This document shows positions 1-64,000 of a stretch of 64,000 nucleotides of DNA, in pieces (position 1 is the stretch's first letter; every line of letters starts with the position of its first letter). The notes beneath the pieces were generated by a model. The model was given only the letters and a program-made list of their open reading frames with translations. It was not told where the DNA came from and did no database searches. A program made the position numbers and the translations under genes. Origin of the DNA: Silvimonas amylolytica (GTDB lineage: Bacteria > Pseudomonadota > Gammaproteobacteria > Burkholderiales > Chitinibacteraceae); NCBI RefSeq assembly GCF_014645555.1, contig NZ_BMLY01000002.1, forward strand, positions 489,109 through 553,108, given 5' to 3'.

Positions 1-1333
1 CGTACAGAAGGTCCGCGTTTTTCGGATCCTTGCTGATGGCCAGCGTCAGTACGAACCAGGCTTTGTCGTAGTTCTTGGCCTCGCGCCAGACGCTCGATTC
101 CAGCAAGGTCTGACGAGTTTGCTGTTCGGTGGTCAGCGCAACGTTTTCATGGATCAGGTCAATGGCCTTTTGCGGCTGTCCCGTGCGGGCATACAAACGG
201 ATCAAGCGCTCGACAGCGGCGTCATGCATATCGCCTTCCACGCTTTGATACCAGGCGATGGCGTCCTGGTTCTGACCGCGTGCTTCGGCAATCTGGCCCA
301 GGTACAGGCGCAGGTTGTTGGTGTTGCGCGGGTTTCTCTGGACGGCAGCACTGAGGCGTTGTTGGGCGGTATCGAAATCACGCAATTCCATCGAGACCAG
401 ACCGGAGCCGACCAGCGCCTCCAGATTATCCGGCTGAATCTTCAGAATGCCGTTGTATTCGTCCAGCGCATCTTTCATCTGCTTGTTGATGACCAGTTCA
501 CGCGCCAGCGCGTTACGGATGGGTAGCGAATCCGGATTTTTGCGCAGGGCGGAATGCAGATAATCAATACGCTCCTGGCCAGGCCGATCGGACATCAGTT
601 GAATGCGGTAGAGCACGGCCGGTTCCCAGCCCGGACGCAATGCTTCGGCGGCATCCACTTCCTTGATGGCATCGGGAACGCGGTTGGTGTTGGCGTAAGC
701 CACTGCACGCGCAAAGTGCGCTTCTGGCAGATTCAGGTACGGTGCGGTGACATCTTCGGTGAGCTTGGCCGCTGCATTGCGGTCCGTGTTTTTATCCCAC
801 AGCGTGTGCATGCGCAGGAAGAACGACGGCGCGTCTTGTGGTTTGGCTTTGAGCAGCGCCTCAAGGTGCGGTTTGGCTTCGTCCAGGCGGTTGGCGCGCA
901 ACAAGAGGCTCAGCATGACTTGTTGTGGGCCGACGGCATTGGGCGAGGCGTCGATCCATTGTTTGGCTGAATCCATGGCCAGGTTCAACTGACCCGCACC
1001 AATAGCGACTTCGGTAGCGCGTTTGGCTACCCGCGGATCATGCGTGCGTTTGGCCAGATCATTCCAGGTTTGTGCACCCAGCGTGGCTTGTCCGCGTTGC
1101 AAGGCGATATCACCCACCAGGAAACGCAACACCAGCTCGTCGGTTAACTCTTCGTTGGGCAGCGGGCCGTCGGCCGCGTTGGGATCTTGCGCGTTGTCAT
1201 CTGCCGCCGGCGCGCTGGCCGTGGGCGCTTTGCTGGCTGCCGTGGGTTGTCCGACCGTGGCGCAACCGGCAAGAACCGTCAGGCTCAGGCATACAAGAGT
1301 CAGGAGAGGTTTCCGGGAAAACGGAAAAGGCAT
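1..1333 (-). CDS. TPR-repeat lipoprotein (3' end beyond window)
   Basis: This gene runs off the left edge, so its C-terminus is missing. The N-terminus from the ATG at 1333 has basic residues, a hydrophobic stretch and the lipobox LAGC, so it should be a lipoprotein anchored in an outer or inner membrane. After a short Ala/Pro linker the protein is all helical, with repeated 34-residue-like units (for example LVSMELRDFDTAQQRL and NTNNLRLYLGQIAEARGQ) typical of tetratricopeptide repeats, which make protein-protein contacts. It is divergent from mutM. In related bacteria a TPR lipoprotein often lies beside lolB and ispE, which would be outside this window. No clear Shine-Dalgarno is seen before the chosen start. 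Confidence 0.8.
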   Translation of the reverse strand, partial: MPFPFSRKPLLTLVCLSLTVLAGCATVGQPTAASKAPTASAPAADDNAQDPNAADGPLPNEELTDELVLRFLVGDIALQRGQATLGAQTWNDLAKRTHDPRVAKRATEVAIGAGQLNLAMDSAKQWIDASPNAVGPQQVMLSLLLRANRLDEAKPHLEALLKAKPQDAPSFFLRMHTLWDKNTDRNAAAKLTEDVTAPYLNLPEAHFARAVAYANTNRVPDAIKEVDAAEALRPGWEPAVLYRIQLMSDRPGQERIDYLHSALRKNPDSLPIRNALARELVINKQMKDALDEYNGILKIQPDNLEALVGSGLVSMELRDFDTAQQRLSAAVQRNPRNTNNLRLYLGQIAEARGQNQDAIAWYQSVEGDMHDAAVERLIRLYARTGQPQKAIDLIHENVALTTEQQTRQTLLESSVWREAKNYDKAWFVLTLAISKDPKNADLLY

Positions 1334-1560
1334 GGCAAAGTCCGGCGGGTGGTGGAGTGTTGTGTCGCAAGCAATGACAGACGCCGCGGCATTTTTGGCA
1401 CGGGATGACATACAGGCCCGTGCTACTTCATATTAAGGTAAATTCCGTCGCGAAGTCCAAGCCGCAAGGTGATGGGCCTTGCGCAACTTTTAACCGCGTT
1501 GTGTTATGACGTGCAAATGACAATCTATGTTCCATCTGCCTTTCACCCACTGGTTGGATC

Positions 1561-2376
1561 ATGCCTGAATTACCCGAAGTCGAAACGACGCGCCGCGGCA
1601 TTGCCGATATTCTGACCGGCAATATTGTTGCTCAGGTCACTGTCCGCGATCCGCGTCTGCGCTGGCCGGTGCCTGATACCTTGCATACGCTGCTGCAAGG
1701 GCAGCGCATTCTTTCGGTGGACCGTCGCGCCAAATATCTGCTGATCGGCTTTGAGCACGGTACGCTGATCGTCCATTTGGGCATGAGTGGCACCTTGCGC
1801 GTTGTCACTGCCGCTCGCGCGGTTGAAAAACATGATCATATTGATCTGATGCTGGAAGACGGCCGCATTTTGCGTTACCGCGATCCCCGTCGTTTTGGTT
1901 GCATGCTCTGGCACGAGGCCTCCCCGGCAACCCACCCCTTGCTGGCAGCACTGGGGCCGGAACCGTTGTCTGACACCTTTGACGCCAGCTATCTGAAGCA
2001 ACAGCTCGCCCGTCGGCAGGCCGCGATCAAGCTCGTCATCATGGATCAACATGTCGTCGTTGGTGTGGGCAATATCTATGCTTCCGAGGCCTTGTTCCGC
2101 GCGCGGATACACCCGGAACGGCCTGCGGCCACACTGAAGAAACGTGAAATCGACGCCCTGGTTGACGCCATCAAAGCCACTTTGTCGGATGCGATCCGGG
2201 CAGGGGGCACCACACTGCGTGACTATGTTGATTCAAGCGGCAACACGGGGTATTTCCAGTTGCAGACCTACGCCTACGATCGCGCCGGAGACCCGTGTCG
2301 GGTCTGCACAAAGCCGATTGCGGAAATCCGCCAGGGTCAACGCGCAACATTCTTCTGCCCGAACTGCCAGAAATAA
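1561..2376 (+). CDS. mutM: Formamidopyrimidine-DNA glycosylase
   Basis: MutM (Fpg) removes 8-oxoguanine and ring-opened purines from DNA and cuts the abasic strand. The protein is 271 residues, the normal family length. It starts with PELPEVET, where Pro2 is the Schiff-base nucleophile and Glu3 the general acid after Met removal. The C-terminus holds the four-cysteine zinc finger (CRVC and FFCPNCQK) with the DNA-binding GQRATFF segment before the last cysteine pair. It is the first gene to the right of the divergent TPR lipoprotein gene, with about 230 bp between them for both promoters. No frameshift or missing key residue is visible. Confidence 0.97.
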   Translation: MPELPEVETTRRGIADILTGNIVAQVTVRDPRLRWPVPDTLHTLLQGQRILSVDRRAKYLLIGFEHGTLIVHLGMSGTLRVVTAARAVEKHDHIDLMLEDGRILRYRDPRRFGCMLWHEASPATHPLLAALGPEPLSDTFDASYLKQQLARRQAAIKLVIMDQHVVVGVGNIYASEALFRARIHPERPAATLKKREIDALVDAIKATLSDAIRAGGTTLRDYVDSSGNTGYFQLQTYAYDRAGDPCRVCTKPIAEIRQGQRATFFCPNCQK

Positions 2377-2488
2377 TTGATTCCATTATCATTAGTGTCC
2401 GGAACGTGCGATAACGCCGTCCGTACACATGCAGGCGCCAGGCGCATGGCCTGCGCTTAAGAGAGCCCAAAAGGGCGTGAGGACCGAG

Positions 2489-4498
2489 ATGAGCACCGAC
2501 TACCTCCATCGTGACGAGATAGCCGCCAACGATGTAGACAGCAACGACCGCCTTGCCGGCGACTTCCAGGCCTATAGCGCCTGGCGCGGCCAGTTGTCGC
2601 AACGCGTGGCGCAATTGTCGCGCTGGCTGTCTGAGCAAGACCTGGACGACGCCCAAACCCAGCTGCGCATTCAGACGCTGCTGGAAAAACTCAAGGACGA
2701 CAAACTCAATATCGCGTTTGTGGCCGAGTTTTCTCGCGGCAAATCTGAACTGATCAATGCCATTTTCTTTGCGCATTATGGCAAGCGCGTGTTGCCGTCT
2801 TCGGCTGGTCGCACCACCATGTGCCCGACTGAAATCCTGTTCGACCCAACGCGTCCGCCGTCGATCCAGTTGCTGCCGATCGAAACCCGTGCGCAGAACG
2901 TGACCACCAGCGAGTACCGTCGGTACACCGAAGAATGGGCCACCACTGAACTGGAGATCGACAACGCCGACGCCATGCTGGCCGCTTTGGGCCAGGTGGG
3001 GCATACCAAGCGCGTGTCGACGGAAGTTGCCAAGAGCTTTGGCCTGTTTGATGAGGATGATCCCGATCAGGTAATCACCGTGGGTGCAGATGGCACGGTA
3101 GAAATCCCGGCCTGGCGTCATGCCGTGATCAACTTCCCGCACCCGTTGCTGGAACAAGGCCTGGTCATTCTGGATACCCCGGGTTTGAACGCGATCGGTA
3201 CCGAACCGGAACTGACGCTGAACCTTCTGCCTAACGCGCATGCCATTTTGTTCATCTTGTCTGCTGATACCGGCGTGACCAAGAGCGATATTGATGTCTG
3301 GCGCAACCATATTGGCAAGGCGCAAGCAGGTTCGCGCGGCCGTCTCGTGGTGCTGAACAAGATCGACGGTCTGTGGGATGAGCTCAAGACGCCGGCACAG
3401 ATTGAAGCCGAGATCGACCGCCAGGTGGTCACGACCGCCAGCCTGTTGGGCGTCAACGCCAACCATGTGTTCCCGGTCTCCGCACAAAAAGCGCTGGTCG
3501 CCAAGGTACAACACGACGAAGCGCTGCTGCAGCGCGCGCATCTGATGGATCTGGAAGCCGCGCTGTCGGGCGAACTGTTGCCCGCCAAGCAAGACATCGT
3601 GCGCGACAGCACGATCACCGAAGTCGAAGACATTGTCATGGCGACTCGCAGCCTGCTGGGCACGCGTCGTACCAGCCTGCTTGAACAACTGGACGAACTG
3701 GCCCGCTTGCGGGGCAAAAACCAGGACGTGGTCATGCAGATGATGGACAAAGTGCAGACCGACAAGCGTCATTTCGAACAAGGTCTGGTGCGCTTCCAGG
3801 CATTGCGCAGCATTTTCAGCCAGCAAACGAATCAGTTGCTCACGCTCTTGGGCATGGATTCGCTCAAGGCAGAGATCGCCCGTATTCGCGACGAAATGGA
3901 ACGCAGCTGGTTCTCGTTTGGTGAAGGCGGCCTGCGCGCCACCATGGAGCGCTTCTTCAAGGACACCAACGCCAACATCGCCAGCTCTGCCGAACAAGTG
4001 GCGGAAATCCAGGCCATGATGGCGGCCATGTACAAGAAGTTCAGCGAAGAACACGGCCTGGGGCAGGTGACACCGCCGCCGTTCTCCACGCTCAAGTATC
4101 ACAAGGAAATCGCCCGTCTGGAGAAGTCCTTCCGTGAGCATTTCAATACCGTGGGCCGTTTGCTGACTACCAGCCAGAGCCGCATCACCCGCAAGTTCTT
4201 CGAAACCGTCGCTAGCCGTGTGGTGTACGTGTTTGAAGTGGCCAACCGTGATGTGGAAAACTGGCTCAAGGCCGTGATGGCACCGATGGAAACCCAGGTG
4301 CGCGAGCATCAACTGCAACTGCGTCGTCGCCTGGAAAGCATCAAGCGCATCCACAAGGCAACCGACACGCTGGAAGGCCGGATTGAAGAACTGGAAGACA
4401 TGGATCGGCAACTGACCAGCCAGATGGATGACCTGGATCAATGTCACCGTCAGGTGCTGGCCGCGCTCAACAGCGAGATTTCGCGTTTAGCTGCGTAA
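2489..4498 (+). CDS. Dynamin-like GTPase
   Basis: A 669-residue GTPase of the bacterial dynamin family, expected to be a membrane-associated mechano-GTPase. The G domain shows a P-loop AEFSRGKS near residue 80, a switch-I region with TTMCPTEI, the G3 motif DTPGLN near residue 228 and the G4 motif NKID near residue 289. The usual first glycine of the P-loop is alanine here. The second half is predicted helical and coiled coil, as in dynamin stalks, and ends in a heptad-rich segment. The start at 2489 is preferred over an upstream in-frame codon because GTGAGG lies just before it and family-like sequence begins there. A terminator follows. The cellular role is not known. Confidence 0.85.
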   Translation: MSTDYLHRDEIAANDVDSNDRLAGDFQAYSAWRGQLSQRVAQLSRWLSEQDLDDAQTQLRIQTLLEKLKDDKLNIAFVAEFSRGKSELINAIFFAHYGKRVLPSSAGRTTMCPTEILFDPTRPPSIQLLPIETRAQNVTTSEYRRYTEEWATTELEIDNADAMLAALGQVGHTKRVSTEVAKSFGLFDEDDPDQVITVGADGTVEIPAWRHAVINFPHPLLEQGLVILDTPGLNAIGTEPELTLNLLPNAHAILFILSADTGVTKSDIDVWRNHIGKAQAGSRGRLVVLNKIDGLWDELKTPAQIEAEIDRQVVTTASLLGVNANHVFPVSAQKALVAKVQHDEALLQRAHLMDLEAALSGELLPAKQDIVRDSTITEVEDIVMATRSLLGTRRTSLLEQLDELARLRGKNQDVVMQMMDKVQTDKRHFEQGLVRFQALRSIFSQQTNQLLTLLGMDSLKAEIARIRDEMERSWFSFGEGGLRATMERFFKDTNANIASSAEQVAEIQAMMAAMYKKFSEEHGLGQVTPPPFSTLKYHKEIARLEKSFREHFNTVGRLLTTSQSRITRKFFETVASRVVYVFEVANRDVENWLKAVMAPMETQVREHQLQLRRRLESIKRIHKATDTLEGRIEELEDMDRQLTSQMDDLDQCHRQVLAALNSEISRLAA

Positions 4499-4515
4499 GC
4501 GCTCCGTGAGCCAAA

Positions 4516-4549
4516 AAAACGCCCGCCTGAAACGCGGGCGTTTTGTTTT
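4516..4549 (+). terminator. Rho-independent terminator after the dynamin-like gene
   Basis: AACGCCCGC and GCGGGCGTT form a GC-rich stem around a short loop, followed by TTTTGTTTT. It is placed 20 bases after the stop codon of the GTPase gene, so it ends that transcript before cutC. Confidence 0.85.
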
Positions 4550-4620
4550 GGCAGGTTGCTGATTTGAGCCCGGCGACCGATTCGTTTACGCTTGCCCGAC
4601 AACACAACTGAGCGACCGCT

Positions 4621-5379
4621 ATGGCCCATCAAGACATCCTGCTGGAAATCTGCGCTGGCTCTGTGACCTCTTGTCTTGCCGCACAGGAAGGCGGGGCAAG
4701 CCGGGTCGAGTTCTGCGACAACCTGCTGGAAGGTGGTACAACGCCATCTTATGGCGCTATTGCCGCAGCGCGTGATCGTCTGTGGATTACCCTTAATGTC
4801 ATCATTCGGCCGCGCGGTGGCGACTTTCTGTATTCCGACGTTGAGTTCGAAGTGATGCGGCGTGACATTCTGGCCTGCAAAAAACTGGGCGTGGATGGGG
4901 TGGTGATCGGCCTGTTAACCGCCGATGGGGATATCGACGTTGCGCGCACCAAGCAACTGGTTGAACTGGCCATGCCTATGCAGGTGACATTCCACCGTGC
5001 GTTTGATGTTGCTCGTGACCCAGTGCAGGCATTGAAGGATGTGATCAGCACCGGGTGTAACCGTTTGCTGACCTCGGGCCAGGCACCGACCGCCCCTGAA
5101 GGCGCCGAACTGATCTGCCAATTACGTGAGCAAGCCGGCAACAAACTGGTGGTGATGCCGGGGGCAGGTGTACGTGTGAACAATATCGCTGAACTGGTTC
5201 GTGCCACGGGGTGCCGCGAGTTTCACACCTCGGGTCGCGCGCCTTTCCCCAGTGGCATGCGTTACCGCAATGACCGCGTCAAAATGGGTGCGCCCGGGCA
5301 GGATGAATATGCCATCGTTGAAACATCCGCCCCGCTGGTGCAAGAAATTCTGGCCAACGCCCGCAGTGCGCTGACTTGA
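4621..5379 (+). CDS. cutC: Copper homeostasis protein CutC
   Basis: CutC is a TIM-barrel cytoplasmic protein linked to copper handling; its biochemical activity is still debated. The 252-residue length is standard. Family signatures are seen in order: EICAGSVTSCLAAQEGGA near the start, the EFCDNLLEGGTTPSYG segment, IRPRGGDFLYSD, FHRAFD in the middle and MPGAGVR with FHTSGR near the end. It stands alone between two terminators and probably has its own promoter in the 60 bases after the upstream terminator. No copper-responsive regulator is encoded next to it, so a link with copper control here is only from family membership. Confidence 0.95.
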   Translation: MAHQDILLEICAGSVTSCLAAQEGGASRVEFCDNLLEGGTTPSYGAIAAARDRLWITLNVIIRPRGGDFLYSDVEFEVMRRDILACKKLGVDGVVIGLLTADGDIDVARTKQLVELAMPMQVTFHRAFDVARDPVQALKDVISTGCNRLLTSGQAPTAPEGAELICQLREQAGNKLVVMPGAGVRVNNIAELVRATGCREFHTSGRAPFPSGMRYRNDRVKMGAPGQDEYAIVETSAPLVQEILANARSALT

Positions 5380-5397
5380 TCGCAGTCCGCCAGAAAC

Positions 5398-5428
5398 AGA
5401 AAACCCGCCATATTGGCGGGTTTTTTAT
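5398..5428 (+). terminator. Rho-independent terminator after cutC
   Basis: AAACCCGCCA and TGGCGGGTTT form a stem with a very short loop and the 3' arm runs into a T-rich tail (TTTTTTATT). It lies 20 bases after the cutC stop. Confidence 0.88.
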
Positions 5429-5644
5429 TGCCTGGCAGAGCAAGGGCCGCTGTCAGATAACAACGGACACGAAGACGCACAACGGGGTAAATCTGAAATG
5501 GTTGACATCATTACCAATTGTTTCGCCTGCAAAACACGCCCTCACATACAAGCCGGGCGCGCAGTGTAATTCTGTGATCGTGGACGGGCCAGATACAACC
5601 CGGCCCGAGCCCAAAGACAAGTTTGACCCTTAGGAGAAATACCC

Positions 5645-6262
5645 ATGAAAGCCCTGATCGCAATCGCTACTGCTGCTGGCCTGTTGTTCGGTACCCCGGT
5701 TTTTGCCGCTGACGCTAGCGCACCGGCGACCGCTGCAACGGCTACTCATCACAAGAGCACGAAGCATCACGCCAAGAAGGCAACCGCTTCGACCACCGAA
5801 CAAAAAGCGCAAGCCAAGAAACACAAAAAGGCTTCCGCCGCTTCGACCGTAGCCCAAAAGGCGCAGGCCAAGAAGCACAAGAAGGCATCCGCCGCTTCGA
5901 CCGCACAAAAGGCGCAGGCCAAGAAGCACAAGAAGGCATCCGCCGCTTCGACCGCACAAAAGGCCCAGGCCAAGAAGCACAAGAAGGCATCCGCTGCTTC
6001 GACCGCACAAAAGGCCCAAGCCAAGAAGCACAAGAAGGCATCTGCTGCTTCGACCGCACAAAAGGCGCAAGCCAAGAAGCACAAGAAGGCATCCGCTGCT
6101 TCTGCCGCTCAGAAGGCGCAAGCCAAGCACAAGAAGGCATCTGCTGCTTCTGCCGCTCAAAAGGCACAAGCCAAGCACAAGAAGGCATCCGCTGCCTCTG
6201 CTGCACAAAAGGCACAAGCCAAAAAGCATCACGCCAAGAAGCACGCTGCCAAGAAGGCCTAA
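5645..6262 (+). CDS. Asr-like acid-shock repeat protein
   Basis: A 205-residue secreted protein with a clear signal peptide (MKALIAIATAAGLLFGTPVFA) and a mature part made almost only of Ala, Lys, His, Gln, Ser and Thr. Nine copies of a unit close to AQKAQAKKHKKASAAST cover residues 50 to 205. Composition and layout match the enterobacterial acid-shock protein Asr, a small periplasmic basic protein induced at low pH, but Asr is about half this length. The start is preceded by AGGAGA. A strong terminator follows, so it is a single-gene unit. Long open frames on the other strand here are shadows of the repeat. A role in acid or periplasmic proton buffering is inferred from similarity only. Confidence 0.75.
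   Translation: MKALIAIATAAGLLFGTPVFAADASAPATAATATHHKSTKHHAKKATASTTEQKAQAKKHKKASAASTVAQKAQAKKHKKASAASTAQKAQAKKHKKASAASTAQKAQAKKHKKASAASTAQKAQAKKHKKASAASTAQKAQAKKHKKASAASAAQKAQAKHKKASAASAAQKAQAKHKKASAASAAQKAQAKKHHAKKHAAKKA
5803..6230 (+). repeat. 51-bp coding tandem repeat in the Asr-like gene
   Basis: About eight near-identical units of 48 or 51 bases code for the AQKAQAKKHKKASAAST block. The last units have lost one codon (KKHKK becomes KHKK). The near identity at DNA level points to recent expansion and likely length variation between strains. Confidence 0.85.
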
Positions 6263-6288
6263 GTTTTCTGAAGGCCAAGGCACCCGCC

Positions 6289-6317
6289 AACCCCCTCACG
6301 TGAGGGGGTTTTTTTAT
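6289..6317 (+). terminator. Terminator after the Asr-like gene
   Basis: A perfect palindrome, CCCCCTCACGTGAGGGGG, is followed by seven T residues. It ends the acid-shock transcript and separates it from the convergent GNAT gene. Confidence 0.88.
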
Positions 6318-6324
6318 TGGATGC

Positions 6325-6807
6325 TCACAATGGTGTATTCATGAACACGGACTGCACACTGAGGCCGTGTTTCTCGTAGAAGCGGATGGCGCTTTCATTA
6401 AAGCTGAATACCTGCAGGTAGAGTGTTACTGCGCCCTGTTCCTTCGCCCAGTGACGTGCGGCACGCAGTAATTGTTCACCCATCCCGCAGCGCCGATGAC
6501 TACTGGCAACGACGATGGTGCCGATCCGTGCTTCGCGCCGGGCACGAATAAATGGCGGAACGGGCGGCTCGGTCACTTTGGCAGAGATAAAACCGCAAAC
6601 GTCTTCACCACTTTGTGCAACCAGCACAATGCTGTCGGCAGCATCCATCGTATTGCGCCACCACGTTTGCGTGGCAGGGTCACCCGACTGGCCAGGCACG
6701 AACACATCCGGTGCCCCTGCATGATGTTCATGATTGATTTCGTCTGAAAGCCGGCAAATGGCCGGCAGGTCTTCGAGTGTGGCGGGGCGGATCACGACGA
6801 CATTCAT
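6325..6807 (-). CDS. GNAT-family N-acetyltransferase
   Basis: A 160-residue acetyl-CoA-dependent acetyltransferase of unknown substrate. The chosen start gives MNVVVIRPATLEDLPAICRL, the usual GNAT beginning. The acetyl-CoA pyrophosphate-binding segment appears as VVASSHRRCGMGEQLL (motif A, R/Q-x-x-G-x-G/A) and the C-terminal part as LYLQVFSFNESAIRFYEKHGL, a typical motif B. An upstream in-frame extension would run through the ahcY terminator and was rejected. The start has no good Shine-Dalgarno, so translation may be weak. It is a single gene between two terminators, with nothing near that suggests the substrate. Confidence 0.8.
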   Translation of the reverse strand: MNVVVIRPATLEDLPAICRLSDEINHEHHAGAPDVFVPGQSGDPATQTWWRNTMDAADSIVLVAQSGEDVCGFISAKVTEPPVPPFIRARREARIGTIVVASSHRRCGMGEQLLRAARHWAKEQGAVTLYLQVFSFNESAIRFYEKHGLSVQSVFMNTPL

Positions 6808-6865
6808 GGTAAGGAGGCAGGTGTAAACCCAAAGCGCAGACCTTATCACGTGAACACCCACCATA

Positions 6866-6895
6866 AAAAAACCGGCCAATGAAGGCCGGTTTTGT
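6866..6895 (-). terminator. Terminator downstream of ahcY
   Basis: AACCGGCC and GGCCGGTT pair around a six-base loop, and on the minus strand the stem is followed by TTTTTTATGG. It lies 25 bases past the ahcY stop and could also work weakly in the other direction. Confidence 0.85.
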
Positions 6896-6918
6896 GTTGC
6901 AAGCACATGCGCGAATGC

Positions 6919-8337
6919 TTAGTAGCGATAATGCGCCGGCTTGTACGGGCCGTTCTTGGGCACGCCAATGTAGCTGGCTTGCTCGTCTGACAGTTCGGTC
7001 AGATTGGCACCGATTTTGGCCAGATGCAGGCGAGCGACTTTCTCGTCCAGATGCTTGGGCAGCACGTAAACACCTACCGGGTATTGTGACTGCTTGGCGA
7101 AGAGTTCAATCTGGGCCAGCACCTGGTTGGCAAACGAGTTGGACATCACGAACGACGGGTGGCCGGTGGCGCAACCCAGGTTCACCAGGCGACCTTCCGC
7201 CAGCAAGATGATGCGCTTGCCGTCCGGGAAAATGATGTGGTCGACTTGCGGCTTGATGTTTTCCCACTGGTACTGGCGCAGCGAAGCCACTTCAATTTCG
7301 CTGTCAAAGTGACCAATGTTGCAAACAATGGCGTTGTTACGCATGGCTTGCAGATGACGATGCGCGATCACGCCGACGTTACCGGTGGTGGTCACGAAGA
7401 TATCTGCCTGGCCAGCGACGTCATCCATACGCACGACACGGTAGCCTTCCATGGCTGCTTGCAGGGCGCAGATCGGGTCGATTTCGGTAACCCAGACTGT
7501 GGCGCCCAGACCGCGCAGGGATTGCGCGCAACCCTTGCCCACATCGCCATAACCCAGCACTACCGCCACTTTACCGGCGATCATCACGTCGGTTGCACGC
7601 TTGATGCCGTCCACCAGCGATTCACGGCAGCCGTACAGGTTGTCGAACTTGGACTTGGTGACCGAATCGTTCACGTTGATGGCCGGGAAAGCCAGGCGGC
7701 CTTGCTCGTGCATCTGGTACAGGCGGTGGACACCGGTGGTGGTTTCTTCGGTTACGCCCTTGATGTGGGCCAGACGCGTGGAGTACCAGCTGCCATCTTT
7801 GGCGATCTGTGCCTTGATGGCGGCGTACAGCACGGTTTCTTCTTCGTTGGTCGGGTTGCCAACAAGGCTGATGTCTTTCTCGGCACGTGCGCCCAGATGC
7901 AGCAGCAGGGTGGCGTCGCCGCCGTCATCCAGAATCATGTTGGCGAATTCGCCATTTGGCCATTCGAAGATCTGGTGAGTGAACTGCCAGTATTCTTCCA
8001 GCGACTCGCCCTTGAACGCGAACACCGGCGTGCCCTTGCCCTTGAAACCATTGGCGGCGATACCGGCAGCAGCGTGGTCTTGCGTCGAGAAGATGTTGCA
8101 CGACGCCCAGCGTACATCGGCACCCAATTCTTGCAGGGTTTCGATCAGCACGGCGGTCTGGATGGTCATATGCAGCGAACCGGCAATGCGAGCGCCCTTC
8201 AGCGGCTGGCTGGCGCGGCCTTCCTCACGCACGGCCATCAGGCCAGGCATTTCGGTTTCAGCAATGCGGATTTCCTTGCGGCCCCAATCGGCCAGCGAGA
8301 GATCAGCAACTTTAAAATCAGTGAAGTTATCAGCCAC
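6919..8337 (-). CDS. ahcY: S-adenosylhomocysteine hydrolase
   Basis: AhcY splits S-adenosylhomocysteine to adenosine and homocysteine with a bound NAD cofactor, removing the product that inhibits methyltransferases. The protein is 472 residues, the long bacterial form. Visible signatures are [10 protein letters not shown] near the N-terminus, the NAD-binding [13 protein letters not shown] in the middle and the conserved C-terminal end PYKPAHYRY that reaches the neighbouring subunit. Translation most likely starts at a GTG at 8337, with AAAGGACG a few bases upstream. The leader carries an SAH riboswitch, so product accumulation should raise expression. It is a single-gene unit with its own terminator. 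Confidence 0.97.
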
Positions 8338-8456
8338 AGCGATACGTCCTTTGCGATGTGGCCGGAAGAGGGGCGGGGTGAGTCATCACCTGAAAACCTG
8401 CACGCATGATGATCGATCATTGGCAGGTAGAGCCCGTGTCCGGCACGGTTGATCAG

Positions 8457-8521
8457 GTGAGCGCCGTTGAGACTCCGGGCCTGGGGCAGATGGGATTTTG
8501 CCTCGCAGCGCTCCCCGGAAG
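8457..8521 (-). ncRNA. SAH riboswitch
   Basis: Read on the minus strand, the leader of ahcY contains CCGGGGAGCGCTGCGAGG, then CCCCAGGCCCGGA and AACGGCGCTCA. These are the conserved parts of the S-adenosylhomocysteine riboswitch in the correct order: the P1 strand CCGGG pairs with CCCGG and the downstream GGCGCTC closes the pseudoknot with GAGCGC. It begins within a few bases of the predicted transcription start and is 120 bases before the GTG start of ahcY. SAH riboswitches are known as ON switches for SAH hydrolase genes. Confidence 0.95.
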
Positions 8522-8528
8522 TGGGCGG

Positions 8529-8534
8529 ATTATA
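8529..8534 (-). promoter_or_regulatory. -10 element of the ahcY promoter
   Basis: A perfect TATAAT on the minus strand is placed so that transcription would start at about 8522, exactly at the 5' edge of the SAH riboswitch. No good -35 hexamer is seen at 16 to 18 bases; the upstream DNA is AT-rich (AAAATATTATTTGC). Confidence 0.75.
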
Positions 8535-8865
8535 GCAAATAATATTTTGCTGCGCGGGGTGGGGGGCTGGAGCGGTAGCGACGCTCCAGCGTCGCAGGGT
8601 GTGTTAGCACCTGACGGCGCGGTGTTTTGATACCCGGGGTGCCGGGCCCACGTTACTTTTCTTTGCTTCGCCAAAGAAAAGTAACCAAAAGAAAGGCGAC
8701 CCTGCGACAGCGCCCCTTCGGGGTTCCCTGCGCTTCTCGTGAGTGCCGGCTGGCTCCAGGGAACTCGGGCTAAAGTCCTCAAACACCCTTACGCCGAAAC
8801 CCCGGCCCTCCCTGCGATGCTCGGCGCTGCCGGAGGGGAGGCAAGTCAAAAGCAACATCAAAAGC

Positions 8866-8901
8866 AACCCCAACCCCAACCCCAACCCCAACCCCAACCC
8901 C
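8866..8901. repeat. CCCCAA hexamer microsatellite
   Basis: Six consecutive CCCCAA units. The minus strand reads GGGGTT repeats, which satisfy the sequence rule for a G-quadruplex (at least four runs of four G with two-base loops). Confidence 0.9.
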
Positions 8902-8951
8902 GCAAACCATCTGCCCGAATAGATATGACTTACCTTGCCCACCACTTCGTC

Positions 8952-8971
8952 ATTCCCGCGGAGGCGGGAAT
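8952..8971. repeat. dRS3-like 20-bp inverted repeat
   Basis: ATTCCCGCGGAGGCGGGAAT has the form ATTCCC-N8-GGGAAT of the Neisseria dRS3 repeat, a known target of filamentous phage and IS insertion in that genus. Only one copy is in this window. Confidence 0.65.
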
Positions 8972-8999
8972 CCAGTCCGCAGCCCAGCGGGCTGCCTGT

Positions 9000-9033
9000 G
9001 GTGGATTGTCACTACGTTCCGAATCCACCCTAC
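9000..9033. repeat. Half copy of the GTAGGGTGGATTCG element
   Basis: GGTGGATTGTCACTACGTT followed by CCGAATCCACCCTAC matches, with a few changes, the right half of the 128-bp element at 18592-18719. Only this half is present here, beside the dRS3-like repeat. Confidence 0.7.
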
Positions 9034-9056
9034 AAAAACCGCACGCAGACAATTTG

Positions 9057-9105
<49 letters not shown>

Positions 9106-9443
9106 GGGTAGGTTGTTTTTGATTTTCCTCCCCCGTAAAAGCCAAGCGCCGAGGGCGTGGAGGGAGACCCCAGGCTCCCGACCAACCGAGGGAAGCCCGG
9201 AGGGCCGCCAGGCTGGGGTCGCCTTTCTTTGCCTACTTTCTTTGGGGCCGCCGAGGTGGCGAAGCAAAGAAAGTAGGGTGCCCCCGCCACCGCGGGTATC
9301 AAACGCATTTCAAACCCGCGCCAAAGGCGCTAACAAGCGTTCAAGGATTTGCAGTTGGGATCTTGCAAGCCAGGGCCAGTCAAGGTGGCTAACCATGCAG
9401 GCATACCACCCGTTGTATTTCCCATAACCCGTACGAACGGCAG

Positions 9444-9472
9444 TTGCCAACTCCCCACCCCATCCGCATAAT
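9444..9472 (+). promoter_or_regulatory. Sigma-70 promoter of the gcv operon
   Basis: TTGCCA at 9444-9449 and CATAAT at 9467-9472 are separated by 17 bases. The predicted start of transcription, near 9479, coincides with the first base-paired nucleotide of the glycine riboswitch, which supports the assignment. Confidence 0.75.
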
Positions 9473-9478
9473 CGCGCC

Positions 9479-9703
9479 GTCATGCAGGAGAGCGTCTTAC
9501 CCGCAACGGGAAGGCCGCCGAAGGCGCAAGCGCACCCGCAATCGCTCAGGCAAAAGGACTGCGTGACCTTTGAGTGCCAATGTCGGTTCCAACCCGGTCA
9601 TTTCGCACGAAAAACTCTGGAGAGCTGTGCCATACAGGGCACACACCGAAGGGGCTAAGGGCTGGCGATGCCAGCCTGAAAATCTCAGGTGCCGGGACAG
9701 AGG
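9479..9703 (+). ncRNA. Tandem glycine riboswitch
   Basis: Two glycine aptamers lie in tandem upstream of gcvT. The first, about 9479-9567, has CAGGAGAGCG, CGCCGAAGGCGCAAGC, ATCGCTCAGGCAAAAGGACTG and a P1 stem GTCATGCAG/CTGCGTGAC. The second, about 9613-9703, has CTCTGGAGAGC, ACACCGAAGGGGCTAA, AATCTCAGGTGCCGGGACAGAG. These are the conserved core sequences in the right order. The linker between aptamers is about 45 bases, longer than usual. A palindrome CAAGTACG-C-CGTACTTG at 9717-9733, between the second aptamer and the gcvT start, may belong to the expression platform. Glycine riboswitches usually switch on glycine cleavage genes. Confidence 0.95.
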
Positions 9704-9757
9704 GGTGTGGTACCCACAAGTACGCCGTACTTGTAATCCACGCACCTGGAATGTCCG

Positions 9758-10840
9758 ATGACGCAGAAGCAAACCCCGCTGTACCAGTCCCACGTTGACG
9801 CTGGCGCGAAGATGGTTGATTTCGCCGGCTGGTCCATGCCGATTCACTACGGCTCCCAACTCAAAGAACACGAAGCGGTACGCGCTGATGCCGGTGTGTT
9901 TGATGTCTCCCACATGGTGGTGCTGGATATCACGGGCGGTGATGCCAAAGCCTGGCTGCAGCACATTCTGGCCAACGACGTTGCCAAGTTGGGTTTTGTG
10001 GGCAAGGCGCTGTACTCGGGCATGCTGACGGAACAGGGCACTGTCATTGACGATCTGATCGTCTACCTGTCTGAAACCGGCTACCGCATGGTGGTCAATG
10101 CCGGCACGCGTGAGAAAGATCTGGCCTGGCTGACCAAAACCAGTGCCGGGCGCGATGTACAACTGAACGTGCGCGACGATCTGGCCATGCTGGCCATTCA
10201 AGGCCCCAATGCCATTGATAAAGTCTGCGCCATCATGCCGCAATGGGCTGATGCGATTCGTGGCCTCAAGGTTTTTCAGGGCCTGCCGTTTGGCGAGTGG
10301 TTTGTCGCCCGCACCGGTTACACCGGCGAAGACGGTCTGGAAATCATGCTGCCCGCCACGGATGCCCCGGTGTTCTTTGCTGAACTGATCAAGGGCGGTG
10401 TTGCCCCGATTGGCCTGGGCGCGCGCGATACCTTGCGTCTGGAGGCCGGCATGAACCTCTATGGTCATGACATGGACGAGACCATCAGCCCACTCCAGGC
10501 CGGCATGGGCTGGACCGTGGCCTGGGCACCTGCCGAGCGAGACTTCATTGGCCGCAGCGTGATCGAAGCTGAGAAAAACGCCGGCGTCGCCATGAAGCAA
10601 GTGGGCCTCGTACTGACCGAGCGTGGCGTGCTGCGCGAAGGCATGCGCGTCGCCACGCCGTACGGTGATGGCGTCATTACCAGCGGCACGTTCTCCCCGA
10701 CTTTGAAACATTCCATTGCCATTGCCCGGGTACCGGCAAGCACTGACAGCTCCGCAGAGGTCGATCTGCGTGGCACACTCACGCCTGTGCGCGTGGTCAA
10801 GCTGCCCTTTGTGCGCAACGGCAAGCAAGTTTTCGAATAA
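9758..10840 (+). CDS. gcvT: Aminomethyltransferase (glycine cleavage T protein)
   Basis: GcvT takes the aminomethyl group from lipoylated GcvH and passes it to tetrahydrofolate, giving 5,10-methylene-THF and ammonia. The 360-residue protein has the usual N-terminal [20 protein letters not shown], the FDVSHM segment that contributes to folate binding, and the [13 protein letters not shown] and [14 protein letters not shown] motifs of the family. It is the first gene of the gcv operon, about 55 bases after the tandem glycine riboswitch, so it should respond directly to glycine. A 113-bp hairpin repeat follows its stop codon before gcvH. Start chosen at the ATG that begins family-like sequence ([12 protein letters not shown]). 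Confidence 0.97.
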
Positions 10841-10953
10841 GAGCCACTAACACAACCCTGCTGGCGTCGTTACGTTCACTCGCCGTACGACTTGTACTGT
10901 CTTCGTTTCACGTGCCTGGCCAGCACCGTTTCACTGGGTTGTGTTAGCGGCTC
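10841..10953. repeat. 113-bp hairpin element, copy A
   Basis: A short element directly after gcvT with inverted ends GAGCCACTAACACAACCC and GGGTTGTGTTAGCGGCTC and the core CGTACGACTTGTACTG at 10884-10899. It matches copy B at 25085-25199 along its whole length. Where the two copies differ in the arms they do so in pairs (CACAAC/GTTGTG here, CAAAAC/GTTTTG in copy B). It holds no gene. Confidence 0.85.
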
Positions 10954-11049
10954 GAAACTATCCTGGTGCATCGCGCGGCCCGCTCCGGCAAGAGCAGGCC
11001 GCTGATCGCGGTGCATTGAACCAAACTATCTGATCAAGAGAGAACCAAC

Positions 11050-11436
11050 ATGCTGGATATCCCTGCAGAACTGAAATACGCCGCCAGCCACGAGTGGATG
11101 CGTCTGGAAACCGACGGCACCGTGACCGTGGGCATTACCCATCACGCCCAGGAATTGCTGGGCGATCTGGTGTTTGTCGAACTGCCGAAGGTGGGCGCGA
11201 CCCTGGCCAAGGACGAACAAGCCGGCGTGGTTGAGTCGGTCAAGGCGGCTTCTGACGTGTACGCCCCGATTGCGGGCGAAATCGTTGCCATCAACGGTGA
11301 ACTGGAAAGCGCTCCGGAAATTGCTAACACCGAGCCGTACACCGGTGGCTGGTTCTTCCGCCTGAAGCCTGCCAACGTTGCTGACCTTGATGGCATGTTG
11401 AGCGCAGAAGACTACGCGCGCGAACTCGGCGCGTAA
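11050..11436 (+). CDS. gcvH: Glycine cleavage system H protein
   Basis: GcvH is the lipoyl carrier that shuttles the aminomethyl group between GcvP and GcvT and is then re-oxidised by lipoamide dehydrogenase. The 128-residue length and the sequence are typical. The lipoylation site is Lys65 in [10 protein letters not shown], and the barrel-forming segments [31 protein letters not shown] and GGWFFRLK are all present. GAGAGAA lies before the start. It is the second gene of the gcv operon. The genes for lipoamide dehydrogenase and lipoyl attachment are not in this window. Confidence 0.97.
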
Positions 11437-11445
11437 TGGGCTACT

Positions 11446-11545
11446 GCGCGTTCGCAGATTGAACCCCGGCTGTGCTCGCGATCCTCAGTACCAGTTGTAC
11501 GTTCCGGTCGCTGTGCGCAGGCGGTGCTCAATCTGCGAGCGCTCG
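11446..11545. repeat. Diverged hairpin element between gcvH and gcvP
   Basis: Inverted ends share TCGCAGATTGA, in GCGCGTTCGCAGATTGAAC at the left and the complement of CTCAATCTGCGAGCGC at the right. On the minus strand the middle contains CGTACAACTGGTACTG at 11486-11501, very close to the core of copies A and B (CGTAC-N-ACT-N-GTACTG). The arms are different, so it may be a distant relative in the opposite direction. Confidence 0.55.
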
Positions 11546-11653
11546 CTACGCCCATGAGATTGTTTATACGCGGTGGATCAACAACCCGATCCGCCGCCAG
11601 CTTCACCCGCAGTACCGCTCGCACTTGCCCGACTCACAGCTTGACTCAAATGG

Positions 11654-11699
11654 CCGCTCACCCCAACGCACTGTTGCCGCAGTGTGTTTGGGTGAGCGG
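11654..11699 (+). promoter_or_regulatory. Hairpin covering the gcvP ribosome-binding site
   Basis: CCGCTCACCC pairs perfectly with GGGTGAGCGG, and the inner arms CAACGCACTG and CAGTGTGTTTG extend the stem with two mismatches around a TTGCCG loop. The 3' arm contains the only Shine-Dalgarno-like sequence for gcvP (GGGTGAG) and ends two bases before the ATG. There is no T tract, so it is not a terminator. It could limit gcvP translation. Confidence 0.6.
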
Positions 11700-11701
11700 C
11701 G

Positions 11702-14572
11702 ATGGAACGCACGATGACGCTCTCTGAACTGTTTCACCATGGCGATTTTATCGATCGCCACATTGGCATCGACACCACTGATGCCGCCGCCATGCTGGCA
11801 ACACTGGGCCTGAAATCCAGCGCCGAACTGGTCGACCAGACCGTGCCTGCCGGCATCCGCTTCAACCAGAAGCTGGCGCTGCCTGATGCCATCTCGGAAA
11901 CCGAGGCGTTGATCCGCCTGAAAGAGATTGCCGGCAAGAACCGCGTCAACAAATCGTACATTGGCCTGGGTTATTACCCGACACGCTTGCCGAACGTCAT
12001 TCTGCGCAACGTGCTGGAAAACCCCGGCTGGTACACCGCGTATACGCCCTACCAGGCTGAGATCGCGCAAGGCCGTCTGGAAGCACTGCTGAACTACCAG
12101 CAAGTCATCATCGACCTGACTGGCCTGGAACTGGCCAATGCCAGTTTGCTGGATGAAGCCACCGCCGCAGCTGAAGCCATGGCCATGGCCCGCCGTGTGT
12201 CCAAAGCGGCATCCAACCGCTTCTTTGTCGATGAACGCGTCCTGCCGCAAACGCTGGATGTGCTGAAAACCCGCGCCACTTACTTTGGTTTTGAGTTAGT
12301 CAGCGGACACCCGGAAGGCGCCGGTGCCGAAGAGTACTTCGGCGCGTTATTCCAGTACCCGGGCGAAAACGGTCAACTGCTCGACCTGACCCCGCATATC
12401 GCCGCCGCCAAGGCCAAGGGTGCTGTGGCGATCGTCGCTGCCGACCTGATGGCCATGGTCATGCTCAAATCCCCGGCCGAAATGGGCGCGGATGTGGCGG
12501 TCGGCAATACGCAGCGCTTTGGCGTGCCAATGGGCTTTGGTGGTCCGCATGCTGCGTACTTTGCGTTCAAGGATGAAATGAAGCGCTCGGCACCGGGCCG
12601 CATCATTGGGGTGTCGATTGATGCCGCTGGCAAGCCGGCGTTGCGCATGGCGCTGCAAACGCGTGAGCAACATATCCGCCGCGAGAAAGCCAACTCTAAT
12701 ATCTGTACGTCCCAGGTGCTGCTGGCCAATATTGCCGGTATGTACGCCGTGTACCACGGCCCGGTGGGCGTGAAGCGCATTGCTGCGCGTATCCATCGTC
12801 TTGCCACCCTGTTTGCTGCGGGCGTGAAGCAAACCGGCGGCAAGCTGGTATTTGAAAGCTTCTACGATACCGTCCAGGTTGATCTGGGCAACAAGGCGGA
12901 TGCCGTTTATGAAGCGGCGCTGGGCGCCGGCATCAACCTGCGCCGTGCCGGCCAGGGCGTACTGGGCGTGGCCTTCCATGAAAAAGCCACCGAGCGTGAT
13001 CTGGAAACGCTGCTGGGGCTGTTCACCGGCAAAGTGTTTGATCTGGCCGATCTGGATGCCGCCGTGACAACGGACTTCATCCCGGCGGGCCTCGCACGTC
13101 AGTCCGCCATCCTGACGCACCCGGTGTTCAACACCCACCATAGCGAGCACGAGATGCTGCGCTATCTGAAAAAGCTGGAAAACAAAGACCTCGCACTGAA
13201 TCACTCGATGATCTCGCTGGGCTCTTGCACCATGAAGCTCAACGCCACCAGCGAGATGATCCCCATCACCTGGCCGGAATTTGCCGAGCTGCACCCGTTC
13301 GCCCCGGTCGATCAAACCCGTGGTTATCTGGAAATGATTGATGGTCTGGCGGAGCAACTCAAAGCCATTACCGGTTTTGACGCGATCAGCATGCAACCGA
13401 ACTCCGGCGCGCAGGGTGAATACGCGGGTCTGCTGGCGATTAGCCGCTACCACGAAAGCCGTGGCGACACGCAGCGCAAGGTGTGCCTGATCCCGCGCTC
13501 CGCCCACGGTACCAACCCGGCCACCGCGCAGATGATGGGTATGGAAGTGGTGGTGGTTGATTGCGATGAGCAAGGCAATATCGATATTGCTGACCTGAAA
13601 AAGAAGACGGAAGAACACGCTGCCGATCTGGCCGCACTGATGCTGACCTACCCGTCGACGCACGGCGTGTTTGAAGAAGCCGTGAAAGAAGTGTGCGACC
13701 TGGTCCACGCGCATGGCGGCCAGGTGTACATGGATGGCGCCAACCTGAACGCGCAAGTGGGGCTGTGCCGCCCGGCCGATATCGGCGCGGATGTCTCCCA
13801 CATGAACCTGCACAAGACCTTCTGCATTCCGCACGGCGGCGGCGGCCCGGGCATGGGCCCGATCGGCCTGAAGGCGCATCTGGCCCCATTCATGGCCAGC
13901 CATGTTGTTACCCCGGTACCGGGCGCGCAGAGCGGCCAGGGTGCGGTCAGCGCAGCACCGTTTGGCAGTGCCAGCATCCTGCCGATTTCCTGGATGTACG
14001 TGACCATGATGGGTGCAGATGGCTTGCGCCAGGCCACGGAAGCGGCGTTGTTGAATGCCAACTACATCGCCACCCGCCTGGCCGGCCATTACCCGGTGCT
14101 GTACACCGGTAGCCACGGCCGTGTGGCCCATGAGTGCATCATTGATCTGCGCCCGCTCAAGGCAGCCAGCGGCGTAACGGAAGTCGACATTGCCAAGCGC
14201 CTGATGGACTATGGTTTCCACGCCCCGACCATGAGCTTCCCGGTAGCCGGTACGCTGATGATCGAGCCGACCGAGTCTGAATCCAAAGCCGAACTGGACC
14301 GGTTCATCGACGCCATGATCAGCATCCGTGCTGAGGCTGACAAAGTACAGAATGGCGTCTGGCCGAAGGAAGACAACCCGCTGCGTAACGCCCCGCACAC
14401 GCAGGCCGATGTCACCGGCGAGTGGTCCCACCCCTACAGCCGCCAGGAAGCGGTGTTCCCGCTGGCGTATGTGGCCGACAACAAGTTCTGGCCGACCGTG
14501 AAGCGCATCGACGACGTATTTGGCGACCGTAACCTGGTATGCAGCTGCCCGAGTACCGATAATTACGGTTGA
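11702..14572 (+). CDS. gcvP: Glycine dehydrogenase, decarboxylating (P protein)
   Basis: GcvP uses pyridoxal phosphate to decarboxylate glycine and load the aminomethyl group on GcvH. The protein is 956 residues, the one-chain form with two homologous halves, nearly the same length as the E. coli enzyme. The N-terminal half shows [13 protein letters not shown] and [17 protein letters not shown]; the C-terminal half shows [17 protein letters not shown] and the PLP lysine, about Lys705, in [17 protein letters not shown]. The start at 11702 is preferred; an ATG four codons later is possible. Its ribosome-binding site is inside a long hairpin. A terminator closes the operon. Confidence 0.97.
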
Positions 14573-14596
14573 GTAGAGGATGGTTGCCAGGAAAAG

Positions 14597-14626
14597 AAAA
14601 AGCCCGCTTGATGCGGGCTTTTTTTC
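14597..14626 (+). terminator. Terminator of the gcv operon
   Basis: AAAGCCCGC and GCGGGCTTT form a stem with a short loop, followed by a run of T. It lies 25 bases after the gcvP stop codon. Confidence 0.9.
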
Positions 14627-14774
14627 TGAACATGCTTGCAACAGATGTCAGTGCTGAAATTGCGCTGGCCCGACAGGGCCTCTAACATCCCGCCAGTTGC
14701 TTATCAGACCCGGCAAACGGGCCGTTGCAACCGCACTATCTTGCGAACAGGTTTTTGCATCGAGGGAGAGGTCC

Positions 14775-15134
14775 GTGTTGTTTTTTGCCGTATTGCTGTC
14801 GTTGATTGAAGCGCTGTTATTGAAAGGGGCTGCCACCGTACTCGGAATTGAAAAACGAAGCTACGGGCAATGTTTCGTGGCTGTTTTTCTGGGTATTTGT
14901 GTGGCTTACGGCTTGGCGGTCAGTGGCGTTCTGGGCGGCGGCTTGTTGGGCTTCATTGTCAAACTGCTGGTGTTCACACTGTCTATTGTGATCGTCATGG
15001 ATGCAAAGTGGGTGCACGCGCTTATTATTGGCGCGGTCTTCAGCTTTATGGTGAATGTCTCGATCACTTATCACAGACCAGCGAACACCGCGGTGAAATC
15101 CGTGCAGGTGGTGCCAGGCGCACTGATGACCTGA
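14775..15134 (+). CDS. Small membrane protein, unknown function
   Basis: A 119-residue protein not recognised as any named family. It begins with a hydrophobic segment (LFFAVLLSLIEALLL) and has at least two more strongly hydrophobic helices, CFVAVFLGICVAYGLAVSGV and GFIVKLLVFTLSIVIVMDA, then ALIIGAVFSFMVNV, so three or four membrane spans are likely. The GTG at 14775 is chosen because GAGGGAGAGG lies just before it; an upstream in-frame ATG at 14697 has no ribosome-binding site. It is alone between the gcv terminator and the DUF1203 gene and its neighbours give no hint of its job. Confidence 0.65.
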   Translation: MLFFAVLLSLIEALLLKGAATVLGIEKRSYGQCFVAVFLGICVAYGLAVSGVLGGGLLGFIVKLLVFTLSIVIVMDAKWVHALIIGAVFSFMVNVSITYHRPANTAVKSVQVVPGALMT

Positions 15135-15223
15135 CGTGCAGGGCTGAATTCAAAAGCAACAAGCAGATATCAGGGCAACGCTGGTAAGGCAACAATCTCC
15201 TCATTCATCCTGAGGAGCCCACC

Positions 15224-15691
15224 ATGTCCTATTGCATCACCGGCGTTGACCCCGGCCCGTTTGTTCATCTGTATGGTTTGCCCGATGAAGCCCTGAAACA
15301 ACACAAAGCCCTGCGCCGTGTTGCCACTGGGCCATCGGGTTTTCCGGAGCGCACGCAAATGCGCGATGCGACGGTTGGCGAGTCTTTGCTGCTGGTGAAT
15401 TTCACTCACCAGCCCGCCAATAGTCCGTACCAGTCCAGTCATGCAGTCTTCATTGCGGAAGGGGCAGAGACAACCGTCACTGTGAATAACCGGGTGCCGG
15501 AGTACCTCAGTAAACGGTTGATCTCATTGCGGGCGTTTGATGGGGATGACTTGATCGCGGCGGCGGATATTGCATCCGGCCATGATCTGACCGTACTGAT
15601 CCAGCGCTATCTGGCCATGCCCAATGTGTGGTACTTGCATGCGCATTTTGCCAAATACGGTTGCTTTGCAGCGCGGATCGACCGCGCATGA
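15224..15691 (+). CDS. DUF1203 domain protein
   Basis: A 155-residue cytoplasmic protein that matches the DUF1203 pattern: a small protein with a VGESLLLVNFTHQPANSPYQ segment (the family usually shows GE-LLL-Y-HQ---PY) and an aromatic C-terminal part, VWYLHAHFAKYGCFAARI. No function is known for the family. The start is well supported by GAGGAG placed seven bases upstream. A shared terminator separates it from the convergent cysA. The gene appears to be its own transcription unit. Confidence 0.75.
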   Translation: MSYCITGVDPGPFVHLYGLPDEALKQHKALRRVATGPSGFPERTQMRDATVGESLLLVNFTHQPANSPYQSSHAVFIAEGAETTVTVNNRVPEYLSKRLISLRAFDGDDLIAAADIASGHDLTVLIQRYLAMPNVWYLHAHFAKYGCFAARIDRA

Positions 15692-15693
15692 AA

Positions 15694-15716
15694 AAGGCCA
15701 CCGCAAGGTGGCCTTT
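15694..15716. terminator. Bidirectional terminator between DUF1203 gene and cysA
   Basis: AAAAGGCCACC and GGTGGCCTTTT pair around a four-base loop. Because the stem is flanked by A on one side and T on the other it can stop both convergent transcripts. Confidence 0.88.
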
Positions 15717-15736
15717 TCAACGTGCACCAGAGGCAA

Positions 15737-16831
15737 TCAGATCCCGCCGCCCGCGCTCCATTCTGCGGTCGGCGTGGCAGCACGGTGCTCCGGGATATAC
15801 ACGCGTGCTTCACGCGGTTGCAGGTAGACGGACTCGCCCACTTGCCACGCACCAATCTGTTGCTGTTCACGCGTGAGTTCGACTTCAACGGCGTCCTGAT
15901 CGGCCACATCCAGCTCCAGCCGTACCGTCGCACCCAAGAGGCGGATATGCTGGATGGTGCCTTGCAGTGCGCCGGGGCCGGCTTCGCGCACGAGGTCGAT
16001 CTCATGCGGGCGCACGTACACCATGGCCTTGTCGCCCACGCTTTCTGGCGCGGCAAAGCGCGTATCGCCCACTTGCGCCCAGCCTTCATGCACGCGGGAA
16101 TGGAACAGATTCACGTCACCCAGGAACTGATACACAAACGGCGTGGCCGGTTTGTCGTAAACCTCGGTTGGCGAGCCCAGTTGTTCGATCTTGCCCTTGT
16201 TCATGACCACGACACGGTCAGCCACTTCCAGGGCTTCTTCCTGATCGTGCGTCACAAACACGCTGGTGATATGCATTTCGTCATGCAGGCGGCGCAGCCA
16301 GCGGCGCAGTTCCTTGCGCACCTTGGTGTCGAGCGCGCCGAATGGTTCATCCAGCAGCAGCACTTTGGGTTCGACCGCCAGCGCGCGTGCCAGGGCAATC
16401 CGCTGGCGCTGCCCGCCGGAGAGCTGTGCCGGGTAGCGATCAGCCAGCCAGTCCAGCTGTACCAGGTTCAAGAGATCATGCACCTTCTTTTTGATCTCTT
16501 CCTCAGACGGACGCTGGTTGCGCGGGCGTACGCGCAGACCAAAGGCCACGTTCTCGAACACGGTCATGTGGCGGAACAGGGCGTAATGCTGGAACACGAA
16601 ACCCACATTGCGCTCGCGCACGTGTTTCTCGGTGGTGTCTTCACCGTGGAACAGAATCTGGCCGTCATCCGGCGTTTCCAGACCGGCAATGATTCGCAAG
16701 AGTGTGGTCTTGCCGCAGCCGGATGGGCCCAGCAGGGCCAGCAGTTCGCCGGTTTTGACTTCCAGGTTGATGTTGTCCAGCGCCGTGAAGTTGCCAAAGC
16801 GCTTGGCGATATTACGAATCTCGATACTCAT
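15737..16831 (-). CDS. cysA: Sulfate/thiosulfate ABC transporter ATPase
   Basis: CysA powers the uptake of sulfate and thiosulfate through the CysT-CysW pore. The 364-residue protein has Walker [15 protein letters not shown], the ABC signature [15 protein letters not shown], Walker [13 protein letters not shown] and the switch histidine in [14 protein letters not shown]. The last 120 residues form the TOBE-like regulatory domain found in CysA ([15 protein letters not shown]). It is the last gene of a minus-strand sulfate operon, 26 bases after cysW, and is followed by a bidirectional terminator. Full length, with no missing motif. Confidence 0.96.
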
Positions 16832-16857
16832 GGTGTGTTACCTGTGAGGATGCGGCC

Positions 16858-17724
16858 TTAGCCGTCTACCGCGTTGGCACGATCACGTGCTGCGAGTTGT
16901 TCAGTCCGCCATTCCACCCAGCTCTTCACCGCCAGGGTGACGAGTGCCAGCAAGGCCAGGATGGAAGCGCAGGCAAAGGCGCCGACAAAGTTGTATTCGT
17001 TGTACAAAATCTCGACATGCAGCGGGATGGTGTTGGTCTCGCCACGGATATGGCCAGACACCACCGATACCGCGCCAAATTCACCCATCGCCCGGGCATT
17101 GGCCAGGATCACGCCGTACAACAAACCCCATTTGATATTGGGCAGCGTGACGCGCCAGAAAGTTTGCCAGCCCGAAGCGCCCAGGCTCAGCGCGGCTTGT
17201 TCTTCTTCTGAGCCCTGCGCTTCCATCAGCGGGATGAGTTCACGGGCTACAAACGGGAAGGTGACAAACACCGTCGCCAGCACAATGCCTGGCACGGCAA
17301 ACACAATCTTCAGGTTGTGATCAGACAACCACGGGCCCAGCCAGCCTTGCGCGCCAAACATCAGCATGTAGATCAGACCAGCCACCACGGGCGATACCGA
17401 GAACGGCAAGTCGATCAGTGTGACGAGAACGCTTTTGCCCTTGAAATCGAACTTGGCAATGGCCCATGCAGCGGCGACACCAAAGGTCAGATTCAATGGC
17501 ACCGAGATGGCGGCGGCGATGAGGGTCAGTTTGATCGCAGACCAGGCATCCGGCTCTTTGAGCGCTTCAAAGTACAGATCAAAACCCTTGCGTAGCGCTT
17601 CGGTAAACACCGACACCAGCGGCAACGCCAGGAACAGGGCAATGAACAACAGGGCCAGCGTGGTCAGCAACCAGCGGACTGGTTTGGATTCGGTGGTGAC
17701 GATAGAACGGGGACTTTGCGCCAT
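16858..17724 (-). CDS. cysW: Sulfate ABC transporter permease CysW
   Basis: CysW is one of the two inner-membrane subunits of the sulfate/thiosulfate importer. The 288-residue protein has six predicted membrane helices and the EAA loop that docks the ATPase ([23 protein letters not shown]). The [20 protein letters not shown] segment is typical for CysW. Its start is four bases after the cysT stop codon, so the two permeases are almost certainly translated together. A paralogous relation with CysT is visible in the shared loop. Confidence 0.95.
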
Positions 17725-17727
17725 GGC

Positions 17728-18561
17728 TTATTTCCTCCGCCCAAGTCGTTTGGCCGCCCACCATTGCAGGCCATTGATGACCAGCAACAAGGTGAACGAC
17801 ACGCCCAGCATCACCACGGCAATCGCTGTTGCACCGACGTAGTCGTATTGCTCCAGCTTGGAGATGATCATCAGCGGGGTAATCTCGGATACAAACGGCA
17901 TATTGCCGGCGATAAAGATCACCGAACCGTACTCGCCAATGGCGCGGGCAAACGCCAGCGCAAAACCGGTCAATAGCGCCGGCAACAGCGTCGGCAGGAT
18001 GACCTTGCCGAAGACCTGCCAGCGGGTTGCGCCGAGGCTGGCGGCGGCTTCTTCCAGTTCTTTTTCCAGGTCTTCCAGCACCGGCTGCACCGTGCGCACC
18101 ACAAAGGGCAGCGTCACAAACGTCAGCGCAATCACCACACCGATCCGGGTAAAGGCGATCTTGATATCAAACGGCGCAAACAACTGGCCGACCCAGCCAT
18201 TGGGGGCATAGATGGTGGCCAGAGAGATACCCGCCACGGCGGTGGGCAGCGCAAACGGCAGATCGACCATCGCATCGATAAAGCGCTTGCCGAAGAACTG
18301 GTAACGCACCAGCACCCAGGCAATCAGCAAACCGCCAAACAGGTTCAGCAGCGCGGCAATCAGCGACGCGCCAAACGTCAGCTGGTACGACGCCACCACG
18401 CGCGGGTCGCTAATGGTGTGCCAGAACTGCGCCACCGGCATTTGCGTGCTTTTTAAAATCAGCGCCGCCAGCGGGATCAGCACGATCACCGATAAGTAGA
18501 GCAGCGTGTAGCCCAGCGCCAGGTTAAAGCCCGGCAGCACGCTGTGTTGTTTGAAAGCCAA
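17728..18561 (-). CDS. cysT: Sulfate ABC transporter permease CysT
   Basis: CysT (CysU) is the partner membrane subunit of CysW. The 277-residue protein starts with hydrophobic LALGYTLLYLSVIVLIPLAA and holds six predicted spans. The docking loop is LEKELEEAAASLGATRWQVF, and DLPFALPTAVAGISLATIY is a family marker. A 128-bp repeat element lies between this gene and sbp, so the transcript from sbp must pass through it. CTCAAGGAATCC precedes the start, giving a usable AAGGA site. Confidence 0.95.
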   Translation of the reverse strand: MAFKQHSVLPGFNLALGYTLLYLSVIVLIPLAALILKSTQMPVAQFWHTISDPRVVASYQLTFGASLIAALLNLFGGLLIAWVLVRYQFFGKRFIDAMVDLPFALPTAVAGISLATIYAPNGWVGQLFAPFDIKIAFTRIGVVIALTFVTLPFVVRTVQPVLEDLEKELEEAAASLGATRWQVFGKVILPTLLPALLTGFALAFARAIGEYGSVIFIAGNMPFVSEITPLMIISKLEQYDYVGATAIAVVMLGVSFTLLLVINGLQWWAAKRLGRRK

Positions 18562-18591
18562 GGTGGATTCCTTGAGAGGAGCAGGTGTTAT

Positions 18592-18719
18592 GTAGGGTGG
18601 ATTCGTGCCCCTTGGGGGGGGCCCACAAAGCCGTTGTCAGGTACTAGTGACAGTGGCAGTGGGGCAGCAATCCACCATTGCAACGGTGGATTGTCGCTAC
18701 CGCTCCGAATCCACCCTAC
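18592..18719. repeat. 128-bp MITE-like element
   Basis: Perfect 14-bp terminal inverted repeats GTAGGGTGGATTCG (18592-18605) and its complement (18706-18719), with an inner hairpin CAATCCACC/GGTGGATTG at 18668-18693. No open frame. The right half is repeated at 9000-9033. It sits between sbp and cysT inside an operon. Confidence 0.8.
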
Positions 18720-18729
18720 GCGTGACGTA

Positions 18730-19740
18730 TTACTTCTTGGCAACCGATGCGGCGATCTTGTCGTACACACCGCCATCCGCAAAATACTTGGCCTGGGCCG
18801 CTTGCCAGCCGCCAAAGTCGTTGATACCAAACAGCTTCACGTTCGGGAACTGGCTGGCATGCTTGGCAAACACGGCCTTGTCGCGCGGACGCAGATAATT
18901 GTCTGCCGCGATTTCCTGGGCTTCCGGGCTCCACAGCCAGGACAGATACTCTTGTGCAGCTTTGCGGGTGCCTTTCTTGTCGACCACCTTGTCTACGAGG
19001 GCCACCGGCGGCTCGGCTTCGATCGACACCGACGGGTACACCACATCAAAGTTACCGCGACCAAATTCGCGGGCGATCATTTCGGCTTCGTTTTCAAACG
19101 TCACCAGCACATCGCCAATACCGCGTTGCATAAAGGTGGTGGTCGCGCCCCGGCCACCGGCTTCCAGCACCGGCACATTCTTCAGAATGGATGCCTCAAA
19201 ATCAGCAGCCTTTTGCTCATTGCCGCCCGGCTGGCGCAGTGCATAGCCCCACGCGGCCAGGAAGGTATAACGGCCATTACCGGATGTTTTCGGGTTGGGG
19301 AAAATCACCTGCACGCCCGGCTTGGCCAGATCGTTCCAGTCCTTGATGCCCTTGGGGTTGCCCTTCTTGACGATCAGCACCTGCAAAGAGGTAAACGGCG
19401 CGGAGTTATCCGGCAGGCGCTTGGCCCAGTCCGGTGGCAACAGCTTGGCCTTGTCGGCAATCGCGTCGATGTCGTTGTGCTGGTTCATGGTCACCACATC
19501 GGCTTCCAGGCCATCAATCACCGAACGCGCCTGCTTGCTGGATGCGCCATGCGACATCTGGATCGTCGCCTTTTCCTTGAACTTGTCCTGATAGTGCTTC
19601 TGGAACGCCGGGTTGTAATCCTTGTAGAAGTCACGCATCACGTCATAAGAAACGTTCAGCAAGGTGACATCGGCAAAGGCCGGCACGGTAATGGCCACGG
19701 CGACGGCGGCAACGATCAGGCGGGTGACAAGGCGGGACAT
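18730..19740 (-). CDS. sbp: Periplasmic sulfate-binding protein
   Basis: The periplasmic receptor that gives sulfate to CysTWA. The 336-residue protein has a signal peptide ending in VPAFA and the family sequence LLNVSYDVMRDFYKDYN. Further markers are SHGASSKQARSVIDGLEADVVTMNQ, which makes sulfate contacts, and NPKTSGNGRYTFLAAWGYAL. It is the first gene of the sulfate operon on the minus strand, following the molbindin gene. About 45 bases upstream of its start is GGAATATAA, also found upstream of the molbindin gene. Sbp and CysP are close paralogues; sulfate rather than thiosulfate preference is an inference from the sequence start. Confidence 0.93.
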   Translation of the reverse strand: MSRLVTRLIVAAVAVAITVPAFADVTLLNVSYDVMRDFYKDYNPAFQKHYQDKFKEKATIQMSHGASSKQARSVIDGLEADVVTMNQHNDIDAIADKAKLLPPDWAKRLPDNSAPFTSLQVLIVKKGNPKGIKDWNDLAKPGVQVIFPNPKTSGNGRYTFLAAWGYALRQPGGNEQKAADFEASILKNVPVLEAGGRGATTTFMQRGIGDVLVTFENEAEMIAREFGRGNFDVVYPSVSIEAEPPVALVDKVVDKKGTRKAAQEYLSWLWSPEAQEIAADNYLRPRDKAVFAKHASQFPNVKLFGINDFGGWQAAQAKYFADGGVYDKIAASVAKK

Positions 19741-19785
19741 GAAAAACCTCTGGGTATGATATTTGAGAAGAATTCTCTCCGATTC

Positions 19786-19794
19786 TTATATTCC
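19786..19794 (-). promoter_or_regulatory. AT-rich motif upstream of sbp
   Basis: GGAATATAA on the minus strand, 46 bases before sbp. The same nonamer occurs at 20271-20279 before the molbindin gene, and a looser version before ssuE. It may be a sulfur regulator site of CysB type or part of a core promoter; this is not proven. Confidence 0.35.
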
Positions 19795-19883
19795 CACAAA
19801 GGCTGATTTGCTACTTGTATATATCTGGTTGCAGAAAAGCCAACAATGGCGCGGGTTTCGGGGTTTTTGTGGCGATCAGCTTG

Positions 19884-19923
19884 CAAAACAAACAGGGCGC
19901 TAATAGCGCCCTGTTTGTTTTCT
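19884..19923 (-). terminator. Terminator after the molbindin gene
   Basis: AAACAAACAGGGCGCTA and TAGCGCCCTGTTTGTTT form a long perfect stem, followed on the minus strand by TTTTG. It lies 17 bases after the stop codon of the molbindin gene and separates it from sbp. Confidence 0.85.
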
Positions 19924-19939
19924 CAAACCGGAAAAGCAA

Positions 19940-20155
19940 TTACAACGTGGCAATCGACACCTCGGTCGACTTCACGAAGGCGATCACTTCGCTGCCTGGC
20001 TTGAGGCCCAGTTCCTTGACGGAACGGGTGGTGATCACGGAGGTGACGATGCCGGATGGGGTGGTGACGTCGACTTCAGACAGTACCGGGCCTTCAATAA
20101 TTTCTTTGATGGTGCCGCGGAACTGGTTACGAACGTTGATTTGCTGGATGGCCAT
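19940..20155 (-). CDS. Molbindin (Mop/TOBE domain protein)
   Basis: A 71-residue single Mop domain protein. Such molbindins bind molybdate or tungstate in the cytoplasm as hexamers and may store or buffer the oxyanion. The sequence fits the family: IQQINVRNQFRGTIKEIIEG, then VLSEVDVTTPSGIVTSVITTRSV and GSEVIAFVKSTEVSIA. The ATG at 20155 follows GGAGC; an upstream TTG-type start would give only five more residues. It is placed between the sulfonate (ssu) and sulfate (sbp-cys) genes and has its own terminator. Whether the ligand here is molybdate or another oxyanion is not visible. Confidence 0.88.
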   Translation of the reverse strand: MAIQQINVRNQFRGTIKEIIEGPVLSEVDVTTPSGIVTSVITTRSVKELGLKPGSEVIAFVKSTEVSIATL

Positions 20156-20270
20156 GGTGTAGTGCTCCAATGAAATGTTGTCGTGTGCCGGTGAGGCCGG
20201 GTGTTTTCAGGTGATGACAGACTCAGCGTATCAGCAGCTTTTTATACATCAAAGTAATTTGATATTTGTT

Positions 20271-20279
20271 TTATATTCC
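20271..20279 (-). promoter_or_regulatory. AT-rich motif upstream of the molbindin gene
   Basis: GGAATATAA on the minus strand 116 bases before the molbindin start, identical to the site before sbp. The surrounding 60 bases are unusually AT-rich (ACAAATATCAAATTACTTTG). Confidence 0.3.
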
Positions 20280-20288
20280 ATTGTGTAA

Positions 20289-21116
20289 TTAAAGAGCCCA
20301 GCGTAATGCCGCTGGCACAACGGGTTCTAAGGCCAGGGGCGGGGCAGGTTCTTCGCTATGGCCCGGTAGTGCCAGCACACGGTTGAGAATGCGTTCTTCC
20401 AGGGCCGCAAAGGCGGCTGTGCCGCGAGCGCGCGGACGGGGCAGATCAATGGCTTGATCAAGACCAATGCGGCCTTCCTCAATCAGGATGACCCGGTCGG
20501 CCAGTGCCGCCGCTTCTTGAACGTCATGCGTGACCAGTAACACGGTAAAGCCGTGGTGCTGCCATAGACGTTCAATGAGCTGATGCATTTCGATGCGGGT
20601 TAGCGCATCCAGTGCGCCTAGTGGCTCATCCAGCAGCAGCAAGCGTGGGCGGTGGATCAGCGCACGTGCCAGCGCAACACGCTGGCGCTGTCCGCCGGAA
20701 AGCTGGGCGGGCCACTTGTCAGCATGTTCAGTCAGGCCCACTTCGGCCAGCGCTTCTTGCGCCCTGCTTTGCCAGTCTCCTGACAAACCCAGGCCTACGT
20801 TTTGCAGGACCGTTTTCCAGGGCAACAGCCGAGCGTCCTGGAACATCAGCCGGGTATCTTGCTGCAGGTTGATATGAGGTTTGCCATCGGCCGCAATTGC
20901 GCCTGCACTGGCTGTATCGAGCCCGGCAATCAGCCGGAGCAATGTGGATTTACCGCAGCCGGAACGGCCGACCAGGGCGACGAATTCGCCGGCATGCAAG
21001 GTCAGGTCCAGTTCATGCAGCACAATCTTGCTGTCATAGCGTTTGCCGACACCGGTCAGTTGCAGCGCCACGCCATTCACAGAAAAAGGGGCATTCATGG
21101 GGTTGCTCCGGTTCAT
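20289..21116 (-). CDS. ssuB: Aliphatic sulfonate ABC transporter ATPase
   Basis: SsuB drives alkanesulfonate uptake with SsuC and SsuA. The 275-residue protein shows Walker [15 protein letters not shown], signature [15 protein letters not shown], Walker [13 protein letters not shown] and [14 protein letters not shown]. The absence of a C-terminal regulatory domain separates it from CysA and fits the nitrate/sulfonate/taurine subgroup. It is the last gene of the ssu group; its start codon directly follows the ssuC stop, so the two are probably coupled in translation. Confidence 0.93.
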
Positions 21117-21896
21117 TTATTGATAGGCCGGATGCCAGCGCAGCCAGCGGCGCTCCAGCAGGCGCGCAACGGCATCACTGGCTTTGCCCAGCAGGGCATA
21201 CAGCAAGATCGACAGCACAACGACATCGGTCTGCAGAAACTCCCGCGCGTTGGTGGCGAGGTAGCCAATGCCGGTACTGGCTGAGATGGTTTCGGCCACG
21301 ATCAGCAAAATCCACGCGAAGCCGAGTGCAAAACGTACGCCGACAAGAATGGAGGGCAATGCCCCTGGCAGGATGACATCGCGAAACAGCGGCCAGCCTT
21401 TGAGACCGTAGCTGCGGGCCATCTCCACCAGGCCGGTGTCGACCGAGCGAATACCGTGGTAGGTGTTGATGTACACCGGAAAAAGCGTGCCAAAGGCCAC
21501 CAGAAAGAGCTTGGCGCTCTCATCAATGCCAAACCACAGGATGACCAGCGGGATCAGTGCCAGCGGCGGAATGGTGCGGATCATCTGAACGGTGCTATCC
21601 AGCAGCAACTCACCGCGGCGAGACAAACCGGTGATCAAGCCCAGCGCCAGGCCAATACCCCCACCGATGGCAAAGCCGATCATGGCGCGGACAAAGCTGA
21701 TTTTCAGATGCAGCCAGAGTTGGCCGGAGGCGGCGAGATCCTTGCCTGCCTTGAGGACGGCCAGTGGCGATGGCATGACGCGGTTGTCGATTTCGCCCGC
21801 GCTGGCGGCAGCTTGCCAGGCCAGGATGATCAAAAGGGGCACCAGCCAGGGCAGGAGCGTGTTGGTGAGGTGTCGACTGGATGATTTGCTCGACAT
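21117..21896 (-). CDS. ssuC: Aliphatic sulfonate ABC transporter permease
   Basis: SsuC is the membrane subunit of the sulfonate importer. The 259-residue protein has about six predicted spans, beginning with LLPWLVPLLIILAWQAAASAG, and the docking loop MARSYGLKGWPLFRDVILPG. ALPSILVGVRFALGFAWILL after the loop is a strong marker for SsuC/TauC/NrtB permeases. It lies 87 bases downstream of ssuD and joins ssuB without a gap. No unusual features. Confidence 0.94.
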   Translation of the reverse strand: MSSKSSSRHLTNTLLPWLVPLLIILAWQAAASAGEIDNRVMPSPLAVLKAGKDLAASGQLWLHLKISFVRAMIGFAIGGGIGLALGLITGLSRRGELLLDSTVQMIRTIPPLALIPLVILWFGIDESAKLFLVAFGTLFPVYINTYHGIRSVDTGLVEMARSYGLKGWPLFRDVILPGALPSILVGVRFALGFAWILLIVAETISASTGIGYLATNAREFLQTDVVVLSILLYALLGKASDAVARLLERRWLRWHPAYQ

Positions 21897-21983
21897 GGGG
21901 TCACTCCGTCGATGTGTTCATTTGATTCTTGCTGCGTGCCAGACATGGAGGCCGGGGCCATGTGGGCCCCGGCTACCATGACG

Positions 21984-23138
21984 TCAACTGGCCGCCACCT
22001 TCACCGACGGCGGCAGATCATTGGCCACGATCTCGCCAAACGGCCCAGTCAAATTCGCCTTCACGGGCGCACGGGTTTGTTCGGACAGGGGTAACAACGG
22101 GAAGACCAGTTCTGCAAAGCGATAGGCTTCTTCCAGATGCGGGTAGCCGCTGAAGATGAAGCTTTCAATGCCCAGATCCGCGTATTCCTTGATCCGCGCG
22201 GCGACTTCTTCCGGGCTGCCGACCAGTGCGGTACCCGCCCCGCCCCGTACCAGACCAACGCCTGCCCACAAATTGGGCGAGACTTCCAGCTTGTCGCGGC
22301 GGCCCCCATGCAGGGCGGCCATGCGTTGCTGGCCCACCGAATCAAACCGTGAGAACGCTTTTTGCGCTGCGGCGATCGTGTCGTCGGTGACGTGGCTGAT
22401 CAATTCATCCGCAGCGGCCCAGGCGGCTTCAGAGGTCTCCCGCACGATCACATGCAGCCGGATGCCGAACTTCACGGTACGGCCCAGTTTTTGGGCCTTT
22501 TCACGCACCACAGCGATCTTCTCGGCCACGGCAGCGGGCGGTTCGCCCCAGGTCAGGTAGACATCGACCTGCTCGGCGGCAAGGTCTACGGCGGCGTCAG
22601 ACGAGCCACCAAAATATAGCGGTGGATAAGGCGTTTGCACCGGCGGGTAGAGCGTTTTGGCGCCCTGGACTTTCAGGTGCTTGCCGTCGAAATCAACGGA
22701 TTCGCCTTCCAGCACGCCGCGCCAGATCTTCAAAAACTCGTCGGTGACTTCATAGCGTTCGTTGTGATCCAGCCAGATGCCATCGCCGGCCTGCTCGTCT
22801 GGATCACCGCCCGTCACCACATTGATGAGCACGCGGCCGTTGGAGATGCGATCCAGCGTGGCAGCCATGCGCGCCGATACGGTAGGAGAGATGATCCCGG
22901 GACGAATCGCGACCAGATAACGCAGGCGCTCTGTCAGCGGCGCCAGACTGCTGGCGACAACCCAGGCATCCTCGCATGAGCGACCGGTCGGGATCAGCAC
23001 GCCGTAATAGCCCAGTTCGTCGGCGGCCTGGGCAATTTGCTTGAGGTAATGGTGATTGACGCTGCGTGCGCCGTGGCCGGTGCCCAGGTAGCGGCCATCG
23101 CCATGGGTGGGCAGAAACCAGAAGACGTTCAAACTCAT
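21984..23138 (-). CDS. ssuD: FMNH2-dependent alkanesulfonate monooxygenase
   Basis: SsuD cleaves alkanesulfonates to aldehyde and sulfite with FMNH2 and oxygen, freeing sulfur for growth. The 384-residue protein is a bacterial luciferase-like TIM barrel close to the E. coli enzyme in length. Visible family segments are [16 protein letters not shown] at the start, [35 protein letters not shown] and [12 protein letters not shown]. The ATG at 23138 is preceded by AAGGA and gives the conserved N-terminus; the longer frame upstream would add unrelated residues. SsuE in the same operon can supply FMNH2. Confidence 0.97.
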
Positions 23139-23169
23139 GATGTGTTCCTTGTGGGTATCCAGGGGGCGG

Positions 23170-24102
23170 TCAGTGGCGCACCACAATGTCTGCCACGTTG
23201 ACGGGGTGCGGAATCAACCCTTCCGTGGCAAAGCGGTCGGCCAGTTTTTGTTGTTCTGCAATAGTTTTGTCGTCCAGCCAGCGCACGCGGTAATCCGGGT
23301 GGCGGGCCAGCACCTGTTCAAAGGTCGATTGATCCAGACCGACATATGCCGACAGCAAATGGGCCGCTTCGGCGTTGTGCTGTGCGATGAAATCGTTGTT
23401 GTGAGTCAGCGCGTCGAACACGGCGTCGAGCAGTGCTTTGTTCTTTTGCGCGAAATCACGGCTGGCCAGATAGAACGTCTGATTGCTGGTCAGGCCTTCA
23501 CCACTGGCCAGCACCCGCACCGCGCCGGTTTTCTCGGCGGCGGCAAAGTACGGGTCCCAGATCGCCCAAGCATCGACTGCACCACGTTCAAACGCTGCAC
23601 GGGCATCGGCCGGGGCGAGGTAAGCGGGCTGGATGTCATCCCACTTCAGCCCGGCTTTATCCAGCGCCCGTAGCAACAAGGCGTGAGAGCTGGAACCCTT
23701 TTGCAGGGCGATGCGCCGGCCTTTGAGATCTGCCAGCTGTTTGATTGCAGATGATCTGGGCACCAGAATCGCTGCCGCTTGCGGTTTGGCCGGCTCATAA
23801 CCCACGTAGACCAGCTTGCTGCCGGCAGCTTGCGAGAACAGCGGCGGCGTGTCGCCCGTCATGCCAAAGTCGACCGAGCCGGCGTTGAGCGCCTCCAGCA
23901 ACTGCGGGCCAGCGGGGAATTCCACCCATTTCACGGTCAAGCCTGGTTTTTGTTCCAGCACGCCACGGCTTTTGAGCACGATCAGGTTGAAAGAACTTTT
24001 CTGGTAGCCGATGCGTAGCTCCTCCGCCCGCGCCGGCAAAGCGGCCACGAGCGTGAGGGTTGCGATCACCAGCCAGCGGCCAGGTTGGGTCAACAGGGTC
24101 AT
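23170..24102 (-). CDS. ssuA: Sulfonate-binding protein SsuA, paralogue 1
   Basis: A 310-residue periplasmic receptor of the SsuA/TauA/NrtA group. It has a signal peptide ([15 protein letters not shown]) and family segments [37 protein letters not shown] and [20 protein letters not shown]. It lies 13 bases downstream of a second ssuA gene, with which it shares most of these segments. The ligand-pocket part differs ([12 protein letters not shown] against GEAPPVFAQAAG), so the two may prefer different sulfonates. It is directly upstream of ssuD. Confidence 0.92.
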
Positions 24103-24115
24103 GGGCCGGTTCTTC

Positions 24116-25048
24116 TTACTTGATCAGCGCGTCTTGTACCTTCACCGCCACCGGGATCAACCCCAGATCGTGGAAGGTGTCGGCGATTTTTTGCTGCTGG
24201 CCAGCCACTTGCGGGGTGATGGGTTGCAGACCCATGGTGTTACGCGGCAAGGTGGCGTTGACCACTTCGACGGGCAAGCCAATCTGTCCGGCCAGTTCTT
24301 TGGCGGCTTCAGCGTTGTTGGCATTAGCCCATTGGTCCGTCGTTTGCAGTTCAGCCAGCAGCGTTTTGGTAATGCCAGGCTGGGCGGTGATGAATTTGCG
24401 CGCCGCCAGGATGAACTGATAGTTGTTCACCAGACCCTTGCCATCACGCAGCGTGCGCACCGGCAACTGGGCTTCTGCAGCAGCCAGATAGGGGTCCCAG
24501 ATTACCCAGGCATCGACTGCGCCTTTGGCAAAAGCAGCGCGCGCATCGGCGGGCGGCAGGTACACGGTCTGGATGTCAGACGGTTTCAGGCCGGCTTCTT
24601 CCAGGGCGCGCACCAGCAGGTAATGCACGTTGGAACCCTTGTTCAGCGCCACCTTTTTGCCCTTCAAATCCTTGACTGATTTGATGGCGGAGTCTTTGGG
24701 CACCAGGATGGCTTCGGCCGTCGGTGCGGGCGGCTCATAGGCCACGTAGACCAGTTGCGCGCCAGCGGCCTGGGCAAAGACCGGCGGGGCCTCGCCCGTC
24801 AGGCCGAAATCCACTGCGCCCACGTTCAAGGCTTCCAGCAATTGTGGGCCGCCCGGGAACTCCGTCCAGGTGACTTTCCAGCCTTGGCTTTCCAGTTTTT
24901 TCTCCAGCGTGCCACGCGCTTTCAAGAGCGTGAACACACCGTATTTCTGATAACCAATGCGCAAGGTCTGGTCGGCCGCCTGGGCGGGGCTGGTGAGGGC
25001 CAGGCCCAGCACCAGTGGTGCGAGGACGGCAAAGAGTTTGCGTAGCAT
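24116..25048 (-). CDS. ssuA: Sulfonate-binding protein SsuA, paralogue 2
   Basis: A second 310-residue SsuA-type receptor. The ATG at 25048 gives a clean signal peptide (MLRKLFAVLAPLVLGLAL ending in PAQA) and is preceded by GGAG; the longer TTG-initiated frame is not needed. Mature segments [38 protein letters not shown] and DARAAFAKGAVDAWVIWDPY match canonical SsuA. It is separated from ssuE by the 115-bp hairpin element copy B. Having two tandem receptors for one permease is less common than the ssuEADCB order of E. coli. Confidence 0.92.
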   Translation of the reverse strand: MLRKLFAVLAPLVLGLALTSPAQAADQTLRIGYQKYGVFTLLKARGTLEKKLESQGWKVTWTEFPGGPQLLEALNVGAVDFGLTGEAPPVFAQAAGAQLVYVAYEPPAPTAEAILVPKDSAIKSVKDLKGKKVALNKGSNVHYLLVRALEEAGLKPSDIQTVYLPPADARAAFAKGAVDAWVIWDPYLAAAEAQLPVRTLRDGKGLVNNYQFILAARKFITAQPGITKTLLAELQTTDQWANANNAEAAKELAGQIGLPVEVVNATLPRNTMGLQPITPQVAGQQQKIADTFHDLGLIPVAVKVQDALIK

Positions 25049-25084
25049 GTGTTTCTCCGGAGCGTTGATGTTGTTGGTTTTCAA

Positions 25085-25199
25085 GAGCGGCTAACAAAAC
25101 CCTGCACGACTGCGTTGTGCTCACTTGCCGTACTAACTCGTACTGTCTTCGTTTCGCACGCCTTGTCGGCACCGCTACGCTGGGTTTTGTTAGCCACTC
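25085..25199. repeat. 115-bp hairpin element, copy B
   Basis: The element lies between ssuE and the first ssuA gene. Ends are GAGCGGCTAACAAAACCC and GGGTTTTGTTAGCCACTC, core CGTACTAACTCGTACTG at 25129-25145. It matches copy A at 10841-10953 along its length with paired changes in the arms. It holds no gene and must be transcribed with the ssu operon if ssuE is cotranscribed. Confidence 0.85.
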
Positions 25200-25214
25200 T
25201 TATCATTGGGGGTG

Positions 25215-25808
25215 TTACAGGCTGACCCGGCCCAGGCGCAGTTGCGCATGCAGGGTGTCCGGGTCGAGCTGGACGTGGCCGGGGTTGGGCAGATGGGCAA
25301 TGAAGCGGGCTAGCGCCACATGCAGGCGATCGTCGATCTCGGGCGAGAGCTGCAGAATGTCGCCTTCCCAGGTCAGTTCTTTGTCGGTGGCGTAGATGCC
25401 ACCGAGCACATGGCGTGCTTTCAGTGCGGTCAGTACCGGTTGGAGGGCGTAATCCACCGCCAGCATATGCGCCGGGCTACCGCCCGTGGCCAGTGGCAAG
25501 ACCACGTGGTGTGCCAAGGCACGTTCTGGCAAAACGTCCAGGACGACTTTGAGCGCACCGCTATAGGCTGCCTTGTAAACCGGCGTGCTGACCAGGACGC
25601 CATCGGCACCGGCAATCGCGTCTTGCAGGCGGGCAATGCTGGGGTGATCAAACTGCGCGTAGAGCAGTGCGTCCGGCGGGAAATCGGACAACGAAAACGA
25701 CTGGATGGTGATGCCTTGTTGTACCAGCACCTGAGCGGCGCGGTTCAACAGCCCCTGGGAACGGGAGCGCGCACTGGGACTACCGGAAAGAGTCACGACT
25801 ACGGGCAT
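25215..25808 (-). CDS. ssuE: NADPH-dependent FMN reductase SsuE
   Basis: SsuE reduces FMN with NADPH and hands FMNH2 to SsuD. The 197-residue flavodoxin-like protein begins with VVTLSGSPSARSRSQGLL, where the loop binds the FMN phosphate, and continues with DGVLVSTPVYKAAYSGALK, a hallmark of the family. VVLPLATGGSPAHMLAVDYAL follows. It is the first gene of the ssu operon; AAAAGGAATTTAA precedes the ATG. The upstream 180 bases are AT-rich, as expected for a regulated sulfur-starvation promoter, and contain GAATAAAAAGAA and GAAATAAGA. Confidence 0.94.
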   Translation of the reverse strand: MPVVVTLSGSPSARSRSQGLLNRAAQVLVQQGITIQSFSLSDFPPDALLYAQFDHPSIARLQDAIAGADGVLVSTPVYKAAYSGALKVVLDVLPERALAHHVVLPLATGGSPAHMLAVDYALQPVLTALKARHVLGGIYATDKELTWEGDILQLSPEIDDRLHVALARFIAHLPNPGHVQLDPDTLHAQLRLGRVSL

Positions 25809-25987
25809 TTAAATTCCTTTTCGAGCTATCAAGTTGGTTTGATCTGTCGAATTGGGAATTTAAAGTGCGAGTCTTATTTCTACAAAGACTTTTGGATGTT
25901 CTTTTTATTCTATAAAGAGATAAGATGACGTATGGTTATATCAACATGCGCCACAAACCCTCGTCGGTGTGCGGCGCTGCTGATCAA

Positions 25988-26443
25988 TCAAGCCGGTTGA
26001 TGCTTCAGGGCATCAAGTTCCTGTTGGGCACGGTTGAGGTCCGTGCGGGCTTCGGCAACATCGTCTTGCGCATCCATGACCTTGCCTTGCAGTTTGCGGA
26101 CCTGGCGTTCATCACCCGCAGCGCGGGCTTGGTCCAGATCGCGTTGATACCGTGCCAGTTCTTGTTGCTCTTCGGAGAGTTCGCGCTGGTTCTCAGCCAC
26201 TTTGCGCTGCAGTTTGTCCAGTTTTTGGGCACGCTCTGCCGCGATGCGCTCAGGCGTGCAATAACGGTTCACTTGATCAAGCGCGGTACGCAGGCCGGCC
26301 GCCTGCTGGGTGTTGTGGTGCGCTTGGGCATAGCGCAGTTGCTGGTTGATGTGTTGCTGGCGTTCCAGACAACTGTCATCTGCCATGGCCAGCGGGCTGA
26401 ACGCCACGCTGGCGAAGAGGGTGGTCGCAAGTTGTTTTTTCAT
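25988..26443 (-). CDS. DUF1090 periplasmic coiled-coil protein
   Basis: A 151-residue protein with a signal peptide (MKKQLATTLFASVAFSPLAMA) and a long charged helix. It fits DUF1090, the family of E. coli YqjC: one cysteine near the start (SCLERQQHINQQLRYAQAH), one at NRYCTPERI, and then a coiled coil (QRKVAENQRELSEEQQELAR). The function of the family is unknown. It stands alone between the ssu operon and the fluoride antiporter gene, both on the same strand, and no terminator of its own was seen. Confidence 0.82.
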   Translation of the reverse strand: MKKQLATTLFASVAFSPLAMADDSCLERQQHINQQLRYAQAHHNTQQAAGLRTALDQVNRYCTPERIAAERAQKLDKLQRKVAENQRELSEEQQELARYQRDLDQARAAGDERQVRKLQGKVMDAQDDVAEARTDLNRAQQELDALKHQPA

Positions 26444-26534
26444 GGTGTCCTGACGGTGTCAAAAGTGGGCGCCGTTCGCAAAATGTTGGCGCGATGATTT
26501 GAAAGTCCGTCAGGAGCACGCGGTGTTCCCGTAG

Positions 26535-27800
26535 TTATTTACTTTCGGCAATAGTGTGATGTCGCCGCCATTTGCCTTCGCCGGGCCGCTGCGCCTTGTA
26601 GATGCCGGTATTGCCGGAAAACAGCCAGGCCATCACGCAGGCACCTGCTGCATAGACGCCGATCTCGCCACCAAAGAGTTCGACCGCCATGACCGCCGAG
26701 GCGATGGGCGTATTGGCCGCACCGGCAAACACCGCCACCAGGCCCAGCGCGGCAAACAGGCCGATCGGCATATGCAGCAACGGCGCAATCACGTTGCCTA
26801 ACGTCGCGCCGACATAGAACAACGGTGTGACCTCGCCGCCTTTAAAGCCACTGGCCAGTGACCAGACGGTCGCGGCACCCTTGGCCAGAAAGTCCCACGG
26901 CAACACCGGGTGCTGGAAGGCCTCCACAATCACCGGCACACCCAGACCCATATAACGTTCGGCATGCGTGATCCACATGACCAGCGCAAACACCGCGCCG
27001 CCACCCAGCGCGCGCAGCGGTGAATACGGGAAGACTTGCTTGAGGGCAGCAGTCAGCGCGTGAGTACTGCGGGCGAAAGCCATCCCGGCCAGGCCAAACA
27101 GCGCCCCGGCGATCAGCGTGGCGGCCATGTTCCAGACGGTTAATGCCGGAATCACGCCGGCCACATAGTGTGTGTGATGCGCCCCCCAGGCCAGACAGAT
27201 CTGGTCGGCGGCGACGGCAGCGATCAGACATGGGAACAACGCTTCATAACGCAAACGGCCAATAGCCAGGACTTCCAGTCCGAACAAGGCACCCGCCAGT
27301 GGCACGCCGAAAATGGATGCAAAACCGGCAGACAAACCACTCATCAACAGAATGCGGCGGTTTTCCGGGGTGAGTCTGAAGATACGGGTGAGTTGATCGG
27401 CCAGGGCGCCACCCATCTGAACCGCCGTACCTTCACGGCCAACAGAGGCCCCGACGAGATGCGAAACCAGCGTACCGCCCAGCACAAACGGTGCCATACG
27501 CAGCGGGATCATCTTGCGCGGATCGTGGATTTCATCAATCAGCAGATTGTTGCCGGCTTCAACGCTGGAACCATACTTGAGGTAGATCCAGGCCACTACG
27601 AAACCGGCCAGGGGCAAGAGCGCCAGTAACCACGGGTGGGCGAGACGCGTATTGGTGCATTGATCCAGCGCCCACAAAAAGAATGCGGAAGCGCTGCCGC
27701 TGAGTGCGCCGACGATCATGGCCATGCAAGTCCAGCTCACGCTGTAAAACACGAGACCGCGCAGCTCAAGGGCAAAATGGGTAAAGGGATGGTGTTTCAT
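26535..27800 (-). CDS. CLC-type fluoride/proton antiporter
   Basis: A 421-residue CLC-family membrane protein with about ten hydrophobic segments. The gating glutamate is in GREGTAVQMG, where Thr replaces the proline of chloride-type CLCs. The first selectivity region reads VEAGNNLLIDEIHDP instead of the GSGIP of chloride exchangers; both changes fit the CLC-F branch that exports fluoride in exchange for protons. The strongest support is the fluoride riboswitch in its leader. The ATG at 27800 is chosen; an in-frame TTG lies five codons upstream. The ATG follows closely after a hairpin that may hide its ribosome-binding site. Confidence 0.9.
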   Translation of the reverse strand: MKHHPFTHFALELRGLVFYSVSWTCMAMIVGALSGSASAFFLWALDQCTNTRLAHPWLLALLPLAGFVVAWIYLKYGSSVEAGNNLLIDEIHDPRKMIPLRMAPFVLGGTLVSHLVGASVGREGTAVQMGGALADQLTRIFRLTPENRRILLMSGLSAGFASIFGVPLAGALFGLEVLAIGRLRYEALFPCLIAAVAADQICLAWGAHHTHYVAGVIPALTVWNMAATLIAGALFGLAGMAFARSTHALTAALKQVFPYSPLRALGGGAVFALVMWITHAERYMGLGVPVIVEAFQHPVLPWDFLAKGAATVWSLASGFKGGEVTPLFYVGATLGNVIAPLLHMPIGLFAALGLVAVFAGAANTPIASAVMAVELFGGEIGVYAAGACVMAWLFSGNTGIYKAQRPGEGKWRRHHTIAESK

Positions 27801-27805
27801 CAGAG

Positions 27806-27840
27806 ATCCGGGCAAATATTGTTATGCATATGTCCCGGAT
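27806..27840 (-). promoter_or_regulatory. Expression-platform hairpin before the fluoride antiporter
   Basis: ATCCGGG at the upstream side and CCCGGAT next to the start codon can pair across about 21 bases. The downstream arm overlaps the weak Shine-Dalgarno (CGGAT) and ends six bases before the ATG. It lies between the fluoride aptamer and the gene, where a translational switch would be expected. Confidence 0.45.
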
Positions 27841-27874
27841 GGATAGGCGTGCCTGTCGATCAGCTCCGTTCCGG

Positions 27875-27942
27875 AACGTCCACAGGCATCATCAGCCCCG
27901 CAGCGACGGCCGGGCGGTTCAGGGAGGCATGCCATCTCCCGA
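27875..27942 (-). ncRNA. Fluoride riboswitch (crcB motif)
   Basis: On the minus strand the leader reads TCGGGAGATGGCATGCCTCC, then CTGAACCGCC and GGGGCTGATGATGCCTGTGGA. These are the conserved parts of the crcB motif: the GGAGATGGCAT stem with its CCTCC partner, the ACCGCC pseudoknot strand and the GGCTGATGATGCCT end. The predicted transcription start falls at its 5' edge. Fluoride riboswitches turn on fluoride exporters such as CrcB and CLC-F. Confidence 0.95.
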
Positions 27943-27949
27943 GTGGCCA

Positions 27950-27979
27950 AGTATACCGAGCACATTGGCATGCGCTCAA
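27950..27979 (-). promoter_or_regulatory. Promoter of the fluoride antiporter gene
   Basis: TTGAGC at 27974-27979 and TATACT at 27950-27955 (minus strand) are 18 bases apart. The start of transcription would be near 27943, where the riboswitch begins. The -35 box overlaps the last codons of the upstream LysR gene. Confidence 0.7.
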
Positions 27980-28896
27980 GACACGCTGACCGGGGTTTGC
28001 GGCGGATACAACGTCGCCGCCATTTGCCGGATCAACTGCCACACCACTTGTGCAGCGGGGGAGAGCGAGCGGTTACGACGCCGTGCCAGCATGATATGGC
28101 GCGTGACGGTGGGCGTGAGTGCTCGCACCGTCAGGCCGGATTCCGCCGGCAGCGGCAACGCCAGGCGGGGCATTACGGCGATGCCGATACCGGTTTGCAG
28201 CATGTGAAACACCGTGGTCGGGTGGCCCAGTTCTTGAACCACATCACAAGTGACCGCTTGCCGCGCCAGCGCCTGATCGATCAGCGGGCGGCTGCCGGAG
28301 GCGTAATCCAGTAAAACCAGCTTCTGCCGGTCCAGGTCTTGCCAATGCACGCTGGTTTTGGCGGTCAGCGGGTGGTTTTGGGGCAGGATCAGGCAAAAAG
28401 GGTCTTCCATGATTGATTCGGTAAAGAGCTCTTCCACCTGCTGGGGCTCAACGATGACACCGAAATCTACATCACCATTGAGGACGCTGATGATGTTGGC
28501 ACGCTGTACCTGGTCATGCAGTACAAGCGAAATGTGCGGGTAGCGCTGTAGTGATTGCGCCACACAGGCCGGCATCAGGTTGGCAGAAATAGTGGGGCTA
28601 CTGGCCACTCGGACCCGGCCCCGGCGTTGTTCGCCGACATTGCGGGCGGCTTGCAGGGTGGTTTCCAGCTCGTCAAGCAACCGGCCGACTTCACCCACCA
28701 GGCTGGCGCCTTCTGTGGTCAGTTGGACCTCTCGCGTGGTGCGATCCAGCAGCCGGATACCGATCTCGTTTTCCAGCTCACGAATACAACGGCTGACGGC
28801 AGGCTGGGTCAGGCCGATCACATCACCGGCCCGGCTGAAATTGCGATGCTCGGCCACCGCGAGGAAGACGCGCAACTGGCGCAAAGAAACATTCAT
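27976..28896 (-). CDS. LysR-family transcriptional regulator
   Basis: A 306-residue LysR-type regulator. The winged helix-turn-helix is at the N-terminus (LRQLRVFLAVAEHRNFSRAG, then LTQPAVSRCIRELENEIG and LLDRTTREVQLT), and the rest is the two-lobed effector domain (VASSPTISANLMPACVAQSL, LLDYASGSRPLIDQAL). It is divergent from the SBF-type symporter gene with about 107 bases between the starts, which suggests that it regulates this transporter in response to the transported compound. The effector is unknown. The fluoride-regulated gene follows on the same strand but has its own promoter. Confidence 0.92.
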   Translation of the reverse strand: MNVSLRQLRVFLAVAEHRNFSRAGDVIGLTQPAVSRCIRELENEIGIRLLDRTTREVQLTTEGASLVGEVGRLLDELETTLQAARNVGEQRRGRVRVASSPTISANLMPACVAQSLQRYPHISLVLHDQVQRANIISVLNGDVDFGVIVEPQQVEELFTESIMEDPFCLILPQNHPLTAKTSVHWQDLDRQKLVLLDYASGSRPLIDQALARQAVTCDVVQELGHPTTVFHMLQTGIGIAVMPRLALPLPAESGLTVRALTPTVTRHIMLARRRNRSLSPAAQVVWQLIRQMAATLYPPQTPVSVS

Positions 28897-29003
28897 ACGT
28901 TCAAATCATGAATTGATCAGATAAATGAATTTGTAGTTTATCTGCCTTTTTGTTTCAATGGTTTATCGATTCTTCAATGCCACGTGCATAACCGGACTGC
29001 ATC

Positions 29004-30020
29004 ATGAAACGCCCGCGCTTCCTGCCCGATAATTTCACCCTGGCACTGATTGCCACCGTGACGCTGGCCAGCTTTTTGCCAGTGCAGGGGCATACGGCCG
29101 TCGCGTTTGGCTGGGTGACCAATTTTGCGATCGGACTGCTGTTCTTTTTGCATGGCGCCAAACTTTCGCGAGAGGCAGTCATCGCTGGCGCGACCCACTG
29201 GCGCCTGCATGGCGTGGTCATGCTCTCTACCTTTGTGATGTTCCCGCTCATTGGTGTGGCGCTCAAACCGTTGTTGTCACCGCTGGTCACACCGGATCTT
29301 TATCTGGGCATTCTGTTTCTGTGTGCACTGCCTTCCACCGTGCAGTCATCCATCGCGTTCACTTCCATGGCCCGCGGCAATGTGCCGGCAGCCATTTGCA
29401 GTGCCTCGGCATCCAATCTGTTTGGTATTTTCCTCACGCCGGTGATTGTCGGACTGATGATCAGTGGCACGGGCAAAGCGGGGTTTTCGTTTAACTCGGT
29501 ACTGAGCATTGTGGAGCAGTTGCTGGTGCCGTTTGTGGCCGGCCAGATTGCCCGCAAGTGGATTGGTGGCTGGGTGGACAAGCACAAGGCCGTGCTCAAG
29601 TACGTGGATCAGGGTTCGATCTTGCTGGTGGTGTACTCGGCCTTCAGTGAAGCGGTGGTGCAAGGTTTGTGGCACAACACGCCTGTCTCTGCGCTGGCTG
29701 CCATTGTGGTGATCAATATTGCGCTGCTGGCCGTGGTGTTGTTCCTGACTACGTGGGGCAGCCGTACCCTGGGGTTTAACAAGGAAGACGAAATCACCAT
29801 CGTGTTCTGCGGCTCTAAAAAGAGCCTGGCCAGCGGGGTGCCGATTGCCAACGTGCTGTTCGCCGGCCATGCCGTGGGTGCCATCGTGCTGCCACTGATG
29901 TTGTTTCACCAGATTCAGTTGATGACGTGCGCAGTCCTCGCCCAGCGCTATGCGCGGCGCAAGAGCGAACGCATTGTTCCGCACAGCGGCACACCGGTCT
30001 CTGCGCCGGTCACCAAATAA
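29004..30020 (+). CDS. SBF7-type sodium/bile acid symporter family protein
   Basis: A 338-residue inner-membrane transporter of the BASS superfamily, subgroup like E. coli YfeH. About ten hydrophobic helices are predicted. Markers are FAIGLLFFLHGAKLSREAV in the second helix region, LYLGILFLCALPSTVQSSIA around the sodium-binding crossover and EITIVFCGSKKSLASGVPIA near the C-terminus. Proteins of this group move organic anions with sodium; the true substrate is not known and need not be a bile acid. The divergent LysR gene is the likely local regulator. It converges with the dehydrogenase gene with only 17 bases between the stops. Confidence 0.88.
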   Translation: MKRPRFLPDNFTLALIATVTLASFLPVQGHTAVAFGWVTNFAIGLLFFLHGAKLSREAVIAGATHWRLHGVVMLSTFVMFPLIGVALKPLLSPLVTPDLYLGILFLCALPSTVQSSIAFTSMARGNVPAAICSASASNLFGIFLTPVIVGLMISGTGKAGFSFNSVLSIVEQLLVPFVAGQIARKWIGGWVDKHKAVLKYVDQGSILLVVYSAFSEAVVQGLWHNTPVSALAAIVVINIALLAVVLFLTTWGSRTLGFNKEDEITIVFCGSKKSLASGVPIANVLFAGHAVGAIVLPLMLFHQIQLMTCAVLAQRYARRKSERIVPHSGTPVSAPVTK

Positions 30021-30037
30021 ACCACGCTAACCCTCAG

Positions 30038-31189
30038 CTAGCGATCGATATCGGTCCACTGGCCGTTGGCTTTGCTGCTGGCCAGTACCGCTGCAATAAA
30101 CTGCATCCCCGCAACGCCATCATCCACGGTGGTCAGCAACTGGCTGACTTTGGGGATGGGCTGTCCGCTGTCCAGCGCGTTGATTTGTAGTGCGGCATCC
30201 AGATAAAGCTGGGCAAAGGCTTCCAGATACCCTTCCGGATGGCCGGGCGGCACGCGGGTGGCGTGACGGGCTTCTTCGCTATCAACCCGGCCCCGCGTCA
30301 GTTGTTGGGTGGCCCCACCCAGGGGCGTGTGCTGCAAGACATTGGGGTTTTGCTGGTCGAATGACAAACTGGCTTTGGTGCCATAGATGCGCAGGCGCAG
30401 CGCGTTTTCTTCGCCTGCTGCGACCTGGCTGGCCCACAGCATGCCGCGTGCGCCATTGGCATAACGCATCATGGCCTGGACGTGATCATCCAGTCGCCGG
30501 CCTGGTACAAAAGTATGAGCCTCGGCGCTCAGGCTGTCGGGTGTCATGCCGCTGACGTAGGCAGCCAGGTGATACGCGTGCGTGCCAATATCCCCCAGGC
30601 AACCTGCGGGTCCGGCGCGGGAAGGATCGGCCCGCCATAGCGCCTGTTTGTTGTCGGTCAGTTCCAGTGGTTCTGATAGCCAGTCTTGCGCGTATTCGAC
30701 CTGAATAACCCGGATGTCCCCCAGCGCGCCGCTGGCCACCAGTTGCCGTGCGTGCCGCACCATGGGGTAACCCGAATAGGTATGTGTCAGCGCAAACAGG
30801 CGTTTTTGCTGCCGGGACAACGCTTGCAGTGCCAGTGCTTCATCTAGCGAGACGGACAACGGTTTGTCGCAGATCACATGAATGCCCGCTTGCAGAAAGG
30901 CGGTCGCGACGGGCGCATGCAGGTGATTGGGCGTGACGATGGCGACCACATCAATGCCATCCTCTCGGGCCGCTTCTGCCGTGGCCATGTGCTGGAAATC
31001 CGTGTAGCTGCGGGCCGGGTCCAGCCCCAGACTGGTGGCACTCTGATTGGCGCGGTCAGGGTCAGATGACAAGGCCGCGGCGATGAGCGTGTAGCAATCA
31101 TCCAGTCGTGCCGCCATGCGGTGTACGGCGCCGATAAAGGCGCCATTGCCGCCCCCAACCATGCCCAGTTTCAAACGTGCTTGCGTCAT
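30038..31189 (-). CDS. Gfo/Idh/MocA-family oxidoreductase
   Basis: A 383-residue NAD(P)-dependent sugar or cyclitol dehydrogenase. The Rossmann motif is [17 protein letters not shown] at the start. The catalytic region reads [15 protein letters not shown], with DKP in place of the usual EKP, and [16 protein letters not shown] carries the second family motif. It is the last gene of a sugar operon on the minus strand, 23 bases after the isomerase gene. The ATG at 31189 is chosen; a longer TTG-initiated form adds only nine residues. The partner isomerase suggests oxidation of the sugar followed by epimerisation, but the substrate cannot be told. Confidence 0.9.
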
Positions 31190-31212
31190 GGCTTGCGTCC
31201 TTCGGATGTGGG

Positions 31213-32262
31213 TCAAAGACCCATCAGTGTGTTCAATTGGGTTTGATCGACGCCGCTGCCAGCGAAGTCATCAAATGCACGATCGGCGACGCGGATCATG
31301 TGTTCCCGGATGAATGCCGCCCCTTCGCGCGCGCCCACTTCCGGGTGTTTCAGGCAGCATTCCCACTCCAGCACGGCCCAGCCGGGAAAATCGTATTGCG
31401 CCATTTTTGAAAAGAGCGCGATGAAGTCGATCTGCCCGTCACCCAGAGACCGGAACCGCCCGGCGCGTTCCACCCAGCCGCTGTAACCGCCGTAGACACC
31501 TTGACGGCCATCGGGGCGGAACTCGGCGTCTTTCACATGAAACGCCTTGATACGCGCGTGATAGATATCCACAAACGCCAGGTAATCGAGTTGTTGCAGC
31601 ACCATATGGCTGGGGTCGTACAAGATGTTGGCGCGCGGGTGCTGGCCGGTTGCATCCAGAAAACGCTCAAAAGTCACGCCGTCGTGCAGGTCTTCGCCGG
31701 GGTGAAGTTCATAGCAGACATCGACGCCTGCATCGGCAAAGGCATCCAGAATGGGCCGCCAGCGACGGGCGAGTTCTGCAAATGCGGTTTCCACCAGCCC
31801 CGCTGGCCGCTGCGGCCACGGGTAAAAATATGGCCAGGCCAGCGCGCCAGAGAACGTCACATGGGCGTTCAAACCCAGTCGTTGAGACGCCTTGGCCGCC
31901 AGCTTGAGTTGTTCGATAGCCCATGCGGTACGCGCCGTCGGGTTGCCACGCACGTGCTCTGCGGCAAAGCCGTCAAACAAGGTGTCATAGGCAGGGTGTA
32001 CGGCAACCAGTTGCCCTTGCAGATGGGTAGAGAGTTCTGAAATCTGGATGCCGTAACCGGCCAGCATGCCGATCAGCTCATCACAATAGGTCTGGCTGGT
32101 GGCGGCGGTGGCAAGATCAATCAGGCGCGGGTCAGCGGGGACCTGGATGGCCTCGTAACCCAGGCTGGCTGCCCAATGCGCCAGACGCGGCAGCGTGTCA
32201 AAAGGTGGTTTGTCGCCCATGAACTGCGCCAGAAAAATCGCCGGGCCTTTGATGGTTTTCAT
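31213..32262 (-). CDS. Sugar isomerase/epimerase, TIM barrel
   Basis: A 349-residue protein of the xylose isomerase-like TIM-barrel group (AP endonuclease 2 fold). Metal-binding residues are likely in VDVCYELHPGEDLHD, ILYDPSHMVLQ, RIKAFHVKDAEF and WAVLEWECCLKH, which follow the usual Glu-His/Asp-His-Glu order. The ATG at 32262 gives MKTIKGPAIFLAQFMGDKPP; the longer frame upstream runs into an intercistronic hairpin. It is placed between the binding-protein gene and the dehydrogenase gene, and a similar gene pair is common in inositol, rhizopine and keto-sugar pathways. The exact reaction is not known. Confidence 0.88.
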   Translation of the reverse strand: MKTIKGPAIFLAQFMGDKPPFDTLPRLAHWAASLGYEAIQVPADPRLIDLATAATSQTYCDELIGMLAGYGIQISELSTHLQGQLVAVHPAYDTLFDGFAAEHVRGNPTARTAWAIEQLKLAAKASQRLGLNAHVTFSGALAWPYFYPWPQRPAGLVETAFAELARRWRPILDAFADAGVDVCYELHPGEDLHDGVTFERFLDATGQHPRANILYDPSHMVLQQLDYLAFVDIYHARIKAFHVKDAEFRPDGRQGVYGGYSGWVERAGRFRSLGDGQIDFIALFSKMAQYDFPGWAVLEWECCLKHPEVGAREGAAFIREHMIRVADRAFDDFAGSGVDQTQLNTLMGL

Positions 32263-32289
32263 GATGGGCTGTCCTGAAAATTCAAGAAG

Positions 32290-32317
32290 GCGCGGGGCTG
32301 TAAGGACCGCCCCGCGC
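32290..32317 (-). promoter_or_regulatory. Intercistronic stem-loop after the sugar-binding protein gene
   Basis: GCGCGGGGC and GCCCCGCGC form a perfect nine-pair stem with a ten-base loop between the binding-protein stop and the isomerase start. There is no T tract, so it is more likely an mRNA-stabilising or partial-termination structure that raises binding-protein levels over the enzymes. Confidence 0.6.
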
Positions 32318-32334
32318 GTCATGCATCGCCCCGC

Positions 32335-33297
32335 TCAGAATGGCGAGTTGGGGAAGTAAAATTGCTTGGCGTTTTCTTTGGTGATCAGGACTGACGGAAT
32401 GATGGTGGTAGCAGGCAGCGCCTCGCCTTTCAGCCGTGCTTCGGCAGTGAGTTTGACGGCGTCATAGATGAATTTGGGCGAGTACGAGACATCGGCCTGG
32501 ATCAGTTTGTTGCTGTCATCCAGAATCGTCTTGACCATGCCCTTGGAGCCCGCACCGCCAAACACGATCTTGATGTCCGTGCGTTTGGCCTGATCAATGG
32601 CTTTCAGTACGCCGACCGCCATATCGTCGTCCGCCGCCCAGATGGCATCGATATTCTTGAAGCGTGTCAGGTAATCCTGTGTGACCTTGAAGGCATCGTC
32701 ACGATTCCAGTTGGCATATTTGGCATCCAGAATCTTGATGTCCGGATAGGCCTTCAGTACACCAGAGAATGCATCAAAACGCTCGTTATCCAGCGTGGTC
32801 GGAATGCCGCGCAAGGCGACGACATTGCCTTTGCCGTTGAGCTTTTTGGCGATGTACTCAGCGGGTAGTTTGCCAAACGCCGTGTTATCCCCGGCCACAT
32901 AGGCATCTTGCGCGCTGGTATCGGTCAGGCCGCGATCCACCACCGTCACATACACGCCCTTTTTCTTCACCTGCGCGACCGGCTGCGTGAGCGAGGCCGA
33001 TTCATACGGAAAGATCACCAGTGCGTTGATCTTGTTCACGGTCACCAGGTCTTGCAGCTGGTTGGCCTGTTCCGGCGCATTGGCGGCGGTTTTGACGATG
33101 ATCTTCAAGCCCGGATGGGCTTTCTCAAGGTCTTTTTTTGCCTCGTTGGCCCACCACACAATGCCGCCGGTGAAGCCGTGGTCGGCCGTTGGAATGGAAA
33201 CACCCAATGTGACCGGATCGGCCGCACGGGCCGGGGACGTCATCAGGGCGGCCAGCGCCAGGACACCGGCGCTCAATCCCAGGGTAAAGCGTTTCAT
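32335..33297 (-). CDS. Sugar ABC transporter substrate-binding protein
   Basis: A 320-residue periplasmic binding protein of type 1 (RbsB-like). The signal peptide is [18 protein letters not shown] ending in SPARA, and the mature protein starts [17 protein letters not shown]. Segments [20 protein letters not shown] and [20 protein letters not shown] are standard in this fold. The ATG at 33297 is preceded by GAGGAG at good spacing; the longer frame upstream has no such site. Binding residues of ribose, xylose or inositol receptors are not conserved enough to name the sugar. It follows the permease gene by about 90 bases. Confidence 0.92.
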
Positions 33298-33389
33298 GGT
33301 GCAGTTACTCCTCTTGGCTGGCGCGCGATGCGCCTTGTGGTCTTGCAGAGTCGCCGATGGTGCTGGCTTGCGAGCCTTATCTGGCTCAA

Positions 33390-34391
33390 TCAATCGTTGC
33401 GGCGTCCTCTTTGCAGGAAGGCCACGACGATAATCACCGCGCCCTGAACAGCCGCGTTCAGGTACACGCTGATGATGCTGGTGAGGTTAAGAATGTTGTT
33501 GATGACAGAAAGCAGAATCGCCCCGATCACGGTGCCGATCACACGGCCTTCACCCCCTTTGAGCGCGGTGCCGCCAACCACCACGGCGGCAATGGCTTCC
33601 AGCTCCCACAACAAACCGGTGGTGGGTGTGGCAGAACCCAGGCGCGGCACGTACAACACGGTGGCCACGCCTACGCACAAGCCCAGAAAGATGTAGGTCA
33701 CGATCTTGACCACATCGACCCGGATGGCGGCATAGCGCGCCACTTGTTCGTTGGAGCCAATCGCCTGCACATGTCGGCCAAAGGCCGTGCGGTTGAGGAT
33801 CAACGCCCCGCCGGCAGCCATGATCAAAAACACCCAGATGGGCACCGGCACGCCCAGCAGACTGGCGTAGTACACCGGCCCGTACAGATTGTTGAGCGAA
33901 TCATCCAGCGTCAGCGCGCCGCCATCCGCCAGCCAGGTGAGCACAGCGCGAAAGACGCCCAGGGTGCCCAGCGTGACAATAAAGGGCTCGATCCGTCCCT
34001 TGGTGATCAGCAAGCCATGCATCAGGCCGAACAGCGCGCCCAGAATCAGGGCCAGCACGATGCCCAGCAGCACAATCAGCAATGGCGCCATGCCACTGCC
34101 CGCCAGCTTGTTCATCAGCACGATCATGCTGCCGGCAATCAGTGCGGCCATCGAACCCACCGAGAGATCGATCCCGCCAGAGATGATCACAAACGTCATG
34201 CCGACCGCGATGATGCCGATGAAGGCCGTGCGGGTGAGCACGTTCATCATGTTGTCGATGGTAGCGAAATCGCGGTTAAGCGCCGTACCCGCCACACACA
34301 GGATGATCAGCCCGATCAGCGGCCCGACTGCCTGCAAGCGGGCCAGCCAGCGGGCGGAACGGCGCGGAGTGTCAGTGAGTGCCGGTTGCAT
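33390..34391 (-). CDS. Sugar ABC transporter permease
   Basis: A 333-residue RbsC-type membrane permease with eight to ten hydrophobic helices. Markers are [29 protein letters not shown], which is the most conserved part of the family, and [19 protein letters not shown] near the ATPase contact. Its start lies inside the end of the ATPase gene (20 bases of overlap), so the two products are coupled in translation. It transports the sugar presented by the binding protein encoded next. Confidence 0.93.
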
Positions 34392-35859
34392 GGGCGATCA
34401 GTTCCTCTTCGGTCAGCTGGTGCATGCCCAGCGTGGTTTGCAGCTTGCCGCCACGCATCACCGCCACGCGATGACACAGGCCGATCAGCTCGATCAGTTC
34501 ACTGGAAATCACAATCACGGCGCGCCCGGCTTGCGCCAAAGCGTGGATCTGGAAGTAGATGTCCCGCTTGGCGCCCACATCGACGCCGCGGGTGGGTTCA
34601 TCCAGGATGATCACCCGCGGGTCCGGATGCAGAAATTTGGCCAAAGCCAGTTTTTGCTGATTGCCGCCCGACAGCGCCCGCGCCCGTGCATCGAGGTTGC
34701 CGGTACGGATGCCGAACTCGTCTTTGGCGTGCGCCATGGCGGCGCGCTCGGCGTTCAGGTCCAGCAGCGGGTGGGCGTAGTGATCCAGCATCAGCATGGT
34801 CAGGTTCTGCGCCAGGCCCATGCTCACGTGCAGGCCTTTGCCTTTGCGGTCTTCGCTCAGGTAGGTCACGCCCAGTTTCACTGCTTGTTGAGGGGTGTTG
34901 AGGCTGACGGGTTGGCCATTCATGCTGACCGCACCACTGCTGCGTTTGCGCAGACCCAGCAAACCTTCGAAGGTCTCGGTACGGCCCGCGCCGACCAGCC
35001 CCGCAAAGCCAAGGATCTCTCCTGAGCGAACCTCAAACGAAATGTCTTCGGACCAGCCAGGTACGCTCAGATCACTTACAGCCAGCGCGACAGGCGCATC
35101 CGGCGCTGGCGGCGTTTTGTCGGGGAACATGTCAGACAATTCGCGCCCGACCATCAGATTGGCCATTTGCTGACGGCTCAGGCTCTCTGTTGGCGCCCGC
35201 GTGATAAAGCGGCCATCACGCATCACGACGATTTCATCGGTGATGGCTTCAATCTCGTCGAGCTTGTGCGAGATATAAACCAGCGTGACGCCATCGGCTT
35301 TCAGTTGCCGCATCAACCCGAACAACCGTTGGGTTTCAGTCGGCGTGAGTGTGGCCGTGGGTTCATCCATGATCAGCACGCGGGCGTGGCGCGAGAGCGC
35401 GCGAGCAATTTCAACCAGCTGTTTTTCAGCCACGATCAGATTGCGTACTGGCGTATCCGGGTTCACCACCAGCCCCACTTGCTTGAGGTAATGCGCGGAT
35501 TCCTCACGCATGGTGCGGTCATCCAGCAGCCAGCCTTTGCGTTTTTCATGACCCAGAAAAATGTTCTGTGCCACGGTCAGATGCTCTGCCAGGTTGAACT
35601 CCTGGTGAATCAGCACCACGCCTTCGCTTTCCGCCTGGCGCGATGATTTGAAGCTGACCAGACGGTCATCCAGATGGATTTCTCCGGCACTGGCATGCTC
35701 ATAGCCAGAGAGGATTTTCATCAGCGTGGATTTGCCTGCGCCGTTCTCGCCCAGTACACCGTAAATGCGACCGGGCGGCAGCTCAAAGCTCACCCCGTGC
35801 AGCACGCGCACCGGGCCGAAATCCTTGTAAATTTCATCAAACCGTACTGAAACACTCAT
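34372..35859 (-). CDS. Sugar ABC transporter ATPase, two-domain
   Basis: A 495-residue RbsA/MglA-type ATPase with two nucleotide-binding halves. The first half has a full Walker A ([14 protein letters not shown]), [13 protein letters not shown] in the signature place and [11 protein letters not shown] as Walker B. The second half has a degenerate P-loop ([17 protein letters not shown]), a full signature [15 protein letters not shown] and Walker [13 protein letters not shown]. This asymmetry is usual for the carbohydrate uptake transporter 2 class. It is the first structural gene after the LacI regulator, 34 bases downstream of it. Confidence 0.94.
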
Positions 35860-35893
35860 GATCGAGCCTGTTCTGGTTGATCCGGACTGTCTG

Positions 35894-36922
35894 TTACGTC
35901 GTCTGACTGCTTTGTCGTACTACGAGCTGATGAGCCAGCAATAAACCCGGCACGTTCTGTTCCGGCTGCGCCAGCCGTTGCAACAACAAGCGCGCTGCGG
36001 TCATGCCCAGTTCACGCATGGGTTGCGCGATGGTGGTCAGCGCCGGTTCTACCTGCGCCGCTAGCGCGATGTTGTCGAACCCCACCACCGCCACATCGTG
36101 CGGCACCCTTTTTCCGGCTGTCCGTAAACCGGCCAGTACGCCAATGGCCAGCGTGTCTGACACCGCAAAAATGGCGGTAGGCGGCTTGGCACGTTGCATG
36201 AGGGCCTGCGCCGCGCGGTTGCCCGTGTCGTAATCCAGTCCGGCTACGTTTACGCACCAGTCCGGTTCCGGCGTAATTCCCCGGCCAGTGAGTGCATCGA
36301 TCCAGCCTTGCTTGCGCTGCCGTGCATACAGCCAGGTTTCATCTGAGTTGATCAACGCGACATGACGATGACCCTGCATCAGCAAATGCGTGACCGCGTC
36401 ATACGCGGCGCGGCGGTTATCAATGCCGACGTAGGGCACCGCCACGCCTGGATCAAATTCGCAGCACGCCACCCAGGGCAATCCTGGCGAGGCTTCTATC
36501 AATGCGTGCTGCACGGTATCCGGATCAAGGCAGATTGCGCCGTCCGCCCGCCGCCGCTGCAGCAACTCGAAGTAACTTTGCTCCCGACCGCTATCGGCGC
36601 CGGTATCGCACAACAGCACAAAATAGTTGTGCTCCCGCGCCACCGCATCAATGCCGCGTACGATCTCCGCATAAAACGGGTTGCCGACATCAGGCACCAG
36701 GGTGAGTAGCAAGCGGCTTTCTGCGGTACGCAGATTGCGCGCCAGTTCATTGATGCGATAACCCAGTGCATTCACTGACGCCATGACCTTGTCGCGCGTG
36801 GCCGGTTTGACCACGGACTGGCCGTTGAGCACCCGCGATACGGTCGCGACAGATACACCCGCATGCGCCGCTACGGCAGAGATCGAAACGGTCTGAGGCG
36901 TATCTGATGCACGCTGCGGCAT
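35894..36922 (-). CDS. LacI-family transcriptional regulator
   Basis: A 342-residue repressor. The N-terminal helix-turn-helix reads SISAVAAHAGVSVATVSRVL, with the hinge helix SVVKPATRDKVMASVNALGY, and the rest is a periplasmic-binding-protein fold for the inducer (LLTLVPDVGNPFYAEIVRGI, VVGFDNIALAAQVEPALTTI). A perfect 18-bp palindrome of LacI type overlaps the promoter 15 bases before its start. The gene is first in the sugar operon, so it probably represses itself and the transporter and enzymes together until the sugar binds. Confidence 0.94.
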   Translation of the reverse strand: MPQRASDTPQTVSISAVAAHAGVSVATVSRVLNGQSVVKPATRDKVMASVNALGYRINELARNLRTAESRLLLTLVPDVGNPFYAEIVRGIDAVAREHNYFVLLCDTGADSGREQSYFELLQRRRADGAICLDPDTVQHALIEASPGLPWVACCEFDPGVAVPYVGIDNRRAAYDAVTHLLMQGHRHVALINSDETWLYARQRKQGWIDALTGRGITPEPDWCVNVAGLDYDTGNRAAQALMQRAKPPTAIFAVSDTLAIGVLAGLRTAGKRVPHDVAVVGFDNIALAAQVEPALTTIAQPMRELGMTAARLLLQRLAQPEQNVPGLLLAHQLVVRQSSQTT

Positions 36923-36936
36923 GGATTTTTCTGTTG

Positions 36937-36954
36937 AATGTAATCGATTACATT
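36937..36954. promoter_or_regulatory. LacI-type operator
   Basis: AATGTAATCGATTACATT is a perfect 18-bp palindrome with the central CG typical of LacI/GalR operators. It overlaps the -10 box and the predicted start of transcription of the lacI-type gene, so bound repressor would block RNA polymerase. Confidence 0.85.
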
Positions 36955-36981
36955 TCTAGAAGGCATGCTTGCCGGATACAA
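36953..36981 (-). promoter_or_regulatory. Promoter of the sugar operon
   Basis: TTGTAT at 36976-36981 and TAGAAA at 36953-36958 on the minus strand are 17 bases apart. The palindromic operator begins within the -10 box. Confidence 0.6.
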
Positions 36982-37034
36982 GAAGTTTCGATGGTGCAGT
37001 GCAAAGGGGGAAGGGGGATACCACTGTGGCAATA

Positions 37035-37127
37035 GGTGTCAGCGCCTGGCGGCGCGGTGGTTTTGATACCCGCCACCGCGGGTATCAAATGCCCTTAAAA
37101 AAACCCGCACAGCCAGGCGCTAGCACC
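37035..37127. repeat. Palindromic dispersed repeat
   Basis: Outer arms GGTGTCAGCGCCTGGC and GCCAGGCGCTAGCACC enclose an inner perfect hairpin TTTGATACCCGC/GCGGGTATCAAA at 37062-37089. The same sequence blocks (GTTAGCGCCT, GGCGCGG, TTTGATACCCG) form the outer ends of the inverted-repeat island at 8606-9336. It lies in the gap between the cation exchanger stop and the sugar operon promoter. Confidence 0.75.
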
Positions 37128-37143
37128 CGCATTTCAATACCGC

Positions 37144-38142
37144 TTACCCATAAAAATGCACCCCCACATAAACCGCAAACGCCAGATACAACCCCCCCAC
37201 CATCACGAGCCGGCTGCAATCCACCTGCCCGCGGCGGAAGATGTTCCACAAAAACACAATCGCTGCAGCGGTGATCAAGCCAGACACCAGCAGCGGTGCA
37301 TCAAACATCCACGGTGTGAAGAAGATACCCAGCGCGCTGGGAATGGTCGCCTGGATCATCATGGCGCCAGAGATATTGGCCAGTGCCAGCCGCTCTTTAC
37401 CCTGGCGCACCCAGATCAGTGTGTTCATGATTTCCGGCAGCTCGGTCGCTACCGGGCTGAGTAACAACGCAACAATATGCGGGGCGATGCCGAACGCAAT
37501 GCCGATGGTCTCCAGCTGTGCCACAAAGGTGTGTGAAGCTACGGCGATGACACCCAGCGCAACCAGCGACTGAAACGCGGCCCAGCCCATGGTGGCGTCG
37601 TTCGGGCGGAACTTCAGCGGTTCCAGTTCTTCTTCTTCCGGTGCGGTGTCGGCCGCGTTGATTTCACGCCAGACATAAAGCGCATAGGCGGCCAGGAACA
37701 ACACGCCAAGCCACGGTTTGATGGCAAAGGCAACAAGACCAAGGGCCACTTTGAAAACGAAGATGGACAAGAACGACAACTGGTCACCGGCCAGCCGTTG
37801 GCTATCAACCTGCACGGTGCGATCAGGCCTGCCCAGGCGCCGGCGATTCAGCCACAGAGCGCCGCCAACCACGGCGTAGGCGACGGTCGCCAGCACCAGC
37901 GGACCACCCATGGCCGCCCCGACACCAATATCTTTGGCTTTGTCGGTCTGACCGAAAACCACGGCGGTAAAGGTGACGGCGCTTTCAGGCAAGGCAGTGC
38001 CAAACGCGGCCAGTACGGTACCGACGGCGGTGGCGCCCAGTTTCATGTGGCGGCCGCACCATTCAATGCCGTTCACGAAGTATTCACAGGCCAGGTAAAT
38101 GGCGAGCGCGGATGCAAAAAACAAGATGATTGTGAGGAGCAT
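37144..38142 (-). CDS. Sodium/calcium exchanger family protein
   Basis: A 332-residue CaCA-superfamily membrane transporter. It has two homologous halves, each with a conserved alpha repeat: GTVLAAFGTALPESAVTFTA in the first and LLLSPVATELPEIMNTLIWV in the second, with the acidic residues that bind the cation. About ten membrane helices are predicted. The ATG at 38142 starts the first helix (MLLTIILFFASALAIYLACE); the upstream extension is not hydrophobic and begins with TTG. Whether calcium or another cation moves is not visible. It is divergent from the Card1-like gene. Confidence 0.88.
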   Translation of the reverse strand: MLLTIILFFASALAIYLACEYFVNGIEWCGRHMKLGATAVGTVLAAFGTALPESAVTFTAVVFGQTDKAKDIGVGAAMGGPLVLATVAYAVVGGALWLNRRRLGRPDRTVQVDSQRLAGDQLSFLSIFVFKVALGLVAFAIKPWLGVLFLAAYALYVWREINAADTAPEEEELEPLKFRPNDATMGWAAFQSLVALGVIAVASHTFVAQLETIGIAFGIAPHIVALLLSPVATELPEIMNTLIWVRQGKERLALANISGAMMIQATIPSALGIFFTPWMFDAPLLVSGLITAAAIVFLWNIFRRGQVDCSRLVMVGGLYLAFAVYVGVHFYG

Positions 38143-38177
38143 GAGAGCACGCACGGCCGGGCAAGCAAGATATACCA

Positions 38178-38402
38178 ATGGCGCAACGATACGGCTTGCC
38201 CGGCGTGGCAAAGCGCATCGTGGCCAAAGGTCTCGCCGGGCAACCGGGTGGAGAACCCGGTACTGATCACGCCATGAAGCAGGGCTTCAAGTTTGTTGAC
38301 GTGACCTCTTCTCTGACAGGCATCAGCCTGCAGGAAGATAGCTACTCCCCAATGACAACGGAGCGGATTGTACATCGTTTGTCGCATCAAGCAACCGTGT
38401 AA
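38178..38402 (+). CDS. Possible small protein upstream of the Card1-like gene
   Basis: A 74-residue open frame in the 326-base gap between the divergent exchanger and nuclease genes. Codon choice is like that of real genes in this window, but there is no clear Shine-Dalgarno and no recognisable domain. It contains GC-rich inverted repeats (CCGGGTGGAGAACCCGG) that may instead be regulatory. If real it would be cotranscribed with the nuclease gene 66 bases downstream. I rate it as more likely not a gene than a gene. Confidence 0.25.
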   Translation: MAQRYGLPGVAKRIVAKGLAGQPGGEPGTDHAMKQGFKFVDVTSSLTGISLQEDSYSPMTTERIVHRLSHQATV

Positions 38403-38468
38403 GCGACATTGGGCATTTTGCGATATATGCTTTGGCAGCCCCGCAGCCTGCCAAGGATACCCAGCCCG

Positions 38469-39599
38469 ATGCACCGCCATCTGATCGCATTTGCTGACGC
38501 ACCTGAACCTGATCTGATCACCCCCGCGCTGGATCAGCGTTTCAAGATCCGCAATGTCACGCTGCTGGCAGATGCCACGCATATCGAGCGTGCCAACTAC
38601 ATGGCCAGTGTTTGCCGGGAGGCCAATCTGCATACGTCAGTGATGCCGATCCCGCATGGCTGGCACCCGGAGCCGATCCGCGTACGCCTCAAGGAAATCA
38701 TCGCCGGTGGCGAGTTGCCGTACGTGTTCAACTTGTCTGGTGCCAATCCGATCCACAGCGCTATTGCGCATGAAGTAGCGCTGGGGCATCAGGTGCCGGC
38801 GTTTGTGGTGAACCCGTCCAGCGACCAGATTCACTGGCTGGCATATCCACCGCATGATTTGCCCAGCGATGATGGCAACGTGGAAGACCGGCTGACACTG
38901 GAAAGCTACTTTGCGGTGTATGGCATCGGTATTGTTTCGTGTAGCCGTCGTTTGCATCGGCCCAAGGCACAGATGGATGCCGCGGCCGATGTGCTGGCGC
39001 ATTTGTCGGTGGATCACCCGGAGTTGATCAACAAGCTCAATGGTGTGTGTTCACTTTTGACCAGTGAACACGAAACCCGCCTGCCGATTCCCAATGAACC
39101 AGCGCTGATCTCTGCATTGCGCGCTACCGGTCTGTGCCAGATCCTGCCGGATTTACGTCTGAAGCTGGATCAGTTTGACGCGCGCCAGTTTCTGGGAGGC
39201 GGCTGGTTTGAGTTGTGGTTGTTGCGGCAGGTCGAAACGCTGGTGGGTGATTTACCCATTCAGGACGCCGCAGCCAGTGTGCGGGTGAGCTTGCCCAACG
39301 GGGTGTCCAATGAATTCGATGTGGTCATTTTGTGCAACAACCACCTCTATGTGATTGAAGCCAAAACCATCAATGCCGGTATGGCCGACAAGGGCGTGGG
39401 GCTGACCACGCTGTTCAAGCTCGACAGCGTGTCTGGCCTGGGCGGTATGCGGGCAGAAGCCATGCTGGCCAGTTTGTCCTTGCCCACGCTGCGCGAAGCC
39501 AGTCGCGCCCAGGCCCAGGAGATCGCCATTGTGGCGGGCGATGAGCTCACTAGTGTGCAGGCACGCCTGCGCGAGTGGCTGGCCCAGACCGACTCCTGA
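38469..39599 (+). CDS. Card1-like protein: CARF-like domain plus PD-(D/E)XK nuclease (DUF1887)
   Basis: A 376-residue protein with the layout of the DUF1887/Card1 family (VC1899-like; Can2 is related). Card1 is a nuclease switched on by cyclic tetra-adenylate made by type III CRISPR complexes. The N-terminal part (about 1-140) is an alpha/beta CARF-like domain, with FNLSGANPIHSAIAHEVALG at residues 87-106 in the place of the family ligand loop (usually N-T-GG-TK). The Lys is lost here. A linker with a winged-helix-like part follows. The C-terminal nuclease has GGWFELWLL, NEFDVVILCNN near residue 281 and VIEAKT near 297, so the E...D...E-x-K metal site is complete. No cas gene or CRISPR array is in the window. 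The ATG at 38469 is chosen as the start of family-like sequence. Confidence 0.82.
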   Translation: MHRHLIAFADAPEPDLITPALDQRFKIRNVTLLADATHIERANYMASVCREANLHTSVMPIPHGWHPEPIRVRLKEIIAGGELPYVFNLSGANPIHSAIAHEVALGHQVPAFVVNPSSDQIHWLAYPPHDLPSDDGNVEDRLTLESYFAVYGIGIVSCSRRLHRPKAQMDAAADVLAHLSVDHPELINKLNGVCSLLTSEHETRLPIPNEPALISALRATGLCQILPDLRLKLDQFDARQFLGGGWFELWLLRQVETLVGDLPIQDAAASVRVSLPNGVSNEFDVVILCNNHLYVIEAKTINAGMADKGVGLTTLFKLDSVSGLGGMRAEAMLASLSLPTLREASRAQAQEIAIVAGDELTSVQARLREWLAQTDS

Positions 39600-39617
39600 T
39601 CGTGCTCCGAACCCGGC

Positions 39618-40514
39618 CTAATGCGGCAAGGCAGGATCAATAAAGGGCAGATAGCGTAAAGAGAAAAACAGGCTATCGCCCTGACACGCCGCGCGTTGTT
39701 GCAACATCGTGCGTACTTCTTCGGCGGGCCGGCGTTCGGCCTGGAAGGCTTCATCGGTGCCGGTCTGGCGGAAAATCTCATACACCACGCCCTGCGCCGA
39801 CGGCCTGGCGCAGTCAGCCAGCGCGTTCAGATACGCGCCGCGCTCTGCGACGTTGAGTTTGCCGGTGCCCGCCCCATCCTGAATCCACAGTTTCACACCG
39901 CTTTGCAATGTCACCTGACCGACCATCTCGGCGTATTGCTGTGGCGCCATATGCCCGGCAAAGAAACTGCTGGCGTACACCGGTTTGTCGGCCTGCTGCC
40001 GGATCAGTTTGCTGGCGCGGATCAGCCAGCCATTCAGGCTGGTGCGCGCTTCGTTGTCACGCCAACGCACATCGTCAATTTCCAGGGGTAAATACCAGCC
40101 ACTGATCGCATCCGTCCCCAGGCGCTTCACCCAGTACTGCGCCAGCGCGGCATCGGCGTAGGCGTGGCTGCGAAAATAGGTGTCCAGAATGCGCACCGGC
40201 TGTTGCTGGCGGATGAAAAAGTCTGGATCGCCGTTGAGACCAATTACCAGGTGCAACCCTGCCGCACGGGCGTTGACCATGCGTGCGGCCAGCCAGTCTT
40301 TGTCTTGCGGTGCGGCGAAAGCGTCGCCATTTTGGGTCCACTGGATCACCAGCGTATCAAATCCCGCACCGCGCACACTGCTGAAGATGCCAGGCCAGGA
40401 GGCGTCCGGAACGCCTTGGTCGCGTGTTTGCGGCTGGTAGAACAAAGCGGTCATGGCGTTGGCCGTGGCGGACAGGCAGAGCAAAGCCAGCAGGGCGAGT
40501 CGGGCGGCGCGCAT
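39618..40514 (-). CDS. ybcH: YbcH-like DUF4434 protein of the nfr operon
   Basis: A 298-residue secreted protein with a signal peptide (LALLALLCLSATANA) and a TIM-barrel-like DUF4434 domain. FYQPQTRDQGVPDASWPGIF begins the barrel; DTLVIQWTQNG and GWYLPLEIDDVRW include acidic residues at strand ends, as in glycoside hydrolases. In E. coli ybcH also follows nfrA, and its function is not established. Here the ATG shares its A with the nfrA stop (TAATG) and GGAGG lies inside the end of nfrA, so translation is coupled. A role in trimming or handling the NfrB glycan in the periplasm is an inference from context and fold. Confidence 0.85.
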   Translation of the reverse strand: MRAARLALLALLCLSATANAMTALFYQPQTRDQGVPDASWPGIFSSVRGAGFDTLVIQWTQNGDAFAAPQDKDWLAARMVNARAAGLHLVIGLNGDPDFFIRQQQPVRILDTYFRSHAYADAALAQYWVKRLGTDAISGWYLPLEIDDVRWRDNEARTSLNGWLIRASKLIRQQADKPVYASSFFAGHMAPQQYAEMVGQVTLQSGVKLWIQDGAGTGKLNVAERGAYLNALADCARPSAQGVVYEIFRQTGTDEAFQAERRPAEEVRTMLQQRAACQGDSLFFSLRYLPFIDPALPH

Positions 40515-43500
40515 TACCACAGTCCTCCAAAGGTCAGAAACACGGTGTTGTCTTCGTTCAGATAGGTGTTGAACGCATGCTGGAATTCCAGCCCCACGCT
40601 GATCTTGCTGGGGTAGGCGTCGTAGCGTTTTTCGCCGTACCAGTAGTTCCAGCGCACGCCCAGGCCTGCGCGGACGTCGCGGCTGTAGGCGTGCTGATCG
40701 ATCAGGTTGTACTGGAAGTGCGTATACGGTTCGATGGTCTGACCGCGCTCGAGTTTCTGGTGGTAACTCACGCGGTAGTCAGCGGTGGCCGCGGTACGTT
40801 CCTGATGCAGGTAATACGCGGCATCCAGATACAGGTTCTGCGCCACCCAGCCGGTTCCGGATTCATGCCAGTCATCGCTGAACTTGCCGTCATTCAAGAG
40901 TGACGCGCTGGCGCGGAACATGAAGTCAGAAACGGTATCGCGGCTGCGATCAATCGGCGTCTGGTATTCGGCAGCCAGAAAAAACGTCCAGTCGCGGAAG
41001 GGTTTCCAGCGCAGGCCAGTGCCCAGCATGGGGGAGTAGATGGGCAGCGCCTGATAGCTGTCGTTGTCATTGCCACTGCCTGCAAAGACGCGGGCGTAAG
41101 CTTCCAGTGTTTTGCCATCGCGAATGGCCGGGTCGCCCAGGCGGTAATCGGCCTCGACCTGAGAGTAGCTGCGGTAGGCATTGCCTGGTTCGGGCGCATT
41201 GGCAATAGAGCCCGCGTTGGTGCCGGCAAACGCGCCGGCAGAAAAGCTCCAGCGCCGGCCCAGGTCTTCGTGCAGGCGCTTGAAACCAAATTCTTCGTCC
41301 CGTTCGTGATCACTGCGCTCGCCGTACGGAACGGTTTCATACCAATCAATCACATCACGCGCATAGGCGCGGGCGGCCGGGTTGTCTGCCATGCGCTGAC
41401 TGCTATAGACCAGCTGCTGGGTAATGCCGATATCGTCCGGATAGGTCTCGCGGGCATTTTCCAGTGCCGCGCGAGAATGAGGGGCGTCGCCGGCAAACCA
41501 GTAGGCATAACCCAGGGAGGCTTGCAGATCAGAGTCATCCGGCGTCAGGACTTCGGCTTTTTTCAGTGAGGCGACTGCTTCGGTGTATTGCTTGTCGGCA
41601 CTTTGCAGGGTGGCGAGCCGGACGTAATAACGTGCGTCTTCGCGGGAGGCGATCGCGCGTTCCAGCGCGGCACGTTCCTCTGCCGGGGTGGTGGCATCCT
41701 GTGCGCGCAACCACCAGTATTCGTCATCACGGACCGCACCGCGCTCTTCGTAGCTGTCCAGCCAGGTTCTGGCGGCTGGTTTGTCGCCTGCGGCCAGCGC
41801 GGTGGTCGCCGCGGAGATCATTTCAGCTGGCATCAGGTCATCCATATTGATGGCTTGCCATGCCTGCAATGCAGTCGGGTAGTCCTGGCTGGCGAACGCG
41901 GCATACGCCAGTGCGCGGCGCGCGTAGCCGTCGTCTTCCCGCTTCAACGCTTGCTCATAGCTGTACTGTGCCAGGCCGGGCTGATCAGGCATGTAGCAAT
42001 TGCCCAGACGCATCCAGTCGTCGTGGCTGTAGCCCGGTGAGAGATCGCCCAGCAAGTCATGCACCTTGCTGCAATCCTGCAGCCCGGCGAACACTGCCGC
42101 CTGGTGGCCACGCTGACCCAGTGTGGACAACGGGTTGGCCAGCACGGCGCGCTCTGCGTCGGTCAGCAGGCCGGGGTTATCGTTGACCAGGCCGGCCAGC
42201 CGTTGCAGCAAAATGCGGCGGCGGGTGGGTTTGGCCTCTTCAAACGGGTAGAACTGCAGCAAGAGATGCAGTGCTTGCTGCTGGCCACCTGCTGCAATCA
42301 ACTGGTAACTGAGCGAATCAAGCAAAGCGGAATCGCCGCCGCTGCGGTCGATCAACGCCGTGGCTTGTTTGCCGGCCGTGTCGAGCTGATTGGCTTTCAG
42401 GCTCAGCGTAAAACGTTCTTGCAACATCTCCGTTGCCGGGAGTTGTTCCAGCAGACGTTGCGCGCCGTTGTCATCTCCCTGCGCCAGCAAGAGCGGCACC
42501 AGGATTTTGGCTTGATCTTGCCGATTGACGGAAAATACCGGCGTGTAGTCTGCAAAAAGCCGGTTGTTGTCGGCAGATGCCTGCTGGAGCAGGTTCATCC
42601 ATTGTCGTTCCACTTCGGGGCTCTGGAACTTCGGGCGCTTATCGCGTTGATAGCGCGCCAGTGTAGCGGTATCACCGCGTTGTGCCAGCGCCTGCGCATA
42701 GGCAAGTTGATCGCGCGGGCTTGTCGTACCGGCCTGACTCAGCAGCTTTTCGGCCTCGCCTAACCGACCTTGGGCCAGCAGCAGGTTGATCCACTGGCTA
42801 CGCTCGTTTACGGTCAACTGGCTGTTGGTATTGAGGATGGCCAGTTGATTGAGCGCGCGATCGGTATCACGCAGGTAGATGGCCCGTTGTACTAGCGCAT
42901 GTCGCAGTGCAATGCCTTCGGGCGTGGCTGCAAAATCGGCGTCATCCAGTTCTTTTTGCGCGTCAGCAAGCTTGCCCAGTCGCAGGGCTGCATGGCCGGC
43001 AATGGCCTTGCAGATCGGCGTCGGGGCGCTCTGGCAATCGCCCCCTGCAGGTGGCGGGACCATGTTGGGCGAGGTGGATTCAGCGTTGCTGACCACCGCA
43101 GGCTGTGGTTCGGACTGGCGCGGGGTGGTGTCGGCAGTGGCCTGAGCCGATGCGGCGTCTTCAGGTGGCGCGGCCATGGTTTGCGTACCTTGCACAACGG
43201 CCAGTGCGGACACAATCCGCACATCGCGCGGATTGGCTTTTTGAGCTTTGTCCAGGACGAGCATGGCTTGATCCGGCTGGCCGTTACGCTGATAGGCTTC
43301 GGCCAGATAAAGCGCGAGCGTAGCGTTGTTCGGTGCCAGTTTGAGGGCTGCGGCAAACTCGGTGATGGCGCCGTTGGCGTCGCCGCGTTGCTGCAGACTG
43401 AATGCCTTTTGCAAGTGCGGGTAAATGATAAAACGGCGATAACTGCTGACCTCGCTGCCCAGATCCACCTGTTGTGCCGCATCAGTAGCGGCCAGCACCG

Positions 43501-43555
43501 GGGTGGCGAGGGCAAGGGCGAGCAGGGCGGGTAACACGCGGAGTCTGGTTTTCAT
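40514..43555 (-). CDS. nfrA: NfrA-like outer-membrane TPR/beta-barrel exporter
   Basis: NfrA is the outer-membrane receptor for phage N4 in E. coli and the export partner of NfrB. This 1013-residue protein has a signal peptide (LPALLALALATPVLA), a long helical TPR part (for example ALKLAPNNATLALYLAEAYQ and SDLQASLGYAYWFAGDAPHS) to about residue 760, and a C-terminal beta barrel with alternating aromatic strands. It ends in TFGGLW, with a terminal aromatic residue typical of outer-membrane barrels. This is the same design as PgaA and BcsC in other exopolysaccharide systems. Its start overlaps the nfrB stop by four bases (ATGA) and its stop overlaps ybcH. A low-complexity linker rich in Ala, Pro and Gln is at residues 130-165. 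Confidence 0.93.
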   Translation of the reverse strand: MKTRLRVLPALLALALATPVLAATDAAQQVDLGSEVSSYRRFIIYPHLQKAFSLQQRGDANGAITEFAAALKLAPNNATLALYLAEAYQRNGQPDQAMLVLDKAQKANPRDVRIVSALAVVQGTQTMAAPPEDAASAQATADTTPRQSEPQPAVVSNAESTSPNMVPPPAGGDCQSAPTPICKAIAGHAALRLGKLADAQKELDDADFAATPEGIALRHALVQRAIYLRDTDRALNQLAILNTNSQLTVNERSQWINLLLAQGRLGEAEKLLSQAGTTSPRDQLAYAQALAQRGDTATLARYQRDKRPKFQSPEVERQWMNLLQQASADNNRLFADYTPVFSVNRQDQAKILVPLLLAQGDDNGAQRLLEQLPATEMLQERFTLSLKANQLDTAGKQATALIDRSGGDSALLDSLSYQLIAAGGQQQALHLLLQFYPFEEAKPTRRRILLQRLAGLVNDNPGLLTDAERAVLANPLSTLGQRGHQAAVFAGLQDCSKVHDLLGDLSPGYSHDDWMRLGNCYMPDQPGLAQYSYEQALKREDDGYARRALAYAAFASQDYPTALQAWQAINMDDLMPAEMISAATTALAAGDKPAARTWLDSYEERGAVRDDEYWWLRAQDATTPAEERAALERAIASREDARYYVRLATLQSADKQYTEAVASLKKAEVLTPDDSDLQASLGYAYWFAGDAPHSRAALENARETYPDDIGITQQLVYSSQRMADNPAARAYARDVIDWYETVPYGERSDHERDEEFGFKRLHEDLGRRWSFSAGAFAGTNAGSIANAPEPGNAYRSYSQVEADYRLGDPAIRDGKTLEAYARVFAGSGNDNDSYQALPIYSPMLGTGLRWKPFRDWTFFLAAEYQTPIDRSRDTVSDFMFRASASLLNDGKFSDDWHESGTGWVAQNLYLDAAYYLHQERTAATADYRVSYHQKLERGQTIEPYTHFQYNLIDQHAYSRDVRAGLGVRWNYWYGEKRYDAYPSKISVGLEFQHAFNTYLNEDNTVFLTFGGLW

Positions 43556-45789
43556 GCGGCAGTGGAACGGATCTGTTTGAGACTGGATGCCTCCACGCCG
43601 GCTTCAAGCAACAGCGCTGGCATGGTGGATTGCAATTCGTGCTGCAAATGGAGTGCCTGCTGCAGGATTTCGGCACTGATCACGCCCTGCCCGACCAGAA
43701 ACTCGCCCAAACTCTCGGACGTGCGTTCATGTCGTAGCAGCAAGGCTTTTAGTGCAGCTGCATCGATATGCCCCAACGACATCAGGATTTCCGCAAACAG
43801 CACTTGCTGGTGCACATAGCGCTGCCAAAGCTGGCTGGCGGGTTCGGCCGTCATCAAGCCGGCGCGCAACGTGGCATCCAGCAAACCGCGTGGATCTTCC
43901 TGGGTGTAGGGGACGTACCAGTGCCGCAGGCCGACCGTCACTTCACCCCGCAGCGCAATCACGTAGTTCACCGGGCGAGCCAGCTTGCGCGACAGCGCGG
44001 CCAATGAGACCGGGTCAATGTCTGACTCACTGGCGACCACCAGCAATTTGTTTTCTTCCCGGACCGGCAAAATGGCGTAGTGCAAAGCCACACTGGCCGG
44101 GATCAATTTGATCAAGGCGGGTTTGAGTTGCCAGGCGTCGACGGATTCGACCTTCACATGACTTTGCGTTGCCACAGCGTGGGCCAGTTGTTCCGCGCTG
44201 ATCCAGCTTTTATGGACCAGCCAACTACCCAGTTTCAAACCCTCGGCGCGGTGGTGAGCCAGCGCAGTGGCCAGCTGTGTTTCGGTGATTGCACCTTGTT
44301 CAATAAGGATGCTGCCCAGCGGTCGGCGAGCTCGGTTTTCGCCACCCACACTAGGGAAATCATGCGTGGTTTTGTCCCAGGCCACCCGGCGCGGATCGCC
44401 TTGGGCAATGATCTGGCTGAGCGCACGCCAGTTGGCAAGAAAATTGATGACGTTGCCCCAGAACAGCCGCGGGATCGCCATCAGACCCTGGCCTATACCG
44501 TAATAGGCGGTGACAAAGATGATCCGCTGCAGCATGCGGTTGGCCATCAGGAAAAAGTTGATCCATAGCAGCAGCACCAGCCAGTGATCGCCCTCAAAGA
44601 TAGAAAGGAAGCGATAGGCATCCGGCCAGCAATGCTGGTAGAGCCATAATGCAGAAAGCTGGATCAGGATCAGCGAAGCGATAAAGCTCACGAAGTTGCT
44701 GATGGCGCCTTTGCGGTCGCGCCACAAAAAATAGTTAAGCGTCATGTTGCGTGTCCAGCCATGGGTCTTGAACCCCTGGTAGACAATGCCGATGATCCAG
44801 CGCGACTTTTGCCGTACCGCCGTCTGGAGCGTATCCGGAAAATACTCGCGGACGCAGATCACCGTGGAATCGCGCGCGGTTTGACCCAGCAAGCGGCGGG
44901 CGATGCCGGGTTTTTTGTCATCCCGCAAAACCGGGAAGCGCACGAAGACTTCTTCCATCCCTTTGGCTTTGAGACGAAAACCGATGTCATAGTCTTCCGT
45001 CAGGCTTTGTACATCAAAGGCAATACCATCCCCTTCGGCCAGCAGGGCGATCACCGCGCGGCGGCTGAAACATGTACCAACACCGGCGCTGGGCACCTGG
45101 CCAGCCACTGCCTCACGCACCGGGACGTCCTTGCCATGCAGTTCGGCAAATTCATCCAGATAAGACAGACTCGTGAAATTGGTCCAGTGCCGCTCAAACG
45201 GGTAGACCGGAATCTGGATCAGGTCTTTGCGCCCGACCAGGTAGTTGAAGAGGCGCAATTCCATGTCGGAAATCACATCTTCGGCATCGTGCAAGATGAA
45301 CCCGGCAAACTCGAAACTGGCGCGCCGCTCAAACTGCAAAATGGCATCAAGCACGTTATTCAGGCAGTCAGCTTTGCTGGTGGGGCCGGGGCGGGCGCAC
45401 ACCACTTTATGCACATTGGGGAACCGTGCGCAGACCTCATCCACATCGCGCTGGGTATCCGGGTCATTGGGATATGTGCCGACAAAGATGTGGTAGTTCT
45501 CGTAGTCGAGCGTGGTCGCGGCCAGTTCGGCCATCTGGCCGATCACCCCTGTCTCGTGCCATGCCGGCACCATGATTGCCAGCGGCTTTTCATCGGGCTC
45601 GTAGAGCGCGGTGTAATCCAGTCGCCGGTGTTCCTGGTAAATGGTGACCCAGCGCCAGAAGCGGCGGCACCAGTACACAACGTCAATGAACAAATCGTCG
45701 ATACCGCTGACCAGCATCATCACGGCCACGGTAATGGCGATCAGTTTGAGCCCATACAGATACGTGGAAAAAATATCCAGCAATGACAT
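43552..45789 (-). CDS. nfrB: NfrB-like glycosyltransferase with MshEN domains
   Basis: NfrB is an inner-membrane glycosyltransferase 2 that makes the N4 receptor glycan. The 745-residue protein has N-terminal helices (LYGLKLIAITVAVMMLVSGI), a catalytic domain with HDAED, TEDYD and QKSRW (the D, DxD-like, TED and QxxRW motifs of processive synthases) and further helices near 360-450. The C-terminal third has pairs of 24-residue motifs of MshEN type: LGSILIEQGAITETQLATAL and LGSWLVHKSWISAEQLAHAV near 485-540, and SLGEFLVGQGVISAEILQQAL near 710. MshEN domains bind c-di-GMP, so synthesis is probably c-di-GMP dependent. wecB lies 15 bases upstream and may supply UDP-ManNAc. Confidence 0.94.
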   Translation of the reverse strand: MSLLDIFSTYLYGLKLIAITVAVMMLVSGIDDLFIDVVYWCRRFWRWVTIYQEHRRLDYTALYEPDEKPLAIMVPAWHETGVIGQMAELAATTLDYENYHIFVGTYPNDPDTQRDVDEVCARFPNVHKVVCARPGPTSKADCLNNVLDAILQFERRASFEFAGFILHDAEDVISDMELRLFNYLVGRKDLIQIPVYPFERHWTNFTSLSYLDEFAELHGKDVPVREAVAGQVPSAGVGTCFSRRAVIALLAEGDGIAFDVQSLTEDYDIGFRLKAKGMEEVFVRFPVLRDDKKPGIARRLLGQTARDSTVICVREYFPDTLQTAVRQKSRWIIGIVYQGFKTHGWTRNMTLNYFLWRDRKGAISNFVSFIASLILIQLSALWLYQHCWPDAYRFLSIFEGDHWLVLLLWINFFLMANRMLQRIIFVTAYYGIGQGLMAIPRLFWGNVINFLANWRALSQIIAQGDPRRVAWDKTTHDFPSVGGENRARRPLGSILIEQGAITETQLATALAHHRAEGLKLGSWLVHKSWISAEQLAHAVATQSHVKVESVDAWQLKPALIKLIPASVALHYAILPVREENKLLVVASESDIDPVSLAALSRKLARPVNYVIALRGEVTVGLRHWYVPYTQEDPRGLLDATLRAGLMTAEPASQLWQRYVHQQVLFAEILMSLGHIDAAALKALLLRHERTSESLGEFLVGQGVISAEILQQALHLQHELQSTMPALLLEAGVEASSLKQIRSTAA

Positions 45790-45804
45790 GGTTTATCCCA
45801 AAGC

Positions 45805-46899
45805 TCAGATCAGGTCGCGTTCCAGAGTCTTCATGATGCGTTCGCAGGCCTTGCCATCACCAAACGGATTGCCTGCGCGGGCCATGGCTTGCCAGGTGGC
45901 GTGGTTCTGCCAGAGCTCCTCGACGGTATCGACCACCTTGTCGCGTTGGGTGCCCACCAGCCGTGCACATCCGGCTTCCAGGGCTTCCGGGCGCTCGGTT
46001 TCTTCGCGCAACACCAGAAGTGGCACGCCAAAGGTGGGCGCTTCTTCTTGCAAACCGCCTGAGTCAGTCAGCACTAACCAGGCGTCGGCCAGCGCTTGTT
46101 GCATCTCAAGGTAATCGAGCGGGTTGACCAGCGTGACGTTGGGGACATGATCCAGGATAGCGTGCACGGGCTGTTGCACGACCGGGTTCAAGTGAACCGG
46201 AAACAAGATCTGGAGCTCGGGGTGGCGTTGGGCAATGGTCGCGATGGCATAGCAGACCTCGTTGATGTCGTGGCCCCAGTTTTCACGGCGGTGCGTGGTG
46301 ACCAGTAAATGCCCGCGGCCCTCAATCTTGCGGCCTATTCCCCGGTTGGCGATGACCCAGTTCTGCGCATCGACCACGGTGTTGCCGGTCAGCGTGATGA
46401 GTTTGTCGGCAATATTCTCTTTGAGTAATGCCTCACGGGCGCGCTCGGTTGGCGGGAAATGAAACCGTGCCAGGCGGCCGATCATTTGCCGCAGGATTTC
46501 CTCCGGGAACGGTCGCTCCGGGTTATAGGTGCGCAGGCCAGCTTCAACGTGAGCGACCGGGACGTGGTGATAAAACGCGGTCAATGCGCCCAGGAAGGCG
46601 CTTTCCGTATCACCCTGCACCACGGCCAGCGACCAGGGCTCTTGCATGACTTGTTCAAGCTGGGCCCGACAACCGATGGAGAACTCGGCCAGCGTACTGC
46701 CGCGCCGCGCGAGGCTGATATCCGGCTTGATATCAAAGCAGGCCAGGATCTGGTCCGCCATATCGCCATGCTGACCAGTATGCAACCACTGCACCCGTGT
46801 ATCCGGGCGTGCTTTGAGCGCGTGGTAGAGCGGGGCCAGCTTGATGATTTCGGGTCGGGTGCCGGAAATAAGCAGCAGGTTTCGAGCGGAGGTTCCCAT
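45805..46899 (-). CDS. wecB: UDP-GlcNAc 2-epimerase
   Basis: WecB converts UDP-GlcNAc to UDP-ManNAc. The 364-residue protein has the usual markers: SGTRPEIIKLAPLYHALKAR at the start, TGQHGDMADQIL, VQGDTESAFLGALTAFYHHV, HVEAGLRTYN and TLTGNTVVDA, then LTDSGGLQEEAPTFGVPLLV in the nucleotide-binding C-terminal part. In E. coli wecB (nfrC) is needed for N4 adsorption but lies far from nfrAB in the enterobacterial common antigen locus. Here it is the first gene of the nfr operon, so its product is probably used by NfrB. AGGA at good spacing lies inside a 12-bp palindrome just before the ATG. Confidence 0.95.
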   Translation of the reverse strand: MGTSARNLLLISGTRPEIIKLAPLYHALKARPDTRVQWLHTGQHGDMADQILACFDIKPDISLARRGSTLAEFSIGCRAQLEQVMQEPWSLAVVQGDTESAFLGALTAFYHHVPVAHVEAGLRTYNPERPFPEEILRQMIGRLARFHFPPTERAREALLKENIADKLITLTGNTVVDAQNWVIANRGIGRKIEGRGHLLVTTHRRENWGHDINEVCYAIATIAQRHPELQILFPVHLNPVVQQPVHAILDHVPNVTLVNPLDYLEMQQALADAWLVLTDSGGLQEEAPTFGVPLLVLREETERPEALEAGCARLVGTQRDKVVDTVEELWQNHATWQAMARAGNPFGDGKACERIMKTLERDLI

Positions 46900-47221
46900 A
46901 GGAATATTCCTAAAAATTACCTGCCCATATGAAACCGCTAATCCGTCAGTGAACCTAGTTAAATAGGTGATATTTGACCTGGCAACTATTGTCTGTACAT
47001 TTTCGAGTATTAGTAGACGGTTCTATTGCGCGGCGATTCCGGCCTGGCAGGCGAAGAGAGGAGCGGTGCGCGCGACGAATTGACTGTTTCATAAAATCTG
47101 CCGTCATCTCGAATACAGCACGCGCGCGTCATTTACAAACTAGATGTCAGATTGCAAAGCAGCAAGGCGTGGCGTTGTATCAAAAAGGGGGTGGTGCAAA
47201 GCGGGCAGCACTGATACATAT
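46900..47221 (-). promoter_or_regulatory. Upstream region of the wecB-nfr operon
   Basis: This 322-base gap holds no convincing gene. Next to the wecB start is the perfect palindrome AGGAATATTCCT (46900-46911), which contains the Shine-Dalgarno. Further upstream, on the minus strand, TTGCCA is followed after 17 bases by TTAACT, in a region with the inverted repeat ACCTA-TTTAAC-TAGGT. This is a possible promoter with an operator, but the -10 match is poor. Base composition is more AT-rich near wecB than in the rest of the gap. Confidence 0.35.
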
Positions 47222-47250
47222 AAAAAAACCGGGCACGAAGGCCCGGTTTC
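47222..47250 (-). terminator. Terminator after the ompA-like gene
   Basis: AAACCGGGC and GCCCGGTTT form a nine-pair stem with a six-base loop. On the minus strand it is followed by TTTTA. It lies about 20 bases after the stop of the OmpA-family gene. Confidence 0.88.
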
Positions 47251-47271
47251 TGGAACGCTTTGCAAGCGCGC

Positions 47272-48327
47272 TCAGTTACAGCGCTGTGAGGTTTCGTTTT
47301 TGTTGAAACGAATTTCCACACGACGGTTTTGTGCACGGCCTGCTTCAGTCGCATTGTCGGCAACCGGTTGCTCAGGGCCGTAGCCCGCAGCGGTAATACG
47401 GCTGGCATCCACGCCGTGGCTGACCAGATATTGTTTGACGGCCACAGCACGTGCTTGCGAAAGCTTCTGGTTCAGCTTCAGGCTGCCACGGTTATCGGTA
47501 AAGCCTGCAACTTCAAAACGGACATCCGGCCTGGCTTTGGCGGCATCCACAATCGTATTGAGCTTGCCGTAAGCGCCCGGCTTGATTTTGGCCGAGGCCG
47601 TCGTGAAGCTGGCGCCGTCAATACGCACTGGCGTGGTGGTGGAGACATCGTGACAGACCGGCGCAACCGCTTTGGTTTCAGCAACCTTGACTGCGGGCTC
47701 GGTGTGAACCACCGCTGGCGCCACTGCTGCAACGGCGACTGGCGCGGCCATTGCTGTCTCGCGGACACCGAAGTAGTAATTCAGGCCCAGTGTGAAATTG
47801 TTATTGGTCAGTTTGCTGCCGTAATCATCTTTGGCCCGGGCCATGGTCCACTCGCCGGTCAAACCCAGATTCGGTGTCAGCTTGTATTCAACACCCAGGC
47901 CTGCATGCAGACCGCCAACCCGGCCCTCGACATCACCGCTGGGATCGGTCCAGGCGTAACCCACCTTGGCGTACGGCATCAGTTTGTCAAACTGCATGCC
48001 CAGTTTCAGGTCGGCACCGTAAACCTGGCTACCGAAATGAGCGTAGTAATCCGGGTATTGTTTGAAATCGTGGTCGGTTTTGCCGTTGTAGTCGTAGAAG
48101 GCATCCACGCCCAGAATGATGTCCCGGGCGATTTCGGCGTTGTAACCGGCTTCCAGACCACCCGTCGCTGTGGCTTCCTGAGTCGTATCCAGTGTATTGC
48201 CAGTCAGACGGGACAAATTCACGCCGGCTTTGCCACCTGCATAGAAACCGGTGAAATCATCGGCACAAAAACCTTGTGCACTGGCCAGCGTGGCTGCAAC
48301 GGCCAGCGCGAAAGCGGTTTTCTTCAT
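47272..48327 (-). CDS. OmpA-family outer-membrane protein
   Basis: A 351-residue protein with a signal peptide (FALAVAATLASAQGFCA), an eight-stranded OmpA-like N-terminal barrel (DFTGFYAGGKAGVNLSRLTG ... NNFTLGLNYYFG) and a C-terminal peptidoglycan-binding OmpA domain. The latter shows RFEVAGFTDNRGSLKLNQKL and SRITAAGYGPEQPVADNATE, with the Asp and Arg that hold diaminopimelate, and RAQNRRVEIRF. The linker between the two is rich in Ala, Val and Pro with a possible disulfide at CHD. It is a single-gene unit. About 130 bases upstream contain the likely promoter. It probably links the outer membrane to the cell wall. Confidence 0.92.
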   Translation of the reverse strand: MKKTAFALAVAATLASAQGFCADDFTGFYAGGKAGVNLSRLTGNTLDTTQEATATGGLEAGYNAEIARDIILGVDAFYDYNGKTDHDFKQYPDYYAHFGSQVYGADLKLGMQFDKLMPYAKVGYAWTDPSGDVEGRVGGLHAGLGVEYKLTPNLGLTGEWTMARAKDDYGSKLTNNNFTLGLNYYFGVRETAMAAPVAVAAVAPAVVHTEPAVKVAETKAVAPVCHDVSTTTPVRIDGASFTTASAKIKPGAYGKLNTIVDAAKARPDVRFEVAGFTDNRGSLKLNQKLSQARAVAVKQYLVSHGVDASRITAAGYGPEQPVADNATEAGRAQNRRVEIRFNKNETSQRCN

Positions 48328-48456
48328 TGTTCATCCCTGCTGCGTTACGTTGAAAACGCCGGATGATGCAAGGATCAACGAAGTGCAACTATAAGATTTG
48401 CCTGCAAAATGGGGTGATCTGGGTCATATGTATGGTCTTTTGAGTGCGGTTGCAAC

Positions 48457-48609
48457 TCACGGCTGCTTTGGCGGGGTGTCATTGTCAGGCGTAGCGCAAA
48501 CCAGCCAGGCAAATGCGTCCGGATTGCGAACCTCAAAAGCGGTGTAGTCGTCGCTGGCCTCCGGGACGCCGGACAAAGGAAGGTCAGCTTGTTCGGGTAA
48601 CGGGTTCAT
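48457..48609 (-). CDS. Possible 50-residue small protein
   Basis: A short open frame, MNPLPEQADLPLSGVPEASD to the end PPKQP, in the gap between the ompA-like gene and the CheX-like gene, on the same strand as both. Codon choice is normal for this genome and a weak GGGAAA precedes the ATG. It has no signal peptide and is acidic. It could be a fifth member of the chemosensory-like operon or a chance frame. No known domain is seen. The remaining bases of this 410-base gap show no other feature apart from the likely ompA promoter. Confidence 0.35.
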   Translation of the reverse strand: MNPLPEQADLPLSGVPEASDDYTAFEVRNPDAFAWLVCATPDNDTPPKQP

Positions 48610-48739
48610 GATCGGATTTCCCAAGGGCAAAAGAGTGTGCGCAAATCATGCCGCCTGGCTTTGCTTGCGCACACGGTCGGATTACACAAATTAGGATGTG
48701 GCCGATTGTAAATTTGCCGTGTGAAGGCGTGAGTGCAAC

Positions 48740-49300
48740 TCAGAACAACTCCAGTTCGCCCGCACTGGTATCTTCTTCCACCGTGACCGGGGCGACAAAA
48801 TCCACCTGTGCGGAGTGATCCGGGCAAAAGCACAGCGTGAGGCCGAACTGCATGTCATTGTTGACGGATACCGCCAAAGACACGACCTCTGCCGGTTTGA
48901 TACCGGAGAGGTAATCGCGGCAATTGCGTTCCAGCACAAAGGGCGTCGACATCCCCACGTGGCGAAAGCCGGTACAGAGGTTGCGATTGACCGCGCCACA
49001 GATCATGTTGACCAGTTCTGAGCAGGCATCGTGCAACGCTTGCCCATCCAGTTGAAGAGACGAACTTCGGCCAAGACGAGCCATATGCGCGCAACTGGCG
49101 TCATCAGTACCGAAATCAAACACTGCCACAATTCGAAACAGATAAGACGAGATATTCAGTACAACAAGGTGGCCCGCACCTGCAGTCGTGATATTGGCGC
49201 GTTCAATGCGGACATCGTCCTCTGGCCGGCTGCGGCTGTGCTCGACAAGGGCGTTTTCAAAGAGCTGGCTGATCGCCGCGATGGCACCGGGAGTGAACAT
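48740..49300 (-). CDS. CheX/CheC-like phosphatase family protein
   Basis: A 186-residue cytoplasmic protein. DACSELVNMICGAVNRNL fits the active-site helix of the CheC/CheX/FliY family (E-x2-N-x3-G-x2-N/R), whose members remove phosphate from CheY. ALVEHSRSRPEDDVRIERAN and the following beta strands fit the CheX fold. Its start lies five bases after the stop of the mini-MCP gene, and the CheY-like gene is in the same operon. So it is the probable phosphatase of this relay. The C-terminal tail is acidic (VEEDTSAGELELF). Confidence 0.75.
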   Translation of the reverse strand: MFTPGAIAAISQLFENALVEHSRSRPEDDVRIERANITTAGAGHLVVLNISSYLFRIVAVFDFGTDDASCAHMARLGRSSSLQLDGQALHDACSELVNMICGAVNRNLCTGFRHVGMSTPFVLERNCRDYLSGIKPAEVVSLAVSVNNDMQFGLTLCFCPDHSAQVDFVAPVTVEEDTSAGELELF

Positions 49301-49305
49301 GGTGC

Positions 49306-50082
49306 TTAACCCGCCGTTGCCATAGCCGCGTCGATCTTCGCTGCGGCGGCGCGCAGCCCGAATACGGCGTTGCGAATCATATTGCCGCTGGCCTGCATGT
49401 CCTGAAAGGTGGTGGTCGTGATCAGGTCGTTCTTGTGCAGGTTTTGCTGGTATTGGCGAGCGACATCAGCACTGGTCAGCGCCAGATTGCGCACGCCATC
49501 GGCCACGACCGCAAAGCCGCGGCCGTGCTCGCCCGCACGGGCCGCTTCAATGGCCGCGTTCAGGGCCAGCATGACTACGTTTTTGACGATGCGGGCGAAT
49601 TCTTCGTTCTGGCTTTTGAGTTCGCGGTTGTTGACCAGGATCACCTGTAACTCGTCGTGCCAGCGTTCCACCACCTGCACAATGCCCAGCAAAGATTCAA
49701 TGTCCTGGCGCAGTAGTGCGTGTTCTTCGGCCAGCGTCGCATTCAGTTGTGCAGCACGCTCAGTCTGCTGCTGGTGCAGCTGGTCAATGGCACGCTGGTG
49801 AGATGCGGTTTCACGATCCATCCAGTCACGCTGGTTGGCGCTGTGCTCGGCAGCAGTCTCATCAAGTGCCCGTTGCAGCTCGTCTACTTGTTGTTGCCAG
49901 TGGCGCTGCTGCCGGGCGACATCGTCGGCGCTGGGGCGGCTTGCCAGTTCGGCAATCCGGCGATCCTGTGCGCGTTGTAGCAGATCAAAGTCTTGCTGGC
50001 GCTGGCGGGCGCGCCAACCCATGACGCCCGCGCCCATGATGGCGCCCACTATCCAGAAGACCGCGTAAAACCAGATTTCCAT
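49306..50082 (-). CDS. Minimal methyl-accepting chemotaxis-like protein
   Basis: A 258-residue protein with one N-terminal membrane helix ([20 protein letters not shown]), a coiled coil of about 120 residues and an MCP signalling hairpin. The tip is well conserved: [20 protein letters not shown] then [13 protein letters not shown]. There is no periplasmic sensor domain and no HAMP domain, and the second half of the coiled coil is short. The usual C-terminal pentapeptide for CheR/CheB is absent. It lies between the CheY-like and CheX-like genes, so it may organise this relay as a scaffold rather than act as a normal receptor. Confidence 0.85.
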
Positions 50083-50102
50083 GTGTATCCCAGGCCCTGC
50101 GC

Positions 50103-50468
50103 TTAGCTTGCCAGCTTCTTGAAGGTGGCGACGACAGAGGCGCCATTGAATGGCTTGACGATCCAGCCCTTGATACCGGCAGCCTTGCCGCGCTCTTTCA
50201 TGACCGGGCTGTTTTCCGTGGTCAGCATGATGATGTTCACCGCGCTGTTGTTCAGTTCACCACGGATTTTCTCGGCCATGGTCAGGCCATCCATATTGGG
50301 CATGTTGACGTCGCTGACTACCAGTTTGATGCCGCTGTCGGCGCGCAGCTTGTCCAGGCCATCTTTACCATCCACGGCGACGGTGACGGTCATGCCGCTG
50401 GCTTTGAGAAACTCGCTGACTTCGGTGCGGACAGTGCTCGAATCGTCCACGATCAATACTTGTGCCAT
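50103..50468 (-). CDS. CheY-like single-domain response regulator
   Basis: A 121-residue receiver domain with no output domain. The acidic pocket is Asp8-Asp9 (VLIVDDSS), the phosphate acceptor is Asp53 in [12 protein letters not shown], and the switch Thr and Lys are in [10 protein letters not shown] and WIVKPFNG. The ATG at 50468 is preceded by GGAG; the longer frame upstream is the end of the kinase gene. It should be phosphorylated by the upstream CheA-like kinase, 46 bases away, and dephosphorylated by the CheX-like protein. The target is unknown; no flagellar gene is near. Confidence 0.92.
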
Positions 50469-50514
50469 GTAAAAACTCCAGATGATCAGTAGTAAAAAAG
50501 GGTAAGGGCGCGGG

Positions 50515-52887
50515 TCAGACGGGGACCGATTCGCGCTCGGGCGGGCGTGACAACGGGGCGTCGATCTGCACCACAAAGCTCTCAGGCAAGGTCACCACGG
50601 TGGCAAACTGGCGGAATGGGGCGCCTTCGCTTTGGTCGGTAAAGCGAATGGCAATATCGCCGTGTTCGCGCTTGATGAAATCGCGCACGGCATCCATGCC
50701 CACGCCACGACCCGAAATTTCGGTCACGGTTTGCGCAGTCGAGAAACCTGGCAGGAAGATCAACCGGGCGGTGTCTTCATCGCTCAGCATGGTATCGGGG
50801 GCGATCAACCCCTTGCGGGCGGCGATCTCTTTGATCTTGCCCAGTGCCAGGCCACGACCGTCGTCTTCCAGCGTGATGTGCAGCTTGCCAGCCTGCACAG
50901 TAACGCCGACCGCCAGTGTCCCGGTCGCCGGTTTGCCCAGCGCCAGGCGGGTATCAGGGCCTTCCAGACCATGGTCGAGCGCATTGCGCATCAAGTGCAT
51001 GAACACATTCTTCAACAGATAACCCGCATGGGCTGGCATGACGTAGCCCTCGTCGGCGTAAACCACCAGCGGTGCAGCTTTTTCCAGTTCGTGCGCCAGG
51101 TCCGGGAGAGAGTCGGTCACGCTCGACAGCATGTGCGGCAGCGTTTCTGTACCCAGCAAACGCAGGGTCTTGCGCACGGCGTCGCGAGCGGCAATCAATT
51201 CATGCAGGTTATTGGTGTTGACGTGTTCCAGGCGGTGCAGGGTGTCCTGAATCTGGGTCTTGTCGACCATCACGTAGCGGTCCTGCGCTGGCGCGGCCTG
51301 GCCGGAGCCCTTGCGGCCCAGGCTGACTTCATTAATGCGGGCGTAGTGCGTTACCGCCGTGCGCACTGCAGCCAGTTCCACCAGCAGTTGTTGTTGATCC
51401 CACACAATGGCTGGTTGCGGTTGGCGCAGGGCATCGTAGCTTTGCTCGACCTCGTGCACCACGCTGGTCAGGTGGTTCAAACCATAAGTACGGGCGTTAC
51501 CTTTAATGGTGTGCATATTGCGGAACAACTGATCAACCACCGCAATCTGGCGCTCTGCACTTTCCCGGATCAGGATCTCGTTATCGTCGACAAAACGCAG
51601 CGTGCCGATGATGAAGTCGTGGAACTTGTCCTGGCGTACGGCGAGTACTTCGCCAATCATTTCCAGTTCGCGGCGCTGGTCGCTGGCCTCCAGTGCCAGC
51701 TTGCGCAGTTCTGTCACGTCGCGCACGCACAGCATCATGCGGGCGGTCATGCCGTGTTCGTCGGTGATGGGTGACCAGTTCAGATCCAGCACCTTCACCC
51801 GGCCATCAGCCATGGTCTTTTCGACTTCGCCCACCATCAGGTGCTGGTTGAACTCGAAGTTCATCACGTCTTCGTCGATACAAGCGCCCCACACGGCGTC
51901 GACCTGGGCGAGCGCATCGGCCGACAGGTTGGTATTACTGAAAACGACCTCCATGACATCGCGGCCGGCAATGTGTTCGGTCTCAAGGATGGTCGCCAGA
52001 TAAGCCGAATATTCCGGGTGGATGATGCTGCCACTTTGCACCGTCAGAATGCCTTGAGGCATGTGTTGCAGCATGGACTGGATGTCGGCGGTCTTTTGGC
52101 GCAGCAGTACAGAACTGGTCTGGATTTGCTCGATCATGACGTTGAACGCCACCATGGAGTGGCCAATCTCATCCTTGCGATCTGCCGGCAGTCGCTGGCT
52201 GAAATCCTGGCTGGCTGCAATATCCGACATCATCGTCTGCATCTGGCCGATGGGGCGGGCAATCTGGCGATACAACAAGATGCCGATCGCGGTCAGGATG
52301 ATGACCATCGCCAATGTCACACCACTGATGGTGCTGACGGTGCGCGCCAGGTTATGGTTCAACGCGCTGATCGCGGCATCTTTGCTGCGGTTTTTCTCAA
52401 CCCGCAGCGTTTGCACAATCTGTTCCAGTTCGCCTTGATACTGCGCCACGCTGGCGAACAGGGTCGCGGCAGCGATTTCTTGCTGGCCGGATTGCTTGAA
52501 ATTCCGGGTGTCTTCAATGGCCGAGAAGTAGTTGGCCATACTTTGCCGGGCTTGTTGCACCAGCTTTGTCTGCGTTTCCGAACTGGCTTCGCGCTGCTGC
52601 TGTTGCAAGCTTTGGTTCAATGCAGACTGCTGTTGTTTGAGTACCTCTGCGGCTTGTGCGGCAGTGTTGTCATCGGGCGCGAACACCAAAGACATTGTGG
52701 TTTGCTGGACATCCTTGAGTCGCGCCATCAAATCGGCAGAGGCCAGCGTGCTGGGCACGACGCCCTCGGTGACAAGGCGGACCTCCTTCGCGTTAGCGCG
52801 GGATTGCAGCACTGCATAACCGCCAATGGCGGCAATGGCCGCAAAAGTCAGCATGACAAGCAGGATAATGCGTTGCCGGATGGTCAT
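50515..52887 (-). CDS. Hybrid sensor: MCP-like N-terminus with CheA-type HPt and kinase
   Basis: A 790-residue membrane kinase. Two membrane helices (IILLVMLTFAAIAAIGGYAV near 10-30 and GVTLAMVIILTAIGILLY near 190) flank a four-helix-bundle periplasmic sensor. Then come HAMP (RQIARPIGQMQTMMSDIAAS), a PAS-like domain with QSGSIIHPEYSAYLATILE, and an HPt domain with the phospho-acceptor His near 459 in NMHTIKGNARTYGL. The ATPase domain is of CheA type: HLMRNALDHGLEGPD, EDDGRGLALGKI and GRGVGMDAVRDF. It has no C-terminal CheW-like domain, so it cannot join a normal chemoreceptor array. The ATG at 52887 follows AGGTGAG. Confidence 0.9.
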   Translation of the reverse strand: MTIRQRIILLVMLTFAAIAAIGGYAVLQSRANAKEVRLVTEGVVPSTLASADLMARLKDVQQTTMSLVFAPDDNTAAQAAEVLKQQQSALNQSLQQQQREASSETQTKLVQQARQSMANYFSAIEDTRNFKQSGQQEIAAATLFASVAQYQGELEQIVQTLRVEKNRSKDAAISALNHNLARTVSTISGVTLAMVIILTAIGILLYRQIARPIGQMQTMMSDIAASQDFSQRLPADRKDEIGHSMVAFNVMIEQIQTSSVLLRQKTADIQSMLQHMPQGILTVQSGSIIHPEYSAYLATILETEHIAGRDVMEVVFSNTNLSADALAQVDAVWGACIDEDVMNFEFNQHLMVGEVEKTMADGRVKVLDLNWSPITDEHGMTARMMLCVRDVTELRKLALEASDQRRELEMIGEVLAVRQDKFHDFIIGTLRFVDDNEILIRESAERQIAVVDQLFRNMHTIKGNARTYGLNHLTSVVHEVEQSYDALRQPQPAIVWDQQQLLVELAAVRTAVTHYARINEVSLGRKGSGQAAPAQDRYVMVDKTQIQDTLHRLEHVNTNNLHELIAARDAVRKTLRLLGTETLPHMLSSVTDSLPDLAHELEKAAPLVVYADEGYVMPAHAGYLLKNVFMHLMRNALDHGLEGPDTRLALGKPATGTLAVGVTVQAGKLHITLEDDGRGLALGKIKEIAARKGLIAPDTMLSDEDTARLIFLPGFSTAQTVTEISGRGVGMDAVRDFIKREHGDIAIRFTDQSEGAPFRQFATVVTLPESFVVQIDAPLSRPPERESVPV

Positions 52888-53338
52888 CTTACTCACCTTT
52901 TTGGTGTTTGCTTACAAACGATAGGTTCTGCAAACGCGCGCCTTGCATGCCATTCATCCGGATGTCCGGCTAGGTTAGGTGCCGGTTTGATCAGAAAATC
53001 TGTTTGTTTATGCGGGAAAAATCAGCGTGGTCTGCAGTGTGTTCGGTCCAGCCTGTCAGAGGACAGGCGGTAAACAGGCCTGCATATTAGTAGATGGTTA
53101 TGAATGAATTATTGAGAAGTGCTTTCTTGTATTTATGATAATGCTGACAAGTTTTGTTTTATTTCGGCGGGAGGGCGCGGTGGGAGCGCGCAGAACGCAT
53201 CAGGAAAGGTCGTGAGCAATTCGGCCAGCGCGAGCCATGCTGCGGCGCGCGGCCGCATATCGCCCAACGCTTGCCGGGCTGAACTCATCAGTAAGAAAAT
53301 GGCCTTAATACAATCACTTGTATCTTCTTGTCGCAGCC
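52888..53338. other. 451-base gap between the kinase and the SprA-related gene
   Basis: No firm gene here. A hairpin GCCTGTC-AGAG-GACAGGC lies at 53051-53068 without T tract. On the minus strand a 51-residue frame ends at 53133 (starting MSSARQALGDMRPRAAAW); its codon use is good but it has no ribosome-binding site or known domain. On the plus strand there is a promoter-like sequence at 53112-53139. The two readings compete. Confidence 0.4.
53112..53139 (+). promoter_or_regulatory. Possible promoter of the SprA-related gene
   Basis: TTGAGA at 53112-53117 and TATGAT at 53134-53139 are 16 bases apart in AT-rich DNA. Transcription from here would give a leader of about 190 bases before the SprA-related start. 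Confidence 0.35.
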
Positions 53339-53971
53339 ATGGTTGCCGTGAACAGCTCAGTTGCCAGTACGCTGGTGCGCGCTGCCGCGCAAACGGGTAC
53401 GGCTGTCCAGCAATCGGGCAACAATACCCAGCAACAAAGTGACAATCAGACCACTCGCCAGACCGGCCAGAACGCCAGTTCATCCACCAGCACGTCCACC
53501 AGCAATGGCAGCAACCCCGGCAATGCCAGTGCCCCCCGTGGTACCGATGGCAAACCACTGACGCTGCAGCAGCAGCAGCAAGTCGACAAGCTGGTAAAAA
53601 TCGACAAAGACACGCGTACGCATGAGCAAGCTCACCTTGCCGCTGCGGGTGGATTAGCCGTCGGTGGCCCCAACTACAATCTAACCACCGGCCCGGACGG
53701 CAAGCAGTACGCCAACGGAGGCGATGTCCAGATTGACGTGAGCGAAGGCCGCACGCCAGAAGAAACCGTGCGCAAGGCGCGTATTATCCAGGCCGCCGCC
53801 CTGGCGCCGGTGGATCCCTCTGCGCAGGATTTGTCGGTCGCCGCGCAAGCGAGCGCCATGGAAGCCAAGGCGCAAGCGCAGATCGCGCAACGTTCACCCC
53901 AGAGCGCTCAGGTGGCGGGTGCCTACCAGCCAGAACTGCCTTCGGTGTCTTCGTTTTCTGCCGTGGCCTGA
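53339..53971 (+). CDS. SprA-related putative metalloprotease
   Basis: A 210-residue protein of the SprA-related family (sometimes named putative metalloprotease CJM1_0395 family). The first 80 residues are a low-complexity Gln, Asn, Ser and Thr region. The core then shows DKDTRTHEQAHLAAAGGLAV, with the zinc-protease-like HExxH, followed by NYNLTTGPDGKQYANGGDVQ and TPEETVRKARIIQAAALAP, all typical for the family. No signal peptide is seen, and the start at 53339 is uncertain because no Shine-Dalgarno precedes it; an in-frame TTG lies seven codons upstream. Proteolysis has not been shown for the family as far as I know. Confidence 0.75.
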   Translation: MVAVNSSVASTLVRAAAQTGTAVQQSGNNTQQQSDNQTTRQTGQNASSSTSTSTSNGSNPGNASAPRGTDGKPLTLQQQQQVDKLVKIDKDTRTHEQAHLAAAGGLAVGGPNYNLTTGPDGKQYANGGDVQIDVSEGRTPEETVRKARIIQAAALAPVDPSAQDLSVAAQASAMEAKAQAQIAQRSPQSAQVAGAYQPELPSVSSFSAVA

Positions 53972-53978
53972 AACCGCG

Positions 53979-54683
53979 TTACAGCGCCGCGAGCCACGCA
54001 CGCCAGAATTGCGCCGCAGCTTGCGTCAACACCGGTGCATGGAGCTGGCTGGTTTGTCGCAAGCCAGAGACATTGATCCCGGCATGGGCCAGTTCGCTGG
54101 CATGGCCGACATACCAGCGTTCCAGCCCGGCGGCGGAGACTTCCGGATGGAACTGCAAGCCCAATGCCCAGTTGCCCAAGGAAAAAGCCTGATTGGGGTA
54201 CTGATCGGTCGCCGCCAGGTGACTGGCACCGACTGGCAGATCAAACGTATCACCGTGCCAATGCAGCACGGGCACGGGAGGCTGCAACAGATGCGCGATG
54301 GCCGGACAATCTGCACTCTGTGCCGCTGCGTGTAGCGGTTTCCAGCCGATCTCCTTGCCGTCTGTTCCGGGATACACCCGCGCACCCAGTGCCGCGGCCA
54401 TCAGTTGCGAACCCAGGCAAATGCCCAGTGTCGGGCGCTGGGCAGCCAGGCGCGTTCGCAATAGCGCGGTTTCCTGCGTGAGAAAGGGGAAGTCATGTTG
54501 CTCATACACCCCGATTGGCCCACCCAGCACCACGATCAGATCCCACGCGAGCGGGTCGATCCAGCCCAAAGTGGCGGTTGCAGCATCACAGTGCTCAATG
54601 GCATAACCCGCGCGTTGCAGTTCTGGCTCTAGTGAGCCGGCATCTTCGAATGCAACGTGCTGGATGATCAGGGCTGTTTTCAT
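53979..54683 (-). CDS. Class I glutamine amidotransferase (GMP synthase-like)
   Basis: A 234-residue stand-alone glutamine amidotransferase. The catalytic cysteine lies in LGICLGSQLMAAAL and the His-Glu pair in GLQFHPEVS; the oxyanion strand is VVLGGPIGVYEQHDF. These proteins resemble the amidase half of GMP synthase but lack a synthase domain, and the acceptor of the ammonia or the real substrate (some act as gamma-glutamyl hydrolases) is unknown. The ATG at 54683 begins KTALIIQHVAFEDAGSLEPE, the usual start. It converges with the SprA-related gene with only seven bases between them and diverges from dinB. Confidence 0.9.
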   Translation of the reverse strand: MKTALIIQHVAFEDAGSLEPELQRAGYAIEHCDAATATLGWIDPLAWDLIVVLGGPIGVYEQHDFPFLTQETALLRTRLAAQRPTLGICLGSQLMAAALGARVYPGTDGKEIGWKPLHAAAQSADCPAIAHLLQPPVPVLHWHGDTFDLPVGASHLAATDQYPNQAFSLGNWALGLQFHPEVSAAGLERWYVGHASELAHAGINVSGLRQTSQLHAPVLTQAAAQFWRAWLAAL

Positions 54684-54833
54684 GGCGAATCCGTTATCTG
54701 GCTGGATATTGCGTTGCAGCAAACGTGGCTATTCAAGCACATTGGCACGGGAACGCCAATCGCCAGCCGGTTCTTGAGTGCCATATAGAACGATCGTACA
54801 ATATCGCCATTCTGACCACTCAGCCTTGCCGCC

Positions 54834-55889
54834 ATGCAGCGCAAGATCATCCACATTGATTGCGATTGTTTTTACGCATCGGTTGAAATGCGTGATAACC
54901 CGGCGCTGCGCGATGTACCCCTCGCCATAGGTGGGGCCGCGGATCAGCGTGGCGTAGTGGCGACGTGCAACTATCCGGCGCGCAAGTTTGGTATTCATTC
55001 GGCCATGGCAACCGCCACGGCGCTCAAACGTTGCCCCGATCTCGTGTTGGTTCCACCGCGGTTTGATCGCTATCGGGAAGCCTCGCGGGCGGTGCATCGT
55101 ATCTTTGCCGACTTTACAGACAGTATCGAACCCCTTTCGCTGGATGAGGCCTATCTGGATGTCACCGGTTCTGCGCACTTTCAGGGCAGTGCGACGCTGA
55201 TCGCGCAGGAAATCCGGCGCCGCATCGAGGCCGAGGTGGGCATTACTGCCAGTGCCGGTATTGCGGCCAACAAGCTGCTGGCCAAGATCGCCAGTGACTG
55301 GAACAAACCCAACGGCCAGTTTGTAGTGCGACCGGAGCAAGTGACCGGGTTCATCCGTGATTTGCCGGTAGCCAAACTGTGGGGTGTAGGCAAGGTGACG
55401 GCGGCCAGAATCAATAGCATGGGCGCGATCACCTGCGCCGATTTGCAAACGTGGCCGCTGGAAAAACTGGTGGCCACCTTTGGCAAGTTTGGTGCTTCGC
55501 TACACAAGCAGTGCCGCGGGCTGGATGATCGCCCGGTCCAGCGCGATGGCCGGCGCAAATCGCTCTCGGTGGAGTACACCTACAACCAGGACTTGCCCGA
55601 CCTGGCGGCCTGCATGGAAAAACTGCCTGCTTTGCTGGAAGACTTTGGCCGCCGCTTTGCGCGCAGCGGGGGCGATGAACCGCCGCACAAAAGTTTTGTG
55701 AAGATCAAGTATCACGACTTCACACAGACCACCATGGAGTGCGTTTGTCATCAACCCAGTGCGGAGATTTTTGCCCAGTTGCTGGCGCAAGCCTGGCCAC
55801 GTGGCGGCAAGCCCGTGCGTTTGCTGGGTATCGGCGTGCGCTATGCCGACAACCCGCAGACCGGGCCTATGAGTTTGTCTTTGCTATAG
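54834..55889 (+). CDS. dinB: DNA polymerase IV
   Basis: DinB is a Y-family error-prone polymerase that copies past damaged bases. The 351-residue length is standard. Metal-binding acids are in HIDCDCFYASVEMRDNPAL and LSLDEAYLDVTGSAHF; the palm, fingers and thumb markers GVVATCNYPARKFGIHSAM and KLWGVGKVTAARI are present, and the C-terminus ends in the little finger domain. The C-terminal beta-clamp tail seen in some homologues (QLxLGL type) is not evident; it ends MSLSLL. No LexA box was found in the 150 bases upstream, so SOS control is not evident. Confidence 0.96.
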   Translation: MQRKIIHIDCDCFYASVEMRDNPALRDVPLAIGGAADQRGVVATCNYPARKFGIHSAMATATALKRCPDLVLVPPRFDRYREASRAVHRIFADFTDSIEPLSLDEAYLDVTGSAHFQGSATLIAQEIRRRIEAEVGITASAGIAANKLLAKIASDWNKPNGQFVVRPEQVTGFIRDLPVAKLWGVGKVTAARINSMGAITCADLQTWPLEKLVATFGKFGASLHKQCRGLDDRPVQRDGRRKSLSVEYTYNQDLPDLAACMEKLPALLEDFGRRFARSGGDEPPHKSFVKIKYHDFTQTTMECVCHQPSAEIFAQLLAQAWPRGGKPVRLLGIGVRYADNPQTGPMSLSLL

Positions 55890-55899
55890 CCCGCGCGGC

Positions 55900-57024
55900 C
55901 TAGCTGGCCGGGGTCATCCAGCGTTTTGCCTGGAGCCGGACCACATCGTTGATGGATTGCTCTTTCTCAAGCGTGTGGCGTAACCAGCGTGTGTCAGAGC
56001 CGTTTTCTTCGATTTCCCGTTGCAGCACTTTCAGCCCGGCTTGCCCTTGCAGTTGTTCGGCATAAGGCATCACACGCTGCAAGGTGGCCAGAATATCGCT
56101 GCCAATATCTGTGTGACGACCGGTGTACGGGTCGATCAGATTGCCTTGTGCGCCAAAACGGCAGGCCTGAAAGCGATTGTAGGTGTAGAGCTCATACACG
56201 TCAGATGAAGGTTGGTGCGGGCGTTCCGTCAGGTAGTACTGGCCCAGAGCCTGTGCATAGGCCGCCAGGGCGGCGGCTTTTTCTACCGTCAGCGGCGTGT
56301 CGCAGATGCGCAGTTCCACCGTGCCATAGCCTGGCTTGGGGCGGATATCCCAGTAAAAGTCCTTCATGCTGCCGACCACGCCGAACTGCTTCATGCGCTC
56401 AAAAAAAGCCCGAAACTCGGCCCAGCTCTGCACGAAGGGCATGTGGCCGGATAACGGAAAAGCGTTGATCGCGTTCAGGCGCGCCGAGTGAAAAGCGGTG
56501 TCTTCTGCCTGAGAGAACGGCGATGAACCGGAGAGCACAATGAAATGCGGGATGTGGCGTGACAGCATATGCACCAGATAGACGGCGTCGTCTCCATTGG
56601 GGCAGCCCAGATGCACGTGCTGGCCAAACACCACGAATTGTTTGGCGAGATAACCATATAACTCGGACAGCTGGTGAAAGCGCGGCATGTCGAAAATACG
56701 TTGCTCGCTCCACTGGTGAAACGCATGGGTGCCACCGCCGGCTACGGCCAGATTCAGCTTGCCACATTGCCGGCTGACTTCATCTCTGAGGGCTTTGAGC
56801 TCCAGCAACAACTCGTCATAGCGGTGATGGATGGATGAATTAAGCTCGATCATGCTTTGCGCAATTTCGGGCTTGATCAAGTCTTTATACGGTGTTTTGC
56901 CGAGCAATCGCAGCAGATCAGGGGCGCCGCGGGTCAGGTTGTAGTCCCGGGTGTTGAGTACCTGAAGCTCCAGTTCCACCCCCATGGACATATGGGGCGA
57001 GGATTGAAAGTCCATCTCGTCCAT
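55900..57024 (-). CDS. YbdK-family carboxylate-amine ligase
   Basis: A 374-residue ATP-dependent ligase of the glutamate-cysteine ligase 2 family (YbdK type). Members have weak gamma-glutamylcysteine synthesis activity; the natural substrate is unclear. Visible markers are MGVELELQVLNTRDYNL near the start, QSMIELNSSIHHRYDELLL, FGQHVHLGCPNGDDAVYL and IRPKPGYGTVELRICDTPLT, which carry the metal- and ATP-binding residues. The ATG at 57024 is chosen since GGAGGAG lies six bases upstream. It may be transcribed with the CPA2 antiporter gene upstream on the same strand, about 100 bases away. Confidence 0.92.
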   Translation of the reverse strand: MDEMDFQSSPHMSMGVELELQVLNTRDYNLTRGAPDLLRLLGKTPYKDLIKPEIAQSMIELNSSIHHRYDELLLELKALRDEVSRQCGKLNLAVAGGGTHAFHQWSEQRIFDMPRFHQLSELYGYLAKQFVVFGQHVHLGCPNGDDAVYLVHMLSRHIPHFIVLSGSSPFSQAEDTAFHSARLNAINAFPLSGHMPFVQSWAEFRAFFERMKQFGVVGSMKDFYWDIRPKPGYGTVELRICDTPLTVEKAAALAAYAQALGQYYLTERPHQPSSDVYELYTYNRFQACRFGAQGNLIDPYTGRHTDIGSDILATLQRVMPYAEQLQGQAGLKVLQREIEENGSDTRWLRHTLEKEQSINDVVRLQAKRWMTPAS

Positions 57025-57122
57025 CTTGCTCCTCCAGGCACCCTGACCGGGCACACGCATCATTTCATGCTGGCTGTGTTGGATCGCTAACCTGTGTGTT
57101 TCGTTCCGCCAGTTGCCGTTTC

Positions 57123-58325
57123 TCAGGTCTGGCGGGTTTCGCGCGCCATGCGTAATGCCAGTTGTGTGGTGATTGGGCCGATCAGCTCCAGCAAAGCCAC
57201 GGAACCCAGCACGATGGCCCGCAGTGTTTCGCCAAACTGGGGGTACAACCGCGCCACATCTTCAGCAAGGACTAACGCCGTGCCCGACACGGGCAACAAA
57301 ACAAGGCCCAGCCACGCTGATTTCTGAACCCCAAGGCCTGAGAACGGTGCGATCAGCAACACGCCAAGAAACTTGCCGGCAAAACGCGCCAGCGTATAGA
57401 CCAGGGCGGCCAGTCCGCCCAGCATCAGCGTATGCCAGGACAAGCTGGCGCCGGCAATCACAAACAACACAGCGAGGAACAACGAAGCGTAGCGGCCGAC
57501 ATCCACCGCCGCGACGCGGTGTTCGTGATCCATATTCTTGATGAACACACCAAACACCAGCAGCGTGATCAGCACTGAAAAATGCAGCACGGACGCAAAA
57601 CCAATGGCCGTCAGTACCATGCCCAGTACAATCGCCAGCCGGCTGTCGCTTGTCTTGCTGGTCAGACCGGCAAGCCACAAGGTGCTGCGGGCACCGATGA
57701 AACCCAGCACAATCGATCCCGCTACTACCCACAACGGATGCAACAAGGCCAACCGCAGTGGCGCACCCTGATCCAGATGCAAAAACGCCAGCAGCATCGA
57801 CACCGTGATAAACGCGATCACGCCGTTGGCAGCCACCAGGTTCATGGCGCGATCGGTCAGTTGGCCTTCGGCGTGAGTGTCACGGGTGATCATCCACAAC
57901 ACGGCAGGTGAGGTTGAAATACCGATGGCTGCCGCCATGCCTGCCAGCAGTGGGGGCTGGCCCAGATAAAGCAGCGCACCGAAGGCAAGCGCAAAACCGA
58001 GGATGCTTTCAGTGATGCAACTGACTGCAAGCCAGCGATCTTGCCGCCACCATTTAAAATCCAGCCGCTGGCCGAACTCGAACAACACGACGCCCAATGC
58101 GATATCCAGCAATGGGCGCAACTTGAGCACGGTGGCGCTGTCGATGATATCCAGACCACTGTTGCCCAGCAGCATGCCCACCAGCGTAAAACCGGTTACG
58201 CGCGGCAACAGGCCGGATTTATGCACGGCACCGCCAGCAACAAACGCGGCGACCAGCAAAATGCCGAAAAGAGCGACTACATTGAATTCAAAGGGAAAGG
58301 ATGGCAGAAAATCCAGATCTTGCAT
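57123..58325 (-). CDS. CPA2-type cation:proton antiporter
   Basis: A 400-residue membrane protein of the monovalent cation:proton antiporter family, with about twelve hydrophobic helices. LLPRVTGFTLVGMLLGNSGLD starts the core; LDIALGVVLFEFGQRLD and AAAIGISTSPAVLWMITRDT cover the ion-binding crossing helices, though the latter lacks the usual adjacent Asp pair of sodium/proton exchangers. There is no KTN/TrkA-N domain at the C-terminus. The ATG at 58325 follows GGAG. The transported ion is unknown. It is divergent from glrK with about 300 bases between the starts. Confidence 0.85.
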   Translation of the reverse strand: MQDLDFLPSFPFEFNVVALFGILLVAAFVAGGAVHKSGLLPRVTGFTLVGMLLGNSGLDIIDSATVLKLRPLLDIALGVVLFEFGQRLDFKWWRQDRWLAVSCITESILGFALAFGALLYLGQPPLLAGMAAAIGISTSPAVLWMITRDTHAEGQLTDRAMNLVAANGVIAFITVSMLLAFLHLDQGAPLRLALLHPLWVVAGSIVLGFIGARSTLWLAGLTSKTSDSRLAIVLGMVLTAIGFASVLHFSVLITLLVFGVFIKNMDHEHRVAAVDVGRYASLFLAVLFVIAGASLSWHTLMLGGLAALVYTLARFAGKFLGVLLIAPFSGLGVQKSAWLGLVLLPVSGTALVLAEDVARLYPQFGETLRAIVLGSVALLELIGPITTQLALRMARETRQT

Positions 58326-58641
58326 GCCAGGCTCCACGGTTGGATTCGGGCCGGGTTGGGCTCCAGGATGCCGGGCAGTTACCACGCCGGCAGGAACAAA
58401 GAGACGGATTGCCAATGAGGCAGTGCCGTGAGATCAGACAAGGTAGACGGGCAGCTTTTGGTGCGCCCGGAGTTTTACGATTAAAGAACAAAAAACGGGC
58501 CGGTGTCGCGCAGTTTTTGCGTCAGATGCCGCGTGCGGACAGTGCAGAACTGGCGCAAAGCCAGGCGGGGCGGAGCTTGACGGCGGGTGAATGCGCCGGT
58601 GCAAAACAGTATGCCAGGGCATCCCTGGCGGAGCCTTGTTC

Positions 58642-60069
58642 ATGCTGAAACTGTTTCCGCAATCGCTGGGATTCTGGTCCGTCACCTTGTTTTTGACCAC
58701 GGTGGCCCTCTTGGGTGCGACCTCGGTCAACGCACTGTGGATGATGGAAAGTCTGGGGCGCCAGAGCCGCACCGCTGCGCAAAGTGCGGCCACGCTGACC
58801 GAGCAGGCCCAGCGTCTGCAAGAACGTACGCTCACCATGGAGCGCAGCGCCCGGCAGTTTCTGATCCTGAACGACACCAGTTTCCGTGATCGCTATATGG
58901 ATGCCTGGAAAGAAGCCCAGTCTGCGCTACGGGCAGTGAAGGCGAATTCAGGCTTGCACCAGCCGGTGTTCAACGAATGGCTGGATACCTCCGAGACCGC
59001 AGGCGCGGTGCTGGCGCGCTCGTTTGATGAAGCCGAGAAACAGCAGCGCTTTCTGTTTGCCCAACTTGCGCATCTGCGTGAACTCAATGACGAGATCGCC
59101 CAGGATGTGCGCATTGGCATTGCCAATCGTAATGACAACTTTCTGCACGAACTGGACCGTCAGCGCACCTTGCTGATGTGGCAATTGATCGCCGTGGGTG
59201 GCATTGCAGTCGTATTGATCGTGGCTTGGCACTTGGGTTTTGCGCGGCCATTGCGCCGGGTGGTGGATGCCATTCATCAGTTGGGTGAGAACCGCCTGGC
59301 CGATCCTGTCGTCATTGCAGGGCCAGGGGACTTGCGCCAACTCGGTGTGCAACTGGACTGGTTGCGCCGGCGACTGTTGTCGTCAGACGAAGAAAAAACC
59401 AGGGTGCTGCACCATGTGTCGCATGAACTCAAAACGCCACTGGCCGCCTTGCGTGAAGGTGTGGCGCTGCTGGACGAAGGCATTATCGGGCCACTGGAAC
59501 CACGCCAGCGCGAGATCACCGGCATACTGCAGCAAAACGTGCTGACCTTGCAGGCGCGGATTGAAGACTTGCTGCGCTATCAGACCATTGCCTGGCAGGC
59601 CCGCCGGCTGACCCGCGTGGCGGTCGATGTGCGAGAAGTGCTTGAAAACACGGTGGCAGACCAGAAACTGCAATGGCAAGCGCGCAATCTCGAGGTGACC
59701 ATCACCGGCCCCAACGCGGTGATCACCGCAGATGGCGAGAAACTGGCCATGGTGGTGGGTAACTTGCTCTCCAACGCCATTCGCTTCAGTCCGGAAGGTG
59801 GGACCGTGGCGCTCTCCTGCATGCAGGCCGATGGCAGCACCATTATCGAATGCGCGGACGATGGGCCGGGGATTCCGGCCTCTGAGGCCGCGCGCATCTT
59901 TGAGCCGTTTTACCGGGGCGGAGGCCAGCCAGCCGTCGCATCACCCGGACACGGTATTGGATTATCCATTGTGCGCGAGCTTGTCGAAGCGCATGGTGGC
60001 GTCGTTGAACTTGTCGCTGCGGGCCCGGGTGCCCGCTTCAGGATTACATTACCCGATGAATCGCATTAA
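58642..60069 (+). CDS. glrK: Sensor histidine kinase GlrK (QseE)
   Basis: GlrK is the membrane sensor of the GlrK-GlrR system, which in E. coli senses envelope stress and controls the sRNA GlmY. The 475-residue protein has a membrane helix near the start (FWSVTLFLTTVALLGATSV), a periplasmic helical domain, a second helix (LLMWQLIAVGGIAVVLIVAW) and HAMP. The phospho-acceptor is in LHHVSHELKTPLAALREGV; the ATPase has GNLLSNAIRFSPEGG, ADDGPGIPASEA and GHGIGLSIVRELVEAHGG. It overlaps the next gene by 14 bases. The ATG at 58642 begins the first helix; an earlier in-frame ATG at 58591 is less likely. Confidence 0.92.
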   Translation: MLKLFPQSLGFWSVTLFLTTVALLGATSVNALWMMESLGRQSRTAAQSAATLTEQAQRLQERTLTMERSARQFLILNDTSFRDRYMDAWKEAQSALRAVKANSGLHQPVFNEWLDTSETAGAVLARSFDEAEKQQRFLFAQLAHLRELNDEIAQDVRIGIANRNDNFLHELDRQRTLLMWQLIAVGGIAVVLIVAWHLGFARPLRRVVDAIHQLGENRLADPVVIAGPGDLRQLGVQLDWLRRRLLSSDEEKTRVLHHVSHELKTPLAALREGVALLDEGIIGPLEPRQREITGILQQNVLTLQARIEDLLRYQTIAWQARRLTRVAVDVREVLENTVADQKLQWQARNLEVTITGPNAVITADGEKLAMVVGNLLSNAIRFSPEGGTVALSCMQADGSTIIECADDGPGIPASEAARIFEPFYRGGGQPAVASPGHGIGLSIVRELVEAHGGVVELVAAGPGARFRITLPDESH

Positions 60070-60622
60070 TCCCCGTTCTTTTGCTCCGTTGGCGCTGCTG
60101 TTTGCGGTGTGCCTGCTGGGTGGGTGCGCGCAGGGCTGGGGCCTTCGGCATGCGCCGCCGCCTGTCGTGACGCCGACCCCGACACCGACTCCCGAGCCGC
60201 CACCACCGCCGCCTGATCCGGTCCGCTTGCTGATCGACTTTTACAGCTTTACCCGAGCCATGCCCGCCGCTGAATTGACCAAGCGTGCGGGGGAGTTCGC
60301 CAACGGCGTGCAAACGCCGGAAACGATGCTCAAACAGGCGATCTTGCTCTCGCAAACCCGCAACCCGCCGGATCTGGCCCGCGCCATCAGCCTGGCCGAC
60401 AACACTGCACGCACCGATAACCCCTTACGCGGCGCGGCGCAGATGCTGAGCCAGCAATGGAATGATCGGCGCCGGCTGGAAGATCAACTGGATAAACAAA
60501 CCGCAGCGACCAAAGAAGCGCAGCGGCGGGCGGACCAGATCAAGACGCAACTGGACGCACTCAAGAATATCGAGAAAGACATGGCCGGCGACAAAGCATC
60601 TGCGCCGGCCCGCAAGGAATAA
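60056..60622 (+). CDS. qseG: QseG-like lipoprotein
   Basis: A 188-residue lipoprotein in the place of qseG (yfhG) in the glrK-qseG-glrR operon. The signal peptide ends in the lipobox LLGGC, followed by a proline- and threonine-rich tract (TPTPTPTPEPPPPPPDP) and then a helical, charged domain with a coiled-coil end (QLDKQTAATKEAQRRADQIK). In E. coli QseG is an outer-membrane lipoprotein that interacts with the sensor kinase GlrK and is needed for its activity. Its start lies inside the end of glrK and its stop is two bases before glrR, so all three genes are translated together. Shorter than the E. coli protein by about 50 residues. Confidence 0.85.
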   Translation: MNRINPRSFAPLALLFAVCLLGGCAQGWGLRHAPPPVVTPTPTPTPEPPPPPPDPVRLLIDFYSFTRAMPAAELTKRAGEFANGVQTPETMLKQAILLSQTRNPPDLARAISLADNTARTDNPLRGAAQMLSQQWNDRRRLEDQLDKQTAATKEAQRRADQIKTQLDALKNIEKDMAGDKASAPARKE

Positions 60623-60624
60623 CC

Positions 60625-61989
60625 ATGGAAAAGCCACACCTTCTGTTTGTGGATGATGACGCCGACATGCTGCGGCTGATGGCATTGCGTTTGCAGGCTG
60701 GCGGTTACCGCGCCACGACTGTGGCTTCGGCCGAACAAGCGCTGGCCCAGATTGCGGTGGAATGCCCGCAACTGGTGATCAGTGATGTGCGCCTGCCCGG
60801 TCAGGATGGCATGGCGCTGTTTGAGGAAATCCGTCAGCGCCATCCGGGTTTGCCGGTGATCCTGCTGACCGCGCACGGCACGATTCCGGATGCCGTAGAA
60901 GCCATGCAGCGCGGCGTGTTCTGTTATCTGACCAAACCGTTTGACGCCCATGTGCTGCTGGAGAAAATCGCCCAGGCACTTAATCTGACGTCCTCGGCGG
61001 GCAGTGCGCAGCAGCAGGCGGGCGAGGACTGGCGGGGCGGCCTGATCAGCCGTAGCCAGATCATGGAAGAACTGTTGGGTGAGGCACGTCTTGTGGCCGC
61101 CAGCGATGCCAGCGTCCTGATCCAGGGGGAGAGTGGTAGCGGCAAGGAAGTGCTGGCGCGCGCGCTGCACCGGGCCAGCCCGCGCGGTCGTGGGCCGTTT
61201 GTGGCGGTGAACTGCGGGGCGATTCCAGAGCAACTGCTGGAGTCCGAACTTTTCGGCCATATCAAGGGCGCCTTTACCGGCGCGCTGGCCAATCACCGCG
61301 GGCTGTTTCAGGCAGCCAACGGCGGCACGCTCCTGCTGGATGAAATTGGTGATATGCCTTTGCCGCTGCAGGTGAAACTGCTACGTGTGCTGCAAGAAAA
61401 GGCCGTACGCCCGGTCGGTGCGAGCGAGGCCGTGGCGGTCGACGTGCGCATTATCTCTGCCACGCACCGTGATCTGGATGCCGCCATTGCCGCGGGTCAG
61501 TTTCGCGAGGACCTCTACTATCGCCTCAACGTGGTGTCGTTGACGCTGCCGCCCCTGTCGGCGCGGCGCGAGGATATCCCGCTACTGGCCAACCATTTCC
61601 TCACCCAGATTGCCACACGCTACAGCAAGTCGGTGACTGGCTATGCGCCAGATGCCATGGAGGCGCTGGTGTCCGCGGCGTGGCCAGGCAATGTGCGCCA
61701 GTTGTACAACGTGGTCGAACAGGTTTGCGCGCTGGCTACCGCGCCGATTATTCCGCTGTCGCTGGTTCAACGCGCCTTGCGGCTGCCAGCGCAGGGGATT
61801 CTCAACTACAACGATGCAAAGTCCCGTTTTGAACGTGATTACCTCACCCAGCTTTTGAAAGTGGCCGATGGCAATGTCACGGATGCCGCACGCATTGCGG
61901 GTCGCAACCGTACCGAGTTCTATCGCCTGTTGCAAAAACATGGCCTGAACCCCGGGTTATTCAGGCAAGGCGGAGAGGGCGTCGCTTGA
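60625..61989 (+). CDS. glrR: Sigma-54-dependent response regulator GlrR (QseF)
   Basis: GlrR is an NtrC-type activator of sigma-54 promoters, phosphorylated by GlrK. The 454-residue protein has a receiver domain (LLFVDDDADMLRL, acceptor Asp in LVISDVRLPGQDG), the AAA+ domain with Walker A GESGSGKEVLARAL, the sigma-54-contacting GAFTGAL and Walker B GTLLLDEIGDMPL, and a Fis-type helix-turn-helix at the C-terminus (VTDAARIAGRNRTEFYRLL). Length is close to that of the E. coli protein. A strong sigma-54 promoter lies 170 bases after its stop and is its best local target. Confidence 0.95.
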   Translation: MEKPHLLFVDDDADMLRLMALRLQAGGYRATTVASAEQALAQIAVECPQLVISDVRLPGQDGMALFEEIRQRHPGLPVILLTAHGTIPDAVEAMQRGVFCYLTKPFDAHVLLEKIAQALNLTSSAGSAQQQAGEDWRGGLISRSQIMEELLGEARLVAASDASVLIQGESGSGKEVLARALHRASPRGRGPFVAVNCGAIPEQLLESELFGHIKGAFTGALANHRGLFQAANGGTLLLDEIGDMPLPLQVKLLRVLQEKAVRPVGASEAVAVDVRIISATHRDLDAAIAAGQFREDLYYRLNVVSLTLPPLSARREDIPLLANHFLTQIATRYSKSVTGYAPDAMEALVSAAWPGNVRQLYNVVEQVCALATAPIIPLSLVQRALRLPAQGILNYNDAKSRFERDYLTQLLKVADGNVTDAARIAGRNRTEFYRLLQKHGLNPGLFRQGGEGVA

Positions 61990-62018
61990 TAGCGACAACC
62001 ATATTGCGCTGCAACGTC

Positions 62019-62047
62019 CGTCAAACCTGGCGTTGCCGGGTTTGACA
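62019..62047. promoter_or_regulatory. Inverted repeat upstream of the sigma-54 promoter
   Basis: GTCAAACC and GGTTTGAC are separated by 11 bases, about 115 bases before the sigma-54 promoter. This spacing fits an enhancer for an NtrC-type activator such as GlrR, but it could also be a stem-loop at the end of glrR. The E. coli GlrR consensus TGTC-N10-GACA is not met. Confidence 0.4.
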
Positions 62048-62056
62048 GTCAGATGG

Positions 62057-62078
62057 CGTCGTGATTTCACGACGTTTT
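62057..62078 (+). terminator. Terminator after glrR
   Basis: CGTCGTGA and TCACGACG form a perfect eight-pair stem with a two-base spacer (a larger loop is likely in practice), followed by TTTT. It lies 70 bases after the glrR stop. Confidence 0.6.
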
Positions 62079-62089
62079 ACCTTGATTTT

Positions 62090-62105
62090 CGGTGTCCATT
62101 GACAC
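62090..62105. promoter_or_regulatory. Short palindrome upstream of the sigma-54 promoter
   Basis: GGTGTC-CATT-GACACC lies about 55 bases before the -24 box. It carries the TGTC and GACA half-sites known for GlrR but with four instead of ten bases between them. Confidence 0.35.
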
Positions 62106-62158
62106 CGATTTCAAACCTCTTCCTCGCAAATCCTTGATATTGCTGGCTTTTGCAAAGC

Positions 62159-62174
62159 TGGCACGACCCTTGCA
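62159..62174 (+). promoter_or_regulatory. Sigma-54 promoter
   Basis: TGGCACGACCCTTGCA matches the -24/-12 consensus (TGGCACG-N4-TTGCA): GG at 62160-62161 and GC at 62172-62173 are separated by exactly ten bases. Transcription should start near 62185, about 55 bases before the small secreted-protein gene. Confidence 0.88.
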
Positions 62175-62239
62175 TTAACTCCATCACCTCCCAGAGATTT
62201 TTGAGGTTTTTTGTTTTAACCACTGGAAAGGAGTACACG

Positions 62240-62386
62240 ATGCAAATCCGTAAAACTCTCGTGAATGTCGCGCTGATCGCTGGTACCGTTTTGCTGGGCG
62301 CAGGTGCCTATGCTGCTGGTACTTCCGGTACCTCTACCGGGGCGGATAATCCGCCGGCCAGCTCGCCACAGAGTCTGACCCGTTAA
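62240..62386 (+). CDS. Tiny secreted protein under sigma-54 control
   Basis: A 48-residue product starting at an ATG preceded by AAGGAG at ideal spacing. It has a clear signal peptide (MQIRKTLVNVALIAGTVLLG ending in AYA or YAA); the mature part is only about 22 residues, rich in Gly, Ser, Thr, Pro and Asp (GTSGTSTGADNPPASSPQSL). It is placed behind a sigma-54 promoter just after glrR and followed by a terminator, so it is a monocistronic unit. No family is recognised. Link with envelope stress is inferred from GlrR. Confidence 0.75.
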   Translation: MQIRKTLVNVALIAGTVLLGAGAYAAGTSGTSTGADNPPASSPQSLTR

Positions 62387-62484
62387 GGCTCATCTCCCGT
62401 GACCGACTGACCCTGCGCTGGCCACCGCAATGGTGGCTGGCGTGGGTCTGACGATGGGTGCTACCCCCCCCCAGCACCCACGTA

Positions 62485-62518
62485 AGCCCGCCCCATCTGG
62501 GGTGGGCCTCTTTTTTTA
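62485..62518 (+). terminator. Terminator after the tiny secreted-protein gene
   Basis: GCCCGCCCCA and TGGGGTGGGC form a ten-position stem with one mismatch pair, followed by CTCTTTTTTT. It lies about 100 bases after the stop; the bases in between contain GTGGGTGCT-like and AGCACCCAC sequences that can also pair. Confidence 0.85.
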
Positions 62519-62598
62519 TGCGCCCCAGGTAAACGCGAAACGACGCTGAACAGGTGCCTGAAGTCCAGGCGCGTCGGGCTGCGTGTAAACTGCCAGCC

Positions 62599-63243
62599 AT
62601 GCCTGTTGTCACCATCGCCCTTTTTCAGGACTCCCACACCCTGTCCCATGACGCTTTGTTGGCGTTGCCATGGTCAGCCGCGACGCGCGCGCGTCTGGCT
62701 GAGATCAGTCATGTTCCGCGACAGCGACAACTCATGCTGGGGCGTGTACTGCTGCTCGATACCGCACGCCAGCTGGCTGGCCCAACGCTAGGCCTGGCTG
62801 ATCTGGTCGAGCGCGACGAAGCCAGTCCATGTTTTGCGGGCTGGCCGACCTTGGCCGTATCCATTTCACATACCGCGAACTGGCTGGGCGTGGCCGTTGC
62901 ACATGGGGCTGGACTGCAGTTGGGGCTGGATGTGGAACAAGCACGCCCACGCAAGATTCTGGCTCTGGCGCGGCACGCCTGCGATGAGGCTGATCTGGCC
63001 TGGGTTGCGGCGGCAGATGACGATACCCGCGGTGATCGCTTCTACCGACTGTGGACACTGCGTGAGGCGGCCTACAAAGGTGGATTGCGCCAACATGTTT
63101 ATGGTGCACCGCCAATGCATGGTTATGTCACCGAACCGCAGCCGGACCACCACAGCGGCGTGCTCCCTGAAAATCTCTATTGGGCGGTGAGTTGCAATCA
63201 ACCGGTTGATATCCATTTTGCGTGGCCGGAGCTTTCACTGTGA
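62599..63243 (+). CDS. 4'-phosphopantetheinyl transferase, Sfp type
   Basis: This enzyme moves the phosphopantetheine arm of coenzyme A to a serine of carrier proteins. The 214-residue protein has the metal-binding GLDVEQ (usual G-I-D-V/I-E) after SISHTANWLGVAVA, and the second motif LWTLREAAYKG (usual W-x2-K-E-A-x2-K). The ATG at 62599 begins MPVVTIALFQDS. No carrier protein or synthase cluster is encoded nearby, so the target is elsewhere in the genome. Its stop overlaps the start of the next gene. Confidence 0.9.
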   Translation: MPVVTIALFQDSHTLSHDALLALPWSAATRARLAEISHVPRQRQLMLGRVLLLDTARQLAGPTLGLADLVERDEASPCFAGWPTLAVSISHTANWLGVAVAHGAGLQLGLDVEQARPRKILALARHACDEADLAWVAAADDDTRGDRFYRLWTLREAAYKGGLRQHVYGAPPMHGYVTEPQPDHHSGVLPENLYWAVSCNQPVDIHFAWPELSL

Positions 63244-63965
63244 ACGCCGCGCAAGAATCGATTGCTTATCCCGATCCCAGCGCGCTGACGGTGCTGGATT
63301 TATCGGCGCTGCGTTTTCGGCAGGCCTCTGCCGCAGATGCCGGGTTGCTGGCACCGTTAATCCACGAGGCGGCGCAGACGGAATTTGCCTGGTTGTTTGA
63401 GGCACCCGCCGCGGAAACCGTTGCCTTTCTGCAGCATGCACTGGCTGAACCGATGGGCCATTTCTCCTGGCAGCACTTGCGAGTGGCTACCCTGGCGGAC
63501 CAGCCCGTGGCCGTCATGGGGGTGCAGGATGGGCGCGGCGGATTATTGAATGGCCCTTATCTGGCCATGCAGCTGATGCAGTACTTTGGCTGGCGCCAAA
63601 CCGCGGGCATCTTGCGGCGTGGACTGGTTCTGCAACGCGAAGTGCCGGTGCCGCAACCAGACCAGACCTTGATTGCCCATTGCGCCACGGCCCCCAGATG
63701 GCGGCGGCAAGGGGTGTTCGGGGCGCTGTTTCAGGATGCATTGGGGCGGGGCTTGATTCCGGTACGCAAGGGGCAGGACATCATTCTGGATGTACTGGCC
63801 AGCAACATCAGCGCCATGGCGCTTTACCGCAAACTGGGTTTTGTGACGATCAGCACCCGTCCCTTTGCAGCGGCCGGGGTGCCAGACCACCTGTTTGCGC
63901 GGCGGATGCGCTATCGGGGCGCACCCGGCAACGGCGCATCGCTGGCCGTCACCGGTCAACGATAA
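63240..63965 (+). CDS. GNAT-family acetyltransferase
   Basis: A 241-residue acetyltransferase of unknown substrate. A GTG at 63240 overlaps the stop of the transferase gene (GTGA) and has GGAG eight bases upstream, so it is preferred over a GTG 18 bases earlier. The GNAT core is at LRFRQASAADAGLLAPLIHE near the start, IAHCATAPRWRRQGVFGALF with the R/Q-x-x-G-x-x acetyl-CoA loop, and LDVLASNISAMALYRKLGFV. Long inserts between the first strand and the motif make it larger than usual. The last 35 bases of the window after it hold no recognisable feature. Confidence 0.82.
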   Translation: MNAAQESIAYPDPSALTVLDLSALRFRQASAADAGLLAPLIHEAAQTEFAWLFEAPAAETVAFLQHALAEPMGHFSWQHLRVATLADQPVAVMGVQDGRGGLLNGPYLAMQLMQYFGWRQTAGILRRGLVLQREVPVPQPDQTLIAHCATAPRWRRQGVFGALFQDALGRGLIPVRKGQDIILDVLASNISAMALYRKLGFVTISTRPFAAAGVPDHLFARRMRYRGAPGNGASLAVTGQR

Positions 63966-64000
63966 GATTCAGAACAGTACCCGGAAACGGATCGTCCCTT

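Follow-up and report, generated by a model that had tools for sequence, protein, structure and literature searches.

A compact wecB-nfrB-nfrA-ybcH operon in Silvimonas amylolytica: a probable N4-glycan-receptor-type exopolysaccharide system with YbcH as its putative periplasmic glycoside hydrolase

Infection of Escherichia coli by phage N4 requires WecB, NfrB and NfrA (PMC8669469, PMC8669472), and WecB is described as the only member of the ECA pathway to be required (PMC8669472). NfrB binds c-di-GMP in this bacterium, and the identity of the sugar of the N4 glycan receptor (NGR) has been deduced from genetics (PMC8669469, PMC8669472). The YbcH protein of E. coli has been presented as a putative scaffold without a signal peptidase site, and deletion of its gene leaves N4 infection intact and suppresses the motility defect only partly (PMC8669469). 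The word ‘hydrolase’ is absent from the main text of that paper, and a literature search, with most subscription journals outside its reach, found no mention of ‘DUF4434’, the family to which YbcH belongs. Section 11 of PMC8669469 reports a survey of 1,841 NfrB homologues, according to which wecB is directly associated with nfrB in organisms with no WecB in another pathway, an association read there as support for UDP-ManNAc as the substrate of NfrB. The same section gives a wecB-linked nfr cluster in Pseudomonas soli, and nfrA, nfrB and wecB are clustered in Achromobacter (Achromobacter xylosoxidans; PMC8669472). The linkage of wecB to nfrB, singled out in a first-pass annotation of the DNA studied here, is thus already in print in these two sources, and the central argument of that annotation repeats published work. 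The additions made here are a wecB linkage of several origins, a near-obligate YbcH with a testable enzyme assignment, and a limit on the claim of c-di-GMP control.

The window (the whole 64,000-nucleotide stretch of Silvimonas amylolytica DNA analysed here) comes from a genome of 4.56 Mb in 20 contigs (G000), which lies near Silvimonas terrae; the NfrB of the window shares 94% identity with its counterpart in locus L003. It holds a 7.3 kb run of four minus-strand genes, wecB, nfrB, nfrA and ybcH (Table 1), and their compact arrangement is exactly as the first-pass annotation had described it, in its coordinates and in its junctions: 15 bases separate wecB from nfrB (45790–45804), nfrB and nfrA overlap by four bases (43552–43555), and the nfrA stop codon and the ybcH ATG share one base, as TAATG. 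The ybcH reading frame was listed as 39618–40520 with a GTG start, the ATG at 40514, two codons downstream, being likelier. Judging from this packing, the four genes would form a single transcript. WecB scored 414 bits against TIGR00236 (cut-off 210), NfrB 1221 bits against NF008411 (cut-off 1170) and YbcH 119 bits against DUF4434 (cut-off 30). NfrA, at 752 bits, fell under the cut-off of the whole-length model PRK09782 (1223), and YbcH, at 295 bits, under that of PRK09936 (344); NfrA matched Pfam NfrA_C (PF13283) at 154 bits (cut-off 25) and has TPRs. In the Nfr/NGR locus of E. coli K-12 the three genes other than wecB keep their order, with 69% identity for NfrB, 44% for YbcH and 40% for NfrA, and the same active-site and main MshEN residues in NfrB; ybcH, nfrA and nfrB adjoin there and wecB is not among them, as the earlier reading had said. 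The gene-order observation is mostly published already.

Table 1. Positions in the window of the four operon genes and of the conserved upstream element.
Feature	Coordinates	Strand	Assignment and basis
wecB (nfrC)	45805..46899	minus	364 aa; non-hydrolysing UDP-GlcNAc 2-epimerase, UDP-ManNAc source; TIGR00236
nfrB	43552..45789	minus	745 aa; GT2 glycosyltransferase of the inner membrane, its C-terminal part bearing MshEN c-di-GMP domains; NF008411
nfrA	40514..43555	minus	1013 aa; TPR and outer-membrane beta-barrel export pore; NfrA_C, TPRs
ybcH	39618..40514	minus	DUF4434 (PF14488), exported; predicted to act on the secreted polymer as a retaining glycoside hydrolase
upstream element	46981..47018	minus	candidate promoter or regulator site; alignment with relatives

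In the cellulose (Bcs) and PGA systems, a GT2 synthase activated by c-di-GMP is combined with an outer-membrane exporter of the TPR-barrel type and, in the periplasm, with a hydrolase (BcsZ, PgaB); the operon of the window differs from them in its c-di-GMP domain (MshEN), its sugar nucleotide (UDP-ManNAc) and its predicted hydrolase family (DUF4434). E. coli obtains UDP-ManNAc from the WecB of the ECA operon, whereas here the first gene of the operon is a dedicated wecB from a different lineage. The local diguanylate cyclase of the E. coli system is DgcJ; the genome of the window has 40 GGDEF matches, none of them in the window. In the pathway that we propose, WecB would convert UDP-GlcNAc to UDP-ManNAc, NfrB, activated by c-di-GMP at its MshEN domains, would polymerise ManNAc and move the chain across the inner membrane, NfrA would carry it on through the periplasm and the outer membrane, and YbcH, as a periplasmic glycoside hydrolase, would cut stray or over-long chain. 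Chains are cut in other secretion systems by BcsZ and AlgL-type enzymes. We think it quite probable that the operon encodes a complete NGR-type exopolysaccharide system of this sort, with YbcH as its periplasmic glycoside hydrolase; the chemistry of the polymer and the catalysis by YbcH are what we infer. The clusters of P. soli (PMC8669469) and A. xylosoxidans (PMC8669472) resemble the window in having wecB together with nfrB, and in some species the published clusters include diguanylate cyclase, BcsB-like or acetyltransferase genes, whereas only four genes are present here.

The upstream neighbour of the operon is an ompA-like gene, and a terminator-like hairpin lies between it and wecB (47251–47224, minus strand); such hairpins are not in excess in the window (10 found, 8.2 expected from shuffles). 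In the alignment, L003 and L095, which are the closest relatives, share the upstream element listed in Table 1, and L004 and L093 lack it; its pattern, derived from these same sequences, matches once in the window and in none of 100 shuffles. A FliA-type promoter 5' of wecB, as for E. coli nfrB, was sought, and the best partial match in the window, at 8 of 12 positions, is unconvincing. The sigma-70 scan of the window gave no excess (three found, 3.0 expected in shuffles), and no riboswitch was detected 5' of the operon at gathering thresholds. Downstream lies a convergent CARF-nuclease gene, with 18 bases between its end and that of ybcH.

NfrB loci were collected by a scan of contigs from one genome per species, and the best 80 of 94 relatives were tabulated (the gaps in this table are only approximate, because they run between stop-to-stop frames). 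Among these best 80 of 94, NfrA is present in 79 loci and a linked WecB in 41, one of which (L059) was scored on a partial WecB frame of 101 bits, so the placing of wecB beside nfrB is by no means peculiar to this strain. Enterobacterales account for 32 of the 39 loci without a linked WecB. WecB is found somewhere in the genome in 78 of the 80 cases, and both exceptions are MAGs. One is L030; its relative Sheuella amnicola (L028) carries a WecB at another place in the genome. The other is L041, in which 88 bases of contig precede the nfrB frame. In 23 of the 41 linked genomes, no PF02350 match besides the linked copy exceeds the cut-off. YbcH/DUF4434 is present in 71 of the same 80 loci. Seven of the nine misses have 3.5 kb of sequence or less left after nfrB; as these lie near contig ends, 71 of the 73 assessable loci keep YbcH, and those that do not are L061 and L069.

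In an evenly sampled set of 349 genomes of the order, those with an NF008411 match spanning the GT domain were classed as NfrB-like. The total of 235/349 genomes with an NF008411 match was rejected as a count of NfrB, because beyond 15 genomes the matches listed begin at query residue 436 or later, in the MshEN part. Among the matches listed (down to about 54 bits), 15 genomes are NfrB-like, the lowest best match, 459 bits, being that of G360. WecB is in the same cluster in 13 of these 15 (among the matches listed); in G219 it lies elsewhere, next to ybcH and on the same strand, on a contig that does not carry nfrB, and in G360 the cluster is cut by the contig end, which interrupts nfrB itself, so that the missing WecB is uninformative. 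Among the matches listed, WecB exceeds its cut-off in 14 of the 15 NfrB-like genomes and in 167 of the 334 others (Fisher p 6e-4), and DUF4434 exceeds its own in 13 of the 349, all within the 15 (Fisher p 7e-22), p values that are descriptive and overstate independence because the genomes share ancestry. The DUF4434 match of G360 barely passes (30 bits for a cut-off of 30). The two other NfrB-like genomes are G179, with a sub-threshold DUF4434-like gene after nfrA, and G199, with no DUF4434 match at all; G369, which is not NfrB-like among the matches listed, has a sub-threshold match of 18.8 bits. A plasmid collection yielded 20 records with a YbcH match, 10 of them from E. coli; of the other 10, which include six from Zymomonas, five were examined, one of these being from Zymomonas. 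An NfrB-like gene, 40–54% identical to the NfrB of the window, is present in all five of the examined non-E. coli plasmid regions. The published linkage rule holds in these samples, unjudgeable genomes aside, and the suggestion of the first-pass annotation that YbcH genuinely belongs to the pathway is supported by its retention in the loci and by the confinement of DUF4434 matches over the cut-off to NfrB-like genomes in the sample of the order.

The history of the pairing was followed on a tree of 87 WecB rows, each with more than 280 aligned residues and with the two duplicates L115 and L130 removed. It has nine changes of linkage label, at least seven of them forced by starred branches. The WecB of the window belongs to a 39-row clade that takes in 38 of the 53 nfr-linked rows; the one unlinked row (L117) is at a contig edge in a genome whose nfrB contig is broken (L074), and relabelling it as linked leaves eight changes, six of them forced. 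In a later quick tree, with 11 distant paralogues dropped and four plasmid WecBs added, five changes are forced and branches are long. Linked WecBs outside the 39-row clade are found in the Enterobacteriaceae (L015, L017 and L055, whose genomes also carry an ECA-like WecB), in Burkholderiales (L054, L057 and L064) and Moritella (L071), where an opposite-strand wecB lies downstream, and in L053, where it lies upstream, again on the opposite strand; in the Laribacter-like loci L076 and L092, wecB lies between nfrB and nfrA and the rows are at the base inside the clade. Plasmids of two Alphaproteobacteria, pZZM403 of Zymomonas mobilis and pCSC3H3 of Thalassospira marina, have exactly wecB-nfrB-nfrA-DUF4434, the order of the window, with NfrBs 48% and 51% identical to that of the window, respectively, and WecBs that fall outside its clade in the quick tree, where the branches are long and the Zymomonas sequence was flagged for odd composition. 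The same gene order with a different wecB argues for selection on the pairing over inheritance alone. The linkage thus appears to have arisen more than once, the label changes being possible gains or losses. On a tree of 46 of the 95 NfrB rows, picked to avoid long branches, the Enterobacterales, Chitinibacteraceae, Lysobacter and Rhodanobacteraceae rows group together (98/90), and Enterobacterales and Chitinibacteraceae alone at 90/70, unstarred. Since the Enterobacterales sit among lineages with a linked WecB, the three-gene form of E. coli would most simply be a loss of the linked wecB once the ECA pathway supplied UDP-ManNAc, given an uncertain root.

The GT2 motifs of NfrB (D168, T264-E265-D266, Q327, R330 and W331; acidic, TED, QxxRW) are at the E. 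coli positions and, in an alignment of 95 proteins that are NfrB or NfrB-like, each residue is kept in 93–95. The two pairs of MshEN-type motifs noted at first pass can be confirmed: four half-motifs are readable by eye, and NF053729, the NCBIfam domain for MshE-related c-di-GMP motifs, matches two stretches of the protein. L491 and G492 correspond to E. coli L490 and G491, and the position of E. coli L537 is a conservative V539. In E. coli NfrB, G491L gives the most profound plating defect of the MshEN changes, and the authors consider that more than one such change is needed to block binding completely (PMC8669469). The G491 column holds G in 80 of the 95 proteins, D in 11, E in three and a gap in one, and the acidic cases are all 14 of the Rhodanobacteraceae in the set. 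Two NfrB-like proteins have no MshEN match, that of G084 (L083), of another genus of the same family as the window, with 482 residues, and that of G412 (L096). With 40 GGDEF matches in the genome, c-di-GMP signalling is available. From the residues kept, c-di-GMP control is predicted for the NfrB of the window and is probably weakened or changed in the Rhodanobacteraceae with their acidic residue; it is probably absent from the proteins of G084 and G412. The proposal that this control is conserved outside enterics holds for the residues of this protein but is not supported as a general rule.

YbcH was modelled from an alignment (A1) of 49 rows, the window protein and 48 of 63 listed proteins. 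The model (mean pLDDT 94.8, pTM 0.91) has alternating strands and helices in a (beta/alpha)8 barrel-type order. The best solved fold match is PDB 4h41 (BT_0435), a ‘putative alpha-L-fucosidase’ (E 8.6e-10, TM 0.65/0.61), which the profile of 14 divergent DUF4434 proteins (alignment A2) also finds by sequence (E 9e-5). The strand-4 glutamate motif GWYxxxEI is kept in this Bacteroides protein, which is only 13% identical to YbcH, has a putative annotation and has its strand-7 glutamate outside the sequence alignment. Further Foldseek matches, at TM values of about 0.5 or below, are to amylases, mannosidases and hexosaminidases. There are non-glycosidase barrels among the matches too, and many TIM barrels are not glycosidases, an observation that speaks against a hydrolase. 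Of the 18 invariant columns of A2, just two hold an acid, in each case a glutamate. They correspond to E146 and E247 (numbered on a 299-residue translation from 40517), which in the model end strand 4 (140–147) and strand 7 (243–247), respectively, and which align with E144 and E245 of the E. coli K-12 protein; D148 and D149 are invariant in A1 and variable in A2. Retaining clan GH-A glycosidases classically have one glutamate at the end of strand 4 and another at that of strand 7, and in them an Asn usually precedes the acid/base glutamate; no Asn precedes the strand-4 glutamate in A1 (0/49) or A2 (0/14), which counts against the assignment. Sequence searches gave no named GH family: all 49 proteins match DUF4434, and only two match Cellulase (GH5), with a best E of 0.04. 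Three divergent members (L140, L142 and L144) have, by eye, Tat-like or lipoprotein-like signals at their start, which fit export. Phage homologues of YbcH, considered as NGR depolymerases, were rejected: a tblastn search of 50,697 phage records gave no match at E 0.1, and a viral fold search gave barrels at 8–15% identity (26 at E ≤0.001, many of them named glycoside hydrolases) and no close relative. On its modelled fold and invariant glutamates, YbcH is probably an enzyme that cuts a sugar polymer, and a periplasmic hydrolase that clears or trims polymer fits the mild deletion phenotype in E. coli, which is compatible with such a role and no proof of it. That DUF4434 founds an undescribed glycoside hydrolase family trimming the NGR polymer, in a BcsZ-like role, and that evolution put the four-gene unit together several times, taking wecB from different lineages, seems to us somewhat better than an even proposition.

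WecB could mainly supply another ManNAc-containing glycan, its position beside nfrB being incidental, and the protein is certainly widespread, exceeding its cut-off in 181 of the 349 genomes of the order, 167 of them not NfrB-like. The genome of the window, however, has a single PF02350 match, the wecB of the operon, and no match to the WecG/TagA family (PF03808). The best equivalog-type matches of its two nucleotide-sugar dehydrogenases are UDP-glucose dehydrogenases, under the cut-offs of those models, and against the UDP-ManNAc dehydrogenase (WecC) model NF008286 they reach only 173 and 128 bits (cut-off 459); no other candidate user of UDP-ManNAc is visible among the families searched. As wecB is also linked, in 41 of the best 80 of 94 loci, at several positions and in several WecB lineages, an incidental position is very improbable, and the idea that NfrB uses UDP-ManNAc, earlier drawn from gene order alone, gains support. 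A single ancient arrangement, passively inherited and with little functional meaning, would account for the concentration of 38 of the 53 linked rows in one clade, and the label changes could be losses as well as gains; it is hardly credible in the face of the forced changes (at least seven, six with L117 linked, five on the quick tree), of the varying position of wecB, which may be upstream, may separate nfrB from nfrA or may be downstream on the opposite strand, and of the Zymomonas and Thalassospira plasmids, with the same order and WecBs outside the clade (on long branches).

As for NfrB, its MshEN domain might be a relic that no longer confers c-di-GMP control, as might be suggested by the valine at the E. 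coli L537 position, the loss of the first-motif glycine in Rhodanobacteraceae, the G084 and G412 proteins with no MshEN match, and a window that contains no GGDEF gene; this is improbable given that L491 and G492 are kept, NF053729 matches twice and GGDEF matches abound elsewhere in the genome. The functional assignment of YbcH has a more substantial competitor. A TIM barrel can be co-opted for binding, and YbcH may be a non-catalytic periplasmic scaffold or a polymer-binding adaptor between NfrB and NfrA. The description of the E. coli protein as a putative scaffold with no signal peptidase site (PMC8669469) and its partial deletion phenotype, with N4 infection spared and motility only partly suppressed, are compatible with such a role. 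A scaffold needs no active-site pattern, however, and the sole invariant acids across 14 divergent members are the strand-4 and strand-7 glutamates, the nearest solved fold being that of a putative glycosidase; we therefore regard a scaffold as possible but rather unlikely and favour a hydrolase.

The NGR is a receptor of broad-range coliphages, and phage N4 uses this sugar coat to enter E. coli. A genome whose sole recognised producer and sole recognised consumer of UDP-ManNAc are encoded in one operon offers a clean place to establish the chemistry. The assignment proposed for YbcH makes a gene of unknown function approachable with two point mutations and a single enzyme assay, and, if it is a hydrolase, YbcH could yield a reagent that removes the N4 receptor.

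NfrB has a MshEN-type c-di-GMP domain, and its key glycine (G491 in E. coli) is replaced by D or E in all 14 Rhodanobacteraceae proteins (L034, L035, L038, L039, L040, L043, L045-L050, L056 and L082) among the 95 aligned NfrB and NfrB-like proteins. For E. coli NfrB, one study reports that, of the MshEN changes, one at this glycine lowers N4 plating most (PMC8669469). Irregular and plasmid-borne loci were also found in other genomes (see table). No nfrA was detected by blastp within the stretch fetched for Algicola sagamiensis, and a plasmid of Thalassospira (L146) carries a unit resembling that of Zymomonas.

Features in the window and in nfr loci of other genomes (L prefix: positions within that locus)
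Feature	Position	Strand	Remarks
SAH riboswitch	8452-8520	-	
Tandem glycine riboswitch	9475-9710	+	
Fluoride riboswitch	27876-27948	-	
Manganese riboswitch (yybP-ykoY)	38145-38362	-	61.8 bits
CARF-PD-(D/E)XK nuclease gene	38409-39599	+	Pfam Card1_endonuc 73 bits; PADLOC CARF4 216 bits
Four genes, one strand	48740-52896	-	Weak or partial matches: CheX, chemoreceptor signalling domain, CheY, CheA
Full wecB-nfrB-nfrA-DUF4434 unit	L145:2907-10274		Zymomonas mobilis plasmid pZZM403, 32.8 kb
nfrB, E. coli assembly	L026:9983-12226		Two in-line frames separated by a break
nfrB, Hafnia	L009:9905-12211		Likewise split
nfrB, then directly ybcH, Algicola sagamiensis	L072:9941-13107		

In the window, the CARF nuclease gene adjoins ybcH of the nfr operon; its product is a protein of the type III CRISPR accessory type. 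The manganese riboswitch is located at the beginning of gene 37144-38211, which has sub-cut-off matches to calcium/sodium antiporter models and possibly encodes a manganese exporter. The four genes with chemosensory-type matches, close to the nfr operon, may constitute a chemosensory-type signalling unit.
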